DNA of 64,000 nucleotides, taken from assembly GCF_014217685.1 (NCBI RefSeq), contig NZ_CP043653.1, positions 2,298,419 to 2,362,418 of the forward strand. The letters run 5' to 3'. Position numbers and translations under genes: made by a program. Every line of letters begins with the position of its first letter. Position 1 is the first letter of the stretch. The notes below the pieces were generated by a model that ran no database searches, was not told the origin of the DNA, and worked only from the letters and a program-made list of their open reading frames with translations. Of the stretch, positions 1-64,000 are shown in pieces. Origin of the DNA: Glaciihabitans sp. INWT7. Lineage in GTDB: Bacteria > Actinomycetota > Actinomycetes > Actinomycetales > Microbacteriaceae.

Positions 1-92
1 CCCTGCTGCCCATCGTCGTCCTCGCCGCCTGGACTCTCGCACTCGCCGCCCTCATCACCTGGCGCTATCGCCGCGATGCCGCACGGGCCTGA
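1..92 (+). CDS. C-terminal end of a membrane protein, probably an ABC-2-type permease (partial)
   Basis: Only the last 29 codons are in the window, ending at the TGA at 90-92. They encode one hydrophobic helix (LLPIVVLAAWTLALAALITW) followed by a short basic tail (RYRRDAARA), which is the usual end of a multi-pass membrane protein with a cytoplasmic C-terminus. ABC-2-type export permeases often precede NarL/DesK-type two-component genes in Actinobacteria, and such a pair follows 25 nt later, so that is the best guess. The fragment is too short to name the family. Confidence 0.55.
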   Translation, partial: LLPIVVLAAWTLALAALITWRYRRDAARA

Positions 93-103
93 GCCGCTCG
101 CAA

Positions 104-109
104 TAGGGT
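104..109 (+). promoter_or_regulatory. -10 element of a leaderless promoter for the sensor kinase
   Basis: TAGGGT lies exactly 7 nt upstream of the GTG at 117. This is the arrangement of actinobacterial leaderless transcripts, and it is the reason for choosing 117 as the start instead of the in-frame GTG at 108. Confidence 0.5.
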
Positions 110-116
110 GAATACC

Positions 117-1253
117 GTGTCGACAGAGACTGAAGTGAACGAACCACGGATGCCCGTGCGCGAGCGGCTGCGAGCAGCCGGCGCCCGCTCCTGGTACATC
201 GGGGCCGCGTCCGGCCTGGTGTGGCAATCCATCCTGGTGGTGAGCGTCGTGTCCCTCGACCTTCCCGTTCTCTCGAAGGTGCTCGGACTCCTGCTTCTCG
301 CGGTGCTCTACGCCGTCTTCTTGCTGCTCGGTCCGGTCATCTGGAACGAGAGTGTTCGCGTTCGACTGATGGCGATCGGGGCATTCTGGGCCGCCTCCTG
401 CCTGCTCTTCCCCCTGATCGGGCCGATCGCGATCTGGATGTGGTTGCTCGTCGTCTCCCTCGCGGCCTTCACCAACCTCCCTCCTCGGCTGGCCGTCGGA
501 ATCTCGGTGCTGGTGATTCTCGTTCAGGTTGCGGTCGGGGCTTCGGTCGCTTTCATCATCGGCCTGCTTTTCGCCCCGGTCGTGACCGCGGTGACGGCCG
601 CGACCCTCATCGGGCTCGGACTGATCTCCCGCTCCAATCTCAGCCTCCGGGTAGCGAACGAGGAGATCGCCCGACTGGCCGTCGTGGAGGAGCGGGCCCG
701 ATTCAGCCGTGACCTTCACGATGTGCTCGGCCACAGCCTGACCGTCGTCACGATGAAGTCGGAGTTGGCGCGCCGGCTGGTCACCATCGATCCGGCGAAG
801 GCAGAGCTCGAGATTGCGGACATCGAACGCCTCACCCGCAGCGCCCTTGCCGACCTGCGCCTCGCGGTCTCCAACTACCGGGAGACCACGGTGGATGCCG
901 AGCTGGTCGCGGCGAAGACGGCTCTCGCGGCCGCCGGCATCCAGTCCCACCTGCCGGAGTCGGTGCCCGCGATCGACCCCCGGCAGCAGGGAGTGTTCGC
1001 CTGGGTCTTGCGCGAGGGGGTCACCAACGTGATCCGCCATTCGGGGGCGACGGCATGCTGGGTGACCATCGACCACCGCTCCCTCACCGTGGCGGACGAC
1101 GGGCGCGGGCCGGGCGCGACGCTCACCGATGCCGCCGTGCCGGGCAATGGCCTTCGGGGCCTCCGCGAGCGCAGCGCCGCTGCGGCGGCACAGTTGTTGG
1201 TGGGGCAGAGCCCCCAGGGTGGATTCCAACTCGTGGTGCGCGGTGCCGCGTGA
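117..1253 (+). CDS. NarL/DesK-type sensor histidine kinase
   Basis: A 378-residue membrane sensor kinase that autophosphorylates on His and passes phosphate to the regulator encoded next. About six hydrophobic segments fill residues 25-180. A HisKA_3 dimerisation region follows, with the phosphorylated His at about residue 201 in SRDLHDVLGHS. The ATPase domain shows an N-box (REGVTNVIRHSGA), a G1 box (VADDGRGPG) and the closing GNGLRGLRERS motif. The start follows the leaderless promoter at 104; an alternative GTG lies at 108. The stop overlaps the regulator start by 4 nt (GTGA), so the two are translationally coupled. The signal is unknown. Kinases of this type beside ABC exporters often sense membrane state or cell-wall-active drugs. 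Confidence 0.88.
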   Translation: MSTETEVNEPRMPVRERLRAAGARSWYIGAASGLVWQSILVVSVVSLDLPVLSKVLGLLLLAVLYAVFLLLGPVIWNESVRVRLMAIGAFWAASCLLFPLIGPIAIWMWLLVVSLAAFTNLPPRLAVGISVLVILVQVAVGASVAFIIGLLFAPVVTAVTAATLIGLGLISRSNLSLRVANEEIARLAVVEERARFSRDLHDVLGHSLTVVTMKSELARRLVTIDPAKAELEIADIERLTRSALADLRLAVSNYRETTVDAELVAAKTALAAAGIQSHLPESVPAIDPRQQGVFAWVLREGVTNVIRHSGATACWVTIDHRSLTVADDGRGPGATLTDAAVPGNGLRGLRERSAAAAAQLLVGQSPQGGFQLVVRGAA

Positions 1254-1870
1254 GTGAGGCGATCCGCATCGTGATCGCCGACGATCAGGCGCTGGTGCGT
1301 GGCGCCCTTGCTTCCCTGCTGTCGCTGGAACCAGACATCGAGGTCGTCGGGCAGACGGGTCGGGGAGACGAGGTGCTCGCGCTGGTGACCGGCAGCGGGG
1401 CATCCGTCGCCATGCTCGACGTGGAGATGCCGGGCCTCGACGGTCTCGCGGTCGCCCGCCAGCTGCGGGACTCCGGCCTCGACTGCCGATCACTCATCGT
1501 CACGACCTTCGGTCGGCCGGGCTACCTCCGACGCGCGCTCGAGTCCGGGGCATCCGGTTTCGTCGTGAAAGACACCCCCTCGCACCAGCTCGCGGATGCC
1601 GTTCGCCGCGTGCACGCCGGGTTGCGGGTGGTGGATCCCACCCTGGCCACCGAGTCGCTCATCTCCGGCGCATCCCCGCTCAGCGCGCGGGAGACCGACG
1701 TGCTGCTCGCGCTGCGATCCGAGGGGAGCATCGGGGATGTCGCGAAGCAGTTGCACCTCTCGGAGGGCACCGTTCGCAACCATCTCTCCTCCGCCATCGG
1801 CAAAACCGGGGCGCGCAACGGAAGCGAAGCCGTGCGGATCGCCGCCGACAACGGCTGGCTGCTCTCCTAA
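1250..1870 (+). CDS. NarL/LuxR-family response regulator
   Basis: A 206-residue cytoplasmic DNA-binding regulator paired with the kinase just upstream. The receiver domain (residues 1-120) has the acidic pair in IADDQ, the phosphoacceptor Asp57 in MLDVEMPG and the conserved Lys in VVKDTP. The C-terminal LuxR-type helix-turn-helix (about 140-200) reads LSARETDVLL then HLSEGTVRNHLSSAIGKTG. The GTG start at 1250 overlaps the kinase stop. DesR-like regulators of this size typically control an adjacent transporter operon, which fits the permease fragment at the window edge. Its targets cannot be read from this sequence. Confidence 0.9.
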   Translation: MSEAIRIVIADDQALVRGALASLLSLEPDIEVVGQTGRGDEVLALVTGSGASVAMLDVEMPGLDGLAVARQLRDSGLDCRSLIVTTFGRPGYLRRALESGASGFVVKDTPSHQLADAVRRVHAGLRVVDPTLATESLISGASPLSARETDVLLALRSEGSIGDVAKQLHLSEGTVRNHLSSAIGKTGARNGSEAVRIAADNGWLLS

Positions 1871-1960
1871 CGCTTCGGTATCGATCGACGTCGCAGAGCG
1901 CAGCCCGGGGGTACTCTGGTCGGCTGTCCCACCCCGGACGGCAGTAAAGGGGCCACCACT

Positions 1961-3043
1961 GTGACCGACTTCACGATCGAGCGGGTCGTCATCCCGCCTC
2001 ATCTCGAGCATCCGGACGCCGTCGACTTCATCGCGACCGCCGAGGTGCGCAATGCCTGCGAGGTCGACGGTTTCGGCACCGAAGAGCTCGCCGTGACTCC
2101 GGCGGAGCTGCTGCCGGTCTGGCTCGACCAGGAGTACGAGCCGAAGCAGCTCTTCGCAGCGCGGCTGGAGGGACGCATCGTCGCGCGCGGGATCTTCGAG
2201 ACCCGCCCCTCGGCAGAGGGCGACATGGCGTGGATCTCTGTGCAGGTGCATCCGCAGTTCAGGCATCGGGGCATCGGCACCGCCCTCACCGATCGCCTCG
2301 AGGCGATCGCTGCCGCCGACCACCGCACACAGCTGGTGGTGTACACCGTGTCGAAGGCAGCCGAGGGAGACCGGCTCGCCTCCCCCACCGGCTTCGGATC
2401 CGTTCCCGCCGACAACAGCGAGGTGAGGATGCTGCTCGGCCGCGGCTTCCGGCTCGAACAGGTGGAGCGCGCCAGTCGGCTTGCCCTTCCCGTGCCTGCC
2501 GCCGCCATCGACGCCCTCGTCGCGGAGTCCCAGCAGACCGCGGGCGCCGACTATCGCATTCACCAGTGGGCCGGTCGTACCCCGGCGCGCTGGCTCGACG
2601 ACATGGCGCTGCTCTACACGCGCATGAGCACGGATGCGCCCACCGCGGGCCTCGAGGAGCCGGAGGATGTCTGGACCCGCCAGCGCCTGATCGACTACGA
2701 GGATCGCGCCGAAGCCGGCCCGAAGACATCCCTCGTCTCGGTGGTCGAGCACGTGCCGAGCGGGCGACTTGCGGGCCTCACCGAGCTCGGAGTGCCGGCC
2801 GAGACCGATCGCGCAGTCTCCCAGAACGACACGATCGTGCTGCGGGAACACCGCGGACACCGTCTGGGGATGCTGCTGAAAGCGGCCAACATCCGTCATC
2901 TTCAGGCGGCGGCTCCGGGGCATCCGTCGATCATCCCCTTCAACGCGGAGGAGAACCGGCACATGCTCGATGTGAACGAAGCCGTCGGCTTCACGCCGAT
3001 GGGATACGAGGGCGCCTGGAAGAAGGTGCTCGGCCGCCCGTGA
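1961..3043 (+). CDS. Tandem-domain GNAT N-acetyltransferase
   Basis: A 360-residue protein with two GNAT folds. The N-terminal domain (about residues 40-165) carries a clear acetyl-CoA loop, VHPQFRHRGIGTAL. The C-terminal domain (about 200-355) carries LREHRGHRLGMLLKAANI and closes with an NEAVGFTPMGYEGAW strand typical of the family. Double GNAT proteins include mycothiol synthase and aminoglycoside-type acetyltransferases; this one lacks features that would assign a substrate. The GTG start has an AAGGGG ribosome site about 10 nt upstream. It is convergent with the next gene, with only 3 nt between the stops. Confidence 0.82.
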   Translation: MTDFTIERVVIPPHLEHPDAVDFIATAEVRNACEVDGFGTEELAVTPAELLPVWLDQEYEPKQLFAARLEGRIVARGIFETRPSAEGDMAWISVQVHPQFRHRGIGTALTDRLEAIAAADHRTQLVVYTVSKAAEGDRLASPTGFGSVPADNSEVRMLLGRGFRLEQVERASRLALPVPAAAIDALVAESQQTAGADYRIHQWAGRTPARWLDDMALLYTRMSTDAPTAGLEEPEDVWTRQRLIDYEDRAEAGPKTSLVSVVEHVPSGRLAGLTELGVPAETDRAVSQNDTIVLREHRGHRLGMLLKAANIRHLQAAAPGHPSIIPFNAEENRHMLDVNEAVGFTPMGYEGAWKKVLGRP

Positions 3044-3046
3044 CGG

Positions 3047-3583
3047 TCAGCTTGCCGACGGAGTGCAGTCCTTCCACGCCGGGCTGGATTGCACCGCCTT
3101 GGCGAAGGATTCGATGGTGGCTCCGTAGCCCCCGGCGACAGCGGTGTCGGCGATCTTCTGCGCCTCGGCCCCCTGTGCCGCCTTCGGGGTCGCGTGAAGA
3201 GTCTTGAGATCGGCCTTCAGACTCTCCGGCAGCGGCCGGAGCTTGTCGCCGCGGTGATCCTTTCGCCACTCGGCCCGGACTTCTACGCCGGCGCCGTACC
3301 CGCCATCGATGGCGTTGGCCTCGATCTTCTTCAGTGCGTCGCGACGGTCGGCGCCGGGCTTCAGGGCCCGAGCCGCCTTCAGGTCGGTGCGCAGCTCACT
3401 CGGAACCGCCCGCCAGGCCGAGACGAGATGCTCACCGAAGGAACAGCTCGCGGAGCTGGTGCTCACCGGCGTCGGGGTCGTGGCCGCAGTCGCGGCGAGC
3501 CCACCGGTGCCGAGAGCGAGAGCGAGCCCGGCGCTGACGGCGACTCCCGTTGCCCAGCGCGCGGCGGTCTTCGTGTTGTTCAT
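3047..3583 (-). CDS. Small secreted protein of unknown function
   Basis: A 178-residue protein with a classic Sec signal peptide: basic MNNTKTAARW, a hydrophobic core (ATGVAVSAGLALALGTGG) and a cleavage region around ATAAT. The mature part is helical, charged and internally repetitive. Two similar halves each contain a Lys/Ala-rich stretch followed by an xxGGYGAxxE motif (IDGGYGAGVEVRAEW and VAGGYGATIESFAKA). Two Cys (in SCSFG and WKDCTP) could form a disulfide linking the ends. The ribosome site GGGAGGA precedes the ATG. It is divergent from an OmpR-type two-component pair, which suggests it may be a target of that system. No family was recognised. Confidence 0.75.
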   Translation of the reverse strand: MNNTKTAARWATGVAVSAGLALALGTGGLAATAATTPTPVSTSSASCSFGEHLVSAWRAVPSELRTDLKAARALKPGADRRDALKKIEANAIDGGYGAGVEVRAEWRKDHRGDKLRPLPESLKADLKTLHATPKAAQGAEAQKIADTAVAGGYGATIESFAKAVQSSPAWKDCTPSAS

Positions 3584-3710
3584 GACTGTCCTCCCGTGGT
3601 GGCCGCCGTTCTGCGACCCTGAGCCAGAATGCTCCCCCCGTGTCCGGCGGCGGTTCGGCGAATGTTCGGGCAACGTAAGAACGCTGCGAATGCGCGACCC
3701 GGGCATCTTC

Positions 3711-3730
3711 GGTACCACCAGAATGGTGCC
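3711..3730. promoter_or_regulatory. Imperfect inverted repeat directly upstream of the OmpR-type regulator
   Basis: GGTACCA and TGGTGCC are 6/7-matching arms around a 6-nt centre, ending at the base before the ATG at 3731. It could be an operator for autoregulation or a hairpin affecting initiation. No clear Shine-Dalgarno is present here. Confidence 0.3.
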
Positions 3731-4405
3731 ATGGAGTCGAAGGGTCTCATCGTGGTCGTCGAAGACGAGCGCGCGATCGCCGACCTGCAACGGCTCTACC
3801 TCGGCGAAGCGGGATTCGGCGTTCATGTCGAGAGTGACGGGCTCGCCGGGCTCGCGAGCATCCGCCGGCTGCACCCCGTTGCCGTCGTGCTCGATGTCGG
3901 CCTGCCTGGCCTCGACGGCATCGAGATCTGCCGACGCATGCGAGCCGCGGACGACTGGACACCCGTCATCTTCGTCACGGCTCGCGATGACGAGGTGGAC
4001 CGAATCCTGGGACTAGAGCTCGGGGCCGACGACTATCTCACGAAGCCCTTCTCGCCCCGGGAGCTCGTGGCGCGCGTCCGCACCATCCTGCGTCGCCACG
4101 CGGGACCGCCCCTGGCCGCCCCGGTGGCTGCCGGCGCGGTGACCCTGGATGCCGCGCGCCGCCGGGTGGTGGCATCCGGTCGCCCGGTCGAACTCACCAG
4201 CACCGAATTCGACCTGCTGGCCAAACTGATGAGCTCGCCGGGTCAGGTCTTCACGCGGGAACAACTGCTGTCGAGCGTGTGGGGCCAGGCCGACTACGGG
4301 CTCGGGCGCACCGTCGACGTGCACATCGCCCAGCTGCGCGCAAAGCTCGGGGCCGACAGCCCCATCCGCACCTCGCGCGGGGTGGGTTACTCGGTGGCGG
4401 AGTGA
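3731..4405 (+). CDS. OmpR/PhoB-family response regulator
   Basis: A 224-residue regulator. The receiver domain (residues 5-118) has the acidic pair in VVEDE, the phosphoacceptor Asp55 in VVLDVGLPG, a Thr in FVTARDD and Lys in LTKPFSPREL. The winged-helix DNA-binding domain (about 130-222) shows LTSTEFDLLAKLMSSPGQVFTREQLL and GRTVDVHIAQLRAKLG, ending in RTSRGVGYSV. The ATG at 3731 fits the family length; a longer frame upstream has no family similarity. The stop overlaps the kinase start by 4 nt. With the divergent secreted protein this may form one regulatory unit. Confidence 0.9.
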   Translation: MESKGLIVVVEDERAIADLQRLYLGEAGFGVHVESDGLAGLASIRRLHPVAVVLDVGLPGLDGIEICRRMRAADDWTPVIFVTARDDEVDRILGLELGADDYLTKPFSPRELVARVRTILRRHAGPPLAAPVAAGAVTLDAARRRVVASGRPVELTSTEFDLLAKLMSSPGQVFTREQLLSSVWGQADYGLGRTVDVHIAQLRAKLGADSPIRTSRGVGYSVAE

Positions 4406-5754
4406 GCGCCTGGTTCCATTCGCTCCGCGGTCGGATCACCCTCGTCACCGTGAGTGTCGCCGTGCTGGCCGTGCTCATCACCGGCCTGGTCTCGGCGCAG
4501 TTGGTACGCCAGTCGACGATCACCGAGGGCAGGGCCCAGCTTGCCGCGCAGGCACAGCTGTTGAGCCGGCTGCCCGCCGCCACCAATCTCGCGTCACTCC
4601 GGGAGCGGGTGCGCCTCGCGCTCGGCGACACGCGGGTCGCCGTGGTCGGGCCGCAAGGGCGAGTGTCCGGGCCGGGTGCCGCCTTCGTGTCGGCCGCCGA
4701 TGTGACGACCCTGCTCGCGGGCGATCCGGTCTCCCAGACGGAGGGCCGCACAGGCAAGACCATGCTCGTGGAGGGTCGCCCGACGGCTTCCGGGAGCGCG
4801 ATCGTGCTGGTCCGTTCGCTCGGCAATCTCGAGACCGCGACGGCCGCCACGGTGAGGCGGGTCTTCCTGGCGCTGGCGATCGGGGTTCTGGTCGCGATCG
4901 TCGCCGGCACCCTCCTTGCGCGCTGGCTCACCCGCCCGCTCGTGGCGACTGTCGAGACGGCGAGGCGGATGGCGGCCGGCGAACGCGGGCTCGTCATGGA
5001 GGCGCATCAGCCCACAGAGGTCGCCGCGGTCGCCGAAGCGCTCGCGACCCTCGATCGGGCTCTCAGCACGAGCGAGGGGCGCCAGCGCGAGTTCCTGCTC
5101 TCCATCTCGCACGAACTGCGGACCCCCCTGACCGCCGTGCGGGGCTACGGGGAGGCGATGGTCGACGGGCTCATCCGGGAGGGCGACATCGCCAGCGTCG
5201 GCGCCACTCTGGTCACCGAGACCGAGCGGCTCGACCGGTTCGTGGCCGACCTGCTCGAGCTGGCGCGACTCGAGGCCGACGATTTCGCTGTTGTCCGGCA
5301 GCGGGTGGATGTCGCGCTCATCCTCGAACAGACCGCCGACGCCTGGCGCGGAAGAGCCGCCACGCTCGACGTGACCGTGAAGGCGATACCCGGTTCACCC
5401 GGGCTCGCCATGGAGACCGATGCCCAACGGGTGCGCCAGCTCATCGACGGGCTGGTGGAGAACGCCCTGCGCGTCTCCCCCGCCGGATCGACGGTGTCCA
5501 TCGCCGCGCGCGCCTTCGGCACGGGGGTGGTCATCGAGGTCCGCGATGGGGGGCCGGGACTCTCGTCCGAAGATCTGGCCGTGGCCTTCGAACGCGGGGC
5601 CCTGCAGGCGCGGTACCGCGACATCCGCGCCGTCGGCACCGGGCTCGGCCTGTCGATCGCCGCCCGGCTGGTCTCGCGCCTCGGCGGAAGCATCGCCGCG
5701 GGCAACGCCCCCGGCGGAGGTGCGGTCTTCGCCGTCTCGCTGCCGGCCGCGTGA
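4402..5754 (+). CDS. HAMP-containing sensor histidine kinase (BaeS/MprB-like)
   Basis: A 450-residue sensor kinase, partner of the regulator just upstream. Layout: transmembrane helix 1 (residues 10-33, ITLVTVSVAVLAVLITGLV), an extracytoplasmic sensor loop of about 115 residues, transmembrane helix 2 (about 153-172), HAMP (about 173-225), HisKA with phosphorylated His237 in SISHELRTPLTAV, and an HATPase domain with VENALRVSPAG, VRDGGPGLS and GTGLGLSIAARL. The GTG start overlaps the regulator stop (GTGA). The family responds to envelope stress, but the specific signal is not visible. The coding end runs straight into a tandem CTCTGC-rich tract. Confidence 0.9.
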   Translation: MSAWFHSLRGRITLVTVSVAVLAVLITGLVSAQLVRQSTITEGRAQLAAQAQLLSRLPAATNLASLRERVRLALGDTRVAVVGPQGRVSGPGAAFVSAADVTTLLAGDPVSQTEGRTGKTMLVEGRPTASGSAIVLVRSLGNLETATAATVRRVFLALAIGVLVAIVAGTLLARWLTRPLVATVETARRMAAGERGLVMEAHQPTEVAAVAEALATLDRALSTSEGRQREFLLSISHELRTPLTAVRGYGEAMVDGLIREGDIASVGATLVTETERLDRFVADLLELARLEADDFAVVRQRVDVALILEQTADAWRGRAATLDVTVKAIPGSPGLAMETDAQRVRQLIDGLVENALRVSPAGSTVSIAARAFGTGVVIEVRDGGPGLSSEDLAVAFERGALQARYRDIRAVGTGLGLSIAARLVSRLGGSIAAGNAPGGGAVFAVSLPAA

Positions 5755-5762
5755 TCGCCCGC

Positions 5763-5834
5763 ACCTCCTCTGCCCCTCCTCTGCCCCTCCTCTGCCCCTG
5801 CCGCTGCCTCTGCCTCTGCCTCTGCCTCTGCCTC
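5763..5834. repeat. CTCTGC-rich tandem low-complexity tract
   Basis: Three copies of an 11-nt CTCCTCTGCCC unit are followed by about five copies of the 6-nt CTCTGC unit. The tract starts 9 nt after the kinase stop and ends at the left arm of a palindromic repeat. Short tandem units like these can vary in number by slippage. No coding function is apparent. Confidence 0.8.
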
Positions 5835-5921
5835 ATTACTCCTGCAATCTGTCGGATGCCGCCTGTGGGCTGCCGAATTCACGGGGCCGACCCGGTCACA
5901 GGCCCGAGTTGCAGGAGTTAT
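5835..5921. repeat. Palindromic repeat family A, copy 1 (between convergent genes)
   Basis: The outer arms ATTACTCCTGCAA (5835-5847) and TTGCAGGAGTTAT (5909-5921) match at 12 of 13 positions. An inner perfect stem, GCCTGTG (5861-5867) with CACAGGC (5897-5903), is nested inside. The right arm contains the mutM stop codon (5918-5920). A related copy lies at 40208-40290, and a divergent copy sits inside mutM at 6625-6706; all share the core GCAGGAG. It may act as a bidirectional terminator or RNA-stabilising element as well as a repeat. Confidence 0.75.
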
Positions 5922-6919
5922 GCCGGAGGCGAGGTGGCGCGGATCTTTTGGCAGTACGGGCAGAAGTGCGAGCCGCGGTTCATGAAGGTCTCACGCACAA
6001 TCGGCCGACCGCACCGTGGGCAGCTCTTGCCGTGCTGACCATACGCGTTGAGCGAGTGCGAGAAGTAGCCGGATGCGCCGTTCACGTTCACGTATTGCGC
6101 ATCGAAGCTGGTGCCGCCCTCCGCGAGCGCACGTGCGAGCACCAGCCGTACTTCCGCGAGAAGGGTGCGGGCCCGCGCGCGGGAGAGTGTCGCGGTGGGC
6201 TGGTCGTAGTGGATGCGAGCCGCCCACAGTGCCTCATCCGCATAGATGTTGCCGATGCCGCTGATGAGGCCCTGGTCGAGCAGTGCCCTCTTGATACCCG
6301 TGCGACGCGCGGCGAGTGCATCGAAGAAACGCCGGTCGCTGAAGGCCGGATCTAGCGGATCCCGGGCGATATGCGCCACCTGGCCAGGGATCAGCGCGGC
6401 ATCCGAGCCGTATCCCGCCGCGTGGCCGTCCGGGGTGGGCAACAGGGGGTCGATCGCCATCGAACCGAAGATGCGCTGGTCGACGAAGTCCACGCGCAGC
6501 GGGCCATCGTGGGCGGAGGAGATGTCCAACCGGATACGAAGGAGCGCGTCATCCGCCTGATCGACATCGCGAAGCAACACCTGCCCGCTCATGCCGAGGT
6601 GCACGACGAGAGCCTCCGCCGGTTCCAAAAACGCAGGAGATTTGCCACCGATGGCGCCTTCTGCCGCCGATCTGCCCATTTCGTGGCGAATCTCCTGCGT
6701 TTTGGGCGTCGGGGCCGACAGGGGAAGCCAGAGGAACTTGCCGCGGCGTACGGCGGCGAGGATGCTGCGGCCGACGAGCCGCTCGACGAAATCCTCGCTC
6801 GGACCGTCGTGGCGGCGCAACGACCGTTCCTCGAAGACGGTGACCGCATCGATGGTCGCAGCGGTGACCGCCGGTTCGAGACCGGCTCGCACCACTTCGA
6901 CCTCTGGGAGTTCCGGCAC
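5918..6919 (-). CDS. mutM: Formamidopyrimidine-DNA glycosylase with an in-frame palindromic insertion
   Basis: Base-excision repair enzyme removing 8-oxoguanine and formamidopyrimidines, with AP-lyase activity. The catalytic N-terminus PELPEV (Pro2, Glu3), a conserved Lys61 in VRRGKFLWLPL, HLGMSGQ, the DNA-binding helix-two-turn-helix with SGIGNIYADEALW, and the C-terminal zinc finger (CPRCGRPI ... FCPYCQK) are all intact. At 333 residues it is clearly longer than the 269-residue E. coli enzyme. About 28 of the extra residues (72-99) are encoded by a near-perfect 82-nt palindrome between the strand ending LWLPL and the one holding HLGMSG. GTG start 2 nt after the rnc stop: same operon. The stop lies in another repeat arm. 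Confidence 0.93.
   Translation of the reverse strand: MPELPEVEVVRAGLEPAVTAATIDAVTVFEERSLRRHDGPSEDFVERLVGRSILAAVRRGKFLWLPLSAPTPKTQEIRHEMGRSAAEGAIGGKSPAFLEPAEALVVHLGMSGQVLLRDVDQADDALLRIRLDISSAHDGPLRVDFVDQRIFGSMAIDPLLPTPDGHAAGYGSDAALIPGQVAHIARDPLDPAFSDRRFFDALAARRTGIKRALLDQGLISGIGNIYADEALWAARIHYDQPTATLSRARARTLLAEVRLVLARALAEGGTSFDAQYVNVNGASGYFSHSLNAYGQHGKSCPRCGRPIVRETFMNRGSHFCPYCQKIRATSPPA
6625..6706. repeat. Palindromic repeat family A, copy inside mutM coding sequence
   Basis: The 24-nt arms at 6625-6648 and 6683-6706 are reverse complements at 22 of 24 positions and are separated by 34 nt. The arm core ACGCAGGAGATTYGCC resembles the TTGCAGGAGTTATGCC arm of the intergenic copy at 5909. The element reads through in the mutM frame without a stop and encodes residues 72-99 of MutM. 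Confidence 0.8.
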
Positions 6920-6921
6920 CC

Positions 6922-7629
6922 TCAGCGCTGCGCGGGAGCGGACGCGGAGAGGATGGTCCAGGCCTCGAGGGCCGCCGCGATCTCCGCCTGCTTCTTGCTC
7001 GTGCCGTCGCCCTTGGCGATGTCGGCGCCCTCGAGCGACACCGTGGCGTGGAAGCGCTTGGAATGGTCGGGTCCGGTATCCGTCACGGCGTAGTGCGGCA
7101 GTCCACGACCCGTTCGGGCGGAGAGTTCCTGGAGGCTCGTCTTCGGGTCCATCGCGGCACCGAAACGATCGGGATCCAGCATCAGCGGCGCGACGAGCCG
7201 CAGCACGAGCGCGGTGGCGGCCTCTCCTCCGGCGTCGAGGTACGTCGCGCCGATCACGGCTTCGACGGTGTCCGCGAGGATGGACGACTTGTCGCGGCCG
7301 CCGGTGAGTTCTTCACCGCGACCGAGCCGGATGTGACGACCGAGCCCGATGGTGCGGGCCACTTCGGCGAGCGCGACGGAACTCACCAGACTTGCTCGCC
7401 GTTTGGCGAGCTCGCCCTCGTCGAGGGAGGGGTTGTCGCGATAGAGCATCACGGTCACGGCCTGGCCCAAAATCGAGTCGCCGAGAAACTCGAGGCGCTC
7501 GTTGTGTGCGAGGCCACCATGCTCATAGGCATAGGACCGGTGTGTCAATGCGAGCTCGAGGAGTTGCGGGCTCACGTCGACCGCGAGAAACGTCTCGAGT
7601 TCACCTCGAGTCGCGTCAGTCCCCGGCAT
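6922..7629 (-). CDS. rnc: Ribonuclease III
   Basis: Double-strand-specific endoribonuclease that processes rRNA precursors and structured mRNA. The nuclease domain (residues 1-150) holds the signature NERLEFLGDSILG with its catalytic acidic residues, and the second metal-binding region LADTVEAVIGATYLD. The double-stranded RNA-binding domain (about 160-232) reads DPKTSLQELSARTG ... HYAVTDTG ... KRFHATVSL ... GTSKKQAEIAAALEAW. The ATG at 7629 gives 235 residues; a TTG at 7641 would add four. It sits between rpmF (35 nt upstream) and mutM (2 nt downstream), the standard actinobacterial order. Confidence 0.95.
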   Translation of the reverse strand: MPGTDATRGELETFLAVDVSPQLLELALTHRSYAYEHGGLAHNERLEFLGDSILGQAVTVMLYRDNPSLDEGELAKRRASLVSSVALAEVARTIGLGRHIRLGRGEELTGGRDKSSILADTVEAVIGATYLDAGGEAATALVLRLVAPLMLDPDRFGAAMDPKTSLQELSARTGRGLPHYAVTDTGPDHSKRFHATVSLEGADIAKGDGTSKKQAEIAAALEAWTILSASAPAQR

Positions 7630-7664
7630 CGGATCGACCAATGGATCGGTGACGATAGCGGGGA

Positions 7665-7868
7665 CTAAACGTCCGCGACCTTACGGCCCTTGTACTCCAT
7701 GTACAGGGGAGCTCCGGTGGAGTCCTCGACGACCTTCGCGCGGTGCGGCAGGCTGTAGGTGACCTTGCCGCCTTCGACGGTCTTCACCAGGGTGGGCGGG
7801 GTCGCCTTCCACTGGGCGCGGCGCGCGCGGGTGCTGGCGCGGGACATCTTGCGCTTCGGTACGGCCAT
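7665..7868 (-). CDS. rpmF: 50S ribosomal protein L32
   Basis: A 67-residue basic protein of the large ribosomal subunit. It begins [20 protein letters not shown], the family N-terminus. It has no CxxC pairs, so it is the zinc-independent form, which is not expected to be under zinc control. It lies 15 nt downstream of the DUF177 gene and 35 nt upstream of rnc, the conserved bacterial order. Confidence 0.95.
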
Positions 7869-7883
7869 GAGTTTCTCTTTTCT

Positions 7884-8462
7884 CTACTCCGCGCTGCTGG
7901 CAGCGTCGGTCACATTCGTGGTGGTGGTGGAGTCTGTACTTCCGTCGAAACCGGCCAGGTTCTCGAGAGCCGCCCACCGTGGATCGATGGCGTTCTCGTG
8001 TTCGTGGCCCGGGTTGTCGAGGAGCCGTACCCCACACTGCGGGCACAGGCCGAGGCAATCTTCTTGACAGACCGGCTGGAACGGGAGTGACAACACCACC
8101 GCATCCCTGACTACGGGTTCGAGATCGATGGTGTCCTCGTGAACCTCGTATTCAAAAGCTTCGTCTGAAGAATACGCGAAAAGCTCCTGAATTTCGACCT
8201 GGACGGCCTGTTCGATGTCAATCAGGCACCGACCGCACTCCCCCGCGGCCGTGCCTTCGATGTCGGCGCTCACGAGGATGCCGTCGTGGAGGGACTCCAT
8301 TCGAAGCTCGACGGTGAGCTCGCTGCCCTCTTTCACACCGATCATCGCGTTGCCGAATCCTTCGGGCACGACGATGTCCACCGTTCGCTCGCGCATCTCG
8401 CCGGGGCGGTGCATGAGGTCGTAGACGTCGACGGTGTAGGGGGTCTTGATCACGTGAGGCAC
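7884..8462 (-). CDS. DUF177 (YceD-type) protein upstream of rpmF
   Basis: A 192-residue protein of the YceD/DUF177 family, nearly always encoded just before rpmF and linked in bacteria and plastids to 23S rRNA accumulation. It has the diagnostic cysteine sets GECGRCL (about 75-81) and CQEDCLGLCPQCG (about 130-142), followed by DPRWAALENL. The C-terminus is a low-complexity Thr/Ser tail. The GTG start is placed by a leaderless promoter (TAAACT, 6 nt upstream). Confidence 0.88.
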   Translation of the reverse strand: MPHVIKTPYTVDVYDLMHRPGEMRERTVDIVVPEGFGNAMIGVKEGSELTVELRMESLHDGILVSADIEGTAAGECGRCLIDIEQAVQVEIQELFAYSSDEAFEYEVHEDTIDLEPVVRDAVVLSLPFQPVCQEDCLGLCPQCGVRLLDNPGHEHENAIDPRWAALENLAGFDGSTDSTTTTNVTDAASSAE

Positions 8463-8468
8463 CCGTCG

Positions 8469-8474
8469 AGTTTA
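8469..8474 (-). promoter_or_regulatory. -10 element of a leaderless promoter for the DUF177-rpmF-rnc-mutM operon
   Basis: On the minus strand TAAACT is followed by 6 nt and then the GTG start at 8462. There is no Shine-Dalgarno, so a leaderless mRNA is likely. Confidence 0.5.
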
Positions 8475-8569
8475 CGCGAGCGGCCACCTCGAGCCGAAGG
8501 GCTTCGCTGTGCTCTGCGCGAACCACTCGCAAAGCTCCCCGCCTGAAAGATGCACGGGTGGAGGAGCGG

Positions 8570-9568
8570 TCAACGCGGGGTGGCTCTCTGCCAGAGCGAC
8601 ACCGGCTTACTCGCGGGGATGGATGTGTCGAGCCCGCGATCCCGCCGCCGCTCCCGCACCGCCGCGACCGCGATCACCGTCATGTGCGGCACGGTGAGGG
8701 CCGCGAGCCCGATGAACACGAGCCTGATGATCCAGTCGCCCGCGAGCGGCCCGCCCGGCGCGAAATCACCCGCGAACATCGCGGTGAGGATGCCGACCGC
8801 GACGATCGGCACCACCGTGTAGACCACCGTGATCAGGATGGCCAGCCTGCCGCTCCCTCGCTCCTCGGCGAATCCGTGGCGCAGATGTCGCGCGCTGTGC
8901 AGTGCGCAGAAGTACACGACGAAGAAGACGAGAGGGGGCGCGACGAGCGCCAGCGCTCCGGCCAACAGGATCTCGAGCGCATCGGCGGGTCTGCGGCGCA
9001 GGGCGAGTGACGCTCCGACCAGCATCACGACGATCGCGACCGGCCCGAGCCAGGACTGCACATCCGCCACCACCGCTCCCCCGCTGCCCGCGAGGGTGCG
9101 GTAGATGCCCGTGACCTCGTCGTGGTGGGAGAACGCCGGAAGGGTGAGAAGGCCGACGCCCGTGAGCGAAGGGACGACCACTCCACGCCCGCCGTTCCAG
9201 TCCGCACCGAAGTGGATGCCAGAGACGAGGAGGAAGCCGACGAGACTCGCCGCGGGGGCGATCAGCCAGACGACGACCACCACCACCACGATCGCGATGT
9301 AGCCGAGATTGAAACCGGCGAATCCGAGCGGTGTGCGCCACAACCCGGCCCGGCGGGCGATGAGCGGATCGAGCGCCCCGTGCGGGAGCCCGAGAATTGC
9401 GACGAGCAGGCCGAGCACGGCAGCCTGCACGGGCAGCGGCGCGGCGGGCAGCCGCAGGGCGATGGCGAGAATCGAGACGAGGGCGAGAACCGAGAACAGC
9501 ACGGTCTCGAAGGACGGCCGCACCACCGCCACCGCCGTCGCCACCGTCGAGCGCAGCGTGCCGCTCAC
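8570..9568 (-). CDS. blh: Brp/Blh-family beta-carotene 15,15'-dioxygenase
   Basis: Membrane-embedded, non-haem iron enzyme predicted to split beta-carotene into two retinal molecules. The 332 residues hold about eight hydrophobic helices. The expected His ligand regions are visible: GLPHGALDP (about 56), SGIHFGADW (about 105), FSHHDEV (about 130) and CALHSARHLRHGF (about 220-232). The GTG start overlaps the crtY stop by 4 nt, so the cyclase that makes the substrate and this cleavage enzyme are made together. Retinal implies a microbial rhodopsin elsewhere; none is encoded in this window. Confidence 0.85.
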   Translation of the reverse strand: MSGTLRSTVATAVAVVRPSFETVLFSVLALVSILAIALRLPAAPLPVQAAVLGLLVAILGLPHGALDPLIARRAGLWRTPLGFAGFNLGYIAIVVVVVVVWLIAPAASLVGFLLVSGIHFGADWNGGRGVVVPSLTGVGLLTLPAFSHHDEVTGIYRTLAGSGGAVVADVQSWLGPVAIVVMLVGASLALRRRPADALEILLAGALALVAPPLVFFVVYFCALHSARHLRHGFAEERGSGRLAILITVVYTVVPIVAVGILTAMFAGDFAPGGPLAGDWIIRLVFIGLAALTVPHMTVIAVAAVRERRRDRGLDTSIPASKPVSLWQRATPR

Positions 9569-10746
9569 GCGTGCACCAGCTCCTGGGGAACCGGAAAAGA
9601 CGTCGGAGCCAGCTGCCGCAGGAACGGCAGCGTCGGCAGGCTGGCGATCAGGGCGGCGTAGTCGGTGAGTCGCGCCGCGTCGCTGAGGAATCGCACCAGT
9701 CCGGCGGCAGGCACCCCGCGGGCGAGCGCGAGGAAGTAGTCCGGCGTGCGCTCGAGATCCGCGCGCACGGCCTGCAGGAAGATCCGGTCCATCGAGCGTC
9801 TCAGGATCGGTTCTGACGGATGCCCGATCGGCGGCCCGCCCCGCTCGAGGGCCTCGGCGCACGCGCGCGCCCAGCGCTGGATGCGCAGGAAACCGTAGCC
9901 GGACGCGGCCCGGAGCGCGCCGCCGGAATTGCCGGCGAAGACCACACCCCGCGGGGATTCGGGGAGTCCGCCGAGTATCCCCATCGGCAGCACTCCGCCC
10001 TCCCGCCGGATGACGTGCGCCCCGGCCAGTCCCAGACGCGAGAGCTCCGCGTCGAGTTCGGCCCGCAGGGTCACGGTCGGCACGGGCGAGCTGCTGAAGC
10101 GCGTCCATTCCACGAGGGCGCGCGTGCGCCCAAGCGGAAGCGTGTAGCGGAAGTGCATGCCCCCCTCATCCGTCGCCATCGAATCCATCAGCCCCACCTC
10201 GTCGCCGTCGAAGGGCAACGGGTGCTCGCTCTCGATCTCCACGCCACTGAAGCTCTGATAGAGCATCGCGGGCATCGGCCGCGGCCGGGTGTCGATCACG
10301 TGACGGGCAAGGATGCTGCCGTGGTCGGTCTCCACCCGAACGACAGTGTCTGGCCCGTCGTAGAGCGGCACGAGCTCAGCGGCCCGAACGCCGGCATGGG
10401 TGAGGATGCCGGGCGCGCGATCGATCTGCTGCAGCGCGCGTTGGTAAAAGTCGCTCGCGCGGATGTACTGGTAGCGGAGTCCCGCCACCCGGTGATGCAG
10501 TGCCGGGCCGGTGGTACCCGAGAAACGCCAGCCGTCCCAGCTGTGGGAGACGAGATCGGAGAGGTCGTGGCTCTCTGGCCGCCAGAAGCACCAGCTGCGG
10601 TCGTCGTCGTATCCGCTGCGCGGCTCGACCAGCTGCACCCGCAGGGGACTCTGCGATCGCGCGAGCCGGGCGGCGAGCGTGAGCCCGGCGCATCCGGCTC
10701 CCAGGATCACGAGGTCGGCATCGGCAACTGCGGCGGGCCTCGTCAT
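9565..10746 (-). CDS. crtY: Lycopene beta-cyclase (CrtY type)
   Basis: A 393-residue flavoprotein that cyclises the ends of lycopene to beta-carotene. The N-terminal Rossmann motif reads DLVILGAGCAGLTLAARLA, followed by the family motifs DDRSWCFWR, YQYIRASDFY and HVIDTRPRP. The C-terminal GNSGGALRAASGYGFLRIQ matches the CrtY region where the FAD and substrate tunnels meet. The ATG has a -10-like TAGTTT 7 nt upstream, so it is probably leaderless, and the element is covered by an inverted repeat. The stop overlaps blh by 4 nt. Other carotenoid genes are not in the window. Confidence 0.85.
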   Translation of the reverse strand: MTRPAAVADADLVILGAGCAGLTLAARLARSQSPLRVQLVEPRSGYDDDRSWCFWRPESHDLSDLVSHSWDGWRFSGTTGPALHHRVAGLRYQYIRASDFYQRALQQIDRAPGILTHAGVRAAELVPLYDGPDTVVRVETDHGSILARHVIDTRPRPMPAMLYQSFSGVEIESEHPLPFDGDEVGLMDSMATDEGGMHFRYTLPLGRTRALVEWTRFSSSPVPTVTLRAELDAELSRLGLAGAHVIRREGGVLPMGILGGLPESPRGVVFAGNSGGALRAASGYGFLRIQRWARACAEALERGGPPIGHPSEPILRRSMDRIFLQAVRADLERTPDYFLALARGVPAAGLVRFLSDAARLTDYAALIASLPTLPFLRQLAPTSFPVPQELVHA

Positions 10747-10759
10747 AGTTAAGAAACTA
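10746..10759 (-). promoter_or_regulatory. Putative operator overlapping the crtY -10 and start codon
   Basis: TAGTT-AAGA-AACTA is a perfect 5-bp inverted repeat with a 4-nt centre. On the minus strand it overlaps the -10 candidate TAGTTT (10754-10759) and touches the crtY ATG. A repressor bound here would block the promoter. MarR-type regulators control carotenoid genes in related Actinobacteria; none is encoded next to it here. Confidence 0.4.
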
Positions 10760-10816
10760 AGCTATCTAGCCCGCTCCCGCCGCCACTCTCGGGTTACGCA
10801 CAGGTGAGCGCCCTCC

Positions 10817-12181
10817 TCAGGCCGACTCCACCGCCGTGAATGCCTCGTCGTAGATCACCAGGGCCCTGGCTACCTCGTCCGGGGTGACAACGCACGGCGG
10901 CACCACGTGGATTCGGTTGTCGGCCGAGAAGGGGAACAGGCCCCGCGACATCAGCTCGGTCTTCACCTGCGCGATGACCGCGCCGGAGACCGGGTCACGG
11001 GTCTCGGGATCGTCGACGAGGTCGAGTGCCCAGAACACGCCGAGTCCGCGCACCTCTCCGATCATCGGATGCTTCGCGGCGAGGGCCTCGAGCCCCGGAC
11101 CCAGGTGGTCGGTGCCGATGACGCGAGCGTTGTCGACGATGCCCTCGTCATCCATGGCATCGAGTGCCGCGACGATGGACGCCATGGCGAGCGGATGCCC
11201 GGAGTAGGTGAGCCCGCCGGGGAAGACCTGGGTCTCGAAGGCGTTCGCGATCGATTCGGAGATCACCACCCCGCCGGCCGGCACGTAGCCGGAGTTGACT
11301 CCCTTGGCGAAGGTGATGAGATCGGGGGTCCAGTCCCCTTCTTGGGCCGCGAAGCCCTGCCAGGCGAACCATTCTCCCGTGCGCCCGAATCCGGACATCA
11401 CCTCGTCCATGATCAGCAGGATGCCGTATTTGTCGGCGAGATCACGCACGCCCGCGAGGTACCCGGGCGGCGGTACGAGCACACCCGCGGTGCCGGGGAC
11501 ACCCTCGAGGAGGATCGCTGCGATGGACGCTTGCCCCTCCGACTGGATCACCCGCTCGAGGTGGTGCAGGGCGCGCGCGCATTCCTCTTCCGGGGATCCG
11601 GCCCAGAACTCCGAGCGGTAGAGGAACGGCCCGAAGAAGTGCACGTGACCGCGGGCGAACTCGTTGGGCACGCGGCGCCAGTCGCCGGTGGCGACGACGG
11701 CCGCTCCCGTGTTGCCGTGATAGGAGCGGTACTGGGAGAGGATCTTGTCTCGCCCGGTGACCAGCCGCGCCATGCGCATGGCGTTCTCGTTGGCATCCGC
11801 ACCACCGTTGGTGAAGAAGATCTTGCTGAACGGGCGGCCGGCCTTGGCGAGGATTCGCTTGGCGGCCTCTCCGCGGGCGAGATTCGCGTGTGCCGGTGCG
11901 ACCATGGTGAGGAGATCGGCCTGCGCCTTGATGGCGTCGATCACCCTCGGATGCTGGTGCCCGATGTTCATGTTCACGAGCTGGCTCGAGAAGTCGAGGT
12001 AGTGGTTGCCGTCGTAGTCCCAGATGGTGGAGGCGAGGCCCCCGGCCATCACGAAGGGCTTCAGCGCGCCCTGTGCGGACCAGGAATGGAAGACGTGTGA
12101 GCGGTCGAGGTCGTAGGCGACGGCGCCGTCGGACGGATCGACAGTGCCCGTGTCAGGGAGGGTGGGGTCGAGAGTGGTCAT
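10817..12181 (-). CDS. Class III PLP-dependent aminotransferase (beta-alanine-type by context)
   Basis: A 454-residue omega-aminotransferase. Family motifs: YLDFSSQLVNMNIGHQHPRV, FFTNGGADANENAMRMAR (cofactor phosphate binding), YRSYHGNTGAA, LIMDEVMSGFGRTGEWFAW with the PLP-contacting Asp, and ITFAKGVNSGYVPAGG carrying the Schiff-base Lys. It is the last gene of the minus-strand pyrimidine/hydantoin operon, so beta-alanine (or beta-aminoisobutyrate) to malonic semialdehyde is the likely reaction. Sequence alone does not exclude other omega-amino acids. It is separated from the binding-protein gene by a strong hairpin, so its expression may be lower. Confidence 0.87.
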   Translation of the reverse strand: MTTLDPTLPDTGTVDPSDGAVAYDLDRSHVFHSWSAQGALKPFVMAGGLASTIWDYDGNHYLDFSSQLVNMNIGHQHPRVIDAIKAQADLLTMVAPAHANLARGEAAKRILAKAGRPFSKIFFTNGGADANENAMRMARLVTGRDKILSQYRSYHGNTGAAVVATGDWRRVPNEFARGHVHFFGPFLYRSEFWAGSPEEECARALHHLERVIQSEGQASIAAILLEGVPGTAGVLVPPPGYLAGVRDLADKYGILLIMDEVMSGFGRTGEWFAWQGFAAQEGDWTPDLITFAKGVNSGYVPAGGVVISESIANAFETQVFPGGLTYSGHPLAMASIVAALDAMDDEGIVDNARVIGTDHLGPGLEALAAKHPMIGEVRGLGVFWALDLVDDPETRDPVSGAVIAQVKTELMSRGLFPFSADNRIHVVPPCVVTPDEVARALVIYDEAFTAVESA

Positions 12182-12199
12182 TCGGTGCCTTCTTTCGGT

Positions 12200-12231
12200 G
12201 GTGCGGGGGCCGCAGAAACGGCCCCCGCACC
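12200..12231 (-). terminator. Strong GC hairpin between the binding-protein and aminotransferase genes
   Basis: GGTGCGGGGGCCG (12200-12212) and CGGCCCCCGCACC (12219-12231) form a perfect 13-bp stem with a 6-nt loop. No U-run follows, so it may be a partial terminator or a 3' stabiliser for the highly expressed binding-protein mRNA. Confidence 0.65.
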
Positions 12232-12245
12232 CGGTGGATCAGATA

Positions 12246-13394
12246 CTACTTGCCGCCCTCTTTGAGAGTGACGGTGAGCGGGGTGAAGCTGCTCCCGGTC
12301 GTGTCGACGCCCTCGGCCTTCAACTCGGCGAGCGCCTTCTTGACATAGGTGTTGGAGTAGGCGGTCTTCGGCGGCGTGGCCGTGATGATCGTCGAACCGG
12401 TGTCATTCTTGGTGCCCTTGGCGATCTTCACGGTGGTGTCCCACGACTTCGTGTCGATGGTGCCGATTCCGCCGTCCTTCGACGGCCAGATCAGCTTGTT
12501 GACCTCGTTGGTCATCCAGAGCTGGTGGCTGGTGCCGAGAGTGGATCCCGCGGCCGTCACGATGTCCGCCGACTTCTCGGGGTTGTCGCGCACGTAGATC
12601 CATCCCTTGATCGACGCCTTGATGAACTTGACGGTCTCGGACTGGTACGCCTTGTCGTCGGCCAGCTTGCCGGCATCCGCCCAGATCGCGTCTTGCAGCA
12701 TCGCCGTTCCGTCGTCGTTCCAGTTGATCACGTTGAGGTCATCGGCCGTGTAGAGCTTTCCGGTCGCCGGGTTGATCGTCTCGAGCACCTGGGCGTATTC
12801 GTTGTAGGTCATGGCCTGCGCCGCGTCGATGTCGCCGGCGAGGAAGCCCTTCATGTCGAACGCCTGCTGCACGAGGCTGATGCCGGAGGTGGTGTTGATG
12901 CCCGCATCCTGCATGCCGGCGAAGAGCTCCCACTCGTTGCCGTAGCCCCAGCTGCCCACCGTCTTGCCCTTGAGGTCGGCCGGCTTCGTGATGTCCTTGT
13001 CCTTGAAGGAGATCTGCGTGGTTCCGCTGCGCTCGAAGATCTGGGCGACATCGGTGACGTTGACGCCCTGCTCGATCGAGCCGAGCACCTTCGGCACCCA
13101 GGAGATCGCGTAGTCGGCCTCGCCGGACGCGACCGATTTGATCGGCACCGTGTCGGCGCCCGCCTCCTTGATGGTCACATCGAGGCCCTCGTCCTTGTAG
13201 TAGCCCTGAGCCACCGCGGCGTAGTAGCCGGCGAACTGCGCCTGGGCGACCCACTGCAGCTGCAGGGTGACGGGGGTGAGGGCACCGGCGCTGCTGGCGG
13301 CCTTGGGGGTGCTGCTGCTGCAGCCGCTGAGCGCGAGCGTGCTCGCCGCGGCGACACCGATGATTCCGAGAACAATTCTTCTGCTGTGTTTCAT
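12246..13394 (-). CDS. ABC transporter substrate-binding lipoprotein, NMT1/THI5-like
   Basis: A 382-residue lipoprotein. The signal peptide MKHSRRIVLGIIGVAAAST ends in the lipobox LALSGC. The mature part begins VTLQLQWVAQAQFAGYYAAV, the hallmark of the NMT1/THI5-like family that binds pyrimidines, riboflavin, nitrate/sulfonates or related compounds, and continues GYYKDEGLDVTI and VGSWGYGNEWEL. AAGGAGG lies 8 nt before the ATG. It is encoded with two permeases, an ATPase and pyrimidine-degrading enzymes, so the cargo is probably a pyrimidine, hydantoin or N-carbamoyl compound, taken up as a nitrogen source. Confidence 0.88.
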   Translation of the reverse strand: MKHSRRIVLGIIGVAAASTLALSGCSSSTPKAASSAGALTPVTLQLQWVAQAQFAGYYAAVAQGYYKDEGLDVTIKEAGADTVPIKSVASGEADYAISWVPKVLGSIEQGVNVTDVAQIFERSGTTQISFKDKDITKPADLKGKTVGSWGYGNEWELFAGMQDAGINTTSGISLVQQAFDMKGFLAGDIDAAQAMTYNEYAQVLETINPATGKLYTADDLNVINWNDDGTAMLQDAIWADAGKLADDKAYQSETVKFIKASIKGWIYVRDNPEKSADIVTAAGSTLGTSHQLWMTNEVNKLIWPSKDGGIGTIDTKSWDTTVKIAKGTKNDTGSTIITATPPKTAYSNTYVKKALAELKAEGVDTTGSSFTPLTVTLKEGGK

Positions 13395-13461
13395 TGTTGC
13401 TTCCTCCTTGGTGGGCACTGAAGTGGGGCGGTGGTTTCGCCGGCGGCCAGGCCGCCGGACG

Positions 13462-14232
13462 TCAGGCGGGAGAGTGCCTCGTTGCAAATTTCTCCAGGGC
13501 GAGGGTGAGCAGGTAGAACACGAGTCCGAGGGCGATGGCGCCGAGCACGAAGGCATAGGCGAGGGCGTAGTTGCTGTAGGAGGCCGCGGAGGTGATCGAT
13601 TTGCCGAGGCCGTCGACTGGACCGCCGAAGTACTCCGCGATCAGAGCGGAGATCACGGCGAGGGACGACGCGATCCGCAGTCCCGTGAAGAGGAAGGGTG
13701 TCGCTCCGGGCAGGGTCACCGTGCGGGTCGCCTGCCACGAACTTGCGGCATAGGCCCGCATGAGATCACGATGCACGGGTCTCACCTGACGGAGGCCCCG
13801 CAGGGTGTTGACATAGACGGGGATGAAGACGGCGAGCGCCGCGATCAGCTGACGTCCGGTCTCGGCTCCCGCCCCGAACATCGTGTAGAGCACCGGCGCG
13901 AGTGCCACGATCGGCACGACCGCGAGCGCGGTGACCACGGGCAACGAGATCTCATCGAAGACCCGCACCAGCGCCGAGACGATGGCGAAGAGGATGCCAA
14001 GCACAGCGCCGAGCAACAGGCCGATGAGCGCGTTGAATCCCGTGACCCTCGTGCCGGCCCAGATCGTGCCGAAGGCGCGCCCGAACTGGTCGCCGATCGC
14101 GGTGGGGCTCGGCAGAACATAGGGCTTGATCGCAAAGCCCACCACCGCGAGTTGCCAGAGCACCAGCACGACGACACCGAGGACGACCGGCGCGACGATC
14201 ATCCGCACCCGTCCCGCTCCGGCCGACCTCAT
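13462..14232 (-). CDS. ABC transporter permease (BPD_transp_1 family), first of two
   Basis: A 256-residue inner-membrane subunit with about six transmembrane helices. The EAA-type loop contacting the ATPase reads LMRAYAASSWQATRTVTLPGATPFLFTGLR in two parts, with the conserved Gly-type turn near PGATP. KPYVLPSPTAIGDQF near the N-terminus is typical of nitrate/sulfonate/pyrimidine-type permeases. The ATG overlaps the ATPase stop by 4 nt. It is a paralogue of the permease at 15032, and together they probably form a heterodimeric channel. Confidence 0.88.
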   Translation of the reverse strand: MRSAGAGRVRMIVAPVVLGVVVLVLWQLAVVGFAIKPYVLPSPTAIGDQFGRAFGTIWAGTRVTGFNALIGLLLGAVLGILFAIVSALVRVFDEISLPVVTALAVVPIVALAPVLYTMFGAGAETGRQLIAALAVFIPVYVNTLRGLRQVRPVHRDLMRAYAASSWQATRTVTLPGATPFLFTGLRIASSLAVISALIAEYFGGPVDGLGKSITSAASYSNYALAYAFVLGAIALGLVFYLLTLALEKFATRHSPA

Positions 14233-15035
14233 CGCGTCTCCACCCCGCGAACCTCGGCGGTGGGCGCGCCGTGCAGCGCCTCGCGCACCGCACTCACCGC
14301 GGCGAAGAATCCGGCTGCCTCACGCAGGCCGTCGTCGCGATTGCCGGCGCTGCCGAGCCCGACCGGCACGATCTCGCGGATTCGGCCTGGCCGAGGGGAC
14401 ATCACCACCACGCGGTCGGAGAGGAACACCGCCTCGGGGATCGAGTGCGTCACGAACACCACCGCGGCACCGGTCTCGGCGCACAGGCGCACGAGCTCGT
14501 CCTGCATCCGCTCGCGGGTCATCTCGTCGAGGGCGCCGAAAGGCTCATCCATCAGCAGCAGCTCTGGACTCTCGGCCAGTGAGCGGGCGATCGCGACGCG
14601 CTGCTGCATTCCGCCGGAGAGCTGGTCCGGGTAGCGGTCGGCGAAGTCGGAAAGCCCCACGAGAGCGAGCAGTTCGGCGGCACGCGCCCGTCGCGCGGTC
14701 TTGCCGACCCCGTGAAGCTCGAGGGGAAGCTCGATATTGCCCGTGACGGATCGCCACGGCAGGAGTCCGGCCTGCTGGAACGCGATGCCGTAGTCCTGGT
14801 CGATGCGAGCCTGCCGCGCCGTCTTGCCGAAGACCTCGATGCTGCCGCTCGTCGGCTGGTCGAGATCGGCGATCAGGCGGAGGAGCGTCGATTTGCCGCA
14901 TCCGCTCGGTCCGATCAGGGAGACGAATTCACCGGGTGCCACCGTGAGGTCGATCGCCTCGAGGGCGACGACCTGCTTGCCGCGGGCGAGCGGGAAGGTC
15001 TTGGATGCTGCGCTGACGGTCACGGCGTCGCTCAT
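14229..15035 (-). CDS. ABC transporter ATP-binding protein
   Basis: A 268-residue ATPase energising the importer. Walker A GPSGCGKSTLL, Q-loop AFQQAGLLPW, signature LSGGMQQRVAIARSL, Walker B LLLMDEPFGALD and switch His in VFVTHSIPEAV are all intact. It is of the nitrate/sulfonate/taurine (SsuB/TauB-like) type. Both ends overlap neighbouring permease genes by 4 nt (ATGA), a tightly coupled order permease-ATPase-permease. Confidence 0.92.
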   Translation of the reverse strand: MSDAVTVSAASKTFPLARGKQVVALEAIDLTVAPGEFVSLIGPSGCGKSTLLRLIADLDQPTSGSIEVFGKTARQARIDQDYGIAFQQAGLLPWRSVTGNIELPLELHGVGKTARRARAAELLALVGLSDFADRYPDQLSGGMQQRVAIARSLAESPELLLMDEPFGALDEMTRERMQDELVRLCAETGAAVVFVTHSIPEAVFLSDRVVVMSPRPGRIREIVPVGLGSAGNRDDGLREAAGFFAAVSAVREALHGAPTAEVRGVETR

Positions 15036-15901
15036 GCTGCTACCTCTCCCCGACGGTACTTGCGAAGTCCGAGCCCGATGGCGGCCACGAGGCCGGCGGC
15101 GATCAGCCCGATCGCCACCGCGCCGAAGATGGGGGCCCAGGGTTTGCCCGGGTCGCCGCTGGACGCGGAGGCGTATTCGATCATCATTCGTCCGACCCCA
15201 CCGCGGAGGCCGATCGAGACCTCGGCGACGACGGTGCCGATCACGGCGTTCGCGGCGGCGAGCCGTAGTGCCGGAAGCAGGTACGGGATGCTCGCCGGAA
15301 TCCGCAGCGTCACGAGGGTCTTCCACCACCCGACCGCGTAGGTGCGCATGAGTTCGACATGTGCCCGGTCGGGCGCCTCGAGGCCGCGGAGGGCGCCGAC
15401 GGAGACCGGGAAGAAGGCCAGATATGAGGCGATCAGGGCCACCGACATCCAGTCCTGCCAGCGGGCTTCGCCGAACTTCAGCTGCGCGCCGATACCGGCG
15501 ACCAGGGGGGCGAGTGCGATGAGGGGCACCGTCTGGCTCAGCACCACCCAGGGAAGCAGCGCGGACTCGGCGGTGCGGAAGCGCTGCATGAGGATCGCGA
15601 GAAGCATGCCGACGACCACCCCGATCACCCAGCCGACCGCGGCGATGCCGAGGCTGAACCCGGCAGCCTGCACCACGGCGCTCCAGAGCGCGGGCGAGCC
15701 GGGCGCGGAGGTGACCGGCTCGAACAGGCGAGTGAACATGGTGACGAGGTGCGGCATCGCGAGGTCGTTCGTGCGCGGGAGCACGGTGAGCCCGTTGATC
15801 ACGAAACCGTTTGCCGGACCGAGCGCCTTGTAGACCTCCCACAGCACGCCGAGCAGCACGACACCGACCACGCCGAGCAGGATTCCGCGGGTGCGGGTCA
15901 T
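15032..15901 (-). CDS. ABC transporter permease (BPD_transp_1 family), second of two
   Basis: A 289-residue permease with an N-terminal anchor helix (ILLGVVGVVLLGVLWEVY), a periplasmic segment, and five or six further helices. The cytoplasmic coupling loop contains LMRTYAVGWWKTLVTLRIPASIPYLLPAL. It is longer than its partner at 13462 because of an insertion near residues 35-75. Start and stop overlap the neighbouring genes by 4 nt each, linking it directly to the LLM oxidoreductase upstream. Confidence 0.88.
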   Translation of the reverse strand: MTRTRGILLGVVGVVLLGVLWEVYKALGPANGFVINGLTVLPRTNDLAMPHLVTMFTRLFEPVTSAPGSPALWSAVVQAAGFSLGIAAVGWVIGVVVGMLLAILMQRFRTAESALLPWVVLSQTVPLIALAPLVAGIGAQLKFGEARWQDWMSVALIASYLAFFPVSVGALRGLEAPDRAHVELMRTYAVGWWKTLVTLRIPASIPYLLPALRLAAANAVIGTVVAEVSIGLRGGVGRMMIEYASASSGDPGKPWAPIFGAVAIGLIAAGLVAAIGLGLRKYRRGEVAA

Positions 15902-16914
15902 ACCTTCGCCGTGATCTGGTCGCGCATCGCCGGGATCACGGTCTCGCCGTAGACCCGGAGCGTTTCCTCTTTATTGTCGTGCTGAAGGTAGCCGGCGAAC
16001 TGGTCGACCCCGAGTTCCTTGAGTGCCTCGAGCTTCTCGATGTGCTGGTCGGCGCTGCCCAGCAGGCAGAACCGGTCCACGATCTCGTCGGGCACGAACT
16101 CGGCGTGCGAGTTGCCCGCCCGCCCGTGCTCGTTGTAGTCGTAGCCCTCGCGGCCCTTGATGTAGTCGGTGAGGGCCTTCGGCACTGCCGAGCCCTCGCC
16201 GTACTTCGCCACGATGTCGGCCACGTGGTTGCCCACCATGCCGCCGAACCACCGGTTCTGGTTGCGCATGTGATCCCAGTCCTCACCGATGTACATCGGC
16301 GCGGCCACACAGAACTTGATCGACAGCGGATCGCGGCCCACCTTCTCCGCGGCGGCCCGCACCGTCGCGATCATCCACTCCGCGACATCCAGGTCCGCCA
16401 TCTGCAGGATGAATCCGTCGCCTACCTCACCGGTCAGCTTGAGGGCGAGCGGGCCGTAGGCGGCTACCCAGACCTCGAGTTCGCTGCCGACGCTCCACGG
16501 GAACTGCAGCTGGGCGCCGTTGTATTCCACCGAGCGGGAGTTCGCGAGTTCGCGGATGACGTGGATCGATTCGCGCAGGGTCTTGAGGGTGGTCGGCGCG
16601 CCGTTGGTCACCCGCACCGCGGAGTCCCCGCGACCGATGCCGCAGATGGTGCGGTTTCCGTACATCTCGTTGAGGGTGGCGTAGATGGATGCCGTGACGG
16701 TCCAGTCTCGCGTGGCCGGGTTGGTGACCATCGGGCCAACCTTGATCCGGTGCGTCTCCGCGAGGATCTGGCTGTAGATCACGTATGGCTCCTGCCAGAG
16801 CAGGTGGGAGTCGAAGGTCCAGGCGTAGTCGAACCCGTGCTGCTCGGCGAGCTTGGCGAGATACACCGTGCGCGAGGCGGGCGGGTTGGTCTGGAGTACT
16901 GCTCCGAATTCCAT
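15898..16914 (-). CDS. LLM-class (luciferase-like, F420- or FMN-dependent) oxidoreductase of the pyrimidine cluster
   Basis: A 338-residue (beta/alpha)8 flavin/deazaflavin oxidoreductase. Features: MEFGAVLQTNPPASRTVYLAKLAEQHGFDYAWTFDSH split over strand 1, LAETHRIKVGPMVTNPATRD, GNRTICGIGRGDSAVR and LEVWVAAYGPLALKLTGEVGDGF. This resembles the CPS_4043-type LLM subfamily that travels with dihydropyrimidinase genes. No PreA/PreT-type dihydropyrimidine dehydrogenase is in the operon, so this enzyme may do the ring reduction that feeds dihydropyrimidinase. That is inference. F420 biosynthesis genes lie 13 kb away, but FMN use cannot be excluded. Confidence 0.82.
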   Translation of the reverse strand: MEFGAVLQTNPPASRTVYLAKLAEQHGFDYAWTFDSHLLWQEPYVIYSQILAETHRIKVGPMVTNPATRDWTVTASIYATLNEMYGNRTICGIGRGDSAVRVTNGAPTTLKTLRESIHVIRELANSRSVEYNGAQLQFPWSVGSELEVWVAAYGPLALKLTGEVGDGFILQMADLDVAEWMIATVRAAAEKVGRDPLSIKFCVAAPMYIGEDWDHMRNQNRWFGGMVGNHVADIVAKYGEGSAVPKALTDYIKGREGYDYNEHGRAGNSHAEFVPDEIVDRFCLLGSADQHIEKLEALKELGVDQFAGYLQHDNKEETLRVYGETVIPAMRDQITAKV

Positions 16915-16931
16915 GGGGCTCTTTCTGTTCT

Positions 16932-17037
16932 GCTGGTCGATAAGCTCTACGATTCCGCTGGTCGAGTGGCCGCCCGCGGCCAGATCCAGCCCTTTCGGCC
17001 GGTCTCGATGCGCCCACTGGCGCTCGCTACTCGACCG
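16932..17037. repeat. Palindromic repeat family B, copy between dihydropyrimidinase and LLM genes
   Basis: GCTGGTCGA occurs at 16932-16940 and again as GCTGGTCGAGT at 16957-16967. GGTCTCGATGCG (17001-17012) and TACTCGACC (17028-17036) complete the element. The outer arms GGTCGAGT and ACTCGACC are perfect inverted repeats. The GTCTCGAT/ACTCGACC pattern recurs at 38564, 44156 and 60117. It fills most of the 131-nt gap inside the operon. Confidence 0.7.
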
Positions 17038-17045
17038 ACAGGGGG

Positions 17046-18485
17046 TCAGATCAGGTACTGGCTCAGGCCGCGTTTGAAGTACTTGCCGTCACCCTTCGTG
17101 CCGAGGTACCGGTTGTCGTCCACGATGACCTTGCCGCGGGAGATCACGGTGTCGACATGACCATCGATCTCGAAACCCTCCCAAGCGCTGTAGTCCATGT
17201 TCATGTGGTGCGAGCGACCTTCGCCGATGCCGATCGAGGTGTGGCCGTTCGGGTCGTAGATGACGACATCCCCGTCCGCCCCGGGTTGGATCACACCCTT
17301 CTTGCCGTACATGCCGAACATGCGGGCCGGAGTCGTCGAGGTCACCTCCACCCAGCGCTCGAGCGAGATCTGCTTGTCGACGACGCCCTGGTAGAGCAGG
17401 TCCATGCGGTGCTCCACCGAGCCGATGCCGTTCGGGATCTTGGAGAAGTCGTTCAGGCCCATGTCCTTCTGCCCCTTCATGCAGAAGGGGCAGTGGTCGG
17501 TGGAGACCATCTGGATGTCGTTGGTGCGCAGGCTCTGCCACATGTGGTGCTGGTGGCCCTCCTCGCGCGAGCGCAGTGGTGTGGAGCAGACCCACTTCGC
17601 GCCCTCGAAGCTGCCCCACTCTTCGCTCGAGGCTCCGAGCTGCTCTTCGAGCGAGAGGTAGAGATACTGCGGGCAGGTCTCGCCAAACACGTTCTGGCCG
17701 CGATCGCGGGCCGTGGCGATCTGCTCAACCGCTTGCTTCGCACTCACGTGCACCACATAGAGCGGTGCTCCGGTGAGATTCGCGAGCATGATGGCGCGGT
17801 GCGTCGCCTCCTCCTCCGCCTGCCACGGACGGGTGGTGCCGTGAAAGTAGGGCGAGGTGTTGCCGGCGGCGACGGCCTGCTGCACGAGCAGGTCGATCAC
17901 GCTGCCGTTCTCCGCGTGCATCATGATCATCGAGCCGTTCGAGGCTGCCTTCTGCATGGCCTTGGTGATCTGCCCGTCATCCGAGAGGAAGACGCCCTTG
18001 TAGGCCATGAAGAGCTTGAAGCTCGAGACTCCCTCGGCGAGCAGCTCGTCCATCGCCACGAGTGAGGAGTCCTGCACGTCGCTGAGGATCTGGTGGAAGC
18101 CGTAGTCGATCGCGCACTGCCCGGCCGCCTTGGCCTGCCAGGCGTTGTACTGGTCGATGATGTTCTCGCCGGCGTACTGCACCACGAAGTCGACGATGGA
18201 GGTCGTGCCGCCCCAGGCCGCGGCCCGGGTGCCGGTCTCGAAAGTGTCGCTCGCATTCGTGCCGCCGAAGGGCATCTCCATGTGCGTGTGCGCATCGATC
18301 CCCCCGGGGATCACGTACTTGCCGGTGGCATCGATCACCGTGTCGACGTTGGCGGCGACATCGAAGCCGAGCAGCTGGGATCCGGGGGCCAGCACCGCGG
18401 CGATGGTCTCGCCGTCGATGAGCACATCGGCGAGCGCGGTGCCCGTCGAGTTGACGACAGTGCCGTTGGTGATGAGGGTCTTCAC
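17046..18485 (-). CDS. hydA: Dihydropyrimidinase / D-hydantoinase
   Basis: A 479-residue cyclic amidohydrolase opening the dihydropyrimidine (or hydantoin) ring to an N-carbamoyl amino acid. The binuclear zinc site is complete: DAHTHME, carbamylated Lys in SSFKLFMAYKGVF, MMHAENG, YVVHVSA and STDHCPF. The C-terminal NSDADVVI-type strand appears as GADGDVVIYDPNG. The GTG start has AGGAGAG 8 nt upstream and lies 10 nt after the nitrilase stop. Together with the nitrilase it gives steps two and three of reductive pyrimidine breakdown. Confidence 0.93.
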   Translation of the reverse strand: MKTLITNGTVVNSTGTALADVLIDGETIAAVLAPGSQLLGFDVAANVDTVIDATGKYVIPGGIDAHTHMEMPFGGTNASDTFETGTRAAAWGGTTSIVDFVVQYAGENIIDQYNAWQAKAAGQCAIDYGFHQILSDVQDSSLVAMDELLAEGVSSFKLFMAYKGVFLSDDGQITKAMQKAASNGSMIMMHAENGSVIDLLVQQAVAAGNTSPYFHGTTRPWQAEEEATHRAIMLANLTGAPLYVVHVSAKQAVEQIATARDRGQNVFGETCPQYLYLSLEEQLGASSEEWGSFEGAKWVCSTPLRSREEGHQHHMWQSLRTNDIQMVSTDHCPFCMKGQKDMGLNDFSKIPNGIGSVEHRMDLLYQGVVDKQISLERWVEVTSTTPARMFGMYGKKGVIQPGADGDVVIYDPNGHTSIGIGEGRSHHMNMDYSAWEGFEIDGHVDTVISRGKVIVDDNRYLGTKGDGKYFKRGLSQYLI

Positions 18486-18495
18486 GGCGACTCTC

Positions 18496-19344
18496 CTACG
18501 GCTTCGGGATGCGCGTATAGGACTCCGGACGGCGGTCGCGGTAGAACTGCCAGTTGTCGCGCACCTTCCGGATCATGTCCATGTCGAGGTCGCGGATCAC
18601 GATCTCCTCGTGCTCTCCGCTGCCGTAGCCGCCGATGATGTTGCCCTGGGGGTCGACGAATTGACTGTTGCCGTAGAAGGTGACCGCGAGATCCCCGTAT
18701 TCGTTGTCTTCGCGTCCCACCCGGTTGGGGGCGGCCACGAAGTACCCGTTCGCCCCGGCGGCGGCGGGCTGTTCGATCTCCCACAGTCGGTTGGACAGCC
18801 CCGGCTTGGTGGCGTTGGGGTTGAAGACGATCTGCGCTCCGCCCAGGCCGAGCTCGCGCCATCCCTCCGGAAAGTGCCGATCGTAACAGATGTAGACGCC
18901 GATCGGACCGACCGCCGTGTTGAACACCGGGTAGCCGAGGTTGCCGGGGCGGAAGTAGAACTTCTCCCAGAACTTGTCGAGGTGGGGGATGTGGTGCTTG
19001 CGGTACTTGCCGAGGATCGTGCCGTCGGCATCCACCACCACCGCGGTGTTGTAGTAGACGCCGGGCATGTCCTCCTCGTAGATGGGAAGCACCATCACGA
19101 GGTTCAGTTCCTTGGCGAGGGCGGCGAACCGCTGCACGATCGGGCCGTCGGCCGGCTCGGCGTAGGCGTAGTACTTGGCATCTTCGGTGATGCCGAAATA
19201 CGGACCGCAGAACAGCTCCTGGAAGCAGATGACCTGGGCTCCGTCCGCAGCCGCATCGCGAGCGAACTGCTCGTGTTTGGCGATCATGGACTCCTTGTCG
19301 CCGGTCCATGTGGTCTGGGTGATCGCTGCGCGTACGACAGTCAA
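18496..19344 (-). CDS. Nitrilase-family N-carbamoyl hydrolase, probable beta-ureidopropionase
   Basis: A 282-residue C-N hydrolase expected to convert N-carbamoyl-beta-alanine to beta-alanine, CO2 and ammonia. The Cys-Glu-Lys triad is seen as Glu in FQELFCGPYFG, Lys in KYRKHHIPH and Cys in VYICYDRHFPEGWRELG, the last motif being typical of beta-ureidopropionase and N-carbamoyl-amino acid amidases. The TTG start at 19344 has GAAAGAGG about 6 nt upstream and gives the family N-terminus VRAAITQTTW. Upstream ATGs exist but would add an unconserved AT-rich stretch. First gene of the operon. Confidence 0.88.
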   Translation of the reverse strand: MTVVRAAITQTTWTGDKESMIAKHEQFARDAAADGAQVICFQELFCGPYFGITEDAKYYAYAEPADGPIVQRFAALAKELNLVMVLPIYEEDMPGVYYNTAVVVDADGTILGKYRKHHIPHLDKFWEKFYFRPGNLGYPVFNTAVGPIGVYICYDRHFPEGWRELGLGGAQIVFNPNATKPGLSNRLWEIEQPAAAGANGYFVAAPNRVGREDNEYGDLAVTFYGNSQFVDPQGNIIGGYGSGEHEEIVIRDLDMDMIRKVRDNWQFYRDRRPESYTRIPKP

Positions 19345-19395
19345 TTGGGCCTCTTTCGCCGAGCTGTATGTCTCAAGGTTTTTGTTATTGTGCGC

Positions 19396-19442
19396 CGTAA
19401 ACATTTCCCTTATGTTTCTGTCTATGACGTTGGCGTAAACAT
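19396..19442. promoter_or_regulatory. Direct-repeat operator in the nitrilase/MocR intergenic region
   Basis: CGTAAACAT occurs twice in the same orientation, at 19396-19404 and 19434-19442, 38 bp start to start, in an AT-rich island between the divergent genes. MocR-type regulators such as GabR bind spaced direct repeats, and the gene for a MocR-type protein begins 47 bp away. This is the likely control site for the whole operon. Confidence 0.5.
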
Positions 19443-19488
19443 AGGGCCGATTCGAATCCAGATCAATCATTGACAGCGGAGGCCGGAT

Positions 19489-20814
19489 GTGAAGCCCATC
19501 GCCCCCGCCGTCGAAGAGGCGACACCTCATGGGATCGCGGCGACGGTCGCACGCATGATCACCTCGGGAGATCTCGCCCCGGGCGACCGCCTGCCCACCG
19601 TGAGGGAGCTCGCGCTCGACCTCGGCGTGAGTCCGGCGACCGTCAGCCACGCCTGGCAGGCGCTCTCCGGGGTCGGGCTCATCGTGTCTCGGGGGCGCAG
19701 CGGAAGCTTCGTGATGGCCGCCCCACGCAAGTGGCTCCCCCCTCGCTTCCAGGGTCTCGCCGGTCAACTCGAGGCGACTCGCCTCGATCTCTCGAGCGGC
19801 ACTCCCGACCCGCAGCTGCTTCCCGCGCTCGGTCCCGCGCTCTCGCGGGTGGCGGAACGCGCTGGCACGGCGAGTTACCTCGACCAGCCCGTCATCCCGG
19901 AGCTCGAGACAGTGTTGAGGTCGAGCTGGCCCTATGAGGTACAGGCGATCACGGTGGTCGACGGCGCGCTCGATGCGCTGTCCCGAGCCATGGAGACCGT
20001 CATCCGATTCGGCGACCGCGTGGTGGTCGAAGACCCCGGGTTTCCCCCGATGTTCGACCTTCTCGACCACTTCGGGGCGGTGCGCGTGCCCGTGCGCCTC
20101 GACGAAGACGGCATGCGCCCCGACCTGCTCGCCGAGGCGCTGACCATGAGACCGACCGCGATCCTTCTGCAGCCTCGGGCGCAGAACCCCACCGGTCGCT
20201 CGCTCACGAAGGCCCGGGCGGAGGAGCTTGCCCGCGTCATCCGCCTCAGCCGGCACGCGAGCGATGCCATGGTGATCGAGGACGACCATTCCGGCGAGAT
20301 CGCGGTCTCGCGCGATGTGAGCCTCGGCAGCTGGCTACCCGGGCAGGTGCTGCACATTCGCAGCTTCTCCAAGTCGCACGGGCCCGACCTGCGCATCGCG
20401 GCCATCGGCGGGCCGACCGAGATCATCGACCGGCTCGTTGCCCGACGCATCCTCGGTCCGGGATGGACTTCGCGCATGCTGCAGACGATCCTGCATGACC
20501 TGCTCACCGACTCGACCTCGATCTCGGAGGTCAACGACGCCCGGCGCATCTACCGCTCCCGGCAGAGGCGCCTCTCAGAGGCGCTCGCCGGTCACGGTGT
20601 TTCCCTTGCTCCCTCGGACGGCATCAACACCTGGCTCGAGGTGGCGGATGAGCGCTCCGCCATCGTGCAACTGGCGGCGGCGGGCATCCGCGTGGCAGCC
20701 GGGACGCCGTTCGAGGCGAGCGCCGGCGGCCATTTCGTGCGGGTCACCGCCGGGCTCGTGAGCCGTGATTTCGACACGATCGCCGAGCAGCTCGCGACGG
20801 CCTCGCGCGCCTGA
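19489..20814 (+). CDS. MocR-type (GntR-aminotransferase) transcriptional regulator
   Basis: A 441-residue regulator. The N-terminal GntR winged helix (about 10-75) reads IAATVARMITSGDLAPGDRLPTVRELA and GVSPATVSHAWQALSGVGLI. A linker follows, then a type I aminotransferase fold (about 100-440) with LSSGTPDPQLLP, EDPGFPPMFDLL, QPRAQNPTGRSLT, EDDHSGEI and the PLP-site SFSKSHGPDLRIA. GGAGG lies 6 nt before the GTG. It is divergent from the pyrimidine operon, so it likely senses a PLP-reactive amine such as beta-alanine or a carbamoyl intermediate. Confidence 0.88.
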   Translation: MKPIAPAVEEATPHGIAATVARMITSGDLAPGDRLPTVRELALDLGVSPATVSHAWQALSGVGLIVSRGRSGSFVMAAPRKWLPPRFQGLAGQLEATRLDLSSGTPDPQLLPALGPALSRVAERAGTASYLDQPVIPELETVLRSSWPYEVQAITVVDGALDALSRAMETVIRFGDRVVVEDPGFPPMFDLLDHFGAVRVPVRLDEDGMRPDLLAEALTMRPTAILLQPRAQNPTGRSLTKARAEELARVIRLSRHASDAMVIEDDHSGEIAVSRDVSLGSWLPGQVLHIRSFSKSHGPDLRIAAIGGPTEIIDRLVARRILGPGWTSRMLQTILHDLLTDSTSISEVNDARRIYRSRQRRLSEALAGHGVSLAPSDGINTWLEVADERSAIVQLAAAGIRVAAGTPFEASAGGHFVRVTAGLVSRDFDTIAEQLATASRA

Positions 20815-20877
20815 GCCCGGCGACGTCGGTCCCTGCAGTCCCCCGTGTCGCGCGATCGGCGACGAGCGGCAACGGGG

Positions 20878-22119
20878 TCACGGAAGGGTCGATGCTGCCG
20901 GCACCGGAAGGCGCAGGAACAGGAGCGCGAGCAGCCCACAGACGAGATAGAGCGCGGCCTGGGCGTCCAGGATGGGAAGTACACCGATGCTGTCCGCGAG
21001 CACGCCGGATGCCACCAGTCCGAGCCCCTGCGCCGCCAGCCCGAGGGTGCCCATTGTGGCGACGACACGTCCGATCGAGCCCGGAGGGGTGACCCCCTGC
21101 ACCAACGTGATCGTGCCCGCCGTCGTCGCGATCGCCGGGATGCCCATGGCAACGAAGAGAGCGACGTACACCACGACGACCGTGCTCACCGGAGCCAAAT
21201 TCCAGGTGACCAGGGCGATGAGTCCGAACACCACGAAACCCCACCCGATGAGGGTTCGGGTGTTCAACCGTCGGATGAGCATGCCCACGACCAGACCGCC
21301 GAGGATGCCGCCGATCGCCTGCACCCCCCGTAGCAGGCCCACTTCGGTGTCGTTCGCTCCGAGGATGCGCACCACGAACACCACGAAGAGCACAAGGAAG
21401 ACCCCTTGGGCGAGCGATGCGATGCACTCGATGAGCAGCACGATGCGGAGCGCAGGCGTCGTGCGGATCGTGGCCAGGCCCGCCGCGAGATCCCGCCAGA
21501 AACCCATGGTGGGTGCCGCTGGAGCATCGGAGGGTCCATCGACCCGGGCGGCGGACAACAGCACTGCGCTCACCAGGTAGCTCGTGACATCCATCGCCAC
21601 GACTCCCCCGAGCCCCAGTGTGGCGAAGACGATCCCTCCGAGCGGTGATCCGACGAGTCGCGCGAGGTTGTCGCTCACCGCGACGAGCGAATTCGCCGCC
21701 CCCAGCTGAGCGGTCGGCATCAGTCGTGGCAAGAGCGCCTGGCGGACGGGCTGCAACCCCGCCGCGAGACCCGCCTGCACCGCCGCGACGAGGTAGACGA
21801 TCCACAGCCGGTCTGTCGACGCGAGGAGAAGCGGCAACAGGGTGACCCCCTGGGCGAGATTCAGCGCGATCATCACCCGGCGATGGTCGAAATGATCGAC
21901 GACCATCCCGAGCACCGGCCCGAACAGCAGCACGGGCAACAACTCGGCGATGAAGACCGTGGATGCCCCGAGCGCCGAGCCCGTCGCCGCGAAGACGTAC
22001 AGCGGCAGCGCGATCATCAGCAGCCAGTCCCCCGTGTCGGAGACGAGGCTGCCCGACCACACCAACGCGAAGTCCCGGTCTCTGAGCGGCGAACGCTCCC
22101 TGCCGGTGGCGATAGTCAT
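20878..22119 (-). CDS. MFS transporter, probable drug or metabolite exporter
   Basis: A 413-residue membrane protein with twelve predicted helices. It has the N-terminal MFS motif DRDFALVWSGSLVSDTGDWLLM and the loop motif GMVVDHFDHRRVMIALN. It belongs to the MFS_3/enterobactin-exporter-like group that extrudes hydrophobic compounds. The ATG overlaps the upstream ArsR-type regulator by 4 nt, so exporter and regulator are co-made and probably induced by the exported compound. Convergent with the MocR gene; the 63-nt gap contains no strong hairpin. Confidence 0.85.
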   Translation of the reverse strand: MTIATGRERSPLRDRDFALVWSGSLVSDTGDWLLMIALPLYVFAATGSALGASTVFIAELLPVLLFGPVLGMVVDHFDHRRVMIALNLAQGVTLLPLLLASTDRLWIVYLVAAVQAGLAAGLQPVRQALLPRLMPTAQLGAANSLVAVSDNLARLVGSPLGGIVFATLGLGGVVAMDVTSYLVSAVLLSAARVDGPSDAPAAPTMGFWRDLAAGLATIRTTPALRIVLLIECIASLAQGVFLVLFVVFVVRILGANDTEVGLLRGVQAIGGILGGLVVGMLIRRLNTRTLIGWGFVVFGLIALVTWNLAPVSTVVVVYVALFVAMGIPAIATTAGTITLVQGVTPPGSIGRVVATMGTLGLAAQGLGLVASGVLADSIGVLPILDAQAALYLVCGLLALLFLRLPVPAASTLP

Positions 22120-22712
22120 CGTCCTGCGTCTGGATGCCGGAATGCGTCGACCTGCAGGTAGACGACCTCGCTGTCCTCCGGCGGATCCGCCCGCGTGAGA
22201 CCGATGTAGGGGCGGATGAGCGCATCGAGAGAGTCCGCGAGGATCCGGAGCTCGGTCGGCGTCATCAGCAGGGCGTAGGAGTTCGCGGATGCGGCATCCC
22301 GCCATTGCGCGGGAGTCTGCGCCTGCACTGCGAGGGCTTTCTTCTGCAGGCGGGCACCATCGTCGATCTGAGCCTCGCTGATGAGCCGCTCCACCGCCGT
22401 CGCCGCCGCATCGGTGCCCTCTTCCCCCCGGAACTCGAAGCCGGTGGCGGCGCTCCGCCAGGGGCGTTCCCGTCCGTCCGCCGAGGGAAGCGACTCCACG
22501 AATCCATACCGGGCCAGCGATCGCAAGTGGTAGCTGCAGTTGGACGCCGTCGAGCCGACGGCCTCGGCGCAGGCGCTCGCCGTCTGGGCGCCGAAAGCCA
22601 TGAGGTGATTGAGGATCGCCAGCCTCAGGGGATGTGCAAGAGCCCGCAGGGCCCGGGCGTCGGTCACCGATGTGCGATGCTCCGGCACCGGTTCGATAGA
22701 TTTGAAAGACAT
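22116..22712 (-). CDS. ArsR-like winged-helix transcriptional regulator
   Basis: A 198-residue regulator. The helix-turn-helix at about 20-90 reads ARALRALAHPLRLAILNHLM, GSTASNCSYHLRSLARYGFVE, then a wing (DGRERPWRSAATGFEF). The C-terminal half is helical and probably binds a ligand; no metal-binding Cys cluster is present, so it is not a classical metal sensor. It is co-transcribed with the MFS exporter. The start codon is within a 7-bp-arm palindrome and has TATGAT 7 nt upstream, indicating a leaderless, autoregulated transcript. Confidence 0.85.
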   Translation of the reverse strand: MSFKSIEPVPEHRTSVTDARALRALAHPLRLAILNHLMAFGAQTASACAEAVGSTASNCSYHLRSLARYGFVESLPSADGRERPWRSAATGFEFRGEEGTDAAATAVERLISEAQIDDGARLQKKALAVQAQTPAQWRDAASANSYALLMTPTELRILADSLDALIRPYIGLTRADPPEDSEVVYLQVDAFRHPDAGR

Positions 22713-22725
22713 CTTTCAGATCATA
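22703..22725 (-). promoter_or_regulatory. Leaderless promoter and operator of the ArsR-MFS operon
   Basis: TGAAAGA-CA-TCTTTCA (22703-22718) is a perfect palindrome covering the ATG. On the minus strand the -10 TATGAT (22720-22725) lies 7 nt before the start. Repressor binding would cover the transcription start and the start codon together. Confidence 0.55.
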
Positions 22726-22734
22726 GCGAAAGAA

Positions 22735-22767
22735 GGCCGCCGCGGGATCTCGGATCCCACGGCGGCC
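22735..22767 (-). terminator. Intrinsic terminator of the APC permease gene
   Basis: GGCCGCCG-c-GGGATC pairs with GATCCC-a-CGGCGGCC around a TCG loop: 14 bp with one mismatch. It starts 18 nt after the stop at 22785. On the transcribed strand TTCTTTC follows. It also separates this gene from the ArsR promoter. Confidence 0.75.
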
Positions 22768-22784
22768 GGGTTCTCAACCTCGGG

Positions 22785-24284
22785 CTAGCGTCCCTTGGAG
22801 CGCAGGAGTTCTGCGACGCGGATCGCATCACCCTCCGGTGCGTCGGACTTGCGGTCCGGCCGGGCGATGAACAGGTACAGCAATCCGACACCCATCACGA
22901 TCACCAGGCCGATGAGCACGATCCAGTCATTGAGGAACACCCCGGATCGCCCGGGAACGGCGAGCAGCACCATGGCGAAGACTCCGTAGGCGAGAGCCGC
23001 GACGTTGACCACGAAGCCCGCGCGCCCCAGGCTGAAGGGTCCCGCCGGGCGCCATCCCTTGATCCGCTGGCGCAGGGACGCGAGCACGACGGCCTGGAAG
23101 GCCACGTAGATGCCGAGGACGGCGAACGAGGTGATCTGCGTGAGCAGTCCGTCCGGCCCCACGAAGATGATCAAGCACAGGATCACCGGAATGCTGCACG
23201 CCACGATCAGGGCATTGGTGGGCACCTTGCTGCGCGGCGAGACCTTGGCGAGCCAGCGGTGACCGGGGATCATGCCATCCCGCGCGAAGGAGAAGAGCAG
23301 CCGGCTGGCCGCCGCCTGGAGGCTCAGAACGCAGGAGAGGAACGCGGTGAGAGCGACCAGCAGGAAGATCTTCGCGCCGACGTCCCCGAGTGACGCCTGG
23401 AGGATCGCGGGGATCGGGTCGGCGTCCTTGCCGTCCACGATCGACTGCAGGTCGGGGGCGGCCATCACGTAGCCGCCGAACGCGAAGAGCGACGACACCC
23501 CACCGACCAGGATGGTGAGGATCATGGCGCGCGGAATGCGGCGGGCCGGGTCAGCGACTTCCTCCGCCACGTCACCACAGGCTTCGAAGCCGTAGAAGAG
23601 AAACAGTCCGGCGAGCGCGGCGCCGAGGAACGCCACCCCGTAGGAGCCCTTGCCTTCGACCCCCATGGAATTGAAGAACACACTGAATTCCTGATGGCGC
23701 TGGAAGATCAGCAGGTACAGTCCCACCGCGATCACCCCGATGAGCTCCGCCGCGAGGCCGATGCGGGCGACGCGTCCGAGCGTCTTCGTCCCGGTGAAGT
23801 TGAGTCCGAGCGCCACGATCAGGAAGAGCACGGTGAGGCCGAGCGTGACCGCCTTGGTCACCGGCAGACCGATGAGGCTCGCCAGGAATCCGCTGCCGAA
23901 CTCGGCGACGGCGGTGATCGTGACGATCATGGCCCAGATGTAGACCCAGGCCGCCATCCAGGCGTAGCGACGGCCCCAGAGGCGACGCGTCCACGGGTAG
24001 ATCCCGCCGTGGATGGGGTACTGGGACACGACCTCGCCGAAGACCAGAGCCACGAGCATCTGCCCGCCGCCCACGATCAGCAGCCAGAAGATCGAGGGCG
24101 GTCCGCCGGTGGAGACGGCGAGAGCGAAGAGCGAGTACACCCCGACGAGCGGGGAGAGATAGGTGAAGCCGAGGGCGAAATTGGCCCACAGGGTCATCGA
24201 TCGGTCGAACGTGTCCTCGTATCCGAGAACAGCGAGATGCTCGCTGTCGGATCGCTCGGAGGTGGGGGAAGAATCAGCGGGCAT
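22785..24284 (-). CDS. APC-family amino acid permease
   Basis: A 499-residue transporter with about twelve helices. The family N-terminus is clear: LGYEDTFDRSMTLWANFALG, then FTYLSPLVGVYSLFALAVSTGGP and SQYPIHGGIYPWTRRLWGRR. It resembles the amino acid/GABA/choline (ACT) branch of the APC superfamily; the substrate is not determinable. GGAAGG lies 6 nt upstream of the ATG. It is a single-gene unit ended by the hairpin at 22735. It lies near nitrogen-scavenging genes but is not part of their operon. Confidence 0.87.
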   Translation of the reverse strand: MPADSSPTSERSDSEHLAVLGYEDTFDRSMTLWANFALGFTYLSPLVGVYSLFALAVSTGGPPSIFWLLIVGGGQMLVALVFGEVVSQYPIHGGIYPWTRRLWGRRYAWMAAWVYIWAMIVTITAVAEFGSGFLASLIGLPVTKAVTLGLTVLFLIVALGLNFTGTKTLGRVARIGLAAELIGVIAVGLYLLIFQRHQEFSVFFNSMGVEGKGSYGVAFLGAALAGLFLFYGFEACGDVAEEVADPARRIPRAMILTILVGGVSSLFAFGGYVMAAPDLQSIVDGKDADPIPAILQASLGDVGAKIFLLVALTAFLSCVLSLQAAASRLLFSFARDGMIPGHRWLAKVSPRSKVPTNALIVACSIPVILCLIIFVGPDGLLTQITSFAVLGIYVAFQAVVLASLRQRIKGWRPAGPFSLGRAGFVVNVAALAYGVFAMVLLAVPGRSGVFLNDWIVLIGLVIVMGVGLLYLFIARPDRKSDAPEGDAIRVAELLRSKGR

Positions 24285-24485
24285 TGTTACCTTCCAGCCT
24301 TCTTTGTGAAGCACCACGATCGGCAGTGATCGCAGCTTCCTCACAGGGTGAGACACAATCTAGCGGGATGGCAGCCACACAAACGACCGCCCGACGCGGC
24401 GATTCCCCGGGCGGATCGTGGAGATCCCATTCGAAAGGGAGGCGAGCGTCGGAGGGAGCGTGGCGACGGGGACGGTAGCGCCCGG

Positions 24486-26822
24486 TCAGTCCCCGATGCG
24501 CGCAGCTCGGCGAATGCGGTTCCAGGCGGATGCCGGCATCAGCGCGGCACGAAGGCGACGTCCGCGATCGGTGGAGGAGCGGAGATCGTCGATCACCCTC
24601 CGCAGATCACCCGCCAGTGCCACCGAACCGGTGAGCACCGAACCCCTCGGCTGTCCGTAGCTCTCGCTCTCCACGGCCGCCCTCACCCGATCGATCGGGT
24701 CGCGGGATGCCGCGCCGACGGACAGGGCGAACAGTTCGGCCGCGTCACGGGGTGTCGCCGTTTCGGGGATGTCGATGCCGAGGTCGGTGGCTGTGTCGAA
24801 CATCTCCTGCCAGGCCGTCAGAGCCGACGCACCGCCCGCGGCGAGGCCTCGGAGGAGGCGGCGGCGAACCAGCACTCGGAGGGCTGCGGGAGCCAACGCC
24901 AGCGCCACGACGACCACGAGGGCGAGAACCAGCCATAGCCACGTGCCCACTTGAGCGGCGCGTGCCGCCGCGGGGCTCGCCTGCGTGGTCTGCTCCGGAG
25001 CGAGCGGTGCGGCGGAAGAGGACGGCCGGGCCGTCGCACTCGCGGAGGGCGCCGGGGTGGCCGTGTTGACCGGTGTCGGCACATCCGGGGAGGCGATGTC
25101 CGCATACGCGGGCACTTCCCCTCGACCGACGGTGGGCTCGAACCGGGTCCAACCGATGCCCTCGAAGTAGAGCTCCGGCCAGGCGTGCAGATCGTGGGTG
25201 GTGACCGTGAAGGCCGTGCGTCCGTTCTGCCGCTCGGGCAGTTCCGCGCCGGGGAGGAATCCAACGGCGATCCGGGAGGGGATGCCGAGGCTGCGGGCCA
25301 TCACCGCCATCGCCGAGGCGAAGTGGATGCAGTACCCCTCCTTGGCCTTGAGGAACGCCGCGATCACGGTCATCCCGGTGCCGTCGTAGCCCTGGTCGAC
25401 CGGCGCGGTCTCGGAGTATTGGAAGTCGCCGTCACGGAAGAAGCCCTGCAGGAGCAGTGCCTTCTCGTAGTTGCTCGTTGCCCCGCCGGCCACCTCGTTC
25501 GCGGTGTCGGCGATGACCTTCGGCATGCCGGACGGGAGCGCGAGGAACCGCTCGAAATTAGCGGGCACCGTCGTTCCGGCGCTCGCGAGCTGGGCCGGCG
25601 TGGGGGTGATGACCAGACTCGTCGCGCGATACGTCTCGTAGGACGAGTCGCGACTGGGGCTCTTCACCGCGAGCCCGTCGGAGTCCCAGAACCAGTTTCC
25701 ATCGAGTCCGCCGACGCTCGAGGTGGGGTAAGGCAGCGGCAACCACGGGCTGGTGAGACTGCCGACGTCTACGAACACCTGGTCCTCGGTGGTGGAGACA
25801 TCGGGCGAGAGTCCGGGCGGGGCGCCGATCGCGTCAGTCGTGTTCGCGGAGCGCTGGCGGAACGCATCCGGCGCCCAGTCGGATCCGCTGAAGTCCTGCA
25901 GGCTGACCAGTCGCAGGTATTGCGCGGTGCCCGATTCCGTGGTGTAGCCGAGCACCGTCCGCTCCACGTCCTGCCGCAGGTTCTGCCCGAGCGAGAGCAC
26001 CGGGTTGACCCCGGAGCTGAAGCCGGTGCCGTTCGTGTTCTGCGCCGGGTTAACCTCCGGCAGCACGAGCGGCGCAACGAGCGCCCCGACCACCACCGTC
26101 GCCGCGAGCCCGATAGTGAGCGCGGTCTGCCGGCGGCCCGCGGATGCTCGAAGCAACAGCAGGTAGGCGAGCGCCGCGAGCACGAAGATGATCGGGTCGG
26201 TGATGTCGATGGAGACGGCGCTCGGCACAGCCAGGAGCACGAGCAACGGAGCACCCGCCAGAGCCGGCGTGCGCAGGGAGTTCGCCAGCACGTCGGCGAC
26301 GATGGTGAGGGCGCCGACCCCGAGACAGAGCAGGAACAAGATGGAGGTGACCGCCGTCGCCGGCAGGGACTGCCGGGCGATCGAGAAGTTACCCGCTTCG
26401 ATGAGCTGTTGGAACGCCGCCCAGGACCCACCGGTCGGGATGATTCCCAGGATCGCCGTTGAAGGGACGAAGACCACGGTGACGGCGAGCAGCATCACGA
26501 CGACGGAGACCACCGGGGGAAGTATGCGTCGATAGCCGGTCGTGCCGACGGCGGCGGACGCCGCAGGCAGGAGGCGTCGCACGATCGCCGCGCTGGCGAG
26601 CAGCACCACGCAGAGAAGCGCGAGCTCGAACCACCAGGCGACCCCGTCGAGAATCACGTGCAGTCCCGCGAGGGTCACCAGCAGTGCGAGCAGGAGCGCG
26701 CCACTCGTTCGCAGCTCCGCGGATCGCACGGCGGCGGCCGCCGTAGACTGCGCCGCGGTGCGTCGGGGTGGCCCGGGAGGCGCACTACGCGCGGGCCGAG
26801 TGGCCAGGTCAGGGCCGCTCAT
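24486..26822 (-). CDS. TgpA-like membrane transglutaminase (catalytic residues present)
   Basis: A 778-residue membrane protein. Seven or so helices occupy residues 40-245, then an extracytoplasmic transglutaminase-like domain (about 440-590), a Pro/Ser/Ala-rich linker, another helix (about 640) and a cytoplasmic tail. Catalytic Cys and His are present in GYCIHFASAMAVMARSLGIPSR and THDLHAWPELYF; the third position reads RFEPT. The ATG lies inside the DUF58 gene, overlapping it by 14 nt. MoxR-DUF58-transglutaminase sets act on envelope proteins or peptides. A paralogue at 46783 lacks the catalytic residues. Confidence 0.85.
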   Translation of the reverse strand: MSGPDLATRPARSAPPGPPRRTAAQSTAAAAVRSAELRTSGALLLALLVTLAGLHVILDGVAWWFELALLCVVLLASAAIVRRLLPAASAAVGTTGYRRILPPVVSVVVMLLAVTVVFVPSTAILGIIPTGGSWAAFQQLIEAGNFSIARQSLPATAVTSILFLLCLGVGALTIVADVLANSLRTPALAGAPLLVLLAVPSAVSIDITDPIIFVLAALAYLLLLRASAGRRQTALTIGLAATVVVGALVAPLVLPEVNPAQNTNGTGFSSGVNPVLSLGQNLRQDVERTVLGYTTESGTAQYLRLVSLQDFSGSDWAPDAFRQRSANTTDAIGAPPGLSPDVSTTEDQVFVDVGSLTSPWLPLPYPTSSVGGLDGNWFWDSDGLAVKSPSRDSSYETYRATSLVITPTPAQLASAGTTVPANFERFLALPSGMPKVIADTANEVAGGATSNYEKALLLQGFFRDGDFQYSETAPVDQGYDGTGMTVIAAFLKAKEGYCIHFASAMAVMARSLGIPSRIAVGFLPGAELPERQNGRTAFTVTTHDLHAWPELYFEGIGWTRFEPTVGRGEVPAYADIASPDVPTPVNTATPAPSASATARPSSSAAPLAPEQTTQASPAAARAAQVGTWLWLVLALVVVVALALAPAALRVLVRRRLLRGLAAGGASALTAWQEMFDTATDLGIDIPETATPRDAAELFALSVGAASRDPIDRVRAAVESESYGQPRGSVLTGSVALAGDLRRVIDDLRSSTDRGRRLRAALMPASAWNRIRRAARIGD

Positions 26823-28233
26823 CGCGGGCCTCCCGTTCGAAGAGAATCGAGCTGTTCGGGTCGCGATCGGAGCGGGCGGGAGCGTCCTGGTGCGCGCCGA
26901 GAGCCAACCACGCACTCTCGATCGAGTCGTCGGGCTGCACGGTCACGCACAGCCACCCGGCCTCGGTGAGGGAGCGCTCGAGGGCGAGCTGCCGGGGCGC
27001 GACGAGGAAGGCGACGGCGAGGTCGAAAGCATGGCGCTGAGCCGCGAGCCGCTCGACAGTCGCGGCGTCGACATCGGAGACGATCGCGAATACCGAGCCC
27101 TGTGATCGATCCGGCCGTTGCACCCCACGGAGCAGAGAGAGCTCCTCCGGGGGTTCGTCGCTCAGCGAGACCGACGCGAGACTCTCCAGGAATTCGTCCG
27201 GATGCTCCGGGGAGGCCAGTTGGGCCGGCGCGGTCTCGATCACCTGCACGAGAAACCCGGTGCGTGCCAGATGCACCCCGAGCGAAGCCACGAAGGTCAC
27301 CGCCCACTCGAAGGCCTCGCTCCGCGGCAGGTCGCTGTCCTCCACGCGCTCGGTGTCGCGATAGTGCACGAGCCTGGTGTCGAGCAGGATGCGCGCCTCG
27401 GCATGACTGCGCTGTTCCTCCTGGCGCACCATGAGCTGCCCGGAGTGCGCAGAGGCACGCCAGTGAACGCGCCGCAGGGCATCGCCGCGACGGTATTCGC
27501 GGGTCATGAGGTCGTCCTCGCCGCCGAGCGCCCGCCTCTGCAGCATCCGGGTCGGGCCCTCGTCGGCCGAGATGGAGACGACCCCGTCCGCGAGCGGCAC
27601 GAGAGCCGGAGTCACCGTGAGGGTCTCAGAGGCCCCAGCCACGAGGGCGCCGTCGGCCAGGCCGAAGGGATCCGCGAAGTCGACGAGCATGGGGCCGAGC
27701 TCGAACACCCCTCGGCTGGGCGGCGTCACCTCGTACCGGAATAGCACGCTCGATCCGCGCCCGGCGAACCGGGGCCCGCTCGGCAGAAGTGCCGGCAGTC
27801 GCGCCGGCTCGGTCGCGTAGGGCGACCACGGCCAGGAGTCGCGCCAATTCGCCTCGGTCGTGGCGGAGGCGGACCGATTGCCGACCCTGAGATCAGCCAT
27901 CGTCGGGTGCCCGGCGCTCACCACCGCGGGAGAGAAGGAACGGCGCACCGAGAGCCGCATGCGGCGGAAGCGCACGAAGGCGAGCGCGAGAAGGGGAAGC
28001 AGCGCAAGGAAGCAGCCGAGGTACAGGAGCTCGCGCCGACCCGCCCAGTAGGACGCGGGGATGGCGAGCGCGCCACACACCAGCAGCACCCAGCCGCGGC
28101 GGGTGAGGCGGGCGATGCGTCGGGCCACCACCGGCCCGCGGGAGGCGCCGATCTTCTTGAGGGCCCGTGCGGCGGCTCTCGACGCGGAGGGCGACCTCGT
28201 CCCGCGCGTCGGACTGTTGTTGCGACCCGGCAT
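26809..28233 (-). CDS. DUF58 protein (MoxR-associated, VWA-like)
   Basis: A 474-residue protein with a basic N-terminus, two membrane helices (about 47-88) and the DUF58 core YRRGDALRRVHWRASAHSGQLMVRQ (about 255-280). That core is followed by an alpha/beta segment that scaffolds like a von Willebrand A domain. DUF58 proteins are the standard partners of MoxR ATPases. The ATG is 8 nt from the MoxR stop, and the 3' end overlaps the transglutaminase gene, so all three are one operon. Confidence 0.88.
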   Translation of the reverse strand: MPGRNNSPTRGTRSPSASRAAARALKKIGASRGPVVARRIARLTRRGWVLLVCGALAIPASYWAGRRELLYLGCFLALLPLLALAFVRFRRMRLSVRRSFSPAVVSAGHPTMADLRVGNRSASATTEANWRDSWPWSPYATEPARLPALLPSGPRFAGRGSSVLFRYEVTPPSRGVFELGPMLVDFADPFGLADGALVAGASETLTVTPALVPLADGVVSISADEGPTRMLQRRALGGEDDLMTREYRRGDALRRVHWRASAHSGQLMVRQEEQRSHAEARILLDTRLVHYRDTERVEDSDLPRSEAFEWAVTFVASLGVHLARTGFLVQVIETAPAQLASPEHPDEFLESLASVSLSDEPPEELSLLRGVQRPDRSQGSVFAIVSDVDAATVERLAAQRHAFDLAVAFLVAPRQLALERSLTEAGWLCVTVQPDDSIESAWLALGAHQDAPARSDRDPNSSILFEREARDERP

Positions 28234-28241
28234 GGCGCGGG

Positions 28242-29258
28242 TCAGGCCGGACCAACGGCACCAAGGGGCACCGGGGTGGCGGCGACGATGCGCGAGATGA
28301 TGTCCGCGACGGCTCCCGTGGCAAAGGGGTTTCCATTGCCGGAGACGCGGTTGGTCGGAATGAGCCGATGACCCATCACCGCGACGGCGAGGGCATCGAC
28401 GTCATCCGGAAGCACGAATTCCCGTCCATCGAGGGCGGCGCGCGCTTTTGCCGCCCGCACCAGTTGGAGCGTCGCCCGAGGGCTCGCGCCGAGACGGAGG
28501 TCGCGGTCATTCCTGGTGGCCTGGGCGATGCTCACCGCGTACTGCTCGACGGCCGTGGAGACGAAGACGTTGCGCACCGTCGCGATCATCGCGATCAACT
28601 GCACGGTGGAGACCACCGGCTGCAGGTCGCCGAGCGGGCTGGCGGACTCGCGGGTTCGCAGCATCTTGAGCTCGGCCGCCTCGTCGGGATAGCCCATGGA
28701 GATGCGCGCCATGAAGCGGTCGCGCTGTGCCTCGGGAAGCGGGTAGGTGCCTTCCATCTCCACGGGGTTCTGGGTGGCGATGACGGTGAACGGCGAGGCG
28801 AGGATGCTGGTGGATCCGTCCACCGTCACCTGGCCCTCCTCCATGCTCTCGAGCAGCGCGCTCTGGGTCTTGGGACTCGCGCGGTTGATCTCGTCTCCGA
28901 TGACGATGTTCGCGAAGATCGGCCCGGGTTTGAACTCGAACTCCCGCTCCACCTGGTTGTAGATCGATACCCCGGTGATGTCCGAGGGCAGCAGGTCGGG
29001 GGTGAACTGGATGCGATTGACCGTGCAGTCGACGGATTTCGCCAGCGCCCGCGCCAGCATCGTCTTACCGACTCCCGGCACATCCTCGATGAGCAGATGC
29101 CCCTCGGCGAGCAAGACGGTGAGGGCCGTCTGCACGGCATCCCTCTTGCCATCGATCACCGTCTCGATGCTGCGGATGATCTCGGTGGAGTTGCGATAGA
29201 AGTCGTCCAGTCGCATCGCGCTGTCGGTGCTGTTGCTGCTCAAGTCGTTGGTCGTCAT
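28242..29258 (-). CDS. MoxR-family AAA+ ATPase
   Basis: A 338-residue AAA+ ATPase. Walker A is EDVPGVGKTMLARALA, Walker B IVIGDEINRASPKTQSALLESM, sensor 1 FTVIATQNPVEMEGTYPLPEAQRDRF, and a C-terminal lid follows (about 235-335). MoxR proteins act as chaperones assembling or activating complexes with VWA/DUF58 partners. First gene of the MoxR-DUF58-transglutaminase operon. It is a paralogue of the MoxR gene at 50413. Confidence 0.92.
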   Translation of the reverse strand: MTTNDLSSNSTDSAMRLDDFYRNSTEIIRSIETVIDGKRDAVQTALTVLLAEGHLLIEDVPGVGKTMLARALAKSVDCTVNRIQFTPDLLPSDITGVSIYNQVEREFEFKPGPIFANIVIGDEINRASPKTQSALLESMEEGQVTVDGSTSILASPFTVIATQNPVEMEGTYPLPEAQRDRFMARISMGYPDEAAELKMLRTRESASPLGDLQPVVSTVQLIAMIATVRNVFVSTAVEQYAVSIAQATRNDRDLRLGASPRATLQLVRAAKARAALDGREFVLPDDVDALAVAVMGHRLIPTNRVSGNGNPFATGAVADIISRIVAATPVPLGAVGPA

Positions 29259-29397
29259 GTTCTTCGCTGGTCCCGCCCACTCTTCGCCATATCTTTCGCG
29301 AGTCTGCCAGACCTGTGCGGATACTCAGTGACTTGTCTAGCGAATACTCAGGCACCATCGACCTGGCGCACAGGCGCTTCGGCTCGTCCGGTCGGGC

Positions 29398-29403
29398 TAG
29401 CGT
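29398..29403 (+). promoter_or_regulatory. -10 element of a leaderless promoter for fbiA
   Basis: TAGCGT is followed by 7 nt and the GTG at 29411. This supports 29411 as the true start of fbiA. Confidence 0.55.
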
Positions 29404-29410
29404 TGACACC

Positions 29411-30403
29411 GTGAAAATTACCGTACTCTCCGGCGGCGTCGGCGGCGCCCGCTTTCTTCGCGGCCTGCGTCACCATCTGCGCGAAGTCCTCCCGGACGGA
29501 TCCGGCGGCACCACCGCCGAGGTCACCGCCGTGGTGAACACCGGCGATGACATGTGGCTCAACAGCCTGCGCATCGCCCCCGACCTCGACTCCATCATGT
29601 ATACCCTCGCGGGCGCCAACGACGAGGTACGCGGGTGGGGCCGCATCGGCGAGACCGAGCGGGTGAGCGCCGAGCTCAACGCCTATGGGATCGGATGGCC
29701 GTGGTTCACTCTCGGCGACCTCGACCTCGGCACGCACATCACCAGGACCCACTACCTGCGCACCGGCGTTCCCCTCAGCGAGGCGACGGCGCGCATCACC
29801 GCCCGGTGGGACCTGGGCGTGACCCTTCTGCCGGTGACCGACGACGAGGTCGAAACCCAGGTGGTGACCGACGAGGGCACGATGCACTTCCAGGAGTGGT
29901 GGACACGGCACCGGGCGGCCCTCGCGGCGCGCCGGTTCGAGCAGCTGAACGTGGGCGCCGCGACCCCCGCTCCCGGCGTGCTGGAGGCGATAGCCCACGC
30001 CGATGTCATCCTCGTCGCCCCCTCCAACCCGGTGGTCTCGATCGGCACCATCCTGGGCATCCCGGGCATTCGTGCCTCACTTCTCGGCACATCCGCCCGA
30101 ATCGTCGGGGTGTCGCCGATCATCGCGGGCTCCGTCGTGAGGGGTATGGCGGATGCCTGCCTCACCGCGATCGGGGTGCAGACCTCCGCGGAGGCGGTCG
30201 CGCTGCATTACGGCGCACGCGACTCCGGCGGACTTCTCGATGCCTGGCTCGTCGACGAGACGGATGCCGACTCAGCGGCCGCGCTCTCCGCCTCCGGCAT
30301 CGCCACGCGCGCGGTACCGCTCTGGATGCGCGACCTCGACTCGAGTGCGCAGGTCGCCGCCGACGCACTGTCCGCCGCATCGCTTCCCCAGGGTCCGCGC
30401 TAA
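29411..30403 (+). CDS. fbiA: 2-phospho-L-lactate (or phosphoenolpyruvyl) transferase of F420 biosynthesis
   Basis: A 330-residue CofD/FbiA enzyme joining the phospho-side chain to the deazaflavin Fo to give F420-0 or its dehydro form. It starts with the family N-terminus VKITVLSGGVGGARFLRGL and has NTGDDMWLNSLRIAPDLDSIMYTLAG, ETERVSAELN, LGDLDLGTHITRT and APSNPVVSIGTILGIPG. The leaderless GTG is set by TAGCGT upstream. It is convergent with fbiD, and the two stop codons overlap by 4 nt in the CTAA at 30400-30403. Confidence 0.93.
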   Translation: MKITVLSGGVGGARFLRGLRHHLREVLPDGSGGTTAEVTAVVNTGDDMWLNSLRIAPDLDSIMYTLAGANDEVRGWGRIGETERVSAELNAYGIGWPWFTLGDLDLGTHITRTHYLRTGVPLSEATARITARWDLGVTLLPVTDDEVETQVVTDEGTMHFQEWWTRHRAALAARRFEQLNVGAATPAPGVLEAIAHADVILVAPSNPVVSIGTILGIPGIRASLLGTSARIVGVSPIIAGSVVRGMADACLTAIGVQTSAEAVALHYGARDSGGLLDAWLVDETDADSAAALSASGIATRAVPLWMRDLDSSAQVAADALSAASLPQGPR

Positions 30404-31101
30404 GGATTCGCGCGCAACGCCTGAGTGGTTCGGGCACCGAGCCGACCCTCGAGAGGCCGGAGGGCGTCGGCGGAATCGACGTCGTTCCGCAACCCGGACT
30501 CGGAAGATACTTCGAGCGGCATATATCCCGCCGCGCGGTGGGCGGCGCTCGATCCTCGTCCGAAGGCCGGAGCATGGGTGGCGCCGTAGACGGCCGTGAT
30601 GAGCGCCGTCCCCTCTCCGGCGGCGTCCTCCACCATCGCGAGCGGATGGGCGCGGGCGGCAGTGAGGGCCGCCGACAGTTCCTCCGGGGTGAGGGCGGGC
30701 AGGTCTCCGAGGAGCACGGCGATCCCCCGGCCCGGTTCGGTCATCTCGGTCGCGATCGACAGGCCGAGCGAGATGGCCGAGGCGAGTCCATCGGGCTGCT
30801 GCACGATCACGAAAGCCCCGAGATCGTCGAACACGGCCGACGCCTCGACGGTGGTGACGACGAGCACCCCTGCCACTCCGACCGCGTCGATCGCCGCCGC
30901 GACGGTGTCGGCGGCCATCGCCAGAGCGAGCGCCGAATGATCGCCGGGACCGAACCGGGATTTTGCCTGGCTCGTACCCTTCACGGGCACCACGACCACC
31001 CACTCGGTGGTCAGCCGACCGGCTGACCCGGCAGACCCGGATTTGCGGATGCCCGTGCTGGCCGGGCGCCGTCCGCCCGCCGGTCCCGGCGCGCTATTCA
31101 C
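30400..31101 (-). CDS. fbiD: Guanylyltransferase of F420 biosynthesis (CofC/FbiD)
   Basis: A 233-residue enzyme that activates 2-phospho-L-lactate or phosphoenolpyruvate with GTP for FbiA. Features: [52 protein letters not shown] and a C-terminal [26 protein letters not shown] region. The GTG at 31101 overlaps the cofE end by 8 nt. The first 33 or so residues before TTEWVV are Gly/Pro-rich and not typical of the family, so the real start could be further in. Confidence 0.85.
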
Positions 31102-31846
31102 CCGCCGCCAGCCTTCCGGCCTCGAAACCCTGACTCCATGCCTCGTCGGTGCCGAGCCGGAACATGTCGTTCGCGGCCGGCCGCACCAGGGATCGGGCCC
31201 CCTCGGCATCCTGCGCCAGCAGGTGACCGAGCCCGCGCACGACCGCGACCGGCAGGCCGCCGCTCTTTCGTTTGACCAGGTCGGCTGCGGACGCGATCTC
31301 GTCCCCCGTCGCCGGCAGCGTCACATCGAGACGCCGCCCTTCTGCATCGAGGGTGCCTCGGAGGTCGTCGAGCACCCGCACACCGCTCGCGCCGATGGCC
31401 ACATCGGTCTGACCTTCGCGCCAGGCGCGACCGAGCGTGTCGGTGATGATCACCCCGAGACGCACAGCGAAGCGGGTCTCGAGTGCGGTACGAAGGCGAA
31501 GCGCGGAGGCGTCCGGGTCGACTGGCAGCAGCAGCACGGTGCCCTCCGGCGTGTTCGAGGCGTCCACCCCTGCCGCCGCTGCCACGATTCCGAGGCGGTT
31601 CTCCACGATCCGTGTGACACCACCGGGATGGGTGCGGGTCGCCACCACGCGCACCGTCTCGTCGGTGATCGCCTGTTCACGGTCGGCCGCGCGCACGAAG
31701 CGCCCCTCCGCTTTCGACACGATCTTCGATGTCACCGCGAGGATGTCGCCTGCTTCGAGCGTGCCGACGAGACCCCCGATGATCGCCGCGAGATCGTCTC
31801 CGGCCGCGATCTCGGGGATGCCCTCGATCGCCCAGACTGTGAGCAT
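31094..31846 (-). CDS. cofE: Coenzyme F420-0:L-glutamate ligase (CofE domain only)
   Basis: A 250-residue ligase adding gamma-linked glutamates to F420-0. The CofE signature is complete: [56 protein letters not shown] and [25 protein letters not shown]. It equals the N-terminal half of mycobacterial FbiB; the C-terminal nitroreductase-like domain that reduces dehydro-F420 there is absent. The ATG overlaps the upstream LLM gene stop by 1 nt (TGATG). Order in the operon: FGD-like, cofE, fbiD. Confidence 0.9.
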
Positions 31847-32847
31847 CAGCGCACCAGTTTCGGCAGCACGTCGCGTCCGAAGACGTCGATCCATTCGCGC
31901 TGGTTGCGCCCGACGTTGTGCAGGTAGATGCGGTCGAACCCGAGGTCGAGGTACGACTGGATGGTGGCGCGATGCGCGTTCGGATCCTCCGACACGAGCA
32001 TCCGCCCCTCGAAGTCCTCCGGGCGCACCAATCGGGCGAGCTGCTCGAATTCGAAGGGCGAGCGGATGTCGGAACGTGGGAATCGCATCCCCCCGTTCGG
32101 CCACTCGGTCATGGCATTCGCCATGGCCGCCTCGTGGGTCGATGCCCAGCTGAGATGAAGCCGGAGCACTTTCGTGCCGCCGGTGCGCCCGGACTCGCGG
32201 GCTCCCTCGTCGAACCGCGCGAACAGTCCGGCGATCTTATCCACCGGGGCCCCGTCGATGATGATGCCGTCCACGGTGCGGCCGGCGCGTTTCGCGGTGA
32301 CCGGACCCGACGTGGCCACCAGAATCTCGGGCGCCACCTCCGGCATCGTCCACAGTCGAGTGGATTCCAGCGAGAAATGCGGGCCGCTGTGCTTGGTGTC
32401 GCGCCCGGCGAGCGAGGCGACGAACAGCTTCTTGATGATCTCGATCGCCTCGAACATGCGATTGATCCGCTCGGCGGTCTCCGGCCAGTAGGCGCCGGTG
32501 ACGTGCTCGTCGATGGCCTCGCCCGACCCGACGCCCAGCCAGTGCCGACCCGGATACATCGCGGCGAGAGTCGCACTGGCCTGAGCCACCATCGCGGGAT
32601 GCCACCGGAACGTCGGCACCGTCATGCCGGTGCCGAGGTCGCCTGAGCTCGCCTGACCGAGCGCGCCGAGCACATTCCAGACGAAACTGGCGTGTCCCTG
32701 GCGCGGCACCCAGGGCTGGAAACGATCGGCAGCCATCACGCCGCGGAATCCGCTCTGCTCGGCGGAGGCGGCAAGCTCGAGCACCTCGGTGGGGTGGAAC
32801 TGTTCGAGCATGGCGGCATAGCCGACGTGCGGGGGTGAGCTGGGCAT
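31846..32847 (-). CDS. F420-dependent oxidoreductase of the glucose-6-phosphate dehydrogenase (FGD) type
   Basis: A 333-residue LLM-class enzyme. Features: [94 protein letters not shown] and [18 protein letters not shown]. These match the FGD-like group that oxidises a sugar phosphate or related substrate while reducing F420. Co-transcription with cofE and fbiD makes F420 the likely cofactor. Whether glucose 6-phosphate is the substrate cannot be settled here. Confidence 0.85.
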
Positions 32848-32901
32848 GACTCTATTGTCTCGAACACCGCAGTGCTCCGTGGCGCGTCGCCGGGATCGCT
32901 C

Positions 32902-33273
32902 TCAGTTCTCGGGACTATTCGGGCTGCCCTCCGCCTGCAGCGCACGCAGTTTCGCCTCGAGGCGGCGGAGGCGGTCATCCTGCTCCTGCTGCGCGATCTC
33001 ACGCTCCAGTGCAGCGAGCTCGCGCTCGGTGGAGCTCTCGGGGAGCACCACGACCTCCCGTCGGCGCGGGTCGCCGAAGCTCCCCCGGTCGACCGCCTGC
33101 CCGTAATCCCGTCCGAGCACGAACCAGAGCACCGCGCCGATCACGGGCAGCAGGATGACGATGATGATCCAGATCGACTTGTCGAGGTACCGGATGCTCC
33201 AGCGGTCCGCCCGGATGATGTCGACGAGCGCGAAGACCATCACCAGCAGGTCCAGCGCGGGGATGAGGTACAT
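32902..33273 (-). CDS. Phospholipase D-nuclease N-terminal (PLDc_N) small membrane protein
   Basis: A 123-residue protein with two helices, LIPALDLLVMVFALVDIIRA (3-22) and WIIIVILLPVIGAVLWFVLG (about 35-54), separated by DRWSIRYLDKS: the PLDc_N module common in Actinobacteria. The C-terminal half is a charged coiled coil (ERELAALEREIAQQEQDDRL). The role is unknown. The ATG lies 6 nt after a TAAGCT -10 element. Confidence 0.82.
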   Translation of the reverse strand: MYLIPALDLLVMVFALVDIIRADRWSIRYLDKSIWIIIVILLPVIGAVLWFVLGRDYGQAVDRGSFGDPRRREVVVLPESSTERELAALEREIAQQEQDDRLRRLEAKLRALQAEGSPNSPEN

Positions 33274-33279
33274 GAGCAG

Positions 33280-33285
33280 AGCTTA
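33280..33285 (-). promoter_or_regulatory. -10 element of a leaderless promoter for the PLDc_N gene
   Basis: On the minus strand TAAGCT is followed by 6 nt (CTGCTC) and the ATG at 33273. Confidence 0.5.
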
Positions 33286-33360
33286 GGGATCATGGTCCCA
33301 AAAGACGAGACCCCCGTCGCAGTCGAATCTCGCCCAGACGGAAGTCCCCAAAAAAAGTGC

Positions 33361-33388
33361 TTGCGCGATCCCGCGCTGTGCCGATAAG
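33361..33388 (+). promoter_or_regulatory. Candidate promoter for a small ORF and downstream hypothetical gene
   Basis: TTGCGC (33361-33366) and GATAAG (33383-33388) are spaced by 16 nt. They lie 32 nt upstream of the GTG at 33421, which has a strong ribosome site. Confidence 0.35.
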
Positions 33389-33420
33389 TTTGCCCATCGC
33401 CACTGACGAGAGGAGCCAGC

Positions 33421-33495
33421 GTGATTTACACAGATTTCTCGGGAATGACCCGCAATCGCATTACCGCCGGCTTCGTCGGCGCCGTCCCCGCCTGA
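33421..33495 (+). CDS. Candidate 24-residue small ORF or leader peptide
   Basis: GTG at 33421 is preceded by GAGAGGAG with a 5-nt spacer, the best ribosome site in this region. It encodes MIYTDFSGMTRNRITAGFVGAVPA and ends at TGA 33493-33495. It has no run of one amino acid, so classical attenuation is not suggested. Downstream to 33673 the sequence holds two short hairpins (GCCTC/GAGGC and CACCG/CGGTG) and no other gene; the stretch may be the leader of the gene at 33674. Confidence 0.35.
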   Translation: MIYTDFSGMTRNRITAGFVGAVPA

Positions 33496-33673
33496 TCGGC
33501 ATCCTCGCCTCCTGAGAGGCAGAGTCACCGCCGATCCCGTCGGTGCTGACGACGTCGAAGCCCGACCCTCGAGGTTCCGCACGCTCGCGTCTTGTGCAGC
33601 GTACGAACTCTTCGGCCTTCCCCGATCGATCTCGCCGCCCCGCGCGGCACTCCAGCAGTGAGGTACCACCGTC

Positions 33674-33949
33674 ATGAAAACCGCTTTGTCGACCACGCCC
33701 GGTCGCACTGGCCAACCAGTCCATCCGCCCCCCTCACCCCCGCTCGCCGCGCCGCGGCAGGTGCGCCGGGTGAGCCTCATCGATCGCGCCGCTCTCCGCC
33801 TGGGGCTCGCCCTGATCACCTGGGGTCGCCGACCGCTCGAACTCGAATCCCGAGAGAGGCGTGCCCGTCACGCCGAGCAGTATCTCGCCCGGCTCGAGCG
33901 GGAACGGCGTGCCCGGCGGTGGCAGGGCCTGAACCTGCCGCCGCGCTGA
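33674..33949 (+). CDS. Small basic hypothetical protein
   Basis: A 91-residue protein. The first 30 residues are Pro/Ser-rich. The rest is an amphipathic region, RVSLIDRAALRLGLALITWGRRP (about 32-54), followed by an Arg/Glu-rich helix (LESRERRARHAEQYLARLERERRARR) that may form a coiled coil. A hydrophobic stretch around LGLALITW could associate with the membrane. GAGGT lies about 13 nt upstream of the ATG. No function is known to me. It sits between the PLDc_N gene and convergent coaD. Confidence 0.6.
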   Translation: MKTALSTTPGRTGQPVHPPPSPPLAAPRQVRRVSLIDRAALRLGLALITWGRRPLELESRERRARHAEQYLARLERERRARRWQGLNLPPR

Positions 33950-34040
33950 TGTCCCGCAAGTCCCGCGGGGTCGACCTCGCTGCATCCCGATCCCCTCGGG
34001 ATGCCGCGGGGTCGCCTCGCGGCATCGTGCCGCGTGCGGG

Positions 34041-34523
34041 TCAGCCGTTCTGCAGGAAGTCCGCGACGGCCTTCGGCACATAGGGTGCGACATCCCCGCC
34101 GAGGCCCGCAACCTGGCGCACGAGGGAGCTCGAAACGTGGGCATGCGCGGGGTCGGGAAGCATGAAGATCGTCTCGACGCCCGCGAGGTTGCGGTTCACG
34201 ATCGCCATCGGCGTCTCGTACGCCACATCGACCTGAGAGCGGATGCCCTTCACGATCACGCTCGCACCGACCTCGGTGCAGTAGTCCACGAGCAGGCCGA
34301 CGCTCCACGAGGTCACGATGATGTCGCCCTCGAAACCGGCATCGAGGATCGCCCTCTCGATGAGGGCCACGCGCTGGGCGACGGGAAGAAGGGCCGTCTT
34401 CGCCGGGTTGTGCACGACGAGTACGTGGATCCGGTCGAAGATCTTCGCCGCCCGTTCGATCACGTCGAGGTGACCGAGAGTCACCGGGTCGAAGGAACCG
34501 GGGACGACGGCGATCCTGCTCAT
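34041..34523 (-). CDS. coaD: Phosphopantetheine adenylyltransferase
   Basis: A 160-residue enzyme that makes dephospho-CoA from phosphopantetheine and ATP, the penultimate step of CoA synthesis. The nucleotidyltransferase motif is [20 protein letters not shown], with [34 protein letters not shown] and the C-terminal [17 protein letters not shown]. Length and motifs are canonical. The start is set by a leaderless promoter (TAGGCT, 6 nt before the ATG). It is separated from the rpmF-rnc genes with which it is often linked. Confidence 0.95.
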
Positions 34524-34529
34524 ATGGCG

Positions 34530-34535
34530 AGCCTA
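34530..34535 (-). promoter_or_regulatory. -10 element of a leaderless promoter for coaD
   Basis: On the minus strand TAGGCT is followed by CGCCAT and then the ATG at 34523. Confidence 0.55.
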
Positions 34536-34587
34536 CGGCACCGGTGTTACGGCTCGATGAACGACGAGGCGTTTATGACGGTGCCGC

Positions 34588-36771
34588 TCAATTCTTGGCC
34601 AGAAAATCACGACTCGCCTCATCGAGCCGACGCTCGAGTGCCAGACGGAGTGCCGGATGGCCGCTCAGCGACGGATCATCCGCGAGCACTGCCTGGGCGA
34701 TAGCCCGAGCCTCCGTGATGAGCACTCCGTCTTTCGCGACCCGCAGCAGCCGAAGGGAGGATCGACCGCCCGACTGGGTGCTGCCGAGCACGTCGCCCTC
34801 CTGACGAAGCTCGAGGTCTTTCTGCGCCAGTTCGAAACCATCGAGGGTGGATGCCACGACCTCGACCCGCTCTCGCGCGAGCGTCTCCTCCTCCGCACTG
34901 GTCACCATGAGGCAGAGCCCGGGCACTCCTCCGCGCCCGACCCGACCGCGCAACTGGTGCAGCTGCGATACGCCGAAGCGATCGGCATCGAGGATGATCA
35001 TCGTGGAGGCGTTGGGCACGTCCACACCCACCTCGATCACGGTGGTGGCGACGAGCACGTCGATGTCCCCGGCTGCGAAGGCGCGCATCAGGGCATCCTT
35101 CTCGTCGCTCGGGAGGCGTCCGTGGAGCCCCTCGATGCGCCTCCCCTCAAACAGCGGGTTCGCCCGGAGCCGGGCGAGGGTATCGGTGACATTGGCGATC
35201 TCGACGGCCGCCGGCGCCGGGCCGACCGCGACGGCGTCTTCGACCAGCGGACTCTCGATGACCGTACTGTCGATCGCCGGACACACCACGAACCCCTGGC
35301 GTCCCTTGGCCAGCTCCTCCGCGAGACGTTCCCAGACGCGGTTGACCCAGCCCGGTTTGTCGGCGAGCGGCACGACGAAACTCTGGATCGGCACCCGGCC
35401 ACTGGGCAACTCGGCGATCGTCGAGACATCCAGGTCTCCGAACACGGTCATCGCCACCGTGCGCGGGATCGGCGTCGCGGTGAGCACGAGCACATGCGGC
35501 GGCACCGTGCCCTTGCGACGGAGCGCCTCGCGCTGTTCGACCCCGAACCGGTGCTGTTCGTCGACGACGACGAGTCCGAGGTCGTAGAAGCCGACACTCT
35601 CGCTGAGCAGGGCGTGCGTGCCCACGACGATCTGCGCCTGCCCGCTGACCGTGGCGAGGGTGGCCTTGCGCCGATCCGCCACGGGAAGCTGACCGGTGAT
35701 CAGGGTGGGGCGCAGCGTGGCCGCGAGGTCGGGGCCGAGGGTCTTCACGATGGAACGCAGGTGCTGGCCGGCCAGCACCTCCGTGGGAGCGAGCAGAGCG
35801 GATTGGCCGCCGCTGTCGGCGACCGCGAGCATCGCACGCAACGCCACGAGGGTCTTGCCCGAGCCAACCTCGCCCTGCACCAGCCGATTCATGGGAGCGG
35901 ATGCCGCGATGTCCCGCGCGATCTCGGTGCCGACGGTCGTCTGGTCGCCGGTGAGGACGAACGGCAGCTGCGCATCGAAGCGCTCGAGCAACCCACCCGG
36001 CTTCGGCACGCGAGGGGTCGCCGACTGCAGCTTCACCAGAGCCCGCTGCTCGAGCAACGCGGCCTGCAGCACGAAGGCCTCCTGAAAGCGCAGGGACTTC
36101 TGTGCCGCGCGCCACTCGATGTCCTTCTCCGGGCGGTGGATGAGCTCGAGCGCCCGCGAATAGCTCATCAGGCCGCGATCGCCGCGCACCGCTCCCGGTA
36201 CGGGATCGTCGAGGGGCGGCAGCGTGTCCAGCAGTACCCCGATCGCCTTGCCGAGTTGCCAGGATGCCACCGCTGCCGTCGCCGCATAGATCGGCACCGG
36301 CTGCTCGGCCCACTTGCGGGCGCGCTCCGCCGCGGCCGCAGAGTCGCCGCCCGTATCATCCGTCTCGAACAGCTCGTAGTCGGGGTGGGCCAGCTGGATG
36401 GTGCCGCGATAGTCCCCCACCTTGCCCGCGAAGATGCCGCGCACCCCCGGCTTGAGATCGGCCTTTCGCCAGGCCTGGTTGAAGAAGGTGAGGGAGAGGA
36501 TGTCGCTGCCATCGCTGATCGTCACCTCCAGGATCGACCCCTTGCGCGCCCGCATCGTGCGCTCCTGCACGGCGAGCACCTCGGCCACGATCGTGACGTT
36601 CTCGTCCACGGAGAGCTGCGCGAGTGCGGTCAGCTCCCCGCGCAGAGCGTAGCGACGGGGATAGTGCGTGAGCAGGTCGCCCACGGTGGCGAGGCCGAGA
36701 CCCTTCTCGAGGGCGGCCGCGGTGCGCCCGCCAAGGGCGGTGCTGAGCTTGGCGTCGAGCGGGGAGTCCAC
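34588..36771 (-). CDS. recG: ATP-dependent DNA helicase RecG
   Basis: A 727-residue helicase that remodels stalled forks and branched DNA. The N-terminal wedge/OB region (about 1-250) contains LLTHYPRRYALRGELT and the OB strand TIVAEVLAVQ. The helicase core follows: NRLVQGEVGSGKTLVALRAM (Walker A), DEQHRFGVEQREAL (motif II), LVLTATPIPRTVAMTVFGDLD (motif III), GLHGRLPSDEKDALM, VATTVIEVGVDVPNAS and QLHQLRGRVGRGG (motif VI). The GTG at 36771 follows TACTGT by 6 nt; a GTG one codon upstream is possible. Confidence 0.95.
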   Translation of the reverse strand: MDSPLDAKLSTALGGRTAAALEKGLGLATVGDLLTHYPRRYALRGELTALAQLSVDENVTIVAEVLAVQERTMRARKGSILEVTISDGSDILSLTFFNQAWRKADLKPGVRGIFAGKVGDYRGTIQLAHPDYELFETDDTGGDSAAAAERARKWAEQPVPIYAATAAVASWQLGKAIGVLLDTLPPLDDPVPGAVRGDRGLMSYSRALELIHRPEKDIEWRAAQKSLRFQEAFVLQAALLEQRALVKLQSATPRVPKPGGLLERFDAQLPFVLTGDQTTVGTEIARDIAASAPMNRLVQGEVGSGKTLVALRAMLAVADSGGQSALLAPTEVLAGQHLRSIVKTLGPDLAATLRPTLITGQLPVADRRKATLATVSGQAQIVVGTHALLSESVGFYDLGLVVVDEQHRFGVEQREALRRKGTVPPHVLVLTATPIPRTVAMTVFGDLDVSTIAELPSGRVPIQSFVVPLADKPGWVNRVWERLAEELAKGRQGFVVCPAIDSTVIESPLVEDAVAVGPAPAAVEIANVTDTLARLRANPLFEGRRIEGLHGRLPSDEKDALMRAFAAGDIDVLVATTVIEVGVDVPNASTMIILDADRFGVSQLHQLRGRVGRGGVPGLCLMVTSAEEETLARERVEVVASTLDGFELAQKDLELRQEGDVLGSTQSGGRSSLRLLRVAKDGVLITEARAIAQAVLADDPSLSGHPALRLALERRLDEASRDFLAKN

Positions 36772-36777
36772 CACTCG

Positions 36778-36783
36778 ACAGTA
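36778..36783 (-). promoter_or_regulatory. -10 element of a leaderless promoter for recG
   Basis: On the minus strand TACTGT is followed by CGAGTG and the GTG at 36771. Confidence 0.5.
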
Positions 36784-36809
36784 GCCGCCTCCTCCGGCAC
36801 TTCCTCGCG

Positions 36810-37931
36810 TTACAACCAGCGCAGTTTGCGGAAGATCACGTACAGCCCGACGCCGACGACCAGCATCAGTCCGATGGCGAAGGGATACCCGAACAACCAG
36901 TGCAGCTCCGGCATCACCCGGAAATTCATGCCGTAGATGCCGCTGATGATCGACGGCGCGAAGAGGATGGCCGCCCAGGCGGAGATCTTGCGAGTCTCCT
37001 CCGTCTGCCGGTTGTTCGCTTCCGTGGTCTCCTGCATCTCCTCGTTCTGCCGCTGGGCCACGAGGGTCGCGTTGACGGTGAGGATGTCGCGGAGCAGGAT
37101 GCGGAATTCGTCCACTCGCTCCGTCGCGTGCGCGACGTGGTCGGCGACATCCCGCAGGTACTGCTGCAGGTCTTCCCCGATGCCGTACTTGTCGAAACCG
37201 TTGGAGATCTGATCGAGCATGCCGACGAGAGGCACCGAGGCGCGCTGGAAGTCGATCACCTCGCGGGTCAACTCGTAGATACGACGGGAGACGCCGGGGT
37301 CTCCCCCGAACACCTGAGTCTCGATCTCGTCGATGTCGTTCGCGAGCCCCGCGACCACGGGGAAATAGCCGTCGACGACGGCGTCGAGGATGGCGTAGAG
37401 CACGGCTTCCGTGCCGCGGGCGAGCAGGTCTGGCGTGTTCTCCAGCCGACCGCGGACGAGGGAGAGGTCCGGGGATTCGCTGTGCCGCACCGTGATCACG
37501 AAGTTGCTGCCCATGAAGACGTGGAGTTCGCCGAACTCCACCTCCTCTTTCGCATCGAGATAGCGGGCGGCCCGAAGCACGACGAAGAGGGTGGATCCGT
37601 AGCGCTCGATCTTCGGACGCTGGTGGGCGACGATCGCATCCTCGACGGCGAGTTCGTGGAGACCGAACTGGCCGGCGAGTGAGGTGAGCTCCTCGGTGGT
37701 GGGGCGGTACAGCCCGATCCAGGCCATGGCACCCGGGCGCGCGTCGAGCGCAGCGTAGGTGTCGCTGAGCGATGCGGGCGTCTCGACGCGGTATCCATTC
37801 TCGTAGATCGCGTTGTTGATCAGGCTCGAACGCACCTCGCCGGGCTCTGGGGTCTCCACGCGCACGGGAATCTCTGGCATGCGCGGTCGCAGCGAGAGGG
37901 CGCGGAAGGGCTTGCGAAAATCGGGGGCCAT
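36810..37931 (-). CDS. corA: CorA-family magnesium/cobalt transporter
   Basis: A 373-residue pentameric channel subunit. A large cytoplasmic N-terminal domain (about 1-305) is followed by two C-terminal helices with the signature GIYGMNFRVMPELHW between them, the selectivity loop. The final basic FRKLRWL matches the cytoplasmic C-terminus. The start at 37931 is set by TACCGT 7 nt upstream, a leaderless promoter. It is divergent from rsmD with 59 nt between starts. It may be a CorA paralogue for Mg2+ uptake or divalent efflux. Confidence 0.9.
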   Translation of the reverse strand: MAPDFRKPFRALSLRPRMPEIPVRVETPEPGEVRSSLINNAIYENGYRVETPASLSDTYAALDARPGAMAWIGLYRPTTEELTSLAGQFGLHELAVEDAIVAHQRPKIERYGSTLFVVLRAARYLDAKEEVEFGELHVFMGSNFVITVRHSESPDLSLVRGRLENTPDLLARGTEAVLYAILDAVVDGYFPVVAGLANDIDEIETQVFGGDPGVSRRIYELTREVIDFQRASVPLVGMLDQISNGFDKYGIGEDLQQYLRDVADHVAHATERVDEFRILLRDILTVNATLVAQRQNEEMQETTEANNRQTEETRKISAWAAILFAPSIISGIYGMNFRVMPELHWLFGYPFAIGLMLVVGVGLYVIFRKLRWL

Positions 37932-37938
37932 GCTCAAA

Positions 37939-37944
37939 ACGGTA
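37939..37944 (-). promoter_or_regulatory. -10 element of a leaderless promoter for corA
   Basis: On the minus strand TACCGT is followed by TTTGAGC and the ATG at 37931. Confidence 0.5.
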
Positions 37945-37976
37945 GTCCCGTCGGGTGAACAATTCATGTAGCCCGA

Positions 37977-37982
37977 TAGGGT
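37977..37982 (+). promoter_or_regulatory. -10 element of a near-leaderless promoter for rsmD
   Basis: TAGGGT is followed by 8 nt and the ATG at 37991, leaving at most one or two leader nucleotides. Confidence 0.45.
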
Positions 37983-37990
37983 CGGTTTCG

Positions 37991-38560
37991 ATGACTCGAA
38001 TAATCTCAGGATTCGCCGGATCCATTGCCCTGAAGACGCCCGGGAGCGGCACCCGCCCCACCAGCGATCGGGTGCGTGAGGCGATCTTCTCCGCGCTGGA
38101 ATCCCGCGGTGTGATCGATGGTGCCCGGGTGCTCGATCTCTATGCCGGATCCGGCGCGCTCGGACTCGAAGCGGCGAGCCGGGGAGCCGCCTTCGTGCGG
38201 CTGGTCGAACGCGGCGGGCCCGGCACGGCGGTCTGCCGCGCCAACGCGGCCGCGGTGCTCGCCCAGGCGCCGCGAGGCTCCACCCTGCGGATCGAGGTCA
38301 GTGGTCGGCTCGTGCAGTCCTTCCTCACGAGCAATCCAGAGACCTGGGACCTCGTATTCCTCGACCCGCCCTACGACCTCGACGAGGCCGAGCTCGCGGA
38401 GAATCTCGCCTCGCTCGCCTCGCGCCTCGAGCCCGACGCGGTGATCTGCCTCGAGCGCAGCAGCCGCTCCCCCGAGCCCACCTGGCCCGAGGGGATCCAG
38501 CTCGATCGCCGCAAGGACTACGGCGACACGACCCTCTGGTGGGCGGATTCGGTCGCGTAA
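37991..38560 (+). CDS. rsmD: 16S rRNA (guanine(966)-N2)-methyltransferase
   Basis: A 189-residue SAM-dependent methyltransferase acting on helix 31 of 16S rRNA. It has the family N-terminus RIISGFAGSIALKTPGSGTRPTSDRVREAIFSAL, SAM-binding VLDLYAGSGALGLEAASRGA, and catalytic LVFLDPPYDL. Three nucleotides after its TAA a family-B palindromic repeat begins. It is near coaD and recG, the common actinobacterial neighbourhood. Confidence 0.93.
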   Translation: MTRIISGFAGSIALKTPGSGTRPTSDRVREAIFSALESRGVIDGARVLDLYAGSGALGLEAASRGAAFVRLVERGGPGTAVCRANAAAVLAQAPRGSTLRIEVSGRLVQSFLTSNPETWDLVFLDPPYDLDEAELAENLASLASRLEPDAVICLERSSRSPEPTWPEGIQLDRRKDYGDTTLWWADSVA

Positions 38561-38563
38561 CCC

Positions 38564-38601
38564 GCTGGTCGAGAAGGGCGCTCAGCACCCGTATCGAGAC
38601 C
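38564..38601. repeat. Palindromic repeat family B, copy between rsmD and thiL
   Basis: GCTGGTCGAG (38564-38573) and GTATCGAGACC (38591-38601) match the ends of the copies at 44156 and 60258. It lies in the 73-nt gap between the convergent stops of rsmD and thiL. Confidence 0.7.
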
Positions 38602-38633
38602 TGGGTCGGCCGGCCTCGAGCAGCGAGTCGGGA

Positions 38634-39620
38634 TCAGCCCGCGGATCCGGCCCAGTCCCGATAGGGGTCCCACCCTGCCGAGTCGTGCGGTGCTCCGTCG
38701 ACGGTGAGTCCCTCCCCTTCGACACACACCCCGATGGCTCGGAATCCAGCGGGTAGGCCGATCTCTGGCGGGAAGGTCGCAAGCAGCGAATGATCCTCTC
38801 CCCCGCCCAGTGCCAGCACGGGGTCACTGCCCAGAGCGCCCGAAGCAAAGTCGATGCCCACCCCGCTGGCTCTTGCAAGCCGTGCGGAGTCGATGGCCAG
38901 CCCGTCGCTGAGATCGAGCATCGCAGTCGCGCCCGCGAGGGCGGCCGTGCGCCCGGCGGCGATCGGCGGGGTCGGCGCAAGCTGGGGCGCGGTGCGCGAG
39001 CGCAGTGCGGTGGCGAGAGCGGCATCCGGATTCCCGGAGGCGTCGACCGCCTCGGCGAAAAGCAAGTGCAGCGCAGCGGCGGCCGCACCGAGCACGCCGG
39101 CCACGGCGACGATGTCTCCGGGCGAAGCGCCGGAGCGCAGCACCGGGGCGCGCCCCTCGAGATCACCGAAGGCGGTGACCGCGATCGTGAGCGTCGCGGA
39201 GACGGACAGGTCTCCCCCCACCACCCCGCACCCCGGAGCCATCGATTCGCAGGCATCGCGAAGCCCGTCGGCGATGCCCTCCAGCAGGGTGACCGGCGAG
39301 TCGGCCGGCGCGGCGATCGCCACGACGAGCGCGGTCGGCACGGCGCCCATGGCGGCGACATCCGCGAGGTTGGAGGCGGCGGCCTTCCACCCGAGATCGT
39401 GGGGGCTCGACCAGGCCAGCCGGAAGTCGGGCCCGTGGATCATCATGTCGGTGGTCACGACGAACCGTCTATCCGGCGCGGCGACGACAGCCGAGTCATC
39501 CCCCGGACCGAGCATGGCGGATGCCGCGGCTGGCAGCCGCGGGAAGATACGCGAGAGCACGGCCGATTCCCCGATACCTCCGAGAGTGTCGGGAGCGGCG
39601 GATTCTGGCGTGATCGTCAT
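38634..39620 (-). CDS. thiL: Thiamine-monophosphate kinase
   Basis: A 328-residue enzyme making thiamine diphosphate from the monophosphate and ATP. Motifs: GDDSAVVAAP, FVVTTDMMIHGPDF, LGWKAAASNLADVAAMGAVP (the substrate/ATP-binding helix), GVVGGDLSVS, MLDLSDGLAIDSARLA and GGEDHSLLATF. The ATG is 7 nt after TACCGT, a leaderless promoter whose -10 overlaps that of the divergent DUF3515 gene. ThiL beside DUF3515 and gpsA is an actinobacterial arrangement. Confidence 0.94.
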   Translation of the reverse strand: MTITPESAAPDTLGGIGESAVLSRIFPRLPAAASAMLGPGDDSAVVAAPDRRFVVTTDMMIHGPDFRLAWSSPHDLGWKAAASNLADVAAMGAVPTALVVAIAAPADSPVTLLEGIADGLRDACESMAPGCGVVGGDLSVSATLTIAVTAFGDLEGRAPVLRSGASPGDIVAVAGVLGAAAAALHLLFAEAVDASGNPDAALATALRSRTAPQLAPTPPIAAGRTAALAGATAMLDLSDGLAIDSARLARASGVGIDFASGALGSDPVLALGGGEDHSLLATFPPEIGLPAGFRAIGVCVEGEGLTVDGAPHDSAGWDPYRDWAGSAG

Positions 39621-39627
39621 GCTCCAA

Positions 39628-39637
39628 ACGGTAGCCT
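39628..39637. promoter_or_regulatory. Overlapping divergent -10 elements of thiL and the DUF3515 gene
   Basis: ACGGTA (39628-39633; TACCGT on the minus strand) serves thiL at 39620, 7 nt away. TAGCCT (39632-39637) serves the ATG at 39645, 7 nt away. The two hexamers share the TA at 39632-39633, so polymerase cannot occupy both at once. Confidence 0.5.
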
Positions 39638-39644
39638 GAATGGG

Positions 39645-40166
39645 ATGCCTGCGATGTCGAGAACCCGGAAGCGCACCGCCCTCGTGGTGGGAGTGCTCGC
39701 TCCGCTGCTCCTCGGGCTCGTCACGGCCTGCACCCCCACGGTTCCCCTCACGCCTGCCGCCGATGCGACGAATCCGAAGTGTGCGGAGATCATCGTCAGG
39801 CTGCCGCAGAGTGTCGTCGACCAGCCCATCCGCGAGACCAATGCTCAAGCCACGAGCGCGTGGGGCAACCCCACTTCGGTGCTGCTGCGCTGCGGTGTCG
39901 CCCAGCCCGCCCCCTCGGCCAGCTGCTCCACCGTCAACGGCGTCGACTGGGTCGTGGATGTCTCGGGCTCGCCGCGCTACGTCTACACGACCTGGGGCCG
40001 CTCGCCGGCGACGCAGGTGGTGGTCGACACGAAGCTGACGCAGGGCCAGGAGGCGATCATCCTGGACGATCTGGGCAACGCCGTCGGCTCGATTCCACAG
40101 ACGAAACAGTGCACCCGGAAAGACCCCGGTTTCGTGCCGGACAGCACGCCGGCGCCGACGCCGTAG
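39645..40166 (+). CDS. DUF3515 family lipoprotein
   Basis: A 173-residue probable lipoprotein. The signal peptide TALVVGVLAPLLLGLV ends in the lipobox-like LVTAC. Mature motifs CAEIIVRLPQ, WGNPTSVLLRCGV, VDWVVDV and VYTTWGRSPATQVVVD match DUF3515, which in mycobacteria is also encoded next to thiL. It has four Cys in the mature part besides the lipid-attached one, possibly two disulfides. Function unknown; envelope location inferred. The start is set by a leaderless promoter. Confidence 0.85.
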   Translation: MPAMSRTRKRTALVVGVLAPLLLGLVTACTPTVPLTPAADATNPKCAEIIVRLPQSVVDQPIRETNAQATSAWGNPTSVLLRCGVAQPAPSASCSTVNGVDWVVDVSGSPRYVYTTWGRSPATQVVVDTKLTQGQEAIILDDLGNAVGSIPQTKQCTRKDPGFVPDSTPAPTP

Positions 40167-40207
40167 TCGCGACCCAACCTCCGCCGCTGCCGCACTTTCT
40201 TCGGCAC

Positions 40208-40290
40208 AACTCCTGCAGTTTGCCGCGCGTCACCGGTCCGCGCCGTGACCGCGGGGCCCGGCACGGCGCGGGCCGAGAACTGCAGGAGTT
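40208..40290. repeat. Palindromic repeat family A, copy 2 (between convergent genes)
   Basis: AACTCCTGCAGTT (40208-40220) and AACTGCAGGAGTT (40278-40290) are perfect 13-bp inverted repeats around a 57-nt GC-rich interior with CCGCGC/GCGCGG pairing potential. The ends match the copy at 5835-5921. It lies in the 162-nt gap between the DUF3515 gene and gpsA, which holds nothing else. Confidence 0.75.
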
Positions 40291-40328
40291 ATGCAGACGG
40301 AGAGGAGGGCGGCGGGAGTCCCGCCGAA

Positions 40329-41366
40329 CTACTCGACCAGGATCGCCGGGGCCTCATCGGTGGTCAGGTGCGGCGCGATATCGCGGGGATCCATCGTGCC
40401 GGCGAGAACCTGCGCGACCTGGGAGACGATGGGCATGTCCACCCCGCGCGCGGCGGCGAGCTCCAGGATCGGCGCCACAGAGGAGAGGCCCTCTGCCGTC
40501 TGGTTCATCTGCTTGACGACATCCGTGAAGCTGTAGCCCTGTCCGAGCAGTCGCCCGGCGGTGTTGTTGCGCGAGAGCGACGACTCGCAGGTCGCAATGA
40601 GGTCGCCGAGACCCGCCAGACCGGACAGGGTCTGCGCCAGACCGCCGTAGGCGACCGCGAAGTCCGTCATCTCCACCAGCCCACGGGTGATGATCGAGGC
40701 TTTCGTGTTCTCGCCGTAACCCACCCCGTCGACGATGCCGATGGCGACCGCGATGAGGTTCTTGAGCACCCCGCCGAACTCGGTGCCGATGACATCGGTG
40801 TTGACGAAAGAGCGGAAATAGGGGGCCGTCGCCGCCGCTGCCACGAAGGTCGCGGTCTCGAGCGAGAGGGACGACACCACGGCGGCCGTCGGCTGCTCCT
40901 TGGCGATCTCGAGCGCCAGGTTGGGTCCGGATGCCACGGCGACGAGATCCGGATCGATCTCCAGCTCCTGGTGGATGACCTCGCTCATGCGATCGCGGGT
41001 GCCCTTCTCGACACCCTTCATGAGGCTCACGACGATGGCGTCGGGCGGGATCACGTCGCGCACGATCCGCAGGTTCTCCCGCAGCGACTGGCTCGGCACG
41101 GAGATGAAGACGATCTCCGCCCCATCGAGCACATCGGGGATGAACGAGGAGGCCCACAGGTTGCGCGGCAGATTGATGCCGGGCAGATAGTCGCTGTTGC
41201 GCTTGGACTGCGAGATCTCGCGGGCCAGCTCGGGGCGCCGTGCCCAGAGCGCGACATCGGATCCGCCGTCCGCGAGCACCTTGGCGAAGGTCGTGCCCCA
41301 ACTGCCGGCACCGAGAACCGCGACTCTCCGCACCCCCGGACGGGAGAGGCGGATGGGCAATGTCAT
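40329..41366 (-). CDS. gpsA: Glycerol-3-phosphate dehydrogenase [NAD(P)+]
   Basis: A 345-residue enzyme reducing dihydroxyacetone phosphate to sn-glycerol 3-phosphate for phospholipids. Rossmann motif RVAVLGAGSWGTTFAKVLAD; substrate and catalytic region LMKGVEKGTRDRMSEV, SGPNLALEIAKEQPTAAVV, GGVLKNLIAVAIGIVDGVGYGENTKASIITRGLVEM and GLGDLIATCESSLSRN. The ATG at 41366 is 4 nt after the plsC stop; a GTG at 41399 inside plsC would add 11 residues. It forms a phospholipid-precursor pair with plsC. Confidence 0.94.
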   Translation of the reverse strand: MTLPIRLSRPGVRRVAVLGAGSWGTTFAKVLADGGSDVALWARRPELAREISQSKRNSDYLPGINLPRNLWASSFIPDVLDGAEIVFISVPSQSLRENLRIVRDVIPPDAIVVSLMKGVEKGTRDRMSEVIHQELEIDPDLVAVASGPNLALEIAKEQPTAAVVSSLSLETATFVAAAATAPYFRSFVNTDVIGTEFGGVLKNLIAVAIGIVDGVGYGENTKASIITRGLVEMTDFAVAYGGLAQTLSGLAGLGDLIATCESSLSRNNTAGRLLGQGYSFTDVVKQMNQTAEGLSSVAPILELAAARGVDMPIVSQVAQVLAGTMDPRDIAPHLTTDEAPAILVE

Positions 41367-41370
41367 CGGA

Positions 41371-42135
41371 TTAGGGTTGTTCAAATCGACCGATCTCACT
41401 CTGGCTGTGCTTGGACGGGTCCCAGGTCTCGGCAGGCACCGGTTCGTCGCGCAGGTCCGCGAGCAGCCTGGTGATGTCGGCCATGAGAACGGCGGTCGCG
41501 GCGGTGAGCAGCTTCGGATCCACGCCCTTGCCGCGGAAGGCGGAGAGATCCACCGGATCCCCGATCTTCACTGTGATCGTCTTGCGCGGGAAGAGACTGA
41601 TCTTCTTTCCGTACCGCGGCATCACGTGCTGGGTACCCCAGTGCGCGACCGGAATCAGGGGGATGTCGGCGAGCAGCGCCATCCGTACCGCCCCCGTCTT
41701 GCCCCGCATCGGCCACAGCTCCGGGTCACGGGTGAGCGACCCCTCCGGATAGATCACGACGGCATGGCCAGCGTGCGCGAGGGCATCGGCCGCGGCGATC
41801 GGATCCTGCCCGCGCACCACGCCGGTGCGCTCCACGGGGATCTGCCCGGAGGCGCGCAGGAACCAGCCCATGACCGGCACGGAGAAGAGGGATGCCTTGG
41901 CCAGGTATCGCGGCACGCGCCCCAGCTTGTACATGACACGTCCGATGACGACCGGATCGATCTCGCTGTAGTGGTTGGGAGAGAACACGAATGCGCCGGA
42001 CTTCGGCAGTTTGTGGCCGTCGATGATCACGTAGCGGGCGAGAAACTCCATCGGCGGCACGAGGAGGAACGCCAGCAGGCGGAAGATCGGGATCTTCTCT
42101 GAGGCCACTCGCGTCGATGCGGTCGATCCGGTCAC
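41371..42135 (-). CDS. plsC: 1-acyl-sn-glycerol-3-phosphate acyltransferase
   Basis: A 254-residue membrane-associated acyltransferase making phosphatidic acid. The catalytic block is NHYSEIDPVVIG (HX4D), the glycerophosphate-binding block YPEGSLTRDPELWPMRGKTG, and the later motif IPLIPVAHWG. A hydrophobic N-terminal stretch (FRLLAFLLVPPMEFLARYVII) anchors it. The GTG start is 8 nt after the murA stop. Its C-terminus ends in an Asp/Glu-rich cytosolic tail. Confidence 0.92.
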   Translation of the reverse strand: MTGSTASTRVASEKIPIFRLLAFLLVPPMEFLARYVIIDGHKLPKSGAFVFSPNHYSEIDPVVIGRVMYKLGRVPRYLAKASLFSVPVMGWFLRASGQIPVERTGVVRGQDPIAAADALAHAGHAVVIYPEGSLTRDPELWPMRGKTGAVRMALLADIPLIPVAHWGTQHVMPRYGKKISLFPRKTITVKIGDPVDLSAFRGKGVDPKLLTAATAVLMADITRLLADLRDEPVPAETWDPSKHSQSEIGRFEQP

Positions 42136-42143
42136 TGCGATGT

Positions 42144-43511
42144 TCAGCCCTCGTAGACGAAGTCGGCCCCGAGAATCGCGAGCTTGTCGATGAAGTGCTC
42201 GTAGCCGCGGCTGATGATGCCGACATTGCTCACTGTCGAGACGCCCTCGGCGCTGAGCGCGGCGATGAGGTAGCTGAATCCGCCGCGCAGATCCGGAACG
42301 CGCACGTTCGCGCCGTGCAGCTTTGTCGGACCGGTGATCACGGCAGCCTGCTCGAAGTCACGCCGGGCCACGCGGCGCGGATGATCCGGCAGGCCCTCCT
42401 TGTGCACCACGATGTTCGCGCCCATCTCGTTGAGAGCATCCGTGAAGCCGAAGCGGTCTTCGTACACGGTCTCGTGCACGAAGGAGACTCCCGTGGCCTG
42501 CGTCAACGCCACGATGAGCGGCTGCTGCCAGTCCGTCATAAAACCGGGGTGCACATCCGTCTCGATGGAGACCGGCTTGAGCTCACCCCCCGGGTGGTAG
42601 AAGCGAATTCCGTCATCCTCGACGTCGAACGCACCGCCGACCTTGCGGAAGACATTGAGGAAGGTCATCATCTCGCTCTGGCGTGCGCCCTCCACGAAGA
42701 TGTCACCCTTGGTGACCAGCGCCGCCGCAGCCCAGCTCGCGACCTCGTTGCGGTCGAACAGAGCGCGGTGCTTGTAGCCCTCGAGTCGATCGACGCCCTC
42801 GATGAGGATGACGCGGTTGGGCTCGACCGAGATGATCGCGCCCATCTTCTGCAGGATGGCGATGAGATCCATGATCTCCGGCTCGATGGCCGCGTTCTTG
42901 AGTTCGGTGGTGCCCTTCGCGCGCACCGCGGTGAGCAGCACCTGTTCGGTCGCGCCCACGCTCGGGTACGGCAACTCGATGTCCGCGCCGTGCAGTCCGT
43001 CCGGAGCGGTGATGTAGATGCCCTCGAACGACTTGTCCACGACAGCACCGAAGGCCCGAAGGGCGTCGAGGTGGAAGTCGATGGGGCGGTCGCCGATTCG
43101 GCAGCCACCGAGGTCGGGGATGCGAGCCTCGCCGAGACGGTGGAGAAGGGGACCGCAGAACAGGATCGGGATGCGGCTCGATCCGGCATGCGCGTCGATC
43201 TCGGCGAAGTGTGCCTTCTCCACGTTGGACGTGTCGAAATGCAACTCCCCCGGCTTCGGGGAGGTGACGATCACGCCGTAGACCTCGAGCAGCCCGCGAA
43301 CGACCTCGACATCGCTGATATCCGGAACGTCCCGCAGGGTGCTCGGCGTCTCGCCGAGAAGGGCTGCCACCATCGCCTTGGTGGCCAGGTTCTTGGCACC
43401 GCGCACAGAGATGCGACCCTTGAGGGGGTTGCCGCCGGTGATCGTGATCTCGTCGGAGGTCAATCCCACCCGCCGTCCTGCCTTCTGGGCATCTGTGGCT
43501 AGGGGATTCAT
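42144..43511 (-). CDS. murA: UDP-N-acetylglucosamine 1-carboxyvinyltransferase
   Basis: A 455-residue enzyme for the first committed step of peptidoglycan synthesis. Active-site Lys in RGAKNLATKAMVAAL; catalytic Cys137 in DLGGCRIGDRPIDFHL, the position where mycobacterial enzymes carry Asp, so fosfomycin binding is not excluded. The C-terminal HPGFMTDWQQPLIVALTQATG and LRGGFSYLIAALSAEG are canonical. The ATG follows the leuD stop with no gap, an unusual joining of leucine and cell-wall genes. Confidence 0.95.
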   Translation of the reverse strand: MNPLATDAQKAGRRVGLTSDEITITGGNPLKGRISVRGAKNLATKAMVAALLGETPSTLRDVPDISDVEVVRGLLEVYGVIVTSPKPGELHFDTSNVEKAHFAEIDAHAGSSRIPILFCGPLLHRLGEARIPDLGGCRIGDRPIDFHLDALRAFGAVVDKSFEGIYITAPDGLHGADIELPYPSVGATEQVLLTAVRAKGTTELKNAAIEPEIMDLIAILQKMGAIISVEPNRVILIEGVDRLEGYKHRALFDRNEVASWAAAALVTKGDIFVEGARQSEMMTFLNVFRKVGGAFDVEDDGIRFYHPGGELKPVSIETDVHPGFMTDWQQPLIVALTQATGVSFVHETVYEDRFGFTDALNEMGANIVVHKEGLPDHPRRVARRDFEQAAVITGPTKLHGANVRVPDLRGGFSYLIAALSAEGVSTVSNVGIISRGYEHFIDKLAILGADFVYEG

Positions 43512-44138
43512 CTATTCACCTGCATCGTTGTGGTTCGAGACCTGCTGTACCGGGAGTGTGAGGGGCCGCCAGGGTTCCCGACGAGTCTCGAACTCGGTGA
43601 TCTCCGCTTCGTTGCGCAGGGTGAGTCCGATGTCGTCCAGGCCTTCGAGCAGCCGCCACCTAGTGTAATCATCGATCTCGAATGGCACGGTGACGTCGCC
43701 GATCGTCGCTGTTTTGGCGACGAGATCGACGGACGCCTCGATGCCGGGATTCGCGTCGATGGCGGCCCACAGCACCTCGAGGTCCGATTCGCTGATCTCG
43801 CCGGCGAGCAGCCCCTGCTTTCCGGAGTTTCCGCGGAAGATGTCGCCGAAGCGGGGGCTGAGTACGGCGGCGAATCCATAGTCGCGCAAGGCCCACACTG
43901 CATGCTCGCGGCTGGATCCGGTGCCGAAATCCGGGCCGGCGATGAGCACGCGGGCGCCGGCGTAGACGGGATTGTTGAGCACGAAATCGGGATCCTGACG
44001 CCACGCGTAGAAGAGCGCGTCGTCGAATCCGGTCTTGGTGACCCGTTTGAGGAACACCGCGGGGATGATCTGGTCGGTGTCGACGTTGGCACGCTCGAGG
44101 GGCACGGCCACGCCCGTGACCATGGAGACCTTGTCCAT
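43512..44138 (-). CDS. leuD: 3-isopropylmalate dehydratase small subunit
   Basis: A 208-residue partner of LeuC in leucine synthesis (2- to 3-isopropylmalate). Family motifs: [82 protein letters not shown] and [23 protein letters not shown]. The start overlaps the leuC stop by 1 nt (TGATG), coupling translation. Its stop abuts the murA start. Confidence 0.94.
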
Positions 44139-45628
44139 CAGTTGCCCGCCGTTCCGCTGGTCGAGGAGGGCACTCCAGCGCCCGTATCGAGACCCGAAGT
44201 ATCGAGACCGAGGTCCCACGGCGAACTCAGCGTCCCGCGGATCGCGGTCGCCGCTGCCACGAGCGGCGACACCAGATGGGTGCGCCCACCCTTGCCCTGC
44301 CGACCTTCGAAGTTGCGATTGGAGGTGGATGCGCAGCGCTCGCCCGGGGCGAGCTGGTCGGGATTCATCCCGAGACACATCGAGCAGCCGGCGAAGCGCC
44401 ACTCGGCGCCGAAGTCCTTGACGATCTGGTCGATGCCCTCGGCTTCGGCCTCGATGCGCACGCGGGCCGAACCCGGTACGACCATGACGCGCACGCCATC
44501 CGCCTTCTTCTGTCCCTTGATGATCGAGGCGAATGCCCGCAGGTCTTCGATACGGCTGTTGGTGCACGATCCCATGAACACCGCGTCGACGTGAATGTCT
44601 TTGAGCGGGGTGCCCGCTTCGAGGTCCATGTACTCGAGGGCTCGCTCGGCGGAGGCCCGCTCGTTCATATCGATGATCAGCGAGGGATCGGGCACTCGAT
44701 CGCTGAGCGACGCGCCCTGCCCTGGATTCGTCCCCCAGGTGACGAACGGTTCGAGTTCGTCCGCATCGAGGTACACCTCGGCGTCGAACACCGCGTCCGC
44801 GTCGGTAGCGAGGGTGTTCCAGTAGGCGACAGCCGCGTCCCAGTCCGCGCCCTTCGGTGCGTGCGCGCGGCCCTCGAGGTAGTCGTAGGTCACCTGATCC
44901 GGCGCGATCATACCCGCCCGGGCTCCCGCCTCGATGGACATGTTGCAAACGGTCATCCGGCCCTCCATAGAGAGGGAACGGATGGCGCTGCCGCGGAACT
45001 CGAGCACATAGCCCTGCCCGCCTCCGGTACCGATCTGTGCGATGACCGCGAGGATGATGTCCTTGGCCGTCACGCCCGGTCGCAGGGTGCCCTCGACGGT
45101 GATCGCCATCGTCTTGAACGGGCTGAGCGGCAGGGTCTGCGTGGCGAGCACATGCTCGACCTCGCTGGTGCCGATGCCGAAGGCCATCGCGCCGAATGCC
45201 CCATGGGTCGAGGTGTGGGAGTCGCCGCAGACGACGGTGATGCCCGGCATCGTGAGGCCGAGCTGCGGGCCGACGACGTGGACGATTCCCTGATCGATGT
45301 CGCCGAGGGAGTGCAGGCGCACCCCGAACTCCGCGCAGTTGTTGCGCAGGGTCTGGATCTGCGTGCGGCTCGTGAGATCCACTATGGGCTTGTCGATGTC
45401 GAGGGTCGGGGTGTTGTGATCCTCGGTGGCGATGGTGAGGTCGAGGCGGCGCACCGGGCGACCGGCGAGGCGTAGCCCGTCGAAGGCTTGCGGGCTCGTC
45501 ACCTCGTGCACGAGGTGGAGGTCGATGTAGATGAGGTCGGGGTTGCCGTCCTCGCCCTTCACGACGAGGTGGTCATCCCACACTTTTTCGGCGAGTGTGC
45601 GGGGTGCTGCGGGGTTTACATCGTTCAT
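44138..45628 (-). CDS. leuC: 3-isopropylmalate dehydratase large subunit with repeat-encoded tail
   Basis: A 496-residue [4Fe-4S] hydratase. Cluster Cys are in [10 protein letters not shown] and [15 protein letters not shown], with [31 protein letters not shown] upstream and [22 protein letters not shown] near the end. The family normally ends at about [14 protein letters not shown]. Here about 22 residues follow ([23 protein letters not shown]), encoded by a family-B palindromic repeat at 44156-44209. GGAGAG lies 9 nt before the ATG. Expression is probably controlled by the leucine leader peptide at 45758. Confidence 0.94.
44156..44209. repeat. Palindromic repeat family B, copy inside the leuC 3' coding end
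   Basis: GCTGGTCGAG (44156-44165) plus GTATCGAGACC twice (44184-44194, 44199-44209). It encodes about residues 474-491 of LeuC and stops 18 nt before the leuC/leuD junction. Confidence 0.75.
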
Positions 45629-45690
45629 GGTCGTGCGCTCTCCTATACCAAACGGTGGTCAGCCAGCGGCGCGTAAACCCGCACCAGACT

Positions 45691-45729
45691 CCGCGACGAG
45701 GGAGGCCTGGAAACTAGGACTCGTCGCGG
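45691..45729 (-). promoter_or_regulatory. Attenuator-like hairpin in the leuC leader
   Basis: CCGCGACGAG and CTCGTCGCGG form a perfect 10-bp stem with a 19-nt loop. In the transcript the first arm overlaps the end of the leader-peptide frame, so a ribosome stalled at the Leu codons or running to the stop would affect folding differently. No U-run follows directly; control could act on termination or on the GGAGAG ribosome site of leuC. Confidence 0.55.
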
Positions 45730-45758
45730 CTACGAAGAAGAAGCAGACCGAACAACAC
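45714..45758 (-). CDS. leuL: Leucine-rich leader peptide of the leuCD operon
   Basis: A 14-codon frame, MLFGLLLLRSRDES, with five leucines including four in a row (CTG CTT CTT CTT). It ends at TAG 45714-45716, 86 nt before leuC. The GTG start lies exactly 6 nt after a TAGCCT -10 element, so it is predicted to be translated from a leaderless mRNA. The downstream hairpin overlaps its last codons. Leader peptides with runs of the regulated amino acid are the hallmark of ribosome-mediated attenuation; here leucine supply would set leuCD expression. Confidence 0.65.
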   Translation of the reverse strand: MLFGLLLLRSRDES

Positions 45759-45764
45759 CGCTTC

Positions 45765-45770
45765 AGGCTA
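45765..45770 (-). promoter_or_regulatory. -10 element of the leuL-leuC-leuD promoter
   Basis: On the minus strand TAGCCT is followed by GAAGCG and the GTG of the leader peptide. Upstream to 45967 no other gene, hairpin or repeat is evident. Confidence 0.5.
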
Positions 45771-45967
45771 ACACCGTTTGGGAATCCCCCTCGGATGATG
45801 GTTCGGCGCGCTCGCATCCGGTGCGGCAATCCCGCCTACGCGCTCTCCGGGGGCATCGAGTCGAGGGTATGTGCGGGTTCAAGCTGCCTCAGGTCGCCTT
45901 TAATCCCGAGTCGAAACACGGCGGCACCGAGCTTCCCGACGCTGCAAGGGGGAACCGATCTGGGGGA

Positions 45968-46720
45968 TCAGGCGCGCACCACTGTGACGATGAATTCGCC
46001 GAGCTCGACCTCCGCGCCGTCGGGCACCAAGACACGGGTACCCGGGTCGACCTGTACGACGTCCATTCCCGGGGCCACGACGAACACGCCGTTGGTCGAA
46101 TCGAGATCGTGCACCCAGAGGATGCCGCCCTCGAGCTCGAGCAGAGCGTGCGTCTTCGAGAGCGACTTGGCGGGATCGAGCGCCGGCAGGAGAGCGGCAG
46201 CGGGCCAGGCGGCATTGGCCACCGGATCCCGGCCGATGATCACGGCGGAAGCAACGGGCACGGACTGCCCGGTCGGCAGCACGATGCTCCAGGCAGTCGT
46301 CGAATCACGTCGGGTAACGCTCGCACGGGTCTCGTCGACCGAACCCTCGAGCGGTGCCGATGCGGCCTCGAATGAAACCGTCGGCACCGAAGCCGGAGCG
46401 GCCTCACCGGCGGCCGACGGAATCGACGGCACATCCTGCGCGCTCGGCACAACCGGTGGCCTACCCGGCATGACCGGGAAGAACACGATCTCGTCGACCG
46501 AAGAATTCGGGGAACCCGCGGAATCCGCCGGAGTGGCGCGGGGCGGCACGATCCGCGCGTTCGCCACGCGGTGCGTGGCCGAATCGGCGATGCCCGGGGG
46601 CAGCGTGATGAACTCCTCCGGATCATCCGGCTCAGTCTCGGCCGGTGCGGGAGCCGGGTTCGCGGCGGGCAACAGTCCGGGCGGCGGGGTGATCAGGAGG
46701 GGGTTGCCTTCGTCCGACAC
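45968..46720 (-). CDS. FHA domain protein (last gene of the kinase/FN3 cluster)
   Basis: A 250-residue protein. The first 140 residues are Pro/Ala/Ser-rich and probably disordered. The C-terminal FHA domain (about 145-250) binds phosphothreonine: VASAVIIGRDPVA, SLSKTHALLELEGGILWVHDLDSTNGVFVV and VPDGAEVELGEFIVTVV. GGAGGG precedes the GTG. It follows the transglutaminase homologue and closes the operon starting at 56939. It likely recruits proteins phosphorylated by the kinase at 57824. Confidence 0.87.
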   Translation of the reverse strand: MSDEGNPLLITPPPGLLPAANPAPAPAETEPDDPEEFITLPPGIADSATHRVANARIVPPRATPADSAGSPNSSVDEIVFFPVMPGRPPVVPSAQDVPSIPSAAGEAAPASVPTVSFEAASAPLEGSVDETRASVTRRDSTTAWSIVLPTGQSVPVASAVIIGRDPVANAAWPAAALLPALDPAKSLSKTHALLELEGGILWVHDLDSTNGVFVVAPGMDVVQVDPGTRVLVPDGAEVELGEFIVTVVRA

Positions 46721-46782
46721 AGCGCCCTCCCCGGTTGGTCCGTCAGTCGAGCAATGCTAACGCACCCTTCGCCGGGCGTCGG

Positions 46783-49119
46783 CTAGCCCTGATCCTTGCG
46801 GGTGGTCATTCGTAGCGCCCAATCGCGGGCTTTGCGCACGCGATATCGGCTGAGGAACCGGCGAAGGCCCCCCACCGCCTCTCGGGCGGCCTCGATCGAG
46901 GCGGATGCCTCGGTCCAGACCCGATCGGTGGTCTGGTCGTCGACCGGGCGCCCGGAGAAGACGGCTTCGTCGGCGCGGATGGCCAGCGATCTCAGCATCA
47001 CCGGCTGAGCCACCTGACTCTCGAGGTCGTCGGCGATGTGCACGCGCGTCGTCTTGCCGATCACGGAGTAGCCGAGCTCGGAATAGCGATCGAGCAACTC
47101 GTCCCAGGCGCCGGCCACTCGATCCTCGGTGCGAGCCGCCTCGCGGCGCCGTCGCGCGCGCCGGCGCTTCGCCGCGGCGATGATGAGCATCGGCACGAAG
47201 ACGATCAGGGCCGGGATCAGGATGCTGAGGCCGAGGATGTAGACCCACCCCGGCAGCGAGAACAGCAGCCCCTTGTCCTGCTTCTTCTGCTTCTCCAGCT
47301 CTACCGGCGTCAGCAGGTCGTCACTGTCCTTCTCGGAACGCGGGGGCTGCCGCACCTGCGGTTGCGGGATGCTCTGGGGTTTCGGCACCTGTGCCTGCGG
47401 AATATCCGTCTCCTTCGGCGTGGGGTTGAACGCCACCCAGCCCACCTTGTCGAAGGCCACCTCCACCCAGGCGGTCACGTCGTTTCCGGTGACCTCCACC
47501 GACTTCTGACCCTCGGCGATCTTGGGCGCGAAGCCCATCACGACCCGGGCCGGATAGTTGTAGCTGCGCGCCATGAGCGCGAAAGCCGAGGCATACTGCT
47601 CCTGGTCGCCGATCATCTGAGGGCGTTCCAGCAGTTCGCTGATGCGGTCTGCCCCGTGGCCGGCCCGGGAGGCGACGGCATCGGAAGCGCGCCCGTGGCT
47701 GAGGAAGCCCTTCTGCACGAGGGCCAGTCGGATGGCCTCCAACTGCGCAATCGGAGTTGCCGCCTTGCCTGCGAATTCCTGCGCCTTGCTCGTCACGACA
47801 TCCGGGCTACCGACGACAGGCGGCAGATTCACGGTGGCGATGGGGTCCTTGGCGAGGTCATCGGCGGGGATGACCTTCTGCTCTTCCGCAGTCATGGTGT
47901 AGCTGTCGCCCTTGACGAGACCGGTGGTGAGCACCGCCGTTCCGGTGGAGTCGTTGTAGCGCAGGCTGTCCGTGGCGGTTTTGGCCGCCCCGCCGGTGAA
48001 GTCGAGGCTGGTCGGGTAGCCGACGCTGGGCAGCCAGAAGTCCTTGTAGCCGGCGATCGTGAAGGTGACATCCTTGCGCACGACGGGCGTGATGAAGGTG
48101 GGATCGGGCAGCGTGCGCCCCACCAGGTTGAAGGTGCCCGAGCCATCCGTGCTCGTCTTCGGGCCTGTGACGTTCCAGAGCTTGCCCGTGTACGAGTCGA
48201 GGGTCGCCAGCCGGATCGTGTCGCCGGTCTTCAACCCGGTCACGGTGAAGAGCACGTCGTCGGTCGCCTGTTTCGTGTAGTGCCGGAAGCCGGACAGTGG
48301 GCTCGGGTAGTCCAGCGGATCGAAGGGCGGTTGGATCTCCTCGCGCAGCACGAAGCGTTCGTCCTTCGGCGGAGCGAAGACGAATCCGGCGCTGCCACCG
48401 AGCAGCACGGCGCCGGCGACGACGATCGCGGTTCCGGCGAGTTTGCGGGTGCGCAGGCGGTTGGGGCCGGCGGAGGTCGCGGTGATGGTGGGTCGACGCC
48501 AGCCCAGCCAGACGAGGGCGAGAGCCGCGAATACGGCCCCGCGGATGCCCGCCTGGTAAGGCACGTCGGTGCCGATCAGGATGCCCGCGAGATAGAGCGC
48601 CACCGGACCGATCAGCGTGATCGCGAAGCGCCAGGCCGACCGCGGCTTCGACGAGAGCCAGCGGGCGGCGAGTGAGGTGGAGACGAGTGCCACGAGCCAC
48701 GTCGCGAAGTACGGGACCACCGTGATGTAGGCGGGAGCACCGATCGGGGTACGAAGCGTGACGATGTCCGACCAGCCGTAGACCGCTCCGATTGCGAGGC
48801 TCTCGAGCGACGCGAGAGTGGGGAGCACACCGAACAGCGCCTGCTGTGGCACCGCGATGGCCGTGCCGAAGAGGAAGTATCCGACGACGGCGACGAGCAC
48901 CAGGGCGATGATGTTGACGCGGAAGACCGAGGCGAGGATGCCGGTCGCTGCTCCGAGCGCCAGGCCACCGAGGCCCGCGATCAGAAATCCGTAGCCTCCG
49001 AATGACGGTTCAAAACCGAGCACGCCCAGCACGGAGAGTACGAGCAACACGGTGATATCGGCCCAGGTGCGACCGGTCGGCCGCCGGATGCCGCGGGTGG
49101 GGATCGTCGTCTCCGTCAT
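46783..49119 (-). CDS. TgpA-like membrane protein with degenerate transglutaminase site
   Basis: A 778-residue membrane protein with helices over about 20-250, an extracytoplasmic transglutaminase-like domain (about 485-590), a Pro/Gln/Lys linker, a helix at about 632-652 and a cytoplasmic tail. Where the paralogue at 24486 has GYCIHFASAMAVMAR and DLHAWPEL, this one has GDQEQYASAFALMAR and DVTAWVEV, so Cys becomes Gln and His becomes Thr, with Asn in FNPT. It is therefore probably non-catalytic and structural or ligand-binding. The ATG overlaps the DUF58 stop by 1 nt. It corresponds in position to tgm of the bifidobacterial PFNA cluster. Confidence 0.85.
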   Translation of the reverse strand: MTETTIPTRGIRRPTGRTWADITVLLVLSVLGVLGFEPSFGGYGFLIAGLGGLALGAATGILASVFRVNIIALVLVAVVGYFLFGTAIAVPQQALFGVLPTLASLESLAIGAVYGWSDIVTLRTPIGAPAYITVVPYFATWLVALVSTSLAARWLSSKPRSAWRFAITLIGPVALYLAGILIGTDVPYQAGIRGAVFAALALVWLGWRRPTITATSAGPNRLRTRKLAGTAIVVAGAVLLGGSAGFVFAPPKDERFVLREEIQPPFDPLDYPSPLSGFRHYTKQATDDVLFTVTGLKTGDTIRLATLDSYTGKLWNVTGPKTSTDGSGTFNLVGRTLPDPTFITPVVRKDVTFTIAGYKDFWLPSVGYPTSLDFTGGAAKTATDSLRYNDSTGTAVLTTGLVKGDSYTMTAEEQKVIPADDLAKDPIATVNLPPVVGSPDVVTSKAQEFAGKAATPIAQLEAIRLALVQKGFLSHGRASDAVASRAGHGADRISELLERPQMIGDQEQYASAFALMARSYNYPARVVMGFAPKIAEGQKSVEVTGNDVTAWVEVAFDKVGWVAFNPTPKETDIPQAQVPKPQSIPQPQVRQPPRSEKDSDDLLTPVELEKQKKQDKGLLFSLPGWVYILGLSILIPALIVFVPMLIIAAAKRRRARRRREAARTEDRVAGAWDELLDRYSELGYSVIGKTTRVHIADDLESQVAQPVMLRSLAIRADEAVFSGRPVDDQTTDRVWTEASASIEAAREAVGGLRRFLSRYRVRKARDWALRMTTRKDQG

Positions 49120-50402
49120 CAGCTGAGCCCCCGAACCAGCCGGGAGAGGTCGGAGAGGTCGCCGACGGTGATCACGGTGAGGCCCGCGACAGACGCGATC
49201 TTCGGCTGCGCACCGGCAACGACGTGGAATGCGACCTGCGCGGTGTCCTGCCCGAACAGCGATTCGACGCTGCGGTACTCGCCGGTCGTCATATTCGACC
49301 CGCCGATCATCATCACGACGCTAGGGGCGGGCAGCCGCCGGGTGCGTTCGCGGGCGAAGTCCCGGATGCTCGGGTAGACCCGACCGACCGGGTCGATGCG
49401 GCACGAGGCATCCAGCATCGAGGTCACGGTCTGGGTGCGCCAGACTCCCGACTCGCTCACCACGTTCATCTGCACGCCGTCTCGGATGACCTGAGCGGCG
49501 ATCGACGCCGTGACCGAGATCGCGAGTTCGAATTCCTCATCCGAGGCGTAGAGGTCGCTCCGAGAGGCGAGGATCATCGTCACCTGCGAACGCCGCGTCT
49601 CTTCGAACTGCCGCACCATCAACTGGCCGATGCGCGCAGAGGTGCGCCAGTGCACATAGCGGCGATCGTCCCCCGGCACGTAGGGACGCAGGGCGTGGAA
49701 GGCGATGTCGTTGTTGGTGATCTTCTTGGAGACCTGCCCCTCGAGGTCGCGCACGAGACCAGCCGCGGAGGGGGCGAGACGCACCGTCTTCGGATGCACG
49801 AAGAGGTCAACGGCATCCGCCCACTTGAGGGCCCGCCGCAACATGCCGAGCTGGTCACCGCGCACAGATTCGGCCGGTCCCGCGATGATCACCGCACGCT
49901 TGTTGGTCGGCACCGCGAAGAGCTCTTCGTGCTCCTCCTTCGGCTTCATCGCGGGCAGCTGGAACTCCGCGATCGCGCGGCCCACCGGAAGCTCCATGCG
50001 GGTGGGGGTGAGACCCCGGGTGCCGATGTTCGTGACGACCATGCGCCCCATGGCCCGGTCACCCACGACGACCCGACGCGGGTTCAGCTCGACGAGCACG
50101 CCGTAGGACGCACGTCCGAAGAGGAACACCGCGCACAGCGCGAGGGAGGCGAGCAGGATGAAGCCGAGGTAGGTGAACTCCTGCCACCCGAAGACCGCAC
50201 TGAGAACGAGTGCCACCACTGAGAGCCCGAGCACGAGCCATCCGGCCGCCGTGATCGTGCGGAACACCGGCCCGGCGAGACGCCAGACAGCCCTGACGAC
50301 AGGCGCGATGATCGCACCGACGGCAGTGAGCAGTCGGGTACCGCGAGCTCCGAGCCTCTGAAGAGGCACGGCCAGCCCGGGTTTCGAGTCGGTGACGGTC
50401 AT
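49119..50402 (-). CDS. DUF58 protein of the kinase/FN3 cluster
   Basis: A 427-residue protein with two helices (about 50-95) and the DUF58 core RPYVPGDDRRYVHWRTSARIGQLMVRQFEETRRSQ (about 240-275, described here in two parts: RPYVPGDDRRYVHWR and TSARIGQLMVRQFEE). VWA-like strands follow. It sits 10 nt downstream of the MoxR gene and overlaps the transglutaminase homologue. Paralogue of the gene at 26809. Confidence 0.88.
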   Translation of the reverse strand: MTVTDSKPGLAVPLQRLGARGTRLLTAVGAIIAPVVRAVWRLAGPVFRTITAAGWLVLGLSVVALVLSAVFGWQEFTYLGFILLASLALCAVFLFGRASYGVLVELNPRRVVVGDRAMGRMVVTNIGTRGLTPTRMELPVGRAIAEFQLPAMKPKEEHEELFAVPTNKRAVIIAGPAESVRGDQLGMLRRALKWADAVDLFVHPKTVRLAPSAAGLVRDLEGQVSKKITNNDIAFHALRPYVPGDDRRYVHWRTSARIGQLMVRQFEETRRSQVTMILASRSDLYASDEEFELAISVTASIAAQVIRDGVQMNVVSESGVWRTQTVTSMLDASCRIDPVGRVYPSIRDFARERTRRLPAPSVVMMIGGSNMTTGEYRSVESLFGQDTAQVAFHVVAGAQPKIASVAGLTVITVGDLSDLSRLVRGLS

Positions 50403-50412
50403 GGTCGGGAGG

Positions 50413-51381
50413 TCACGCCGCCCGGTAGGTGGGGGGCTCGATGTCGAGCAGAATGCGACTGACGATGTCTTCGGCCTTCACCCCGGCGAACTCCGACTCC
50501 GGGTCGAGGATGATGCGGTGCGCGAGCACCGGCACCGCGAGATCCCGCACGTCATCCGGCGTCGCGTAGGTGCGGCCCTGGGTGATCGCCCAGGTCTTGA
50601 TGGCGCGGGCGAGTGCCATCGCTCCGCGCATGCTGACTCCCAGCACCACGTCACGGTTCTTGCGGGTCGCCTCGACGATCTCGTTGAGATATTGCATGAC
50701 CGACTCGTCCACGAAGACCTCGGAGGCGAGTCCGGCCATGGCCACGATCGACTCCGGCTTGATGATGGGGGTGACGAGAGATGCCCTCGCGCGGGTGGCC
50801 GAGTCCATCAGCAGGGCGACCGCGGTCTTGGCATCCGGGTAGCCGAGCGTCGTCTTGATCAGGAAACGGTCGAGCTGCGCTTCGGGCAGCTTGTAGGTGC
50901 CGGCCTGTTCCACCGGGTTCTGGGTCGCGATCACCAGGAACGGTGCACCGACCCCGTGGCCCTCTCCATCGATCGTGACCACACCCTCTTCCATCACCTC
51001 GAGCAGTGCACTCTGGGTCTTGGGGCTCGCCCGGTTGATCTCGTCCGCGAGCACGATCGAGGCGAAGATCGGTCCCTGGTGAAACTGGAACTTGCCCTTT
51101 GACTGGTCGTAGATCTGCACCCCGGTGACGTCGGAGGGCAGCAGGTCGGGGGTGAACTGGATGCGCGAGGTCGTGCCATCCAGGCTGTTCGCGAGGGCCT
51201 TCGCCAACACGGTCTTGCCCGTTCCGGGGTAGTCCTCCAGCAGCACGTGCCCATCGGAGACGAGCGCGGTGAGCACGAGACGGATCACATTGCTCTTGCC
51301 GACGATCGCCTTGTCGACGTTCGCGACGAGTTTTTGGAAGGCGTCGGCGAACCAGGTCGCCTGTTCCTGGGTTACGGGCAT
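50413..51381 (-). CDS. MoxR-family AAA+ ATPase of the kinase/FN3 cluster
   Basis: A 322-residue ATPase. Walker A EDYPGTGKTVLAKALA, Walker B IVLADEINRASPKTQSALLEVM, sensor 1 FLVIATQNPVEQAGTYKLPEAQLDRF. The ATG at 51381 gives the family N-terminus TQEQATWFADAFQKL. It lies 23 nt after the giant FN3 gene. In bifidobacteria the equivalent aaa-atp gene follows fn3 in the PFNA cluster, and the order here is the same. Confidence 0.92.
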   Translation of the reverse strand: MPVTQEQATWFADAFQKLVANVDKAIVGKSNVIRLVLTALVSDGHVLLEDYPGTGKTVLAKALANSLDGTTSRIQFTPDLLPSDVTGVQIYDQSKGKFQFHQGPIFASIVLADEINRASPKTQSALLEVMEEGVVTIDGEGHGVGAPFLVIATQNPVEQAGTYKLPEAQLDRFLIKTTLGYPDAKTAVALLMDSATRARASLVTPIIKPESIVAMAGLASEVFVDESVMQYLNEIVEATRKNRDVVLGVSMRGAMALARAIKTWAITQGRTYATPDDVRDLAVPVLAHRIILDPESEFAGVKAEDIVSRILLDIEPPTYRAA

Positions 51382-51404
51382 GGATTCACTTTCGGTCGGG
51401 ATCG

Positions 51405-54400
51405 CTAGAAGTTGAAGTTGACTGTGTTGCTCTTCACACCGTCGACGGTCACGTAGGTGCCGCTGAAGCCGCAGTACTTGGTGCTCAGGTAGGTGTTGCC
51501 GGAGAAGCTGGCCGACCCGAACGAGCCCTGGCAGTAGAAGTCGATCGTGTGGCCGCCGCCGCCGAAATCGTGCAGCGTCACGTCGTACTTGTGGCAGTTG
51601 CCGGAGCACGAGCCGCCCGACTGGCCGGGCGGATCCGCCTTCAGTTCGACCGAGGGGTTCAGCGGCGTCACCTTGATGTTGCCGGACGCGGTCCCGGCCT
51701 GCCCGTTGCCCGCGTTGTTGCGCGCATAGACCGAGATCGAATGGTTTCCGGCACCGAGATTGCCCTTGGTCACGCTCGTTGCGGTGGTGACCACGTTGCC
51801 GCCGCCATCGATCGAGTAGACGTATTCCATGTTGTCGGTGACAGCCGCACCGCCTCCCGGAGACGCCCAGTTGAAGCGGATGGTTCCGGGGTCCGTGTCA
51901 GCCACGATGGTGGCACTCGGGTTGATCTTGCCGGGAACTGTCTGGTTCTGGATCGCCACGGTGTTCGAGGTGCCGGTCGCGCCGGTCTTGCCGCCGGTGT
52001 TCTGAGCGGAGACGGTGAAGCTGTAGTTGCCGGCACCGAGACCGCTGACAGGCAGGCTCGAGGTTCCGGTGGTCGTGCCCGTCGCGCCGTTGCTGGCGCG
52101 CCAGGTGTAGGTGGTCGAACCACCGCCGCTGTTCACGGCACCCCAGGTGGCCTTGATGCTGCCGGACGGAGCCCATGGGCTCGTCACGGTCGCGGTCACC
52201 GCGGGCGTGCCGGGCGTGCCGTAGGGGGTCACCTGGTCGCTCTCCACCGACCATTGGCCCGCTCCGTGCACGTTGATGGCGCGCGCCGCGAAGGTGTAGG
52301 CGGTGCCGTTCGTCAACCCGGAGATCGTGCAGTCGGCGCCGGCCGTGCAGTTGGCTGTCGCTCCGCCGGGCGTGGCTTTCACGTCGTAGGAGGAGATCGG
52401 CTTGCCGTTCGAGGCTGGTGCGATGAACCGCCAGGTCGCGTTGCCGTCTCCACCGATCGCCGAGGTACGCGTGGGCTTCGCCACCTGGTCGGGCACATCG
52501 CTGACGATCACAGAGATGGTGCCGTTGACCTGGCGATCCTTGTCTTCCGTGGCATCCTGCACGGTGTAGACGATCTCGATCCGGCCGTCTTTGAGCGCGG
52601 CGCTCGGCGTCACGGTGACCGAATCCTTGGTGAACGAAATCGATGCCGGCTGCCCGCTGTTCTGCACCTTCGCGTCGACGATAGTGAGCTTCTCGCCGGT
52701 GGTCTGGTAGGGATTCGAGTCGTTGGTGAGCGGATGCGCCACGACGGCGCCGTCGCCGCGTTGCGTCTCGTAGGTGTCGGAGACGGCGACGGCGAGTGGA
52801 CGGCTGGAGCCGACGACGGTCACGTTGATCGTGCCCGGCACGGTGAACTTGTCCCACTTGAGCGTCACGCCGAGCTTGTAGCTGCTGCCCTTCTTCGCGT
52901 TGCGCGGTGTCGTGAGGGTGAGCTGCGATCCGTTGAGACTGGCCTGGAGTCCGGCGGAGGCGCCGGTGATGTCGGAGTAGGTCACCTCTTGCAGGATCTG
53001 GGGATTCGGATGCCCGGTCGACGCTCGCAGGTCGAGGGTGGTGGTCTCACCGACCTCCACCTGCGCGTTCGGGCTCGTGAACTCCGGCGGCGTGTCCCGG
53101 AACTGCGGGTCACCCACCACGATGTTGAGAGTCAGATCGTTCTTCAGGCCCTTCGGGTCGTCCTTCGACGCCCCATCGGACACGGAGAACTTCACCGCTG
53201 CCGGGCCGCGGTAGTCCTTCGCCGGGGTGAAGGTGATCGTGTCAGCGTCGACGTAGGGCGAGGCACCGTTGCTCTGGAGAGCGCTCACCGTTGCCTTGTC
53301 GATGATGTGCGCCTCACGCCCGGAGGGCACCTTGACGATGTCCTTCAACTTCCAGGTGCGGGTCTCGTTCATGCTCACGTACTGCACCGGAAGCGAGGGA
53401 TCGATCGTGGGTGGCTGGTCGAAGTCCTTCGAGACCGCGGCCGGCACGAGGATGAACGCCATGGCGGTCAGTTTGTCTTTCTCGTTGGTCACCCGGTAGG
53501 CGATCGCCTGGCGGGTCTTGCCCGGCGTCACCTCGATGCGGCCGTTCTTCTCGAGCAGTTTCGCCGAGTCGGCGTTCGGCCCCTCCACGCTGACGACGAG
53601 GTCTTCTGTGGGCCCGGAGGGGTTGAAGGCGTGGCCATCGAAGACGTCGACGGTGGTGGACTGCTTGCCGGCGATGGTCTTGGGAAGGATCGAGATGTCC
53701 TCTGCCGTGGGCGGAAGGATCGGGGCATCCTTCGTCACCTTCACCAGCACGTAGCTCACGGACTTGCCGCCGCGGTTATTGGTGAGCTCGTAACGCATCG
53801 AGAAGGACTGTTCGGTGTCCGGAGCGGTCAGCACCAGATACTGGCCCTTCACAACCGAGGCCTTGATGCCCTGCGGCACGTCGATGAGCTTCTTCGAGAC
53901 CTGGATGGGCGCACTCTGCGGATCGGAGTCGTTGGCCACGAGGTCGACCTGAGCCACCCGCCCCGGCCGCACGGACACGCTGTCCGGAGCGGCGATCGGG
54001 TTCGACAGCGACTTGGGCGGAGGAATGACCGCGATCTTGATGTCGGCATCGCCGGTGGCGCCGAAGGCATCGAAGACCTTGTAACTGAAAGTGTCGGTTC
54101 CGGATGCCGCAGCCGACGACTTGTAGAGGAAGAAGTCGGCACCCTGGCTCTCGATCGAGCCGAGGCTCGGTCCGACCGGGAAGCTCAGCAACTGGGCGGA
54201 GTCGCCGTCGGGGTCGATTCCGTCGAGTGGGATCTGCACCTTGATCGAGTCGCCGGCGAGCACCCGCGCGGTGAGCGGGCGGGGGGTGGGATCCTGGTTC
54301 CCCTTGGCATCAAGGCCGATGACCGTGAACGTGGCCGTAGCGGTCGCGGTCTCTCCGAAGGGGTCGAGCACCCGATAGTCGACGGTGTACTCGCCCGGGG

Positions 54401-56939
54401 TCATCGGCGCCTGGTACCGCAGTTTGTTCTTGCTCACAAAGGCGAGGCCGGCCGTCGGAGCGGTCACCAGATTGGTGTCGAGAGTCATGGGCGAGCGGTC
54501 GGGGTGCACGTCGTTGGCAAGCACATCGAGAGTGGCGACGTCCCCGACACGCACCTTCGCGGTATCGTTCGCGGCGATCGGTGGCTGGTGTTTCGTCAGG
54601 GCGGGCACGGGCACCACGGTCACACCAGCAGTCGCCTCGTGGGAACCATCCGAGATCGTGTAGTTGAAGCTCACCTGGTCGGTGAGGGCAGCGGGCGAGG
54701 TGACGCGGATCTGCGAGCTTTCGAGCAGCTCGACGACGAGACCCTTCGCGATGAGCTCCGGGGGCACGGCAATGGACTGTACCGCGAGCACCCGGCCATT
54801 CGGGCTCACGTCGTTGGTGAGCACCGCCACCGTCGTCGGCTCATCTCCTCGGAGGTAGGCGGTGTCTTTCACCGCGACCGGGGGGAGCGAATCGTCTTGC
54901 GGCTTGTCGCGCACGTCGACCCGCACGAGACCGACACTCGTCGTCGCACCCGCCTGGAGCGTGTATTTGACGTAGTAGACGCCGGCCTCGGACGACGTGA
55001 AGGTGATCTCTTTGGAATCGGAATTGAAGGAGGCCACCGCCTTGCCGCTCGGAGCCTCCATGGCCACGAGTTGCAGCTGGGCGCCGGAGGGCGAGATGTC
55101 GTTGTCGAGGGGCTTCACGACGACCGTGTCGTTGGTGAACACCGTAGCGAAGTCCGGCGTGCCAACGGGATCGAGCGACCCGGCCGGCTTGACGTCCACC
55201 GTGAGCGTGCCCTGCACCTGGGCTCCATGGCCGTCGCTCACCACGAAGACGACGTCTTTCTTGCCCAGCTCGGAGGTCTGGTGGGTGAAGGTGATGAAGC
55301 CGTCCGGAGTGAAGCGCACCAGGTCGCCCGACTTCGGTGAGGCGTTCACGAGGTAGAGGTCGTCGCCGTCGGGGTCCCGCCAGTTGGTCAGTACGTTGTA
55401 GGAGACCGTCTGGTCGGCCTCGACGCTCACGCCGCCCTTCCGGATCTCGACCGGATCCTGGTTGCTGCTCTCCGGCACGACATGCGCGGTCACCCGCGCC
55501 GTCGCGGTGCCGCCTCGGCCGTCGTCGACCGTGTAGCCGAAGGACACCGATCCGACGAATCCCACCGCGGGAGTGAACTGCAGGGCGCGGCCGCCGTCGA
55601 TCGGGTCGAGATGGCCGGTCGAATCCGCGATGCCCTCGAAGGCGGAGATCACCAGCACGTCGCCATCCGGGTCGGTGTCGTTGTCGAGCAGCGGCAGGAT
55701 CGTCGTGCGTCCCGGGCGGATGCCGAAGTTGTCGTCGACGGCCGTCGGTGCTCGGTTCACGTCGGTGCGCTGGGCAAGAGTGTCTTCGAAGGACTGGGTT
55801 GCGGACTTCTGGTCGCCGGTCTCTTCGCTCTGCTTCTCAGCGGGAGGTGTCACGTCATCCCAGTTGTCCACGAGACGCATGTTTTCGTTGACGAGCCAGA
55901 CATTGCCGTTGCTGAGGTCGTTGAGAGCGATGACCGTGCGGTTCACCCGGAACTCGAGCTCGCTGCCCCGAGTGGGCTCCTCGATGTCATGTCGCACGGG
56001 CTTCTGCCCATCGCACGCGAGCAGGTACTTCTGGGATGCCGCCCACGCCCCGTGTGCGCAGCCGGAGAGGAAGACGGGGGCGGAGACGCCCGCTGCGTTC
56101 TTCGCCGGGGTGGTCACGCCTGCCGGGATGGTCTTCACCGAGCCCGAACCGAGATCGACTTCGAGAAGGGAATCCGCGGTGGCGACGACGGCGTAGTTGG
56201 ACTTCGCCCCCACCTGTTGCAGCCGCAGCCCGGTCTTCGGAAGCGGGTGTTTCGTGCCGTCCTGAGTGATGAGTTCGTTGGTGGACTGGTCGAAGATCAC
56301 GGCCTGATCCCCCACCGCGGAGATCTGGAACTCCCCCACAGAGGGGAAGTCCGAGGCGACCGGCGGGGTCGCGAGGGTGTCCATCCGGTAGATCTTCTTC
56401 TTCGTCGGAGAAACCGCGACGATGGCGCCGCTCTTGGTGATGGTGGCATGGCCGCCGACGCCCAGTTTCACGAGCGGAGGGGTCGAGACGTAGTTGAACT
56501 GCAGGTCCCCGACAGAGGGCACCGCCCAGAGCTCGCCCTTGGGAGACACGATGATCAGGGTCGTGCCGCCGTACCCGACCTCCGAGTTCTTCGGCACATC
56601 GATCGCGGAGGTGACTTCGGTGGAGGCCGGGTCGACCGACTCGATGCGACCGGCATCCGGATTGTGCATGTAGAGCGAGTCACCGTCTTGCAGCACCTCG
56701 AACTTCGCGCTGGAGGCGACGACCGAACCGTTGAGCTCGTCGATCTGGCGGTTGAGGCGCCCGCCGAGCAGTTGCTTTCCGTTGGTCACCCACACGTCTC
56801 GAGAGGTGAGCTCCACATCCGTGACCGGAAAGCCCGGATGCAGCGCGGCGATGGTCAGCGGCACCCCGGCCACTACCGCGATGACGAGCGCGGACGCGAG
56901 CGTCTTGCGGCTCTTCACCCATCGTGCGACCGCACTCAC
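51405..56939 (-). CDS. Giant surface protein with Ig-like and fibronectin type III domains
   Basis: An 1844-residue protein anchored by one N-terminal helix (about 13-33) with the rest outside. Residues 40-380 are beta-rich, possibly propeller-like. From about 394 to 1450 come repeated Ig/cadherin-like units opened by motifs such as APTAVDDNFGIRPG and LDNDTDPDGD (Asp-rich, possible Ca2+ sites). About 1490-1765 hold three FN3-like domains. The C-terminal 60 residues have five Cys (CSGNCHKYD, FYCQGSFG, KYCGFSG). It starts an operon with MoxR, DUF58, transglutaminase-like and FHA genes. Equivalent to FN3 of the PFNA cluster; likely cell-surface sensing or adhesion. Confidence 0.88.
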   Translation of the reverse strand: MSAVARWVKSRKTLASALVIAVVAGVPLTIAALHPGFPVTDVELTSRDVWVTNGKQLLGGRLNRQIDELNGSVVASSAKFEVLQDGDSLYMHNPDAGRIESVDPASTEVTSAIDVPKNSEVGYGGTTLIIVSPKGELWAVPSVGDLQFNYVSTPPLVKLGVGGHATITKSGAIVAVSPTKKKIYRMDTLATPPVASDFPSVGEFQISAVGDQAVIFDQSTNELITQDGTKHPLPKTGLRLQQVGAKSNYAVVATADSLLEVDLGSGSVKTIPAGVTTPAKNAAGVSAPVFLSGCAHGAWAASQKYLLACDGQKPVRHDIEEPTRGSELEFRVNRTVIALNDLSNGNVWLVNENMRLVDNWDDVTPPAEKQSEETGDQKSATQSFEDTLAQRTDVNRAPTAVDDNFGIRPGRTTILPLLDNDTDPDGDVLVISAFEGIADSTGHLDPIDGGRALQFTPAVGFVGSVSFGYTVDDGRGGTATARVTAHVVPESSNQDPVEIRKGGVSVEADQTVSYNVLTNWRDPDGDDLYLVNASPKSGDLVRFTPDGFITFTHQTSELGKKDVVFVVSDGHGAQVQGTLTVDVKPAGSLDPVGTPDFATVFTNDTVVVKPLDNDISPSGAQLQLVAMEAPSGKAVASFNSDSKEITFTSSEAGVYYVKYTLQAGATTSVGLVRVDVRDKPQDDSLPPVAVKDTAYLRGDEPTTVAVLTNDVSPNGRVLAVQSIAVPPELIAKGLVVELLESSQIRVTSPAALTDQVSFNYTISDGSHEATAGVTVVPVPALTKHQPPIAANDTAKVRVGDVATLDVLANDVHPDRSPMTLDTNLVTAPTAGLAFVSKNKLRYQAPMTPGEYTVDYRVLDPFGETATATATFTVIGLDAKGNQDPTPRPLTARVLAGDSIKVQIPLDGIDPDGDSAQLLSFPVGPSLGSIESQGADFFLYKSSAAASGTDTFSYKVFDAFGATGDADIKIAVIPPPKSLSNPIAAPDSVSVRPGRVAQVDLVANDSDPQSAPIQVSKKLIDVPQGIKASVVKGQYLVLTAPDTEQSFSMRYELTNNRGGKSVSYVLVKVTKDAPILPPTAEDISILPKTIAGKQSTTVDVFDGHAFNPSGPTEDLVVSVEGPNADSAKLLEKNGRIEVTPGKTRQAIAYRVTNEKDKLTAMAFILVPAAVSKDFDQPPTIDPSLPVQYVSMNETRTWKLKDIVKVPSGREAHIIDKATVSALQSNGASPYVDADTITFTPAKDYRGPAAVKFSVSDGASKDDPKGLKNDLTLNIVVGDPQFRDTPPEFTSPNAQVEVGETTTLDLRASTGHPNPQILQEVTYSDITGASAGLQASLNGSQLTLTTPRNAKKGSSYKLGVTLKWDKFTVPGTINVTVVGSSRPLAVAVSDTYETQRGDGAVVAHPLTNDSNPYQTTGEKLTIVDAKVQNSGQPASISFTKDSVTVTPSAALKDGRIEIVYTVQDATEDKDRQVNGTISVIVSDVPDQVAKPTRTSAIGGDGNATWRFIAPASNGKPISSYDVKATPGGATANCTAGADCTISGLTNGTAYTFAARAINVHGAGQWSVESDQVTPYGTPGTPAVTATVTSPWAPSGSIKATWGAVNSGGGSTTYTWRASNGATGTTTGTSSLPVSGLGAGNYSFTVSAQNTGGKTGATGTSNTVAIQNQTVPGKINPSATIVADTDPGTIRFNWASPGGGAAVTDNMEYVYSIDGGGNVVTTATSVTKGNLGAGNHSISVYARNNAGNGQAGTASGNIKVTPLNPSVELKADPPGQSGGSCSGNCHKYDVTLHDFGGGGHTIDFYCQGSFGSASFSGNTYLSTKYCGFSGTYVTVDGVKSNTVNFNF

Positions 56940-57012
56940 GCGTGACCCCCCACGGCTGATTTACCGGCGATTTCCAACGGCCGTCCCCCGTGGGGCCGCG
57001 GCACATGGAATC

Positions 57013-57018
57013 AACCTA
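57013..57018 (-). promoter_or_regulatory. -10 element of the giant FN3 gene operon
   Basis: On the minus strand TAGGTT sits about 45 bp from the centre of the palindrome at 57050 and about 70 nt before the start at 56939. Confidence 0.4.
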
Positions 57019-57049
57019 ACACGGCGAATAATCGTCGGATAACCCGGGG

Positions 57050-57069
57050 CATGGGCAGCGCTACCCATG
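57050..57069. promoter_or_regulatory. Shared palindrome, copy 1 (upstream of the FN3 operon)
   Basis: CATGGG-CAGCGCTA-CCCATG has perfect 6-bp arms. The core ATGGGCAGCGCTACCCAT differs at one position from the copy at 61697-61720. It lies upstream of the -10 at the same distance as the other copy. Confidence 0.6.
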
Positions 57070-57098
57070 GTCGCAGGACGTTCTGGCTGTGCCGGCTT

Positions 57099-57827
57099 CT
57101 ATCCGACCCGGTCGGATTCCGCCTTCGCCGCGACATCGGCATCATTTTTGGCGAGAAGGTAGAGGTCGTCCTGGCTCACCAACCGGGTCGCCACGGCATA
57201 TTCGACCAGACGCAGCCGGCGGTTCGTCGCGAGATTGCCCTTTCCCCCGCGAAGCCCCTGCACGCCGATCTTGTCCAGCTTGTCGCATACGTTGTCGAGC
57301 TTGCGATTGAAGGTGGTCATCGACCAGTGCAGCCGTGCGGCAGCCTCGGCGGAGGTCGGGATCTCCCCCCGGCCCGGCGAGGATTGCCGCAGAACGCCCT
57401 CCGCGAGACTCACGATGAGCAGCCGTTGAGTACTGGTGAGGGCGACCGGCTCGATGGTGGTCGAGCCGCCGGAGCCCGCCATCGCCGAAGAGGTGCTGAA
57501 GTAGTCCTCCGCCGAGAAGATCGTGAACTCGTAGGTGGTCGATCCGGCGCTGAACAGCACCTGCATCTGCGGGAAGACGATCGGAAGGCGCGCTCCGGGC
57601 GCCAGCCAGGCCTGCACCTGGCCCGTGGCATCGGTCACGGTCGCCGAGAGGAGGTTGCCGACGTTCGAGAGCCACCACATGCCGAAGTCTTCGTAGATGC
57701 GGAGGAATCGACGGTGCAGGTAGGGGTTGTCGTCGATCACCAGGTCGGACTCGCGGCCGATATGGAAATCCTGGGGATGCGTGACTTCGTACCATTCGCC
57801 GCAGAATTCGATCTTGAGGGGCTTCAT
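57099..57827 (-). CDS. FHA domain protein with C-terminal DNA-binding-like domain
   Basis: A 242-residue protein. The N-terminal FHA-type fold (about 5-100) includes DFHIGRESDLVIDDNPYLHRRFLRIYED and MWWLSNVGNLLSATVTD. The C-terminal part (about 130-220) has a winged-helix look: LTSTQRLLIVSLAEGVLRQ, PTSAEAAARLHWSMTTFNRKLDNVCDKLDKIGV, then NRRLRLVEYAV. It overlaps the kinase stop by 4 nt. A plausible output regulator: phosphorylation-dependent binding through FHA and DNA binding at the palindromes at 57050 and 61697. Confidence 0.8.
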   Translation of the reverse strand: MKPLKIEFCGEWYEVTHPQDFHIGRESDLVIDDNPYLHRRFLRIYEDFGMWWLSNVGNLLSATVTDATGQVQAWLAPGARLPIVFPQMQVLFSAGSTTYEFTIFSAEDYFSTSSAMAGSGGSTTIEPVALTSTQRLLIVSLAEGVLRQSSPGRGEIPTSAEAAARLHWSMTTFNRKLDNVCDKLDKIGVQGLRGGKGNLATNRRLRLVEYAVATRLVSQDDLYLLAKNDADVAAKAESDRVG

Positions 57828-59467
57828 TGGGGATAGCACGTCTCCAGTGGGTCGGAGACCTTGCCGTCGCGGGCGACCGTGATCTGAACACAGACCGTGG
57901 ATCCCGCGGTGTAATCCGGCACCGTCACGACTCCGTCCGCGCTCACGTGCAGGGCCTCATCCGCTCCACGATTGCTGATCTTCCAGCGAAAACTGTCGCC
58001 CTTGTTCGGTTTGGGATTCTTCGCGGTGAAGACGAGGTCCGTCCCGGCCACCGCCGGTGCTCCCACGAGGGTGGGCACGGGCACCGTTTCGACGATCGCG
58101 GAATCACCGCCGGATGCCTTCGGGCTCGGGCTCGCCGCACCGCTCGGATTCGCGCCGAGGGCAACGCCCGCGACGACCGCGGCAGCGATGAGGAGCACGA
58201 CACCGCCAGCCACCCCGATGAGGATTTTGTTTCCGCGCGACATCCCGGCCGGCGCAGTCGCCTCCCGGGGCTCTTGCGGCGCCTCGGTCGCGGTCGCGGT
58301 CGCGGGCTCGATGGGAGCGGTGACCCGCCGGCGCACGATCGTCTCGCTCGCGGGCTCCGGCTGGAAGACGACCTTCGGCGCTCCGCGCACCTGGGTCTCG
58401 TCGATCGAGGGGCCGGAAGGTGGCGCGAGGATCGGGGACACCGGGGTGACCGGTTGGGCCTGGATCGTGGCGACGCTGCGGGCACGGGTCTCGTCCGCGT
58501 CATCCGCAGCCCCGGCCCGAGAGGGCGCCTCGATGTGCAGGTTGGGCACATCGATCGTGGTCGGGGAATAGCCGAGTTCGAGTTCCACCCGCTGAAGCGC
58601 CCGAGCGAAGTCGACCGCCGTGGCGAACCGGTCGGCCCGGCTGGAGGCCATGCCCTTCTGCAGCACCGCGAGCAGGGAGCGGGGGATGTCATCCCGCGCC
58701 ATCGGGGTGATCGCACCGCGTTCGATACGCCCGATCAGGTCGAGAGTGCCGTTCGAGTGGCCGCGCAACTCGAAGGGGGTCTGGCCCGCGAGGATCGTGT
58801 AGATCGTGGCGGCGAGCGAGAAGACGTCCGACCGCACGTCGGGTTCCGGGTCGTCCTCGAACATCTCGGGAGGCGACCAGGGCACCGACATGCCCACCGA
58901 CTGACCGGTGCCACCGGTGCCGGTGTCCTGCGCGAGTGCGCTCGCGAGCGTGCCGGTGTGGATCGGCAGCACATCGTCCTCGACCGCGGAAGAGATGCCG
59001 AAGTCGGTGAGCGCGGGCCAGCCGTAGTCGTTGGTGAGCACGTTCGCCGGCTTGATGTCACGGTGCAGGATGCCCGCCGCATGCGCCGTTGCTACGGCAC
59101 TCGACAGTCTCACGCCGGTGCGCAGTGCGTCGACCACCGGGAAGGTCTCCTGCTTGTATCGTTCGGCCAGGCTCGGCCCGGAGCAGTACTCCATCACGAA
59201 ATAAGGCCGATCGTCGCCCGCGACATCCGCCTGGTAGATCGTGACGATGTACGGATGCGTCGACAGTTGCGCCATCAGGTTCGCCTCGGCGACGAACGCG
59301 GCCCGATTCGCGCCACTCAGCTCCTCGGTGAGCAGCACCTTCACGGCGACGCGGCGCTTGGGCAGTTTCTGTTCGTAGAGGAAGACGTCGGAGAAGCCTC
59401 CCGATCCCAGCACCTTGACGAAGCTGTACCCGGGGAGTTCGGGTGGCAGTGACGGAGCGCGGCGCAT
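57824..59467 (-). CDS. Membrane-anchored Ser/Thr protein kinase (PknB-like)
   Basis: A 547-residue kinase. The kinase domain (residues 12-285) has LGSGGFSDVFLYEQ, Lys43 in VAVKVLL, catalytic HRDIKPANVL (Asp137), DFGISSA (Asp155), SVPWSPPEM as the APE-like motif and DVRSDVFSLAATIY. A Pro/Thr-rich juxtamembrane region follows, then one helix (about 405-430, ILIGVAGGVVLLIAAAVVAGV) and a small extracellular domain with two Cys (VCVQITV, ETCYPQ). There are no PASTA repeats. The ATG overlaps the FHA gene by 1 nt. It is opposed by the PP2C phosphatase of the same operon. Confidence 0.92.
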   Translation of the reverse strand: MRRAPSLPPELPGYSFVKVLGSGGFSDVFLYEQKLPKRRVAVKVLLTEELSGANRAAFVAEANLMAQLSTHPYIVTIYQADVAGDDRPYFVMEYCSGPSLAERYKQETFPVVDALRTGVRLSSAVATAHAAGILHRDIKPANVLTNDYGWPALTDFGISSAVEDDVLPIHTGTLASALAQDTGTGGTGQSVGMSVPWSPPEMFEDDPEPDVRSDVFSLAATIYTILAGQTPFELRGHSNGTLDLIGRIERGAITPMARDDIPRSLLAVLQKGMASSRADRFATAVDFARALQRVELELGYSPTTIDVPNLHIEAPSRAGAADDADETRARSVATIQAQPVTPVSPILAPPSGPSIDETQVRGAPKVVFQPEPASETIVRRRVTAPIEPATATATEAPQEPREATAPAGMSRGNKILIGVAGGVVLLIAAAVVAGVALGANPSGAASPSPKASGGDSAIVETVPVPTLVGAPAVAGTDLVFTAKNPKPNKGDSFRWKISNRGADEALHVSADGVVTVPDYTAGSTVCVQITVARDGKVSDPLETCYPQ

Positions 59468-60747
59468 CAGGCGTCATCCGCCGTTTCTTCGACGGTGAGG
59501 GTGACTCCGCCGCCGAGGTCGACCACGGTGCCGGTGATGACAGAGGTCGGCTCGCCGGCGCGGAGCTTCTGGGGCTCCTTGCCCGGAAGCACCACGAGCG
59601 TGCCGTTTCGGGAGTGCAGATCGGTGACCACAACGGTGCCACCCTCCAGCACGAAACGCACATGGGTGCGGGAGATGTCCTGGTCCGGAGTGCCCACCGT
59701 GAGCAGGCGCGGCATCTGACCGCCGGAGACCTGGCTCACGCTCGGGGAACGACCGACCAGGATGGGCTGGGTGAGGGGCTCGCGGGTGCCGCTCGACAGG
59801 GCGAGGAACACCCGGGCGGCGGGCGGTGCCACGGGGGGCGGTGTGGGCGCCCCGCGTTTGGCCCGACGCTCCGCCCGCAGTTTCGCGATGTCGGAGGTGA
59901 GCACGGTGTGGCCGTCGTGGTCGCCGGCCAATTCGGCCGTCGCCTCTTCTTCCGCAGGCGATTCCTGCACTGCGGCTTCCGCCACGCCGCGGAACATGGT
60001 GGCGCCGAAGAGATAGTCGTAGCCGTCGGCGGGGGTATCGGGCGTCGTCTCGGGAGGATCGATCCGCTCGGTAGGCGCCTCGGTGACGGTGGCCTCCGGA
60101 TCGAACTCGATCGGCTGCTGGTCGAGTGGACGATCCGCGGCTACTTGCTGATCGACGCCGTCCGCGGCAGCCGGCTGATCGACGCCGTCCGCGGCCACCC
60201 GCTCGTCGAGCTGCCCGTGTGCGGCCACCCGCCGATCGACGCCGTCCGCGGCGCCCCGCTGGTCGAGTGGGCCACCCGCGGCCGTATCGAGACCGCCTGA
60301 TGCTGCGAACGACAGTCGCAGTGACGCGACCCACGCCCCGCCGCTGCCCAGCGGCAGCTGGGCGACACCGTCAGCCGGCCCCGCCCCGACCACCGTGATC
60401 CCCACGGACGACACATCAGCCCAGGTCTGCTCCCGCCACGTCGTGACCCCGGATCCGTCGATCTGCGCAGAGCCTGCGGCGTTCGTCACGGTAGCGGCGA
60501 CCTCTCCCCGCACGATGACGCGGAGCGACGCCGCGGCGCCATCGAAGAGCGCGAACGGCGGTGTCGCAGCCAGGCCATTGCTCGTGAGAACGTCGAGCAC
60601 ACGCTGGAATCCGCCCGTAGACCCGACCGCGTCCCACAGCGCGTCGACGGCCGGCTGGTCGGCGGGGGCACCGATCACCAGAAGTGTCTCGCCCGCCGTG
60701 AGCGCGAGCCATCCCCCGCTCAGCGCAGGCCTGAAGTGCACGGTCAT
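59467..60747 (-). CDS. FHA domain protein with repeat-derived linker
   Basis: A 426-residue protein. An N-terminal domain (about 1-140) of beta strands is unassigned. Residues about 152-211 are a tandem tract (VDRRVAAHG, QLDERVAADG, VDQPAAADG, VDQQVAADR) encoded by family-B palindromic repeats. An acidic linker follows, then a C-terminal FHA domain (about 330-425): QPILVGRSPSVSQVSGGQ, DISRTHVRFVLEGGTVVVTDLHSRNGT and VVDLGGGVTLTVEE. It sits between the PP2C (9 nt) and kinase (1-nt overlap) genes, a phosphothreonine reader for that kinase. Confidence 0.88.
   Translation of the reverse strand: MTVHFRPALSGGWLALTAGETLLVIGAPADQPAVDALWDAVGSTGGFQRVLDVLTSNGLAATPPFALFDGAAASLRVIVRGEVAATVTNAAGSAQIDGSGVTTWREQTWADVSSVGITVVGAGPADGVAQLPLGSGGAWVASLRLSFAASGGLDTAAGGPLDQRGAADGVDRRVAAHGQLDERVAADGVDQPAAADGVDQQVAADRPLDQQPIEFDPEATVTEAPTERIDPPETTPDTPADGYDYLFGATMFRGVAEAAVQESPAEEEATAELAGDHDGHTVLTSDIAKLRAERRAKRGAPTPPPVAPPAARVFLALSSGTREPLTQPILVGRSPSVSQVSGGQMPRLLTVGTPDQDISRTHVRFVLEGGTVVVTDLHSRNGTLVVLPGKEPQKLRAGEPTSVITGTVVDLGGGVTLTVEETADDA
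60117..60294. repeat. Palindromic repeat family B expanded inside an FHA gene
   Basis: GCTGGTCGAGTGG occurs at both ends (60117-60129 and 60258-60270). The right end closes with GTATCGAGACC (60284-60294), as at 38591 and 44184. Between them a GATCGACGCCGTCCGCGGC unit recurs. The region encodes about residues 152-211 in frame. Confidence 0.75.
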
Positions 60748-60756
60748 GACGCTGGT

Positions 60757-61629
60757 CTACCCCCTTGGCTTCGTCTCTTCGAGGAAACCGGGCATCGCAT
60801 CGCGATCCACCGTGTCTTCCGAAGACATCGAACCCGACCCTACAAGGTCGGATTCGACCATGACCACCGTCACGTTGTCCGAGCCCCCGGCCGCCACCGC
60901 GGCACTCACCAGCCGCTCCGCCAGAGTGAGGGGAAGACGGTCCGTCTCCCGCACCTGTTCTGCGCCGTGGAAGACGATGATGCGCGCGATCTCCTCGTCG
61001 CTCAACTCCTTGGTGAGGCCGTCCGAGCACAGCAGGAAGGTCTGGCGCCCCCGGGCCGGCAGCAGCCAGATGTCGGGATCGACCACGGCATCCGCGCCGA
61101 GGGCCCGGGTGACGATGTTGCGATCCGGATGGGTGTCGGCCTGTCGTCGTGTGATCTGGCCGAGCTCCACCAACTCCTGCACGGCGGAGTGGTCGACGCT
61201 CAACTGCGCCAGATGCCGACCATCCCAGCTGTAGATGCGGGAGTCACCCACGTTGAATGCCATCCAGTGATGGCTGTCGGTGGGGCCGATCTCCACGAAG
61301 GCGATGCCGCTGAGCGTGGTGCCCGAGACCGCACCGGGCTCGTTCGTGACCCCGAGAACCGCGTCGTTTGCGCGGTGGATGGTTTCGAGCACCTCTTGCG
61401 CGGTGGCACGGGTGGTGTCGGCGAATGCCGCGGTGAATGCGCCGATAGCGGCCTGGCTGGCTCGATCCCCGAAGGCATGCCCGCCCATTCCATCGGCCAC
61501 CACGAAGACGGGAAGCGCTGCGAGATAACTGTCTTCGTTCAGTCGGCGAACGGCGCCACGGTCGGAATGTCCGCTGAATCGGAATCGAACCGTACCGCTC
61601 GCGAGCTCGAGCTCCTGTGCTTCGTCCAC
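60757..61629 (-). CDS. PP2C-family Ser/Thr protein phosphatase
   Basis: A 290-residue metal-dependent phosphatase that reverses the kinase encoded downstream. Metal and catalytic motifs: SDRGAVRRLNEDSYL, VFVVADGMGGHAFGDRAS, GTTLSGIAFVEI, FNVGDSRIYSWDG, QLSVDHSAVQELVE, FLLCSDGLTKELSDEEI and AAGGSDNVTVVMVE. All conserved Asp are present. No transmembrane segment. GAGGGGG precedes the GTG. It leads the operon PP2C-FHA-kinase-FHA/HTH. Confidence 0.93.
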   Translation of the reverse strand: MDEAQELELASGTVRFRFSGHSDRGAVRRLNEDSYLAALPVFVVADGMGGHAFGDRASQAAIGAFTAAFADTTRATAQEVLETIHRANDAVLGVTNEPGAVSGTTLSGIAFVEIGPTDSHHWMAFNVGDSRIYSWDGRHLAQLSVDHSAVQELVELGQITRRQADTHPDRNIVTRALGADAVVDPDIWLLPARGRQTFLLCSDGLTKELSDEEIARIIVFHGAEQVRETDRLPLTLAERLVSAAVAAGGSDNVTVVMVESDLVGSGSMSSEDTVDRDAMPGFLEETKPRG

Positions 61630-61659
61630 GACGCACCCCCTCCCGCTCAGCGCGTCACA

Positions 61660-61665
61660 ACTCTA
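61660..61665 (-). promoter_or_regulatory. -10 element of the PP2C-kinase operon
   Basis: On the minus strand TAGAGT lies about 46 bp from the centre of the palindrome at 61697, matching the spacing at the FN3 operon, and about 31 nt before the GTG at 61629. Confidence 0.4.
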
Positions 61666-61696
61666 TGGGCATCTTGACGGCGAACCGCCCGGCACC

Positions 61697-61720
61697 TCAA
61701 TGGGCAGCACTACCCATTGA
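61697..61720. promoter_or_regulatory. Shared palindrome, copy 2 (upstream of the PP2C-kinase operon)
   Basis: TCAATGGG-CAGCACTA-CCCATTGA has perfect 8-bp arms and an 8-nt centre. It lies in the gap between the PP2C start and the end of terC, and its core matches the palindrome at 57050-57069 except for one base. Confidence 0.65.
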
Positions 61721-61735
61721 CCGTACAGTGCATCG

Positions 61736-62737
61736 CTATTCGCCGGCACCGGGCCCCACGCGATTGCGGTCGTAGCGGATCTTGATCAGGCTGGCGATCA
61801 CCGCGACAGCCATCGACACCACGATCACGCCGAGCGAGAAGAAGGTGCCGATCTCTGGCGCCCACTCGATGTGCTTTCCCCCGTTGATGAAGGGCAATTC
61901 GTTGGTGTGCAGCGCGTGAGCGATGAGCTTGAAGCCGATGAACGCGAGGATGAACGCGATGCCGTACTTGAGATACACCAGCTTGTCGATGAGGTCGCCG
62001 AGCAGGAAATACAGCTGGCGGAGCCCCATCAACGCGAAGACGTTTGCGGTGAACACGATGAACGGACTCGTCGTGATGCCGAAGATCGCCGGGATCGAAT
62101 CGAGCGCGAAGACCAGGTCGGTGGTGCCGATCGCGATGAAGACCACGATGATCGGCGTGAAGACCCTCTTTCCGTCGATGATGGTGCGCAGCTTCGCGCC
62201 GTCGAAACCGTCGGAGATCCTGATCCGCTTGCGCAGAAGTCGGATGACGCCGCTTTCCTTCTCGTCCATCTCGTCGCTGTTCTGGAAGGCCTGGCCGAAC
62301 GCCGTGTAGAGCAGGAAGGCGCCGAAGATGTAGAAGATCCAGCTGAAGTTCTCGATCAGCTGGGCCCCGAGCAGGATGAAGATCCCGCGCAGCACGAGGG
62401 CGATGATGATGCCCACCATCAGCACTTCCTGCTGGTACTTCCTCGGCACCGCGAACCTCGCCATGATGATCACGAAGACGAAGAGATTGTCGATCGAGAG
62501 GCTGTATTCGGTGAGCCATCCGGCGATGAACTGCCCGGCATGCTCGGCTCCCGCGAAGAAGTACATGAGTACCGCGAAGAGGATCGCGAGCAGCACGTAG
62601 AAGCCGACCCACAGGCTCGACTCCCGCGTCGACGGAATGTGGGGACGCTTGTAGGCGAGCACGAGGTCGGCGATCACGATGAGGATCAGAACGGCGATGC
62701 TGCTGACCTCGAACCAGAGCGGGAGTTGCAGGTCCAT
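61736..62737 (-). CDS. TerC-family membrane protein (probable manganese exporter), copy 1
   Basis: A 333-residue protein with about eight or nine helices. Family motifs: LTEYSLSIDNLFVFVIIMARFAVPRKYQQEVL, IENFSWIFYIFGAFLLYTAFGQAF, FIAIGTTDLVFALDSIPAIFGIT, FALMGLRQLYFLLG and HALHTNELPFINGG. The two intramembrane Asp in SIDN and ALDS are the presumed metal site. TerC/Alx/MntX members export Mn2+. A riboswitch-like leader precedes it. It is divergent from a paralogue at 63140. Confidence 0.9.
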   Translation of the reverse strand: MDLQLPLWFEVSSIAVLILIVIADLVLAYKRPHIPSTRESSLWVGFYVLLAILFAVLMYFFAGAEHAGQFIAGWLTEYSLSIDNLFVFVIIMARFAVPRKYQQEVLMVGIIIALVLRGIFILLGAQLIENFSWIFYIFGAFLLYTAFGQAFQNSDEMDEKESGVIRLLRKRIRISDGFDGAKLRTIIDGKRVFTPIIVVFIAIGTTDLVFALDSIPAIFGITTSPFIVFTANVFALMGLRQLYFLLGDLIDKLVYLKYGIAFILAFIGFKLIAHALHTNELPFINGGKHIEWAPEIGTFFSLGVIVVSMAVAVIASLIKIRYDRNRVGPGAGE

Positions 62738-62759
62738 TACGGCCTTTCAAGAGAGGGAT

Positions 62760-62900
62760 GACGTGGGTACGCCGAGATCCCGAAAGTCTCTTCCGCGCCG
62801 GCCCGGCCGGCACCACCGCACCCGGGCCAGCATCAGCGGTGACCGTCTTGACGAGTGCGGAACGGGGCGTTGACCGCCCGTGGGAATACTCCCCTTCGCG
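62760..62900 (-). ncRNA. Candidate yybP-ykoY-type manganese riboswitch for terC copy 1
   Basis: On the minus strand GGGGAGTATTCCC (62882-62894) is followed by CTCGTCAAGACG (62844-62855) and GGTCACCGC (62836-62844). The same two blocks occur upstream of the divergent terC. The yybP-ykoY riboswitch senses Mn2+ and is commonly placed before TerC genes. A TAGGAT -10 lies at 62907-62912. The 3' boundary is approximate. Confidence 0.6.
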
Positions 62901-63011
62901 ATAACAATCCTAGGTGGCAGGCGGAGCGGTAAGAAGCAGGCGCTTCTTTCAGCGAGAGCCGTCGTCCCGGCTTCAGGGGCTCTGCTCAGGAACCCTGCTT
63001 AACATGGGGCC

Positions 63012-63125
63012 AGCAAGGGGAGTATTCCCGCGAAGCCGTTTCGTCAATACGAACACCGCACAGTGTTCCGGGCGGCTTGCCCTGAATCCGCAGGGTGGAA
63101 GAGACCTTGGTCCGTTCATCGACTG
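63012..63125 (+). ncRNA. Candidate yybP-ykoY-type manganese riboswitch for terC copy 2
   Basis: GGGGAGTATTCCC (63017-63029), TCGTCAATACG (63041-63051) and CACCGC (63054-63059) match the blocks in the other terC leader. A TAACAT -10 lies at 63000-63005. The leader ends near the AAGGAG ribosome site at 63129, so ligand-dependent control of initiation or termination is possible. Boundaries are approximate. Confidence 0.6.
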
Positions 63126-63139
63126 ACCAAGGAGTGCCC

Positions 63140-64000
63140 ATGGCCATCACGCCGCTCATCTGGATCATCACCATCGCGATCACGATCGGCTTCTTCGTGT
63201 TCGAGTTCTTCGCTCACGTGCGCACGCCGCACACGCCGACCATCGGTGAATCCGCCCGCTGGTCGGGTTTCTATATCGGGCTCGCCTTGCTCTTCGGCGT
63301 GGGGATCGGCCTGGTGTCCGGCTGGGACTTCGGCGGACAGTACTTCGCCGGCTATCTCACCGAGAAGGCCCTGTCGATCGATAATCTCTTCGTCTTCCTC
63401 ATCGTGATGACCGGTTTCGCGGTGCCGCGGCAGTTCCAGCAGAAGGTGCTGATGATCGGGATCGTCATCGCCCTGATCATGCGCGGTGCGTTCATCGCCG
63501 TCGGAGCGGCCCTGATCGAGAATTACTCCTGGATCTTCTACATCTTCGGTGCTCTGCTGCTCGTGCTGGCCTATCGACAGGCCTTCAGCTCCCACGAGAG
63601 CGACCCGGCCCACGGCCGGGTCGTGAAACTCGCCCGCCGGCTGCTGCCCATCACCGATACCTTCCATGGCGACCGCGTCACGGTGAAGATCGAGGGAAAG
63701 CGATTCTTCACCCCGATGCTGCTCACGATCGTGGCGATCGGCTTCATCGACCTGGTCTTCGCCGTCGACTCGATTCCCGCGATCTACGGGCTCACCGACG
63801 AGGCGTACATCGTGTTCACCGCGAACGCTTTCGCCCTGATGGGCCTTCGGCAGCTCTACTTCCTCATCGGCGGGCTGCTCGAGAGGCTCGTCTACCTCGC
63901 TCAGGGGCTCGCGGTCATCCTCGGCTTCATCGGCGTGAAGCTGGTGCTTCACGCGCTCCACGTCAATGAGCTGCCGTTCATCAACGGGGGGAGATCGGTG
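63140..64000 (+). CDS. TerC-family membrane protein, copy 2 (runs off the window)
   Basis: 287 codons are present with no stop before the window end. Motifs match the other copy: LTEKALSIDNLFVFLIVMTGFAVPRQFQQKVL, IENYSWIFYIFGALLL, VAIGFIDLVFAVDSIPAIYGLT, FALMGLRQLYFLIGG and HALHVNELPFINGG. AAGGAG lies 5 nt before the ATG. The two TerC proteins clearly come from one family but differ in loops, so they may export metal under different conditions. Presumed Mn2+ efflux, controlled by the leader at 63012. Confidence 0.9.
   Translation, partial: MAITPLIWIITIAITIGFFVFEFFAHVRTPHTPTIGESARWSGFYIGLALLFGVGIGLVSGWDFGGQYFAGYLTEKALSIDNLFVFLIVMTGFAVPRQFQQKVLMIGIVIALIMRGAFIAVGAALIENYSWIFYIFGALLLVLAYRQAFSSHESDPAHGRVVKLARRLLPITDTFHGDRVTVKIEGKRFFTPMLLTIVAIGFIDLVFAVDSIPAIYGLTDEAYIVFTANAFALMGLRQLYFLIGGLLERLVYLAQGLAVILGFIGVKLVLHALHVNELPFINGGRSV

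Follow-up and report, generated by a model that had tools for sequence, protein, structure and literature searches.

A LEU-type leucine leader element precedes leuCD in Microbacteriaceae at loci without NdgR

The leuCD genes of Glaciihabitans sp. INWT7 are preceded by a leucine-rich leader frame, a 10-bp stem and a putative pseudoknot, which together almost certainly form a LEU element. In their 2005 survey, Seliverstov et al. reported this element from regions upstream of actinobacterial leuA genes (PMC1262725). As characterized in that survey, it resembles the structure in our window (the whole stretch of 64,000 nucleotides analyzed here) in its leader peptide with a run of Leu codons, its pseudoknot, and a base stem between the Leu codons and the Shine-Dalgarno sequence (SD) of the next gene. 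The passages of the survey on LEU place it upstream of leuA and mention a similar pseudoknot within a single transposase gene, whereas the copy in the window lies upstream of leuCD, a site that they do not name (PMC1262725). The element is therefore of a known kind, and what seems new is its position before leuCD and its mutual exclusion with the regulator NdgR. In the open-licence literature we found neither a LEU element before leuC nor an exclusion with, or a replacement of, NdgR.

Leader, stem and leuCD all lie on the minus strand of the window. The identities of leuC and leuD were confirmed with NCBIfam models. The features are as follows:

45765 to 45773, minus strand: extended -10 element TGTTAGCCT (TGT TAGCCT)
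45714 to 45758, minus strand: leader frame VLFGLLLLRSRDES (MLFGLLLLRSRDES); 14 codons, GTG start read as Met, TAG stop
45735 to 45746, minus strand: Leu codons CTG CTT CTT CTT, putatively regulatory and also the 5' strand of the predicted base stem with the leuC SD
45720 to 45729, minus strand: 5' arm of stem S1, CCGCGACGAG; 99.7% of cells paired among 62 sequences
45704 to 45709, minus strand: 5' arm of the pseudoknot helix S2, CAGGCC, in the S1 loop; placed in the window by comparison with relatives
45691 to 45700, minus strand: 3' arm of stem S1, CTCGTCGCGG, forming a perfect 10-bp stem with the 5' arm
45660 to 45664, minus strand: 3' arm of S2, GGCTG, leaving one G bulged on the 5' arm; placed likewise from relatives
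45638 to 45644, minus strand: leuC SD, AGGAGAG, predicted to pair with the Leu codons
44138 to 45628, minus strand: leuC, 3-isopropylmalate dehydratase large subunit (NF004016 and TIGR00170 above cut-off)
43512 to 44138, minus strand: leuD, 3-isopropylmalate dehydratase small subunit (TIGR00171 and NF002458 above cut-off)

The -10 box TAGCCT (45770-45765) ends exactly 6 nt before the leader GTG, as the sequence-only reading had stated, and this geometry is common to nearly all related leaders. Among 136 elements, the distance from the end of the TAnnnT box to the start codon is 6 nt in 113 and 7 nt in 17 (130 of 136), and an extended TGn occurs in 113. When random positions further downstream were used as a control, with gaps of 5 to 7 nt allowed, TAnnnT was found at 8 out of 2,720. 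The leaders start with GTG (94), ATG (39) or CTG (3), and an SD-like 4-mer 5' of the start codon was found in none of the 136. Because of this promoter geometry and the lack of SD-like motifs, leaderless translation of the leader, as proposed earlier, is well supported by the comparison. The position of the promoter suggests that transcription starts at the G of the leader GTG. At the other end, the last base of the leader stop codon is 45714, at a distance of 86 nt from the leuC ATG (45628). The stop codon lies inside the loop of the S1 hairpin, and the 3' portion of the leader is the 5' arm of S1. We also observed a 10-nt inverted repeat with CCAAACGGTG in the promoter (45772-45781) and CACCGTTTGG just 5' of the leuC SD (45648-45657). 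It is kept in two loci (L004 and L005) and partial in the other members of the genus that were compared, and could be a DNA site or chance.

The earlier view that a leaderless leader peptide is unusual does not hold, since RNA-seq has already shown LeuL1 before leuA of Streptomyces lividans to be leaderless (PMC8079986). As far as that source describes it, LeuL1 (MRFGLLLLSCRGEGL) resembles the window element in its leaderless transcript and in having no typical terminator; it differs in controlling leuA, while the window element stands before leuCD (PMC8079986). Corynebacterium leuL has the LLLLRR core of such a leader, again before leuA (PMC8709942, PMC5784534). A review describes leuL as transcription attenuation (PMC8709942), and its target is leuA, whereas the window element stands before leuCD. 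The LeuL1 peptide also occurs before leuA in eight of the genomes that we compared (loci L146, L148-L150, L153, L156, L157 and L160). Canestrari et al. 2020 reportedly described leaderless polycysteine uORFs in mycobacterial cys operons. These are like the window leader in being leaderless frames with a run of the sensed amino acid, with cysteine instead of leucine. Several cysteine biosynthesis genes are described as being under translation attenuation (PMC13236596), and the 2005 survey, where it treats the cys leaders, reports no conserved terminator-like hairpins (PMC1262725).

Glaciihabitans sp. INWT7 carries a second copy of the element, 83% identical over 105 nt, with the leader MLFGLLLLSCRDES. 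It lies directly before leuA: the gene that follows is a reading frame of 491 aa, located at the locus edge and matched by leuA of relatives. A search by DNA similarity returned matches in 90 of 149 Microbacteriaceae genomes, including the source genome. All 139 related places precede leuA (87, one of them a divergent leuA paralogue) or leuC (52), and none lies elsewhere. At least three consecutive Leu residues occur in the leader of 136 of these 139 places, typically as (V/M)xxxxLLLLSCRDES, which bears out the earlier identification of a leucine leader peptide with four Leu codons before leuC. With a covariance model (R1) trained on 62 elements and containing S1 as the sole structure, matches extended to 147 of the 149 family genomes (source genome included, completeness of at least 90%). 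Two or more matches were found in 98 genomes, one in 49 and none in 2, under filters that were stricter in this search and may lose weak copies. Named records with pattern matches were two Frigoribacterium sp. and Lacisediminihabitans profunda, the last of these a member of Microbacteriaceae. In the window, Rfam 15 gave no match at the gathering score and, up to E = 5, only a weak Rothia-sucC match on the opposite strand (E 3.5). We note that the LEU element (45560-45860) has no covering Rfam 15 family despite its presence in several families and orders of the phylum.

Copies within a genome are slightly more alike than copies across genomes (0.733 versus 0.703, 0 of 5,000 randomizations). We do not claim concerted evolution: the leuA copy of the same genome is the best leuA match for only 4 of 44 leuC copies.

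The distribution of the element bears directly on whether the frame and the hairpin are chance, functionless features of GC-rich DNA. The isolated fold is indeed ordinary (z = -1.43 for the single-sequence minimum free energy; 18 of 200 shuffles fold as well, not significant). The window contains 10 perfect stems of at least 10 bp with loops up to 30 nt (nested stems counted apart, 6 distinct places), and five mononucleotide shuffles of the window contain 1 to 6. A 10-bp stem alone is not rare in this GC-rich window, and it is conservation that lifts the hairpin above chance. The restriction of all 139 related places to leuA or leuC and the near-universal presence in the family refute chance, to which we give practically no credence.

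The perfect 10-bp hairpin before leuC was confirmed in both coordinates and sequence, as was the lack of a U-tract 3' of it (AGTCTGGTGC). In the 62-sequence alignment, S1 shows compensation from A-U to G-C in 5 sequences. A second helix, S2, joins CAG(G)CC of the loop to GGCUG of the tail, with two-sided changes in 3 of 5 pairs. Its cells are paired in 72.6% of cases, a value partly lowered by misalignment of the tail. Taken together, S1 and S2 have 18 cells with two-sided changes, compared to 7.3 +/- 2.3 in shuffles, and a covariation score of 0.079 compared to 0.054 (neither reached in any of 500 shuffles). The number of pairs with two-sided change (4 versus 3.6) and of further pair types (11 versus 11.5) showed no excess over shuffles. 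A control slid by +2 positions gave 19 two-sided cells, but only 39% were paired. The column-wise covariation ranking put an S1 pair first (z 10.2); second place went to a pair belonging to neither S1 nor S2 (z 9.7), and the ranking also returned mixed, partly meaningless pairs. In a scan of helices, S1 ranked at the top (z 7.7) and S2 reached z 5.7, beside an overlapping pairing GAGT/GCTG with z 5.9. A competing inner stem CCU/AGG was rejected, as it showed no covariation; the scan lists other overlapping pairings.

We also compared loop and tail independently of the alignment. In 38 elements the longest loop-tail helix measures 6.95 bp with the native partner and 5.92 bp with swapped partners (0 of 5,000), and it reaches 7 to 9 bp in most of them; this set comprises 32 elements from other families and six leuA-paralogue copies, and close relatives inflate the contrast. 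The signal is weak in 132 elements dominated by Microbacteriaceae (4.89 versus 4.76 bp, 161 of 5,000). On this comparative evidence, the S1 hairpin is one arm of a conserved pseudoknot, as in the LEU element. Leader, leaderless promoter geometry, Leu run, S1, S2 and their spacing are each shown by comparison as parts of the element. The earlier reading had named a lack of conservation of Leu codons and stem in close relatives as refuting it; instead both are conserved, as seen in the Leu run and in the covariation of S1 and S2. Between S1 and the 3' arm of S2, the leuC element contains a small extra hairpin, GGTGCG/CGCGCC (45668-45685), in an insertion that is missing from most of the 62 aligned elements.

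Eight of the ten S1 pairs are invariant in the 62 sequences, third codon positions included, and this exceeds what pairing or coding would need. It hints at recognition by something else. A protein that binds the LEU RNA, with the leader frame playing a secondary role, would account for such invariance, and a helicase-domain protein was proposed in the 2005 survey (PMC1262725). However, a translated sensor would require conservation of the Leu run, of the place of the stop codon and of the leaderless start, and all three are conserved; we regard control by such a protein as improbable.

In the fold of minimum free energy of the window element, the leader is paired to the ribosome-binding site of leuC, with 7 bp between UUCUUCU and AGGAGAG among these pairs. 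We compared the duplex between Leu run and SD with the duplexes obtained after swapping partners among elements, which does not remove relatedness. Native partners bind better in the 83 leuA elements (-10.73 versus -9.69 kcal/mol, 0 of 5,000) and, modestly, in the 49 leuC elements (-8.27 versus -7.74 kcal/mol, 111 of 5,000). When the genus of the window was represented by one element per gene, the corresponding counts were 0 and 60 of 5,000. The choice of Leu codons points in the same direction. Of 136 leaders, 131 have CTT as their final Leu codon, and CTT is otherwise rare (87 of 2,030 Leu codons in the portions of leuA and leuC coding sequence that were read, and 5 of 201 across five genes of the window). 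CTT is likely preferred here because the Leu codons pair with the downstream SD. The distance from the Leu run to the stop codon is also constant, at 6 codons in 116 of 136 leaders.

We then folded 135 elements with a ribosome masking the Leu codons, in a model that ignores pseudoknots and kinetics. The SD became more open in 96 and less open in 15. When a ribosome at the stop codon served as the reference instead, stalling on the Leu codons left the SD more open in 82 and less open in 19. Mean SD openness rose from 0.225 in the free RNA to 0.372 in the stalled state for leuA and from 0.280 to 0.488 for leuC; the values with the ribosome at the stop codon were 0.276 and 0.324, respectively. 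For the start codon, mean openness fell slightly on stalling (leuA 0.582 to 0.525, leuC 0.525 to 0.478). In the window element, the SD has an openness of 0.21 in the free RNA, 0.51 on stalling and 0.19 when the ribosome sits at the stop codon; openness of the start codon rises on stalling (0.66 to 0.90). These calculations support the pairing of the Leu run with the SD and its predicted release by a stalled ribosome.

We propose that the LEU element probably controls leuCD by translational attenuation. Transcription would begin at the G of the GTG, and the 14-codon leader would be read from the extreme 5' end without an SD. With plentiful leucine, the ribosome would reach the stop codon in the hairpin loop. 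Once it has paused there and departed, the run of Leu codons behind it would be exposed and could pair with the leuC SD, hairpin and pseudoknot bringing the two ends together, and leuC (and leuD, if coupled) would be little translated. When leucine is short, the ribosome would stall on the Leu codons, covering both the run and the 5' stem arm, and the SD would be left free. We infer the leucine response itself, and any polarity that Rho might add.

This proposal departs from the earlier description of the leader as textbook attenuation, which our results do not support. A classical trp-type attenuator carries a terminator with a U-tract in its leader and a mutually exclusive antiterminator stem, whereas S1 in the window has no U-tract. 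Because of this lack, terminator-type attenuation fits less well. Translational control is the better reading, given that the hairpin is an arm of the pseudoknot and that the leuC SD is the pairing partner of the Leu codons. Rho-dependent termination, or an attenuator of transcription that lacks a U-tract, would instead let the position of the ribosome gate the entry of RNA polymerase into leuC. The logic of the leader peptide would be identical; one review places expression of the leuA enzyme in C. glutamicum under 'leucine transcription attenuation' (PMC8709942), and Rho has been suggested for cys leaders (PMC1262725). However, the longest T run within 14 nt after S1 is at most 2 in 102 of 132 elements and at least 4 in 5 of them, which sustains the earlier suspicion that the mechanism may not be standard termination. 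Moreover, the supported second helix is the pseudoknot, the one alternative inner stem tested lacking covariation, and Leu codons selected to match the SD would not be expected if transcription were the regulated step. We therefore consider control at the level of transcription unlikely. Reinitiation from the leader was set aside as the main mechanism, since the median distance from stop codon to gene is 71 nt here and reinitiation peaks at 10-11 bp (PMC4833913).

Translational attenuation also bears on older data. According to the 2005 survey, changes to the leader in cited S. coelicolor mutants deviated from the predictions of classical attenuation (PMC1262725). The mechanism of LEU was left open there for want of a terminator and given the ambiguity of the Streptomyces mutants (PMC1262725). 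These mutants do not decide the mechanism, because changes of Leu codons would also alter the base stem. More generally, codon changes may mislead because the Leu codons double as the anti-SD strand.

Outside Microbacteriaceae, the element precedes other genes of the pathway. R1 matched 29 of 246 genomes in a sample of the phylum (four of them from Microbacteriaceae) and 151 of 198 in a sample of the order; both counts are lower bounds because R1 was trained mostly on Microbacteriaceae. At 51 distinct places outside the family, the gene 3' of LEU is leuA, a leuA paralogue or leuB, and in none of the 51 is it leuC. LEU precedes leuB in two genomes of the order (L167 in G090 and L227 in G106; leuB of L167 confirmed by NF002898). 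It also precedes a paralogue of 2-isopropylmalate synthase that has diverged from LeuA (53-58% identity), in L192, L193, L195, L196, L199, L200, L228-L231 and L233. The paralogue type was confirmed by NF002991 in two Microbacteriaceae loci, L192 and L195. Six copies (L192-L200) have leaders that end in RRH or RCH followed by DGA or GGA, with compensation from G-C to A-U in the stem. For comparison, we hand-picked 20 genomes that had a LEU match and belonged to 13 other families of the order. When every R1 match up to E = 1 was compared with the position of leuC, none of the 20 had LEU at leuC. A rescan of the 20 leuC loci gave five matches, all weak (E 0.25 at best), and the 500 nt upstream of leuC contained none of them. 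In the genomes examined, LEU before leuC was seen only in Microbacteriaceae.

In other actinobacteria, leuCD is controlled by NdgR and its orthologues, IclR-type regulators whose genes adjoin leuCD (PMC4340878), that is, by a DNA-binding protein, in contrast to the RNA element found here. All 20 leuC loci of the other families (one being the source of the query) have an NdgR-like gene with IclR_C and HTH_IclR domains, divergent and next to leuC. In corynebacteria NdgR is called LtbR. An NdgR-like gene was found at none of the 33 LEU-bearing Microbacteriaceae leuC loci with at least 900 nt upstream (32 distinct, as that of the window was counted twice). Likewise, none of the 149 whole Microbacteriaceae genomes has an NdgR match at E <= 1e-40. 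The same search recovered NdgR in all 20 genomes of the other families (2.2e-160 for the query itself, 1.8e-88 to 1.9e-134 for the other 19). In four Microbacteriaceae genomes run beside this control, three had only distant relatives (best E 1.6e-9) and one had no match at E <= 1e-5. The leuC loci checked thus have NdgR or LEU, never both.

A simple one-for-one swap is opposed by the genomes with a single R1 match. We hand-picked 30 of these 49 Microbacteriaceae genomes, and 29 lack both NdgR and LEU at their best leuC match, the sole exception being G084, which has LEU; the count covers the best leuC match and leaves out second LeuC homologues in G150 and G215. In the last 120 nt before leuC of L272 (G029), we observed an apparent decayed LEU, CTTAGCCGCCGCGACGAG with a broken partner arm; the single R1 match of G029 precedes leuA. 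Judged by its sequence, this remnant looks like a decayed element, as later loss predicts. On a weak LeuC tree (fasttree), the states with and without LEU need 14 changes within Microbacteriaceae, and this tree cannot order gain and loss, since 54 of its 120 inner branches are open, many rows are short and some genomes are present twice. Our own reading, rather than a result, is that NdgR was lost before or together with the gain of LEU at leuC, and that LEU was then lost repeatedly.

The correlation between the two states suggests that RNA control may have replaced protein control at leuC. Tentatively, and at a little less than even confidence, we suggest that at the base of Microbacteriaceae the leuA element was copied before leuCD and took over from a lost NdgR, and that, with the copies before the leuA paralogue and leuB, LEU would be a spreading RNA regulon of the leucine pathway. 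The leuC locus offers a clear translational model of the element. The exclusion of NdgR and LEU at leuC is a candidate natural case of an RNA leader in place of a transcription factor. If this is true, a protein circuit would have been replaced by a duplicated ribosome-sensing RNA.
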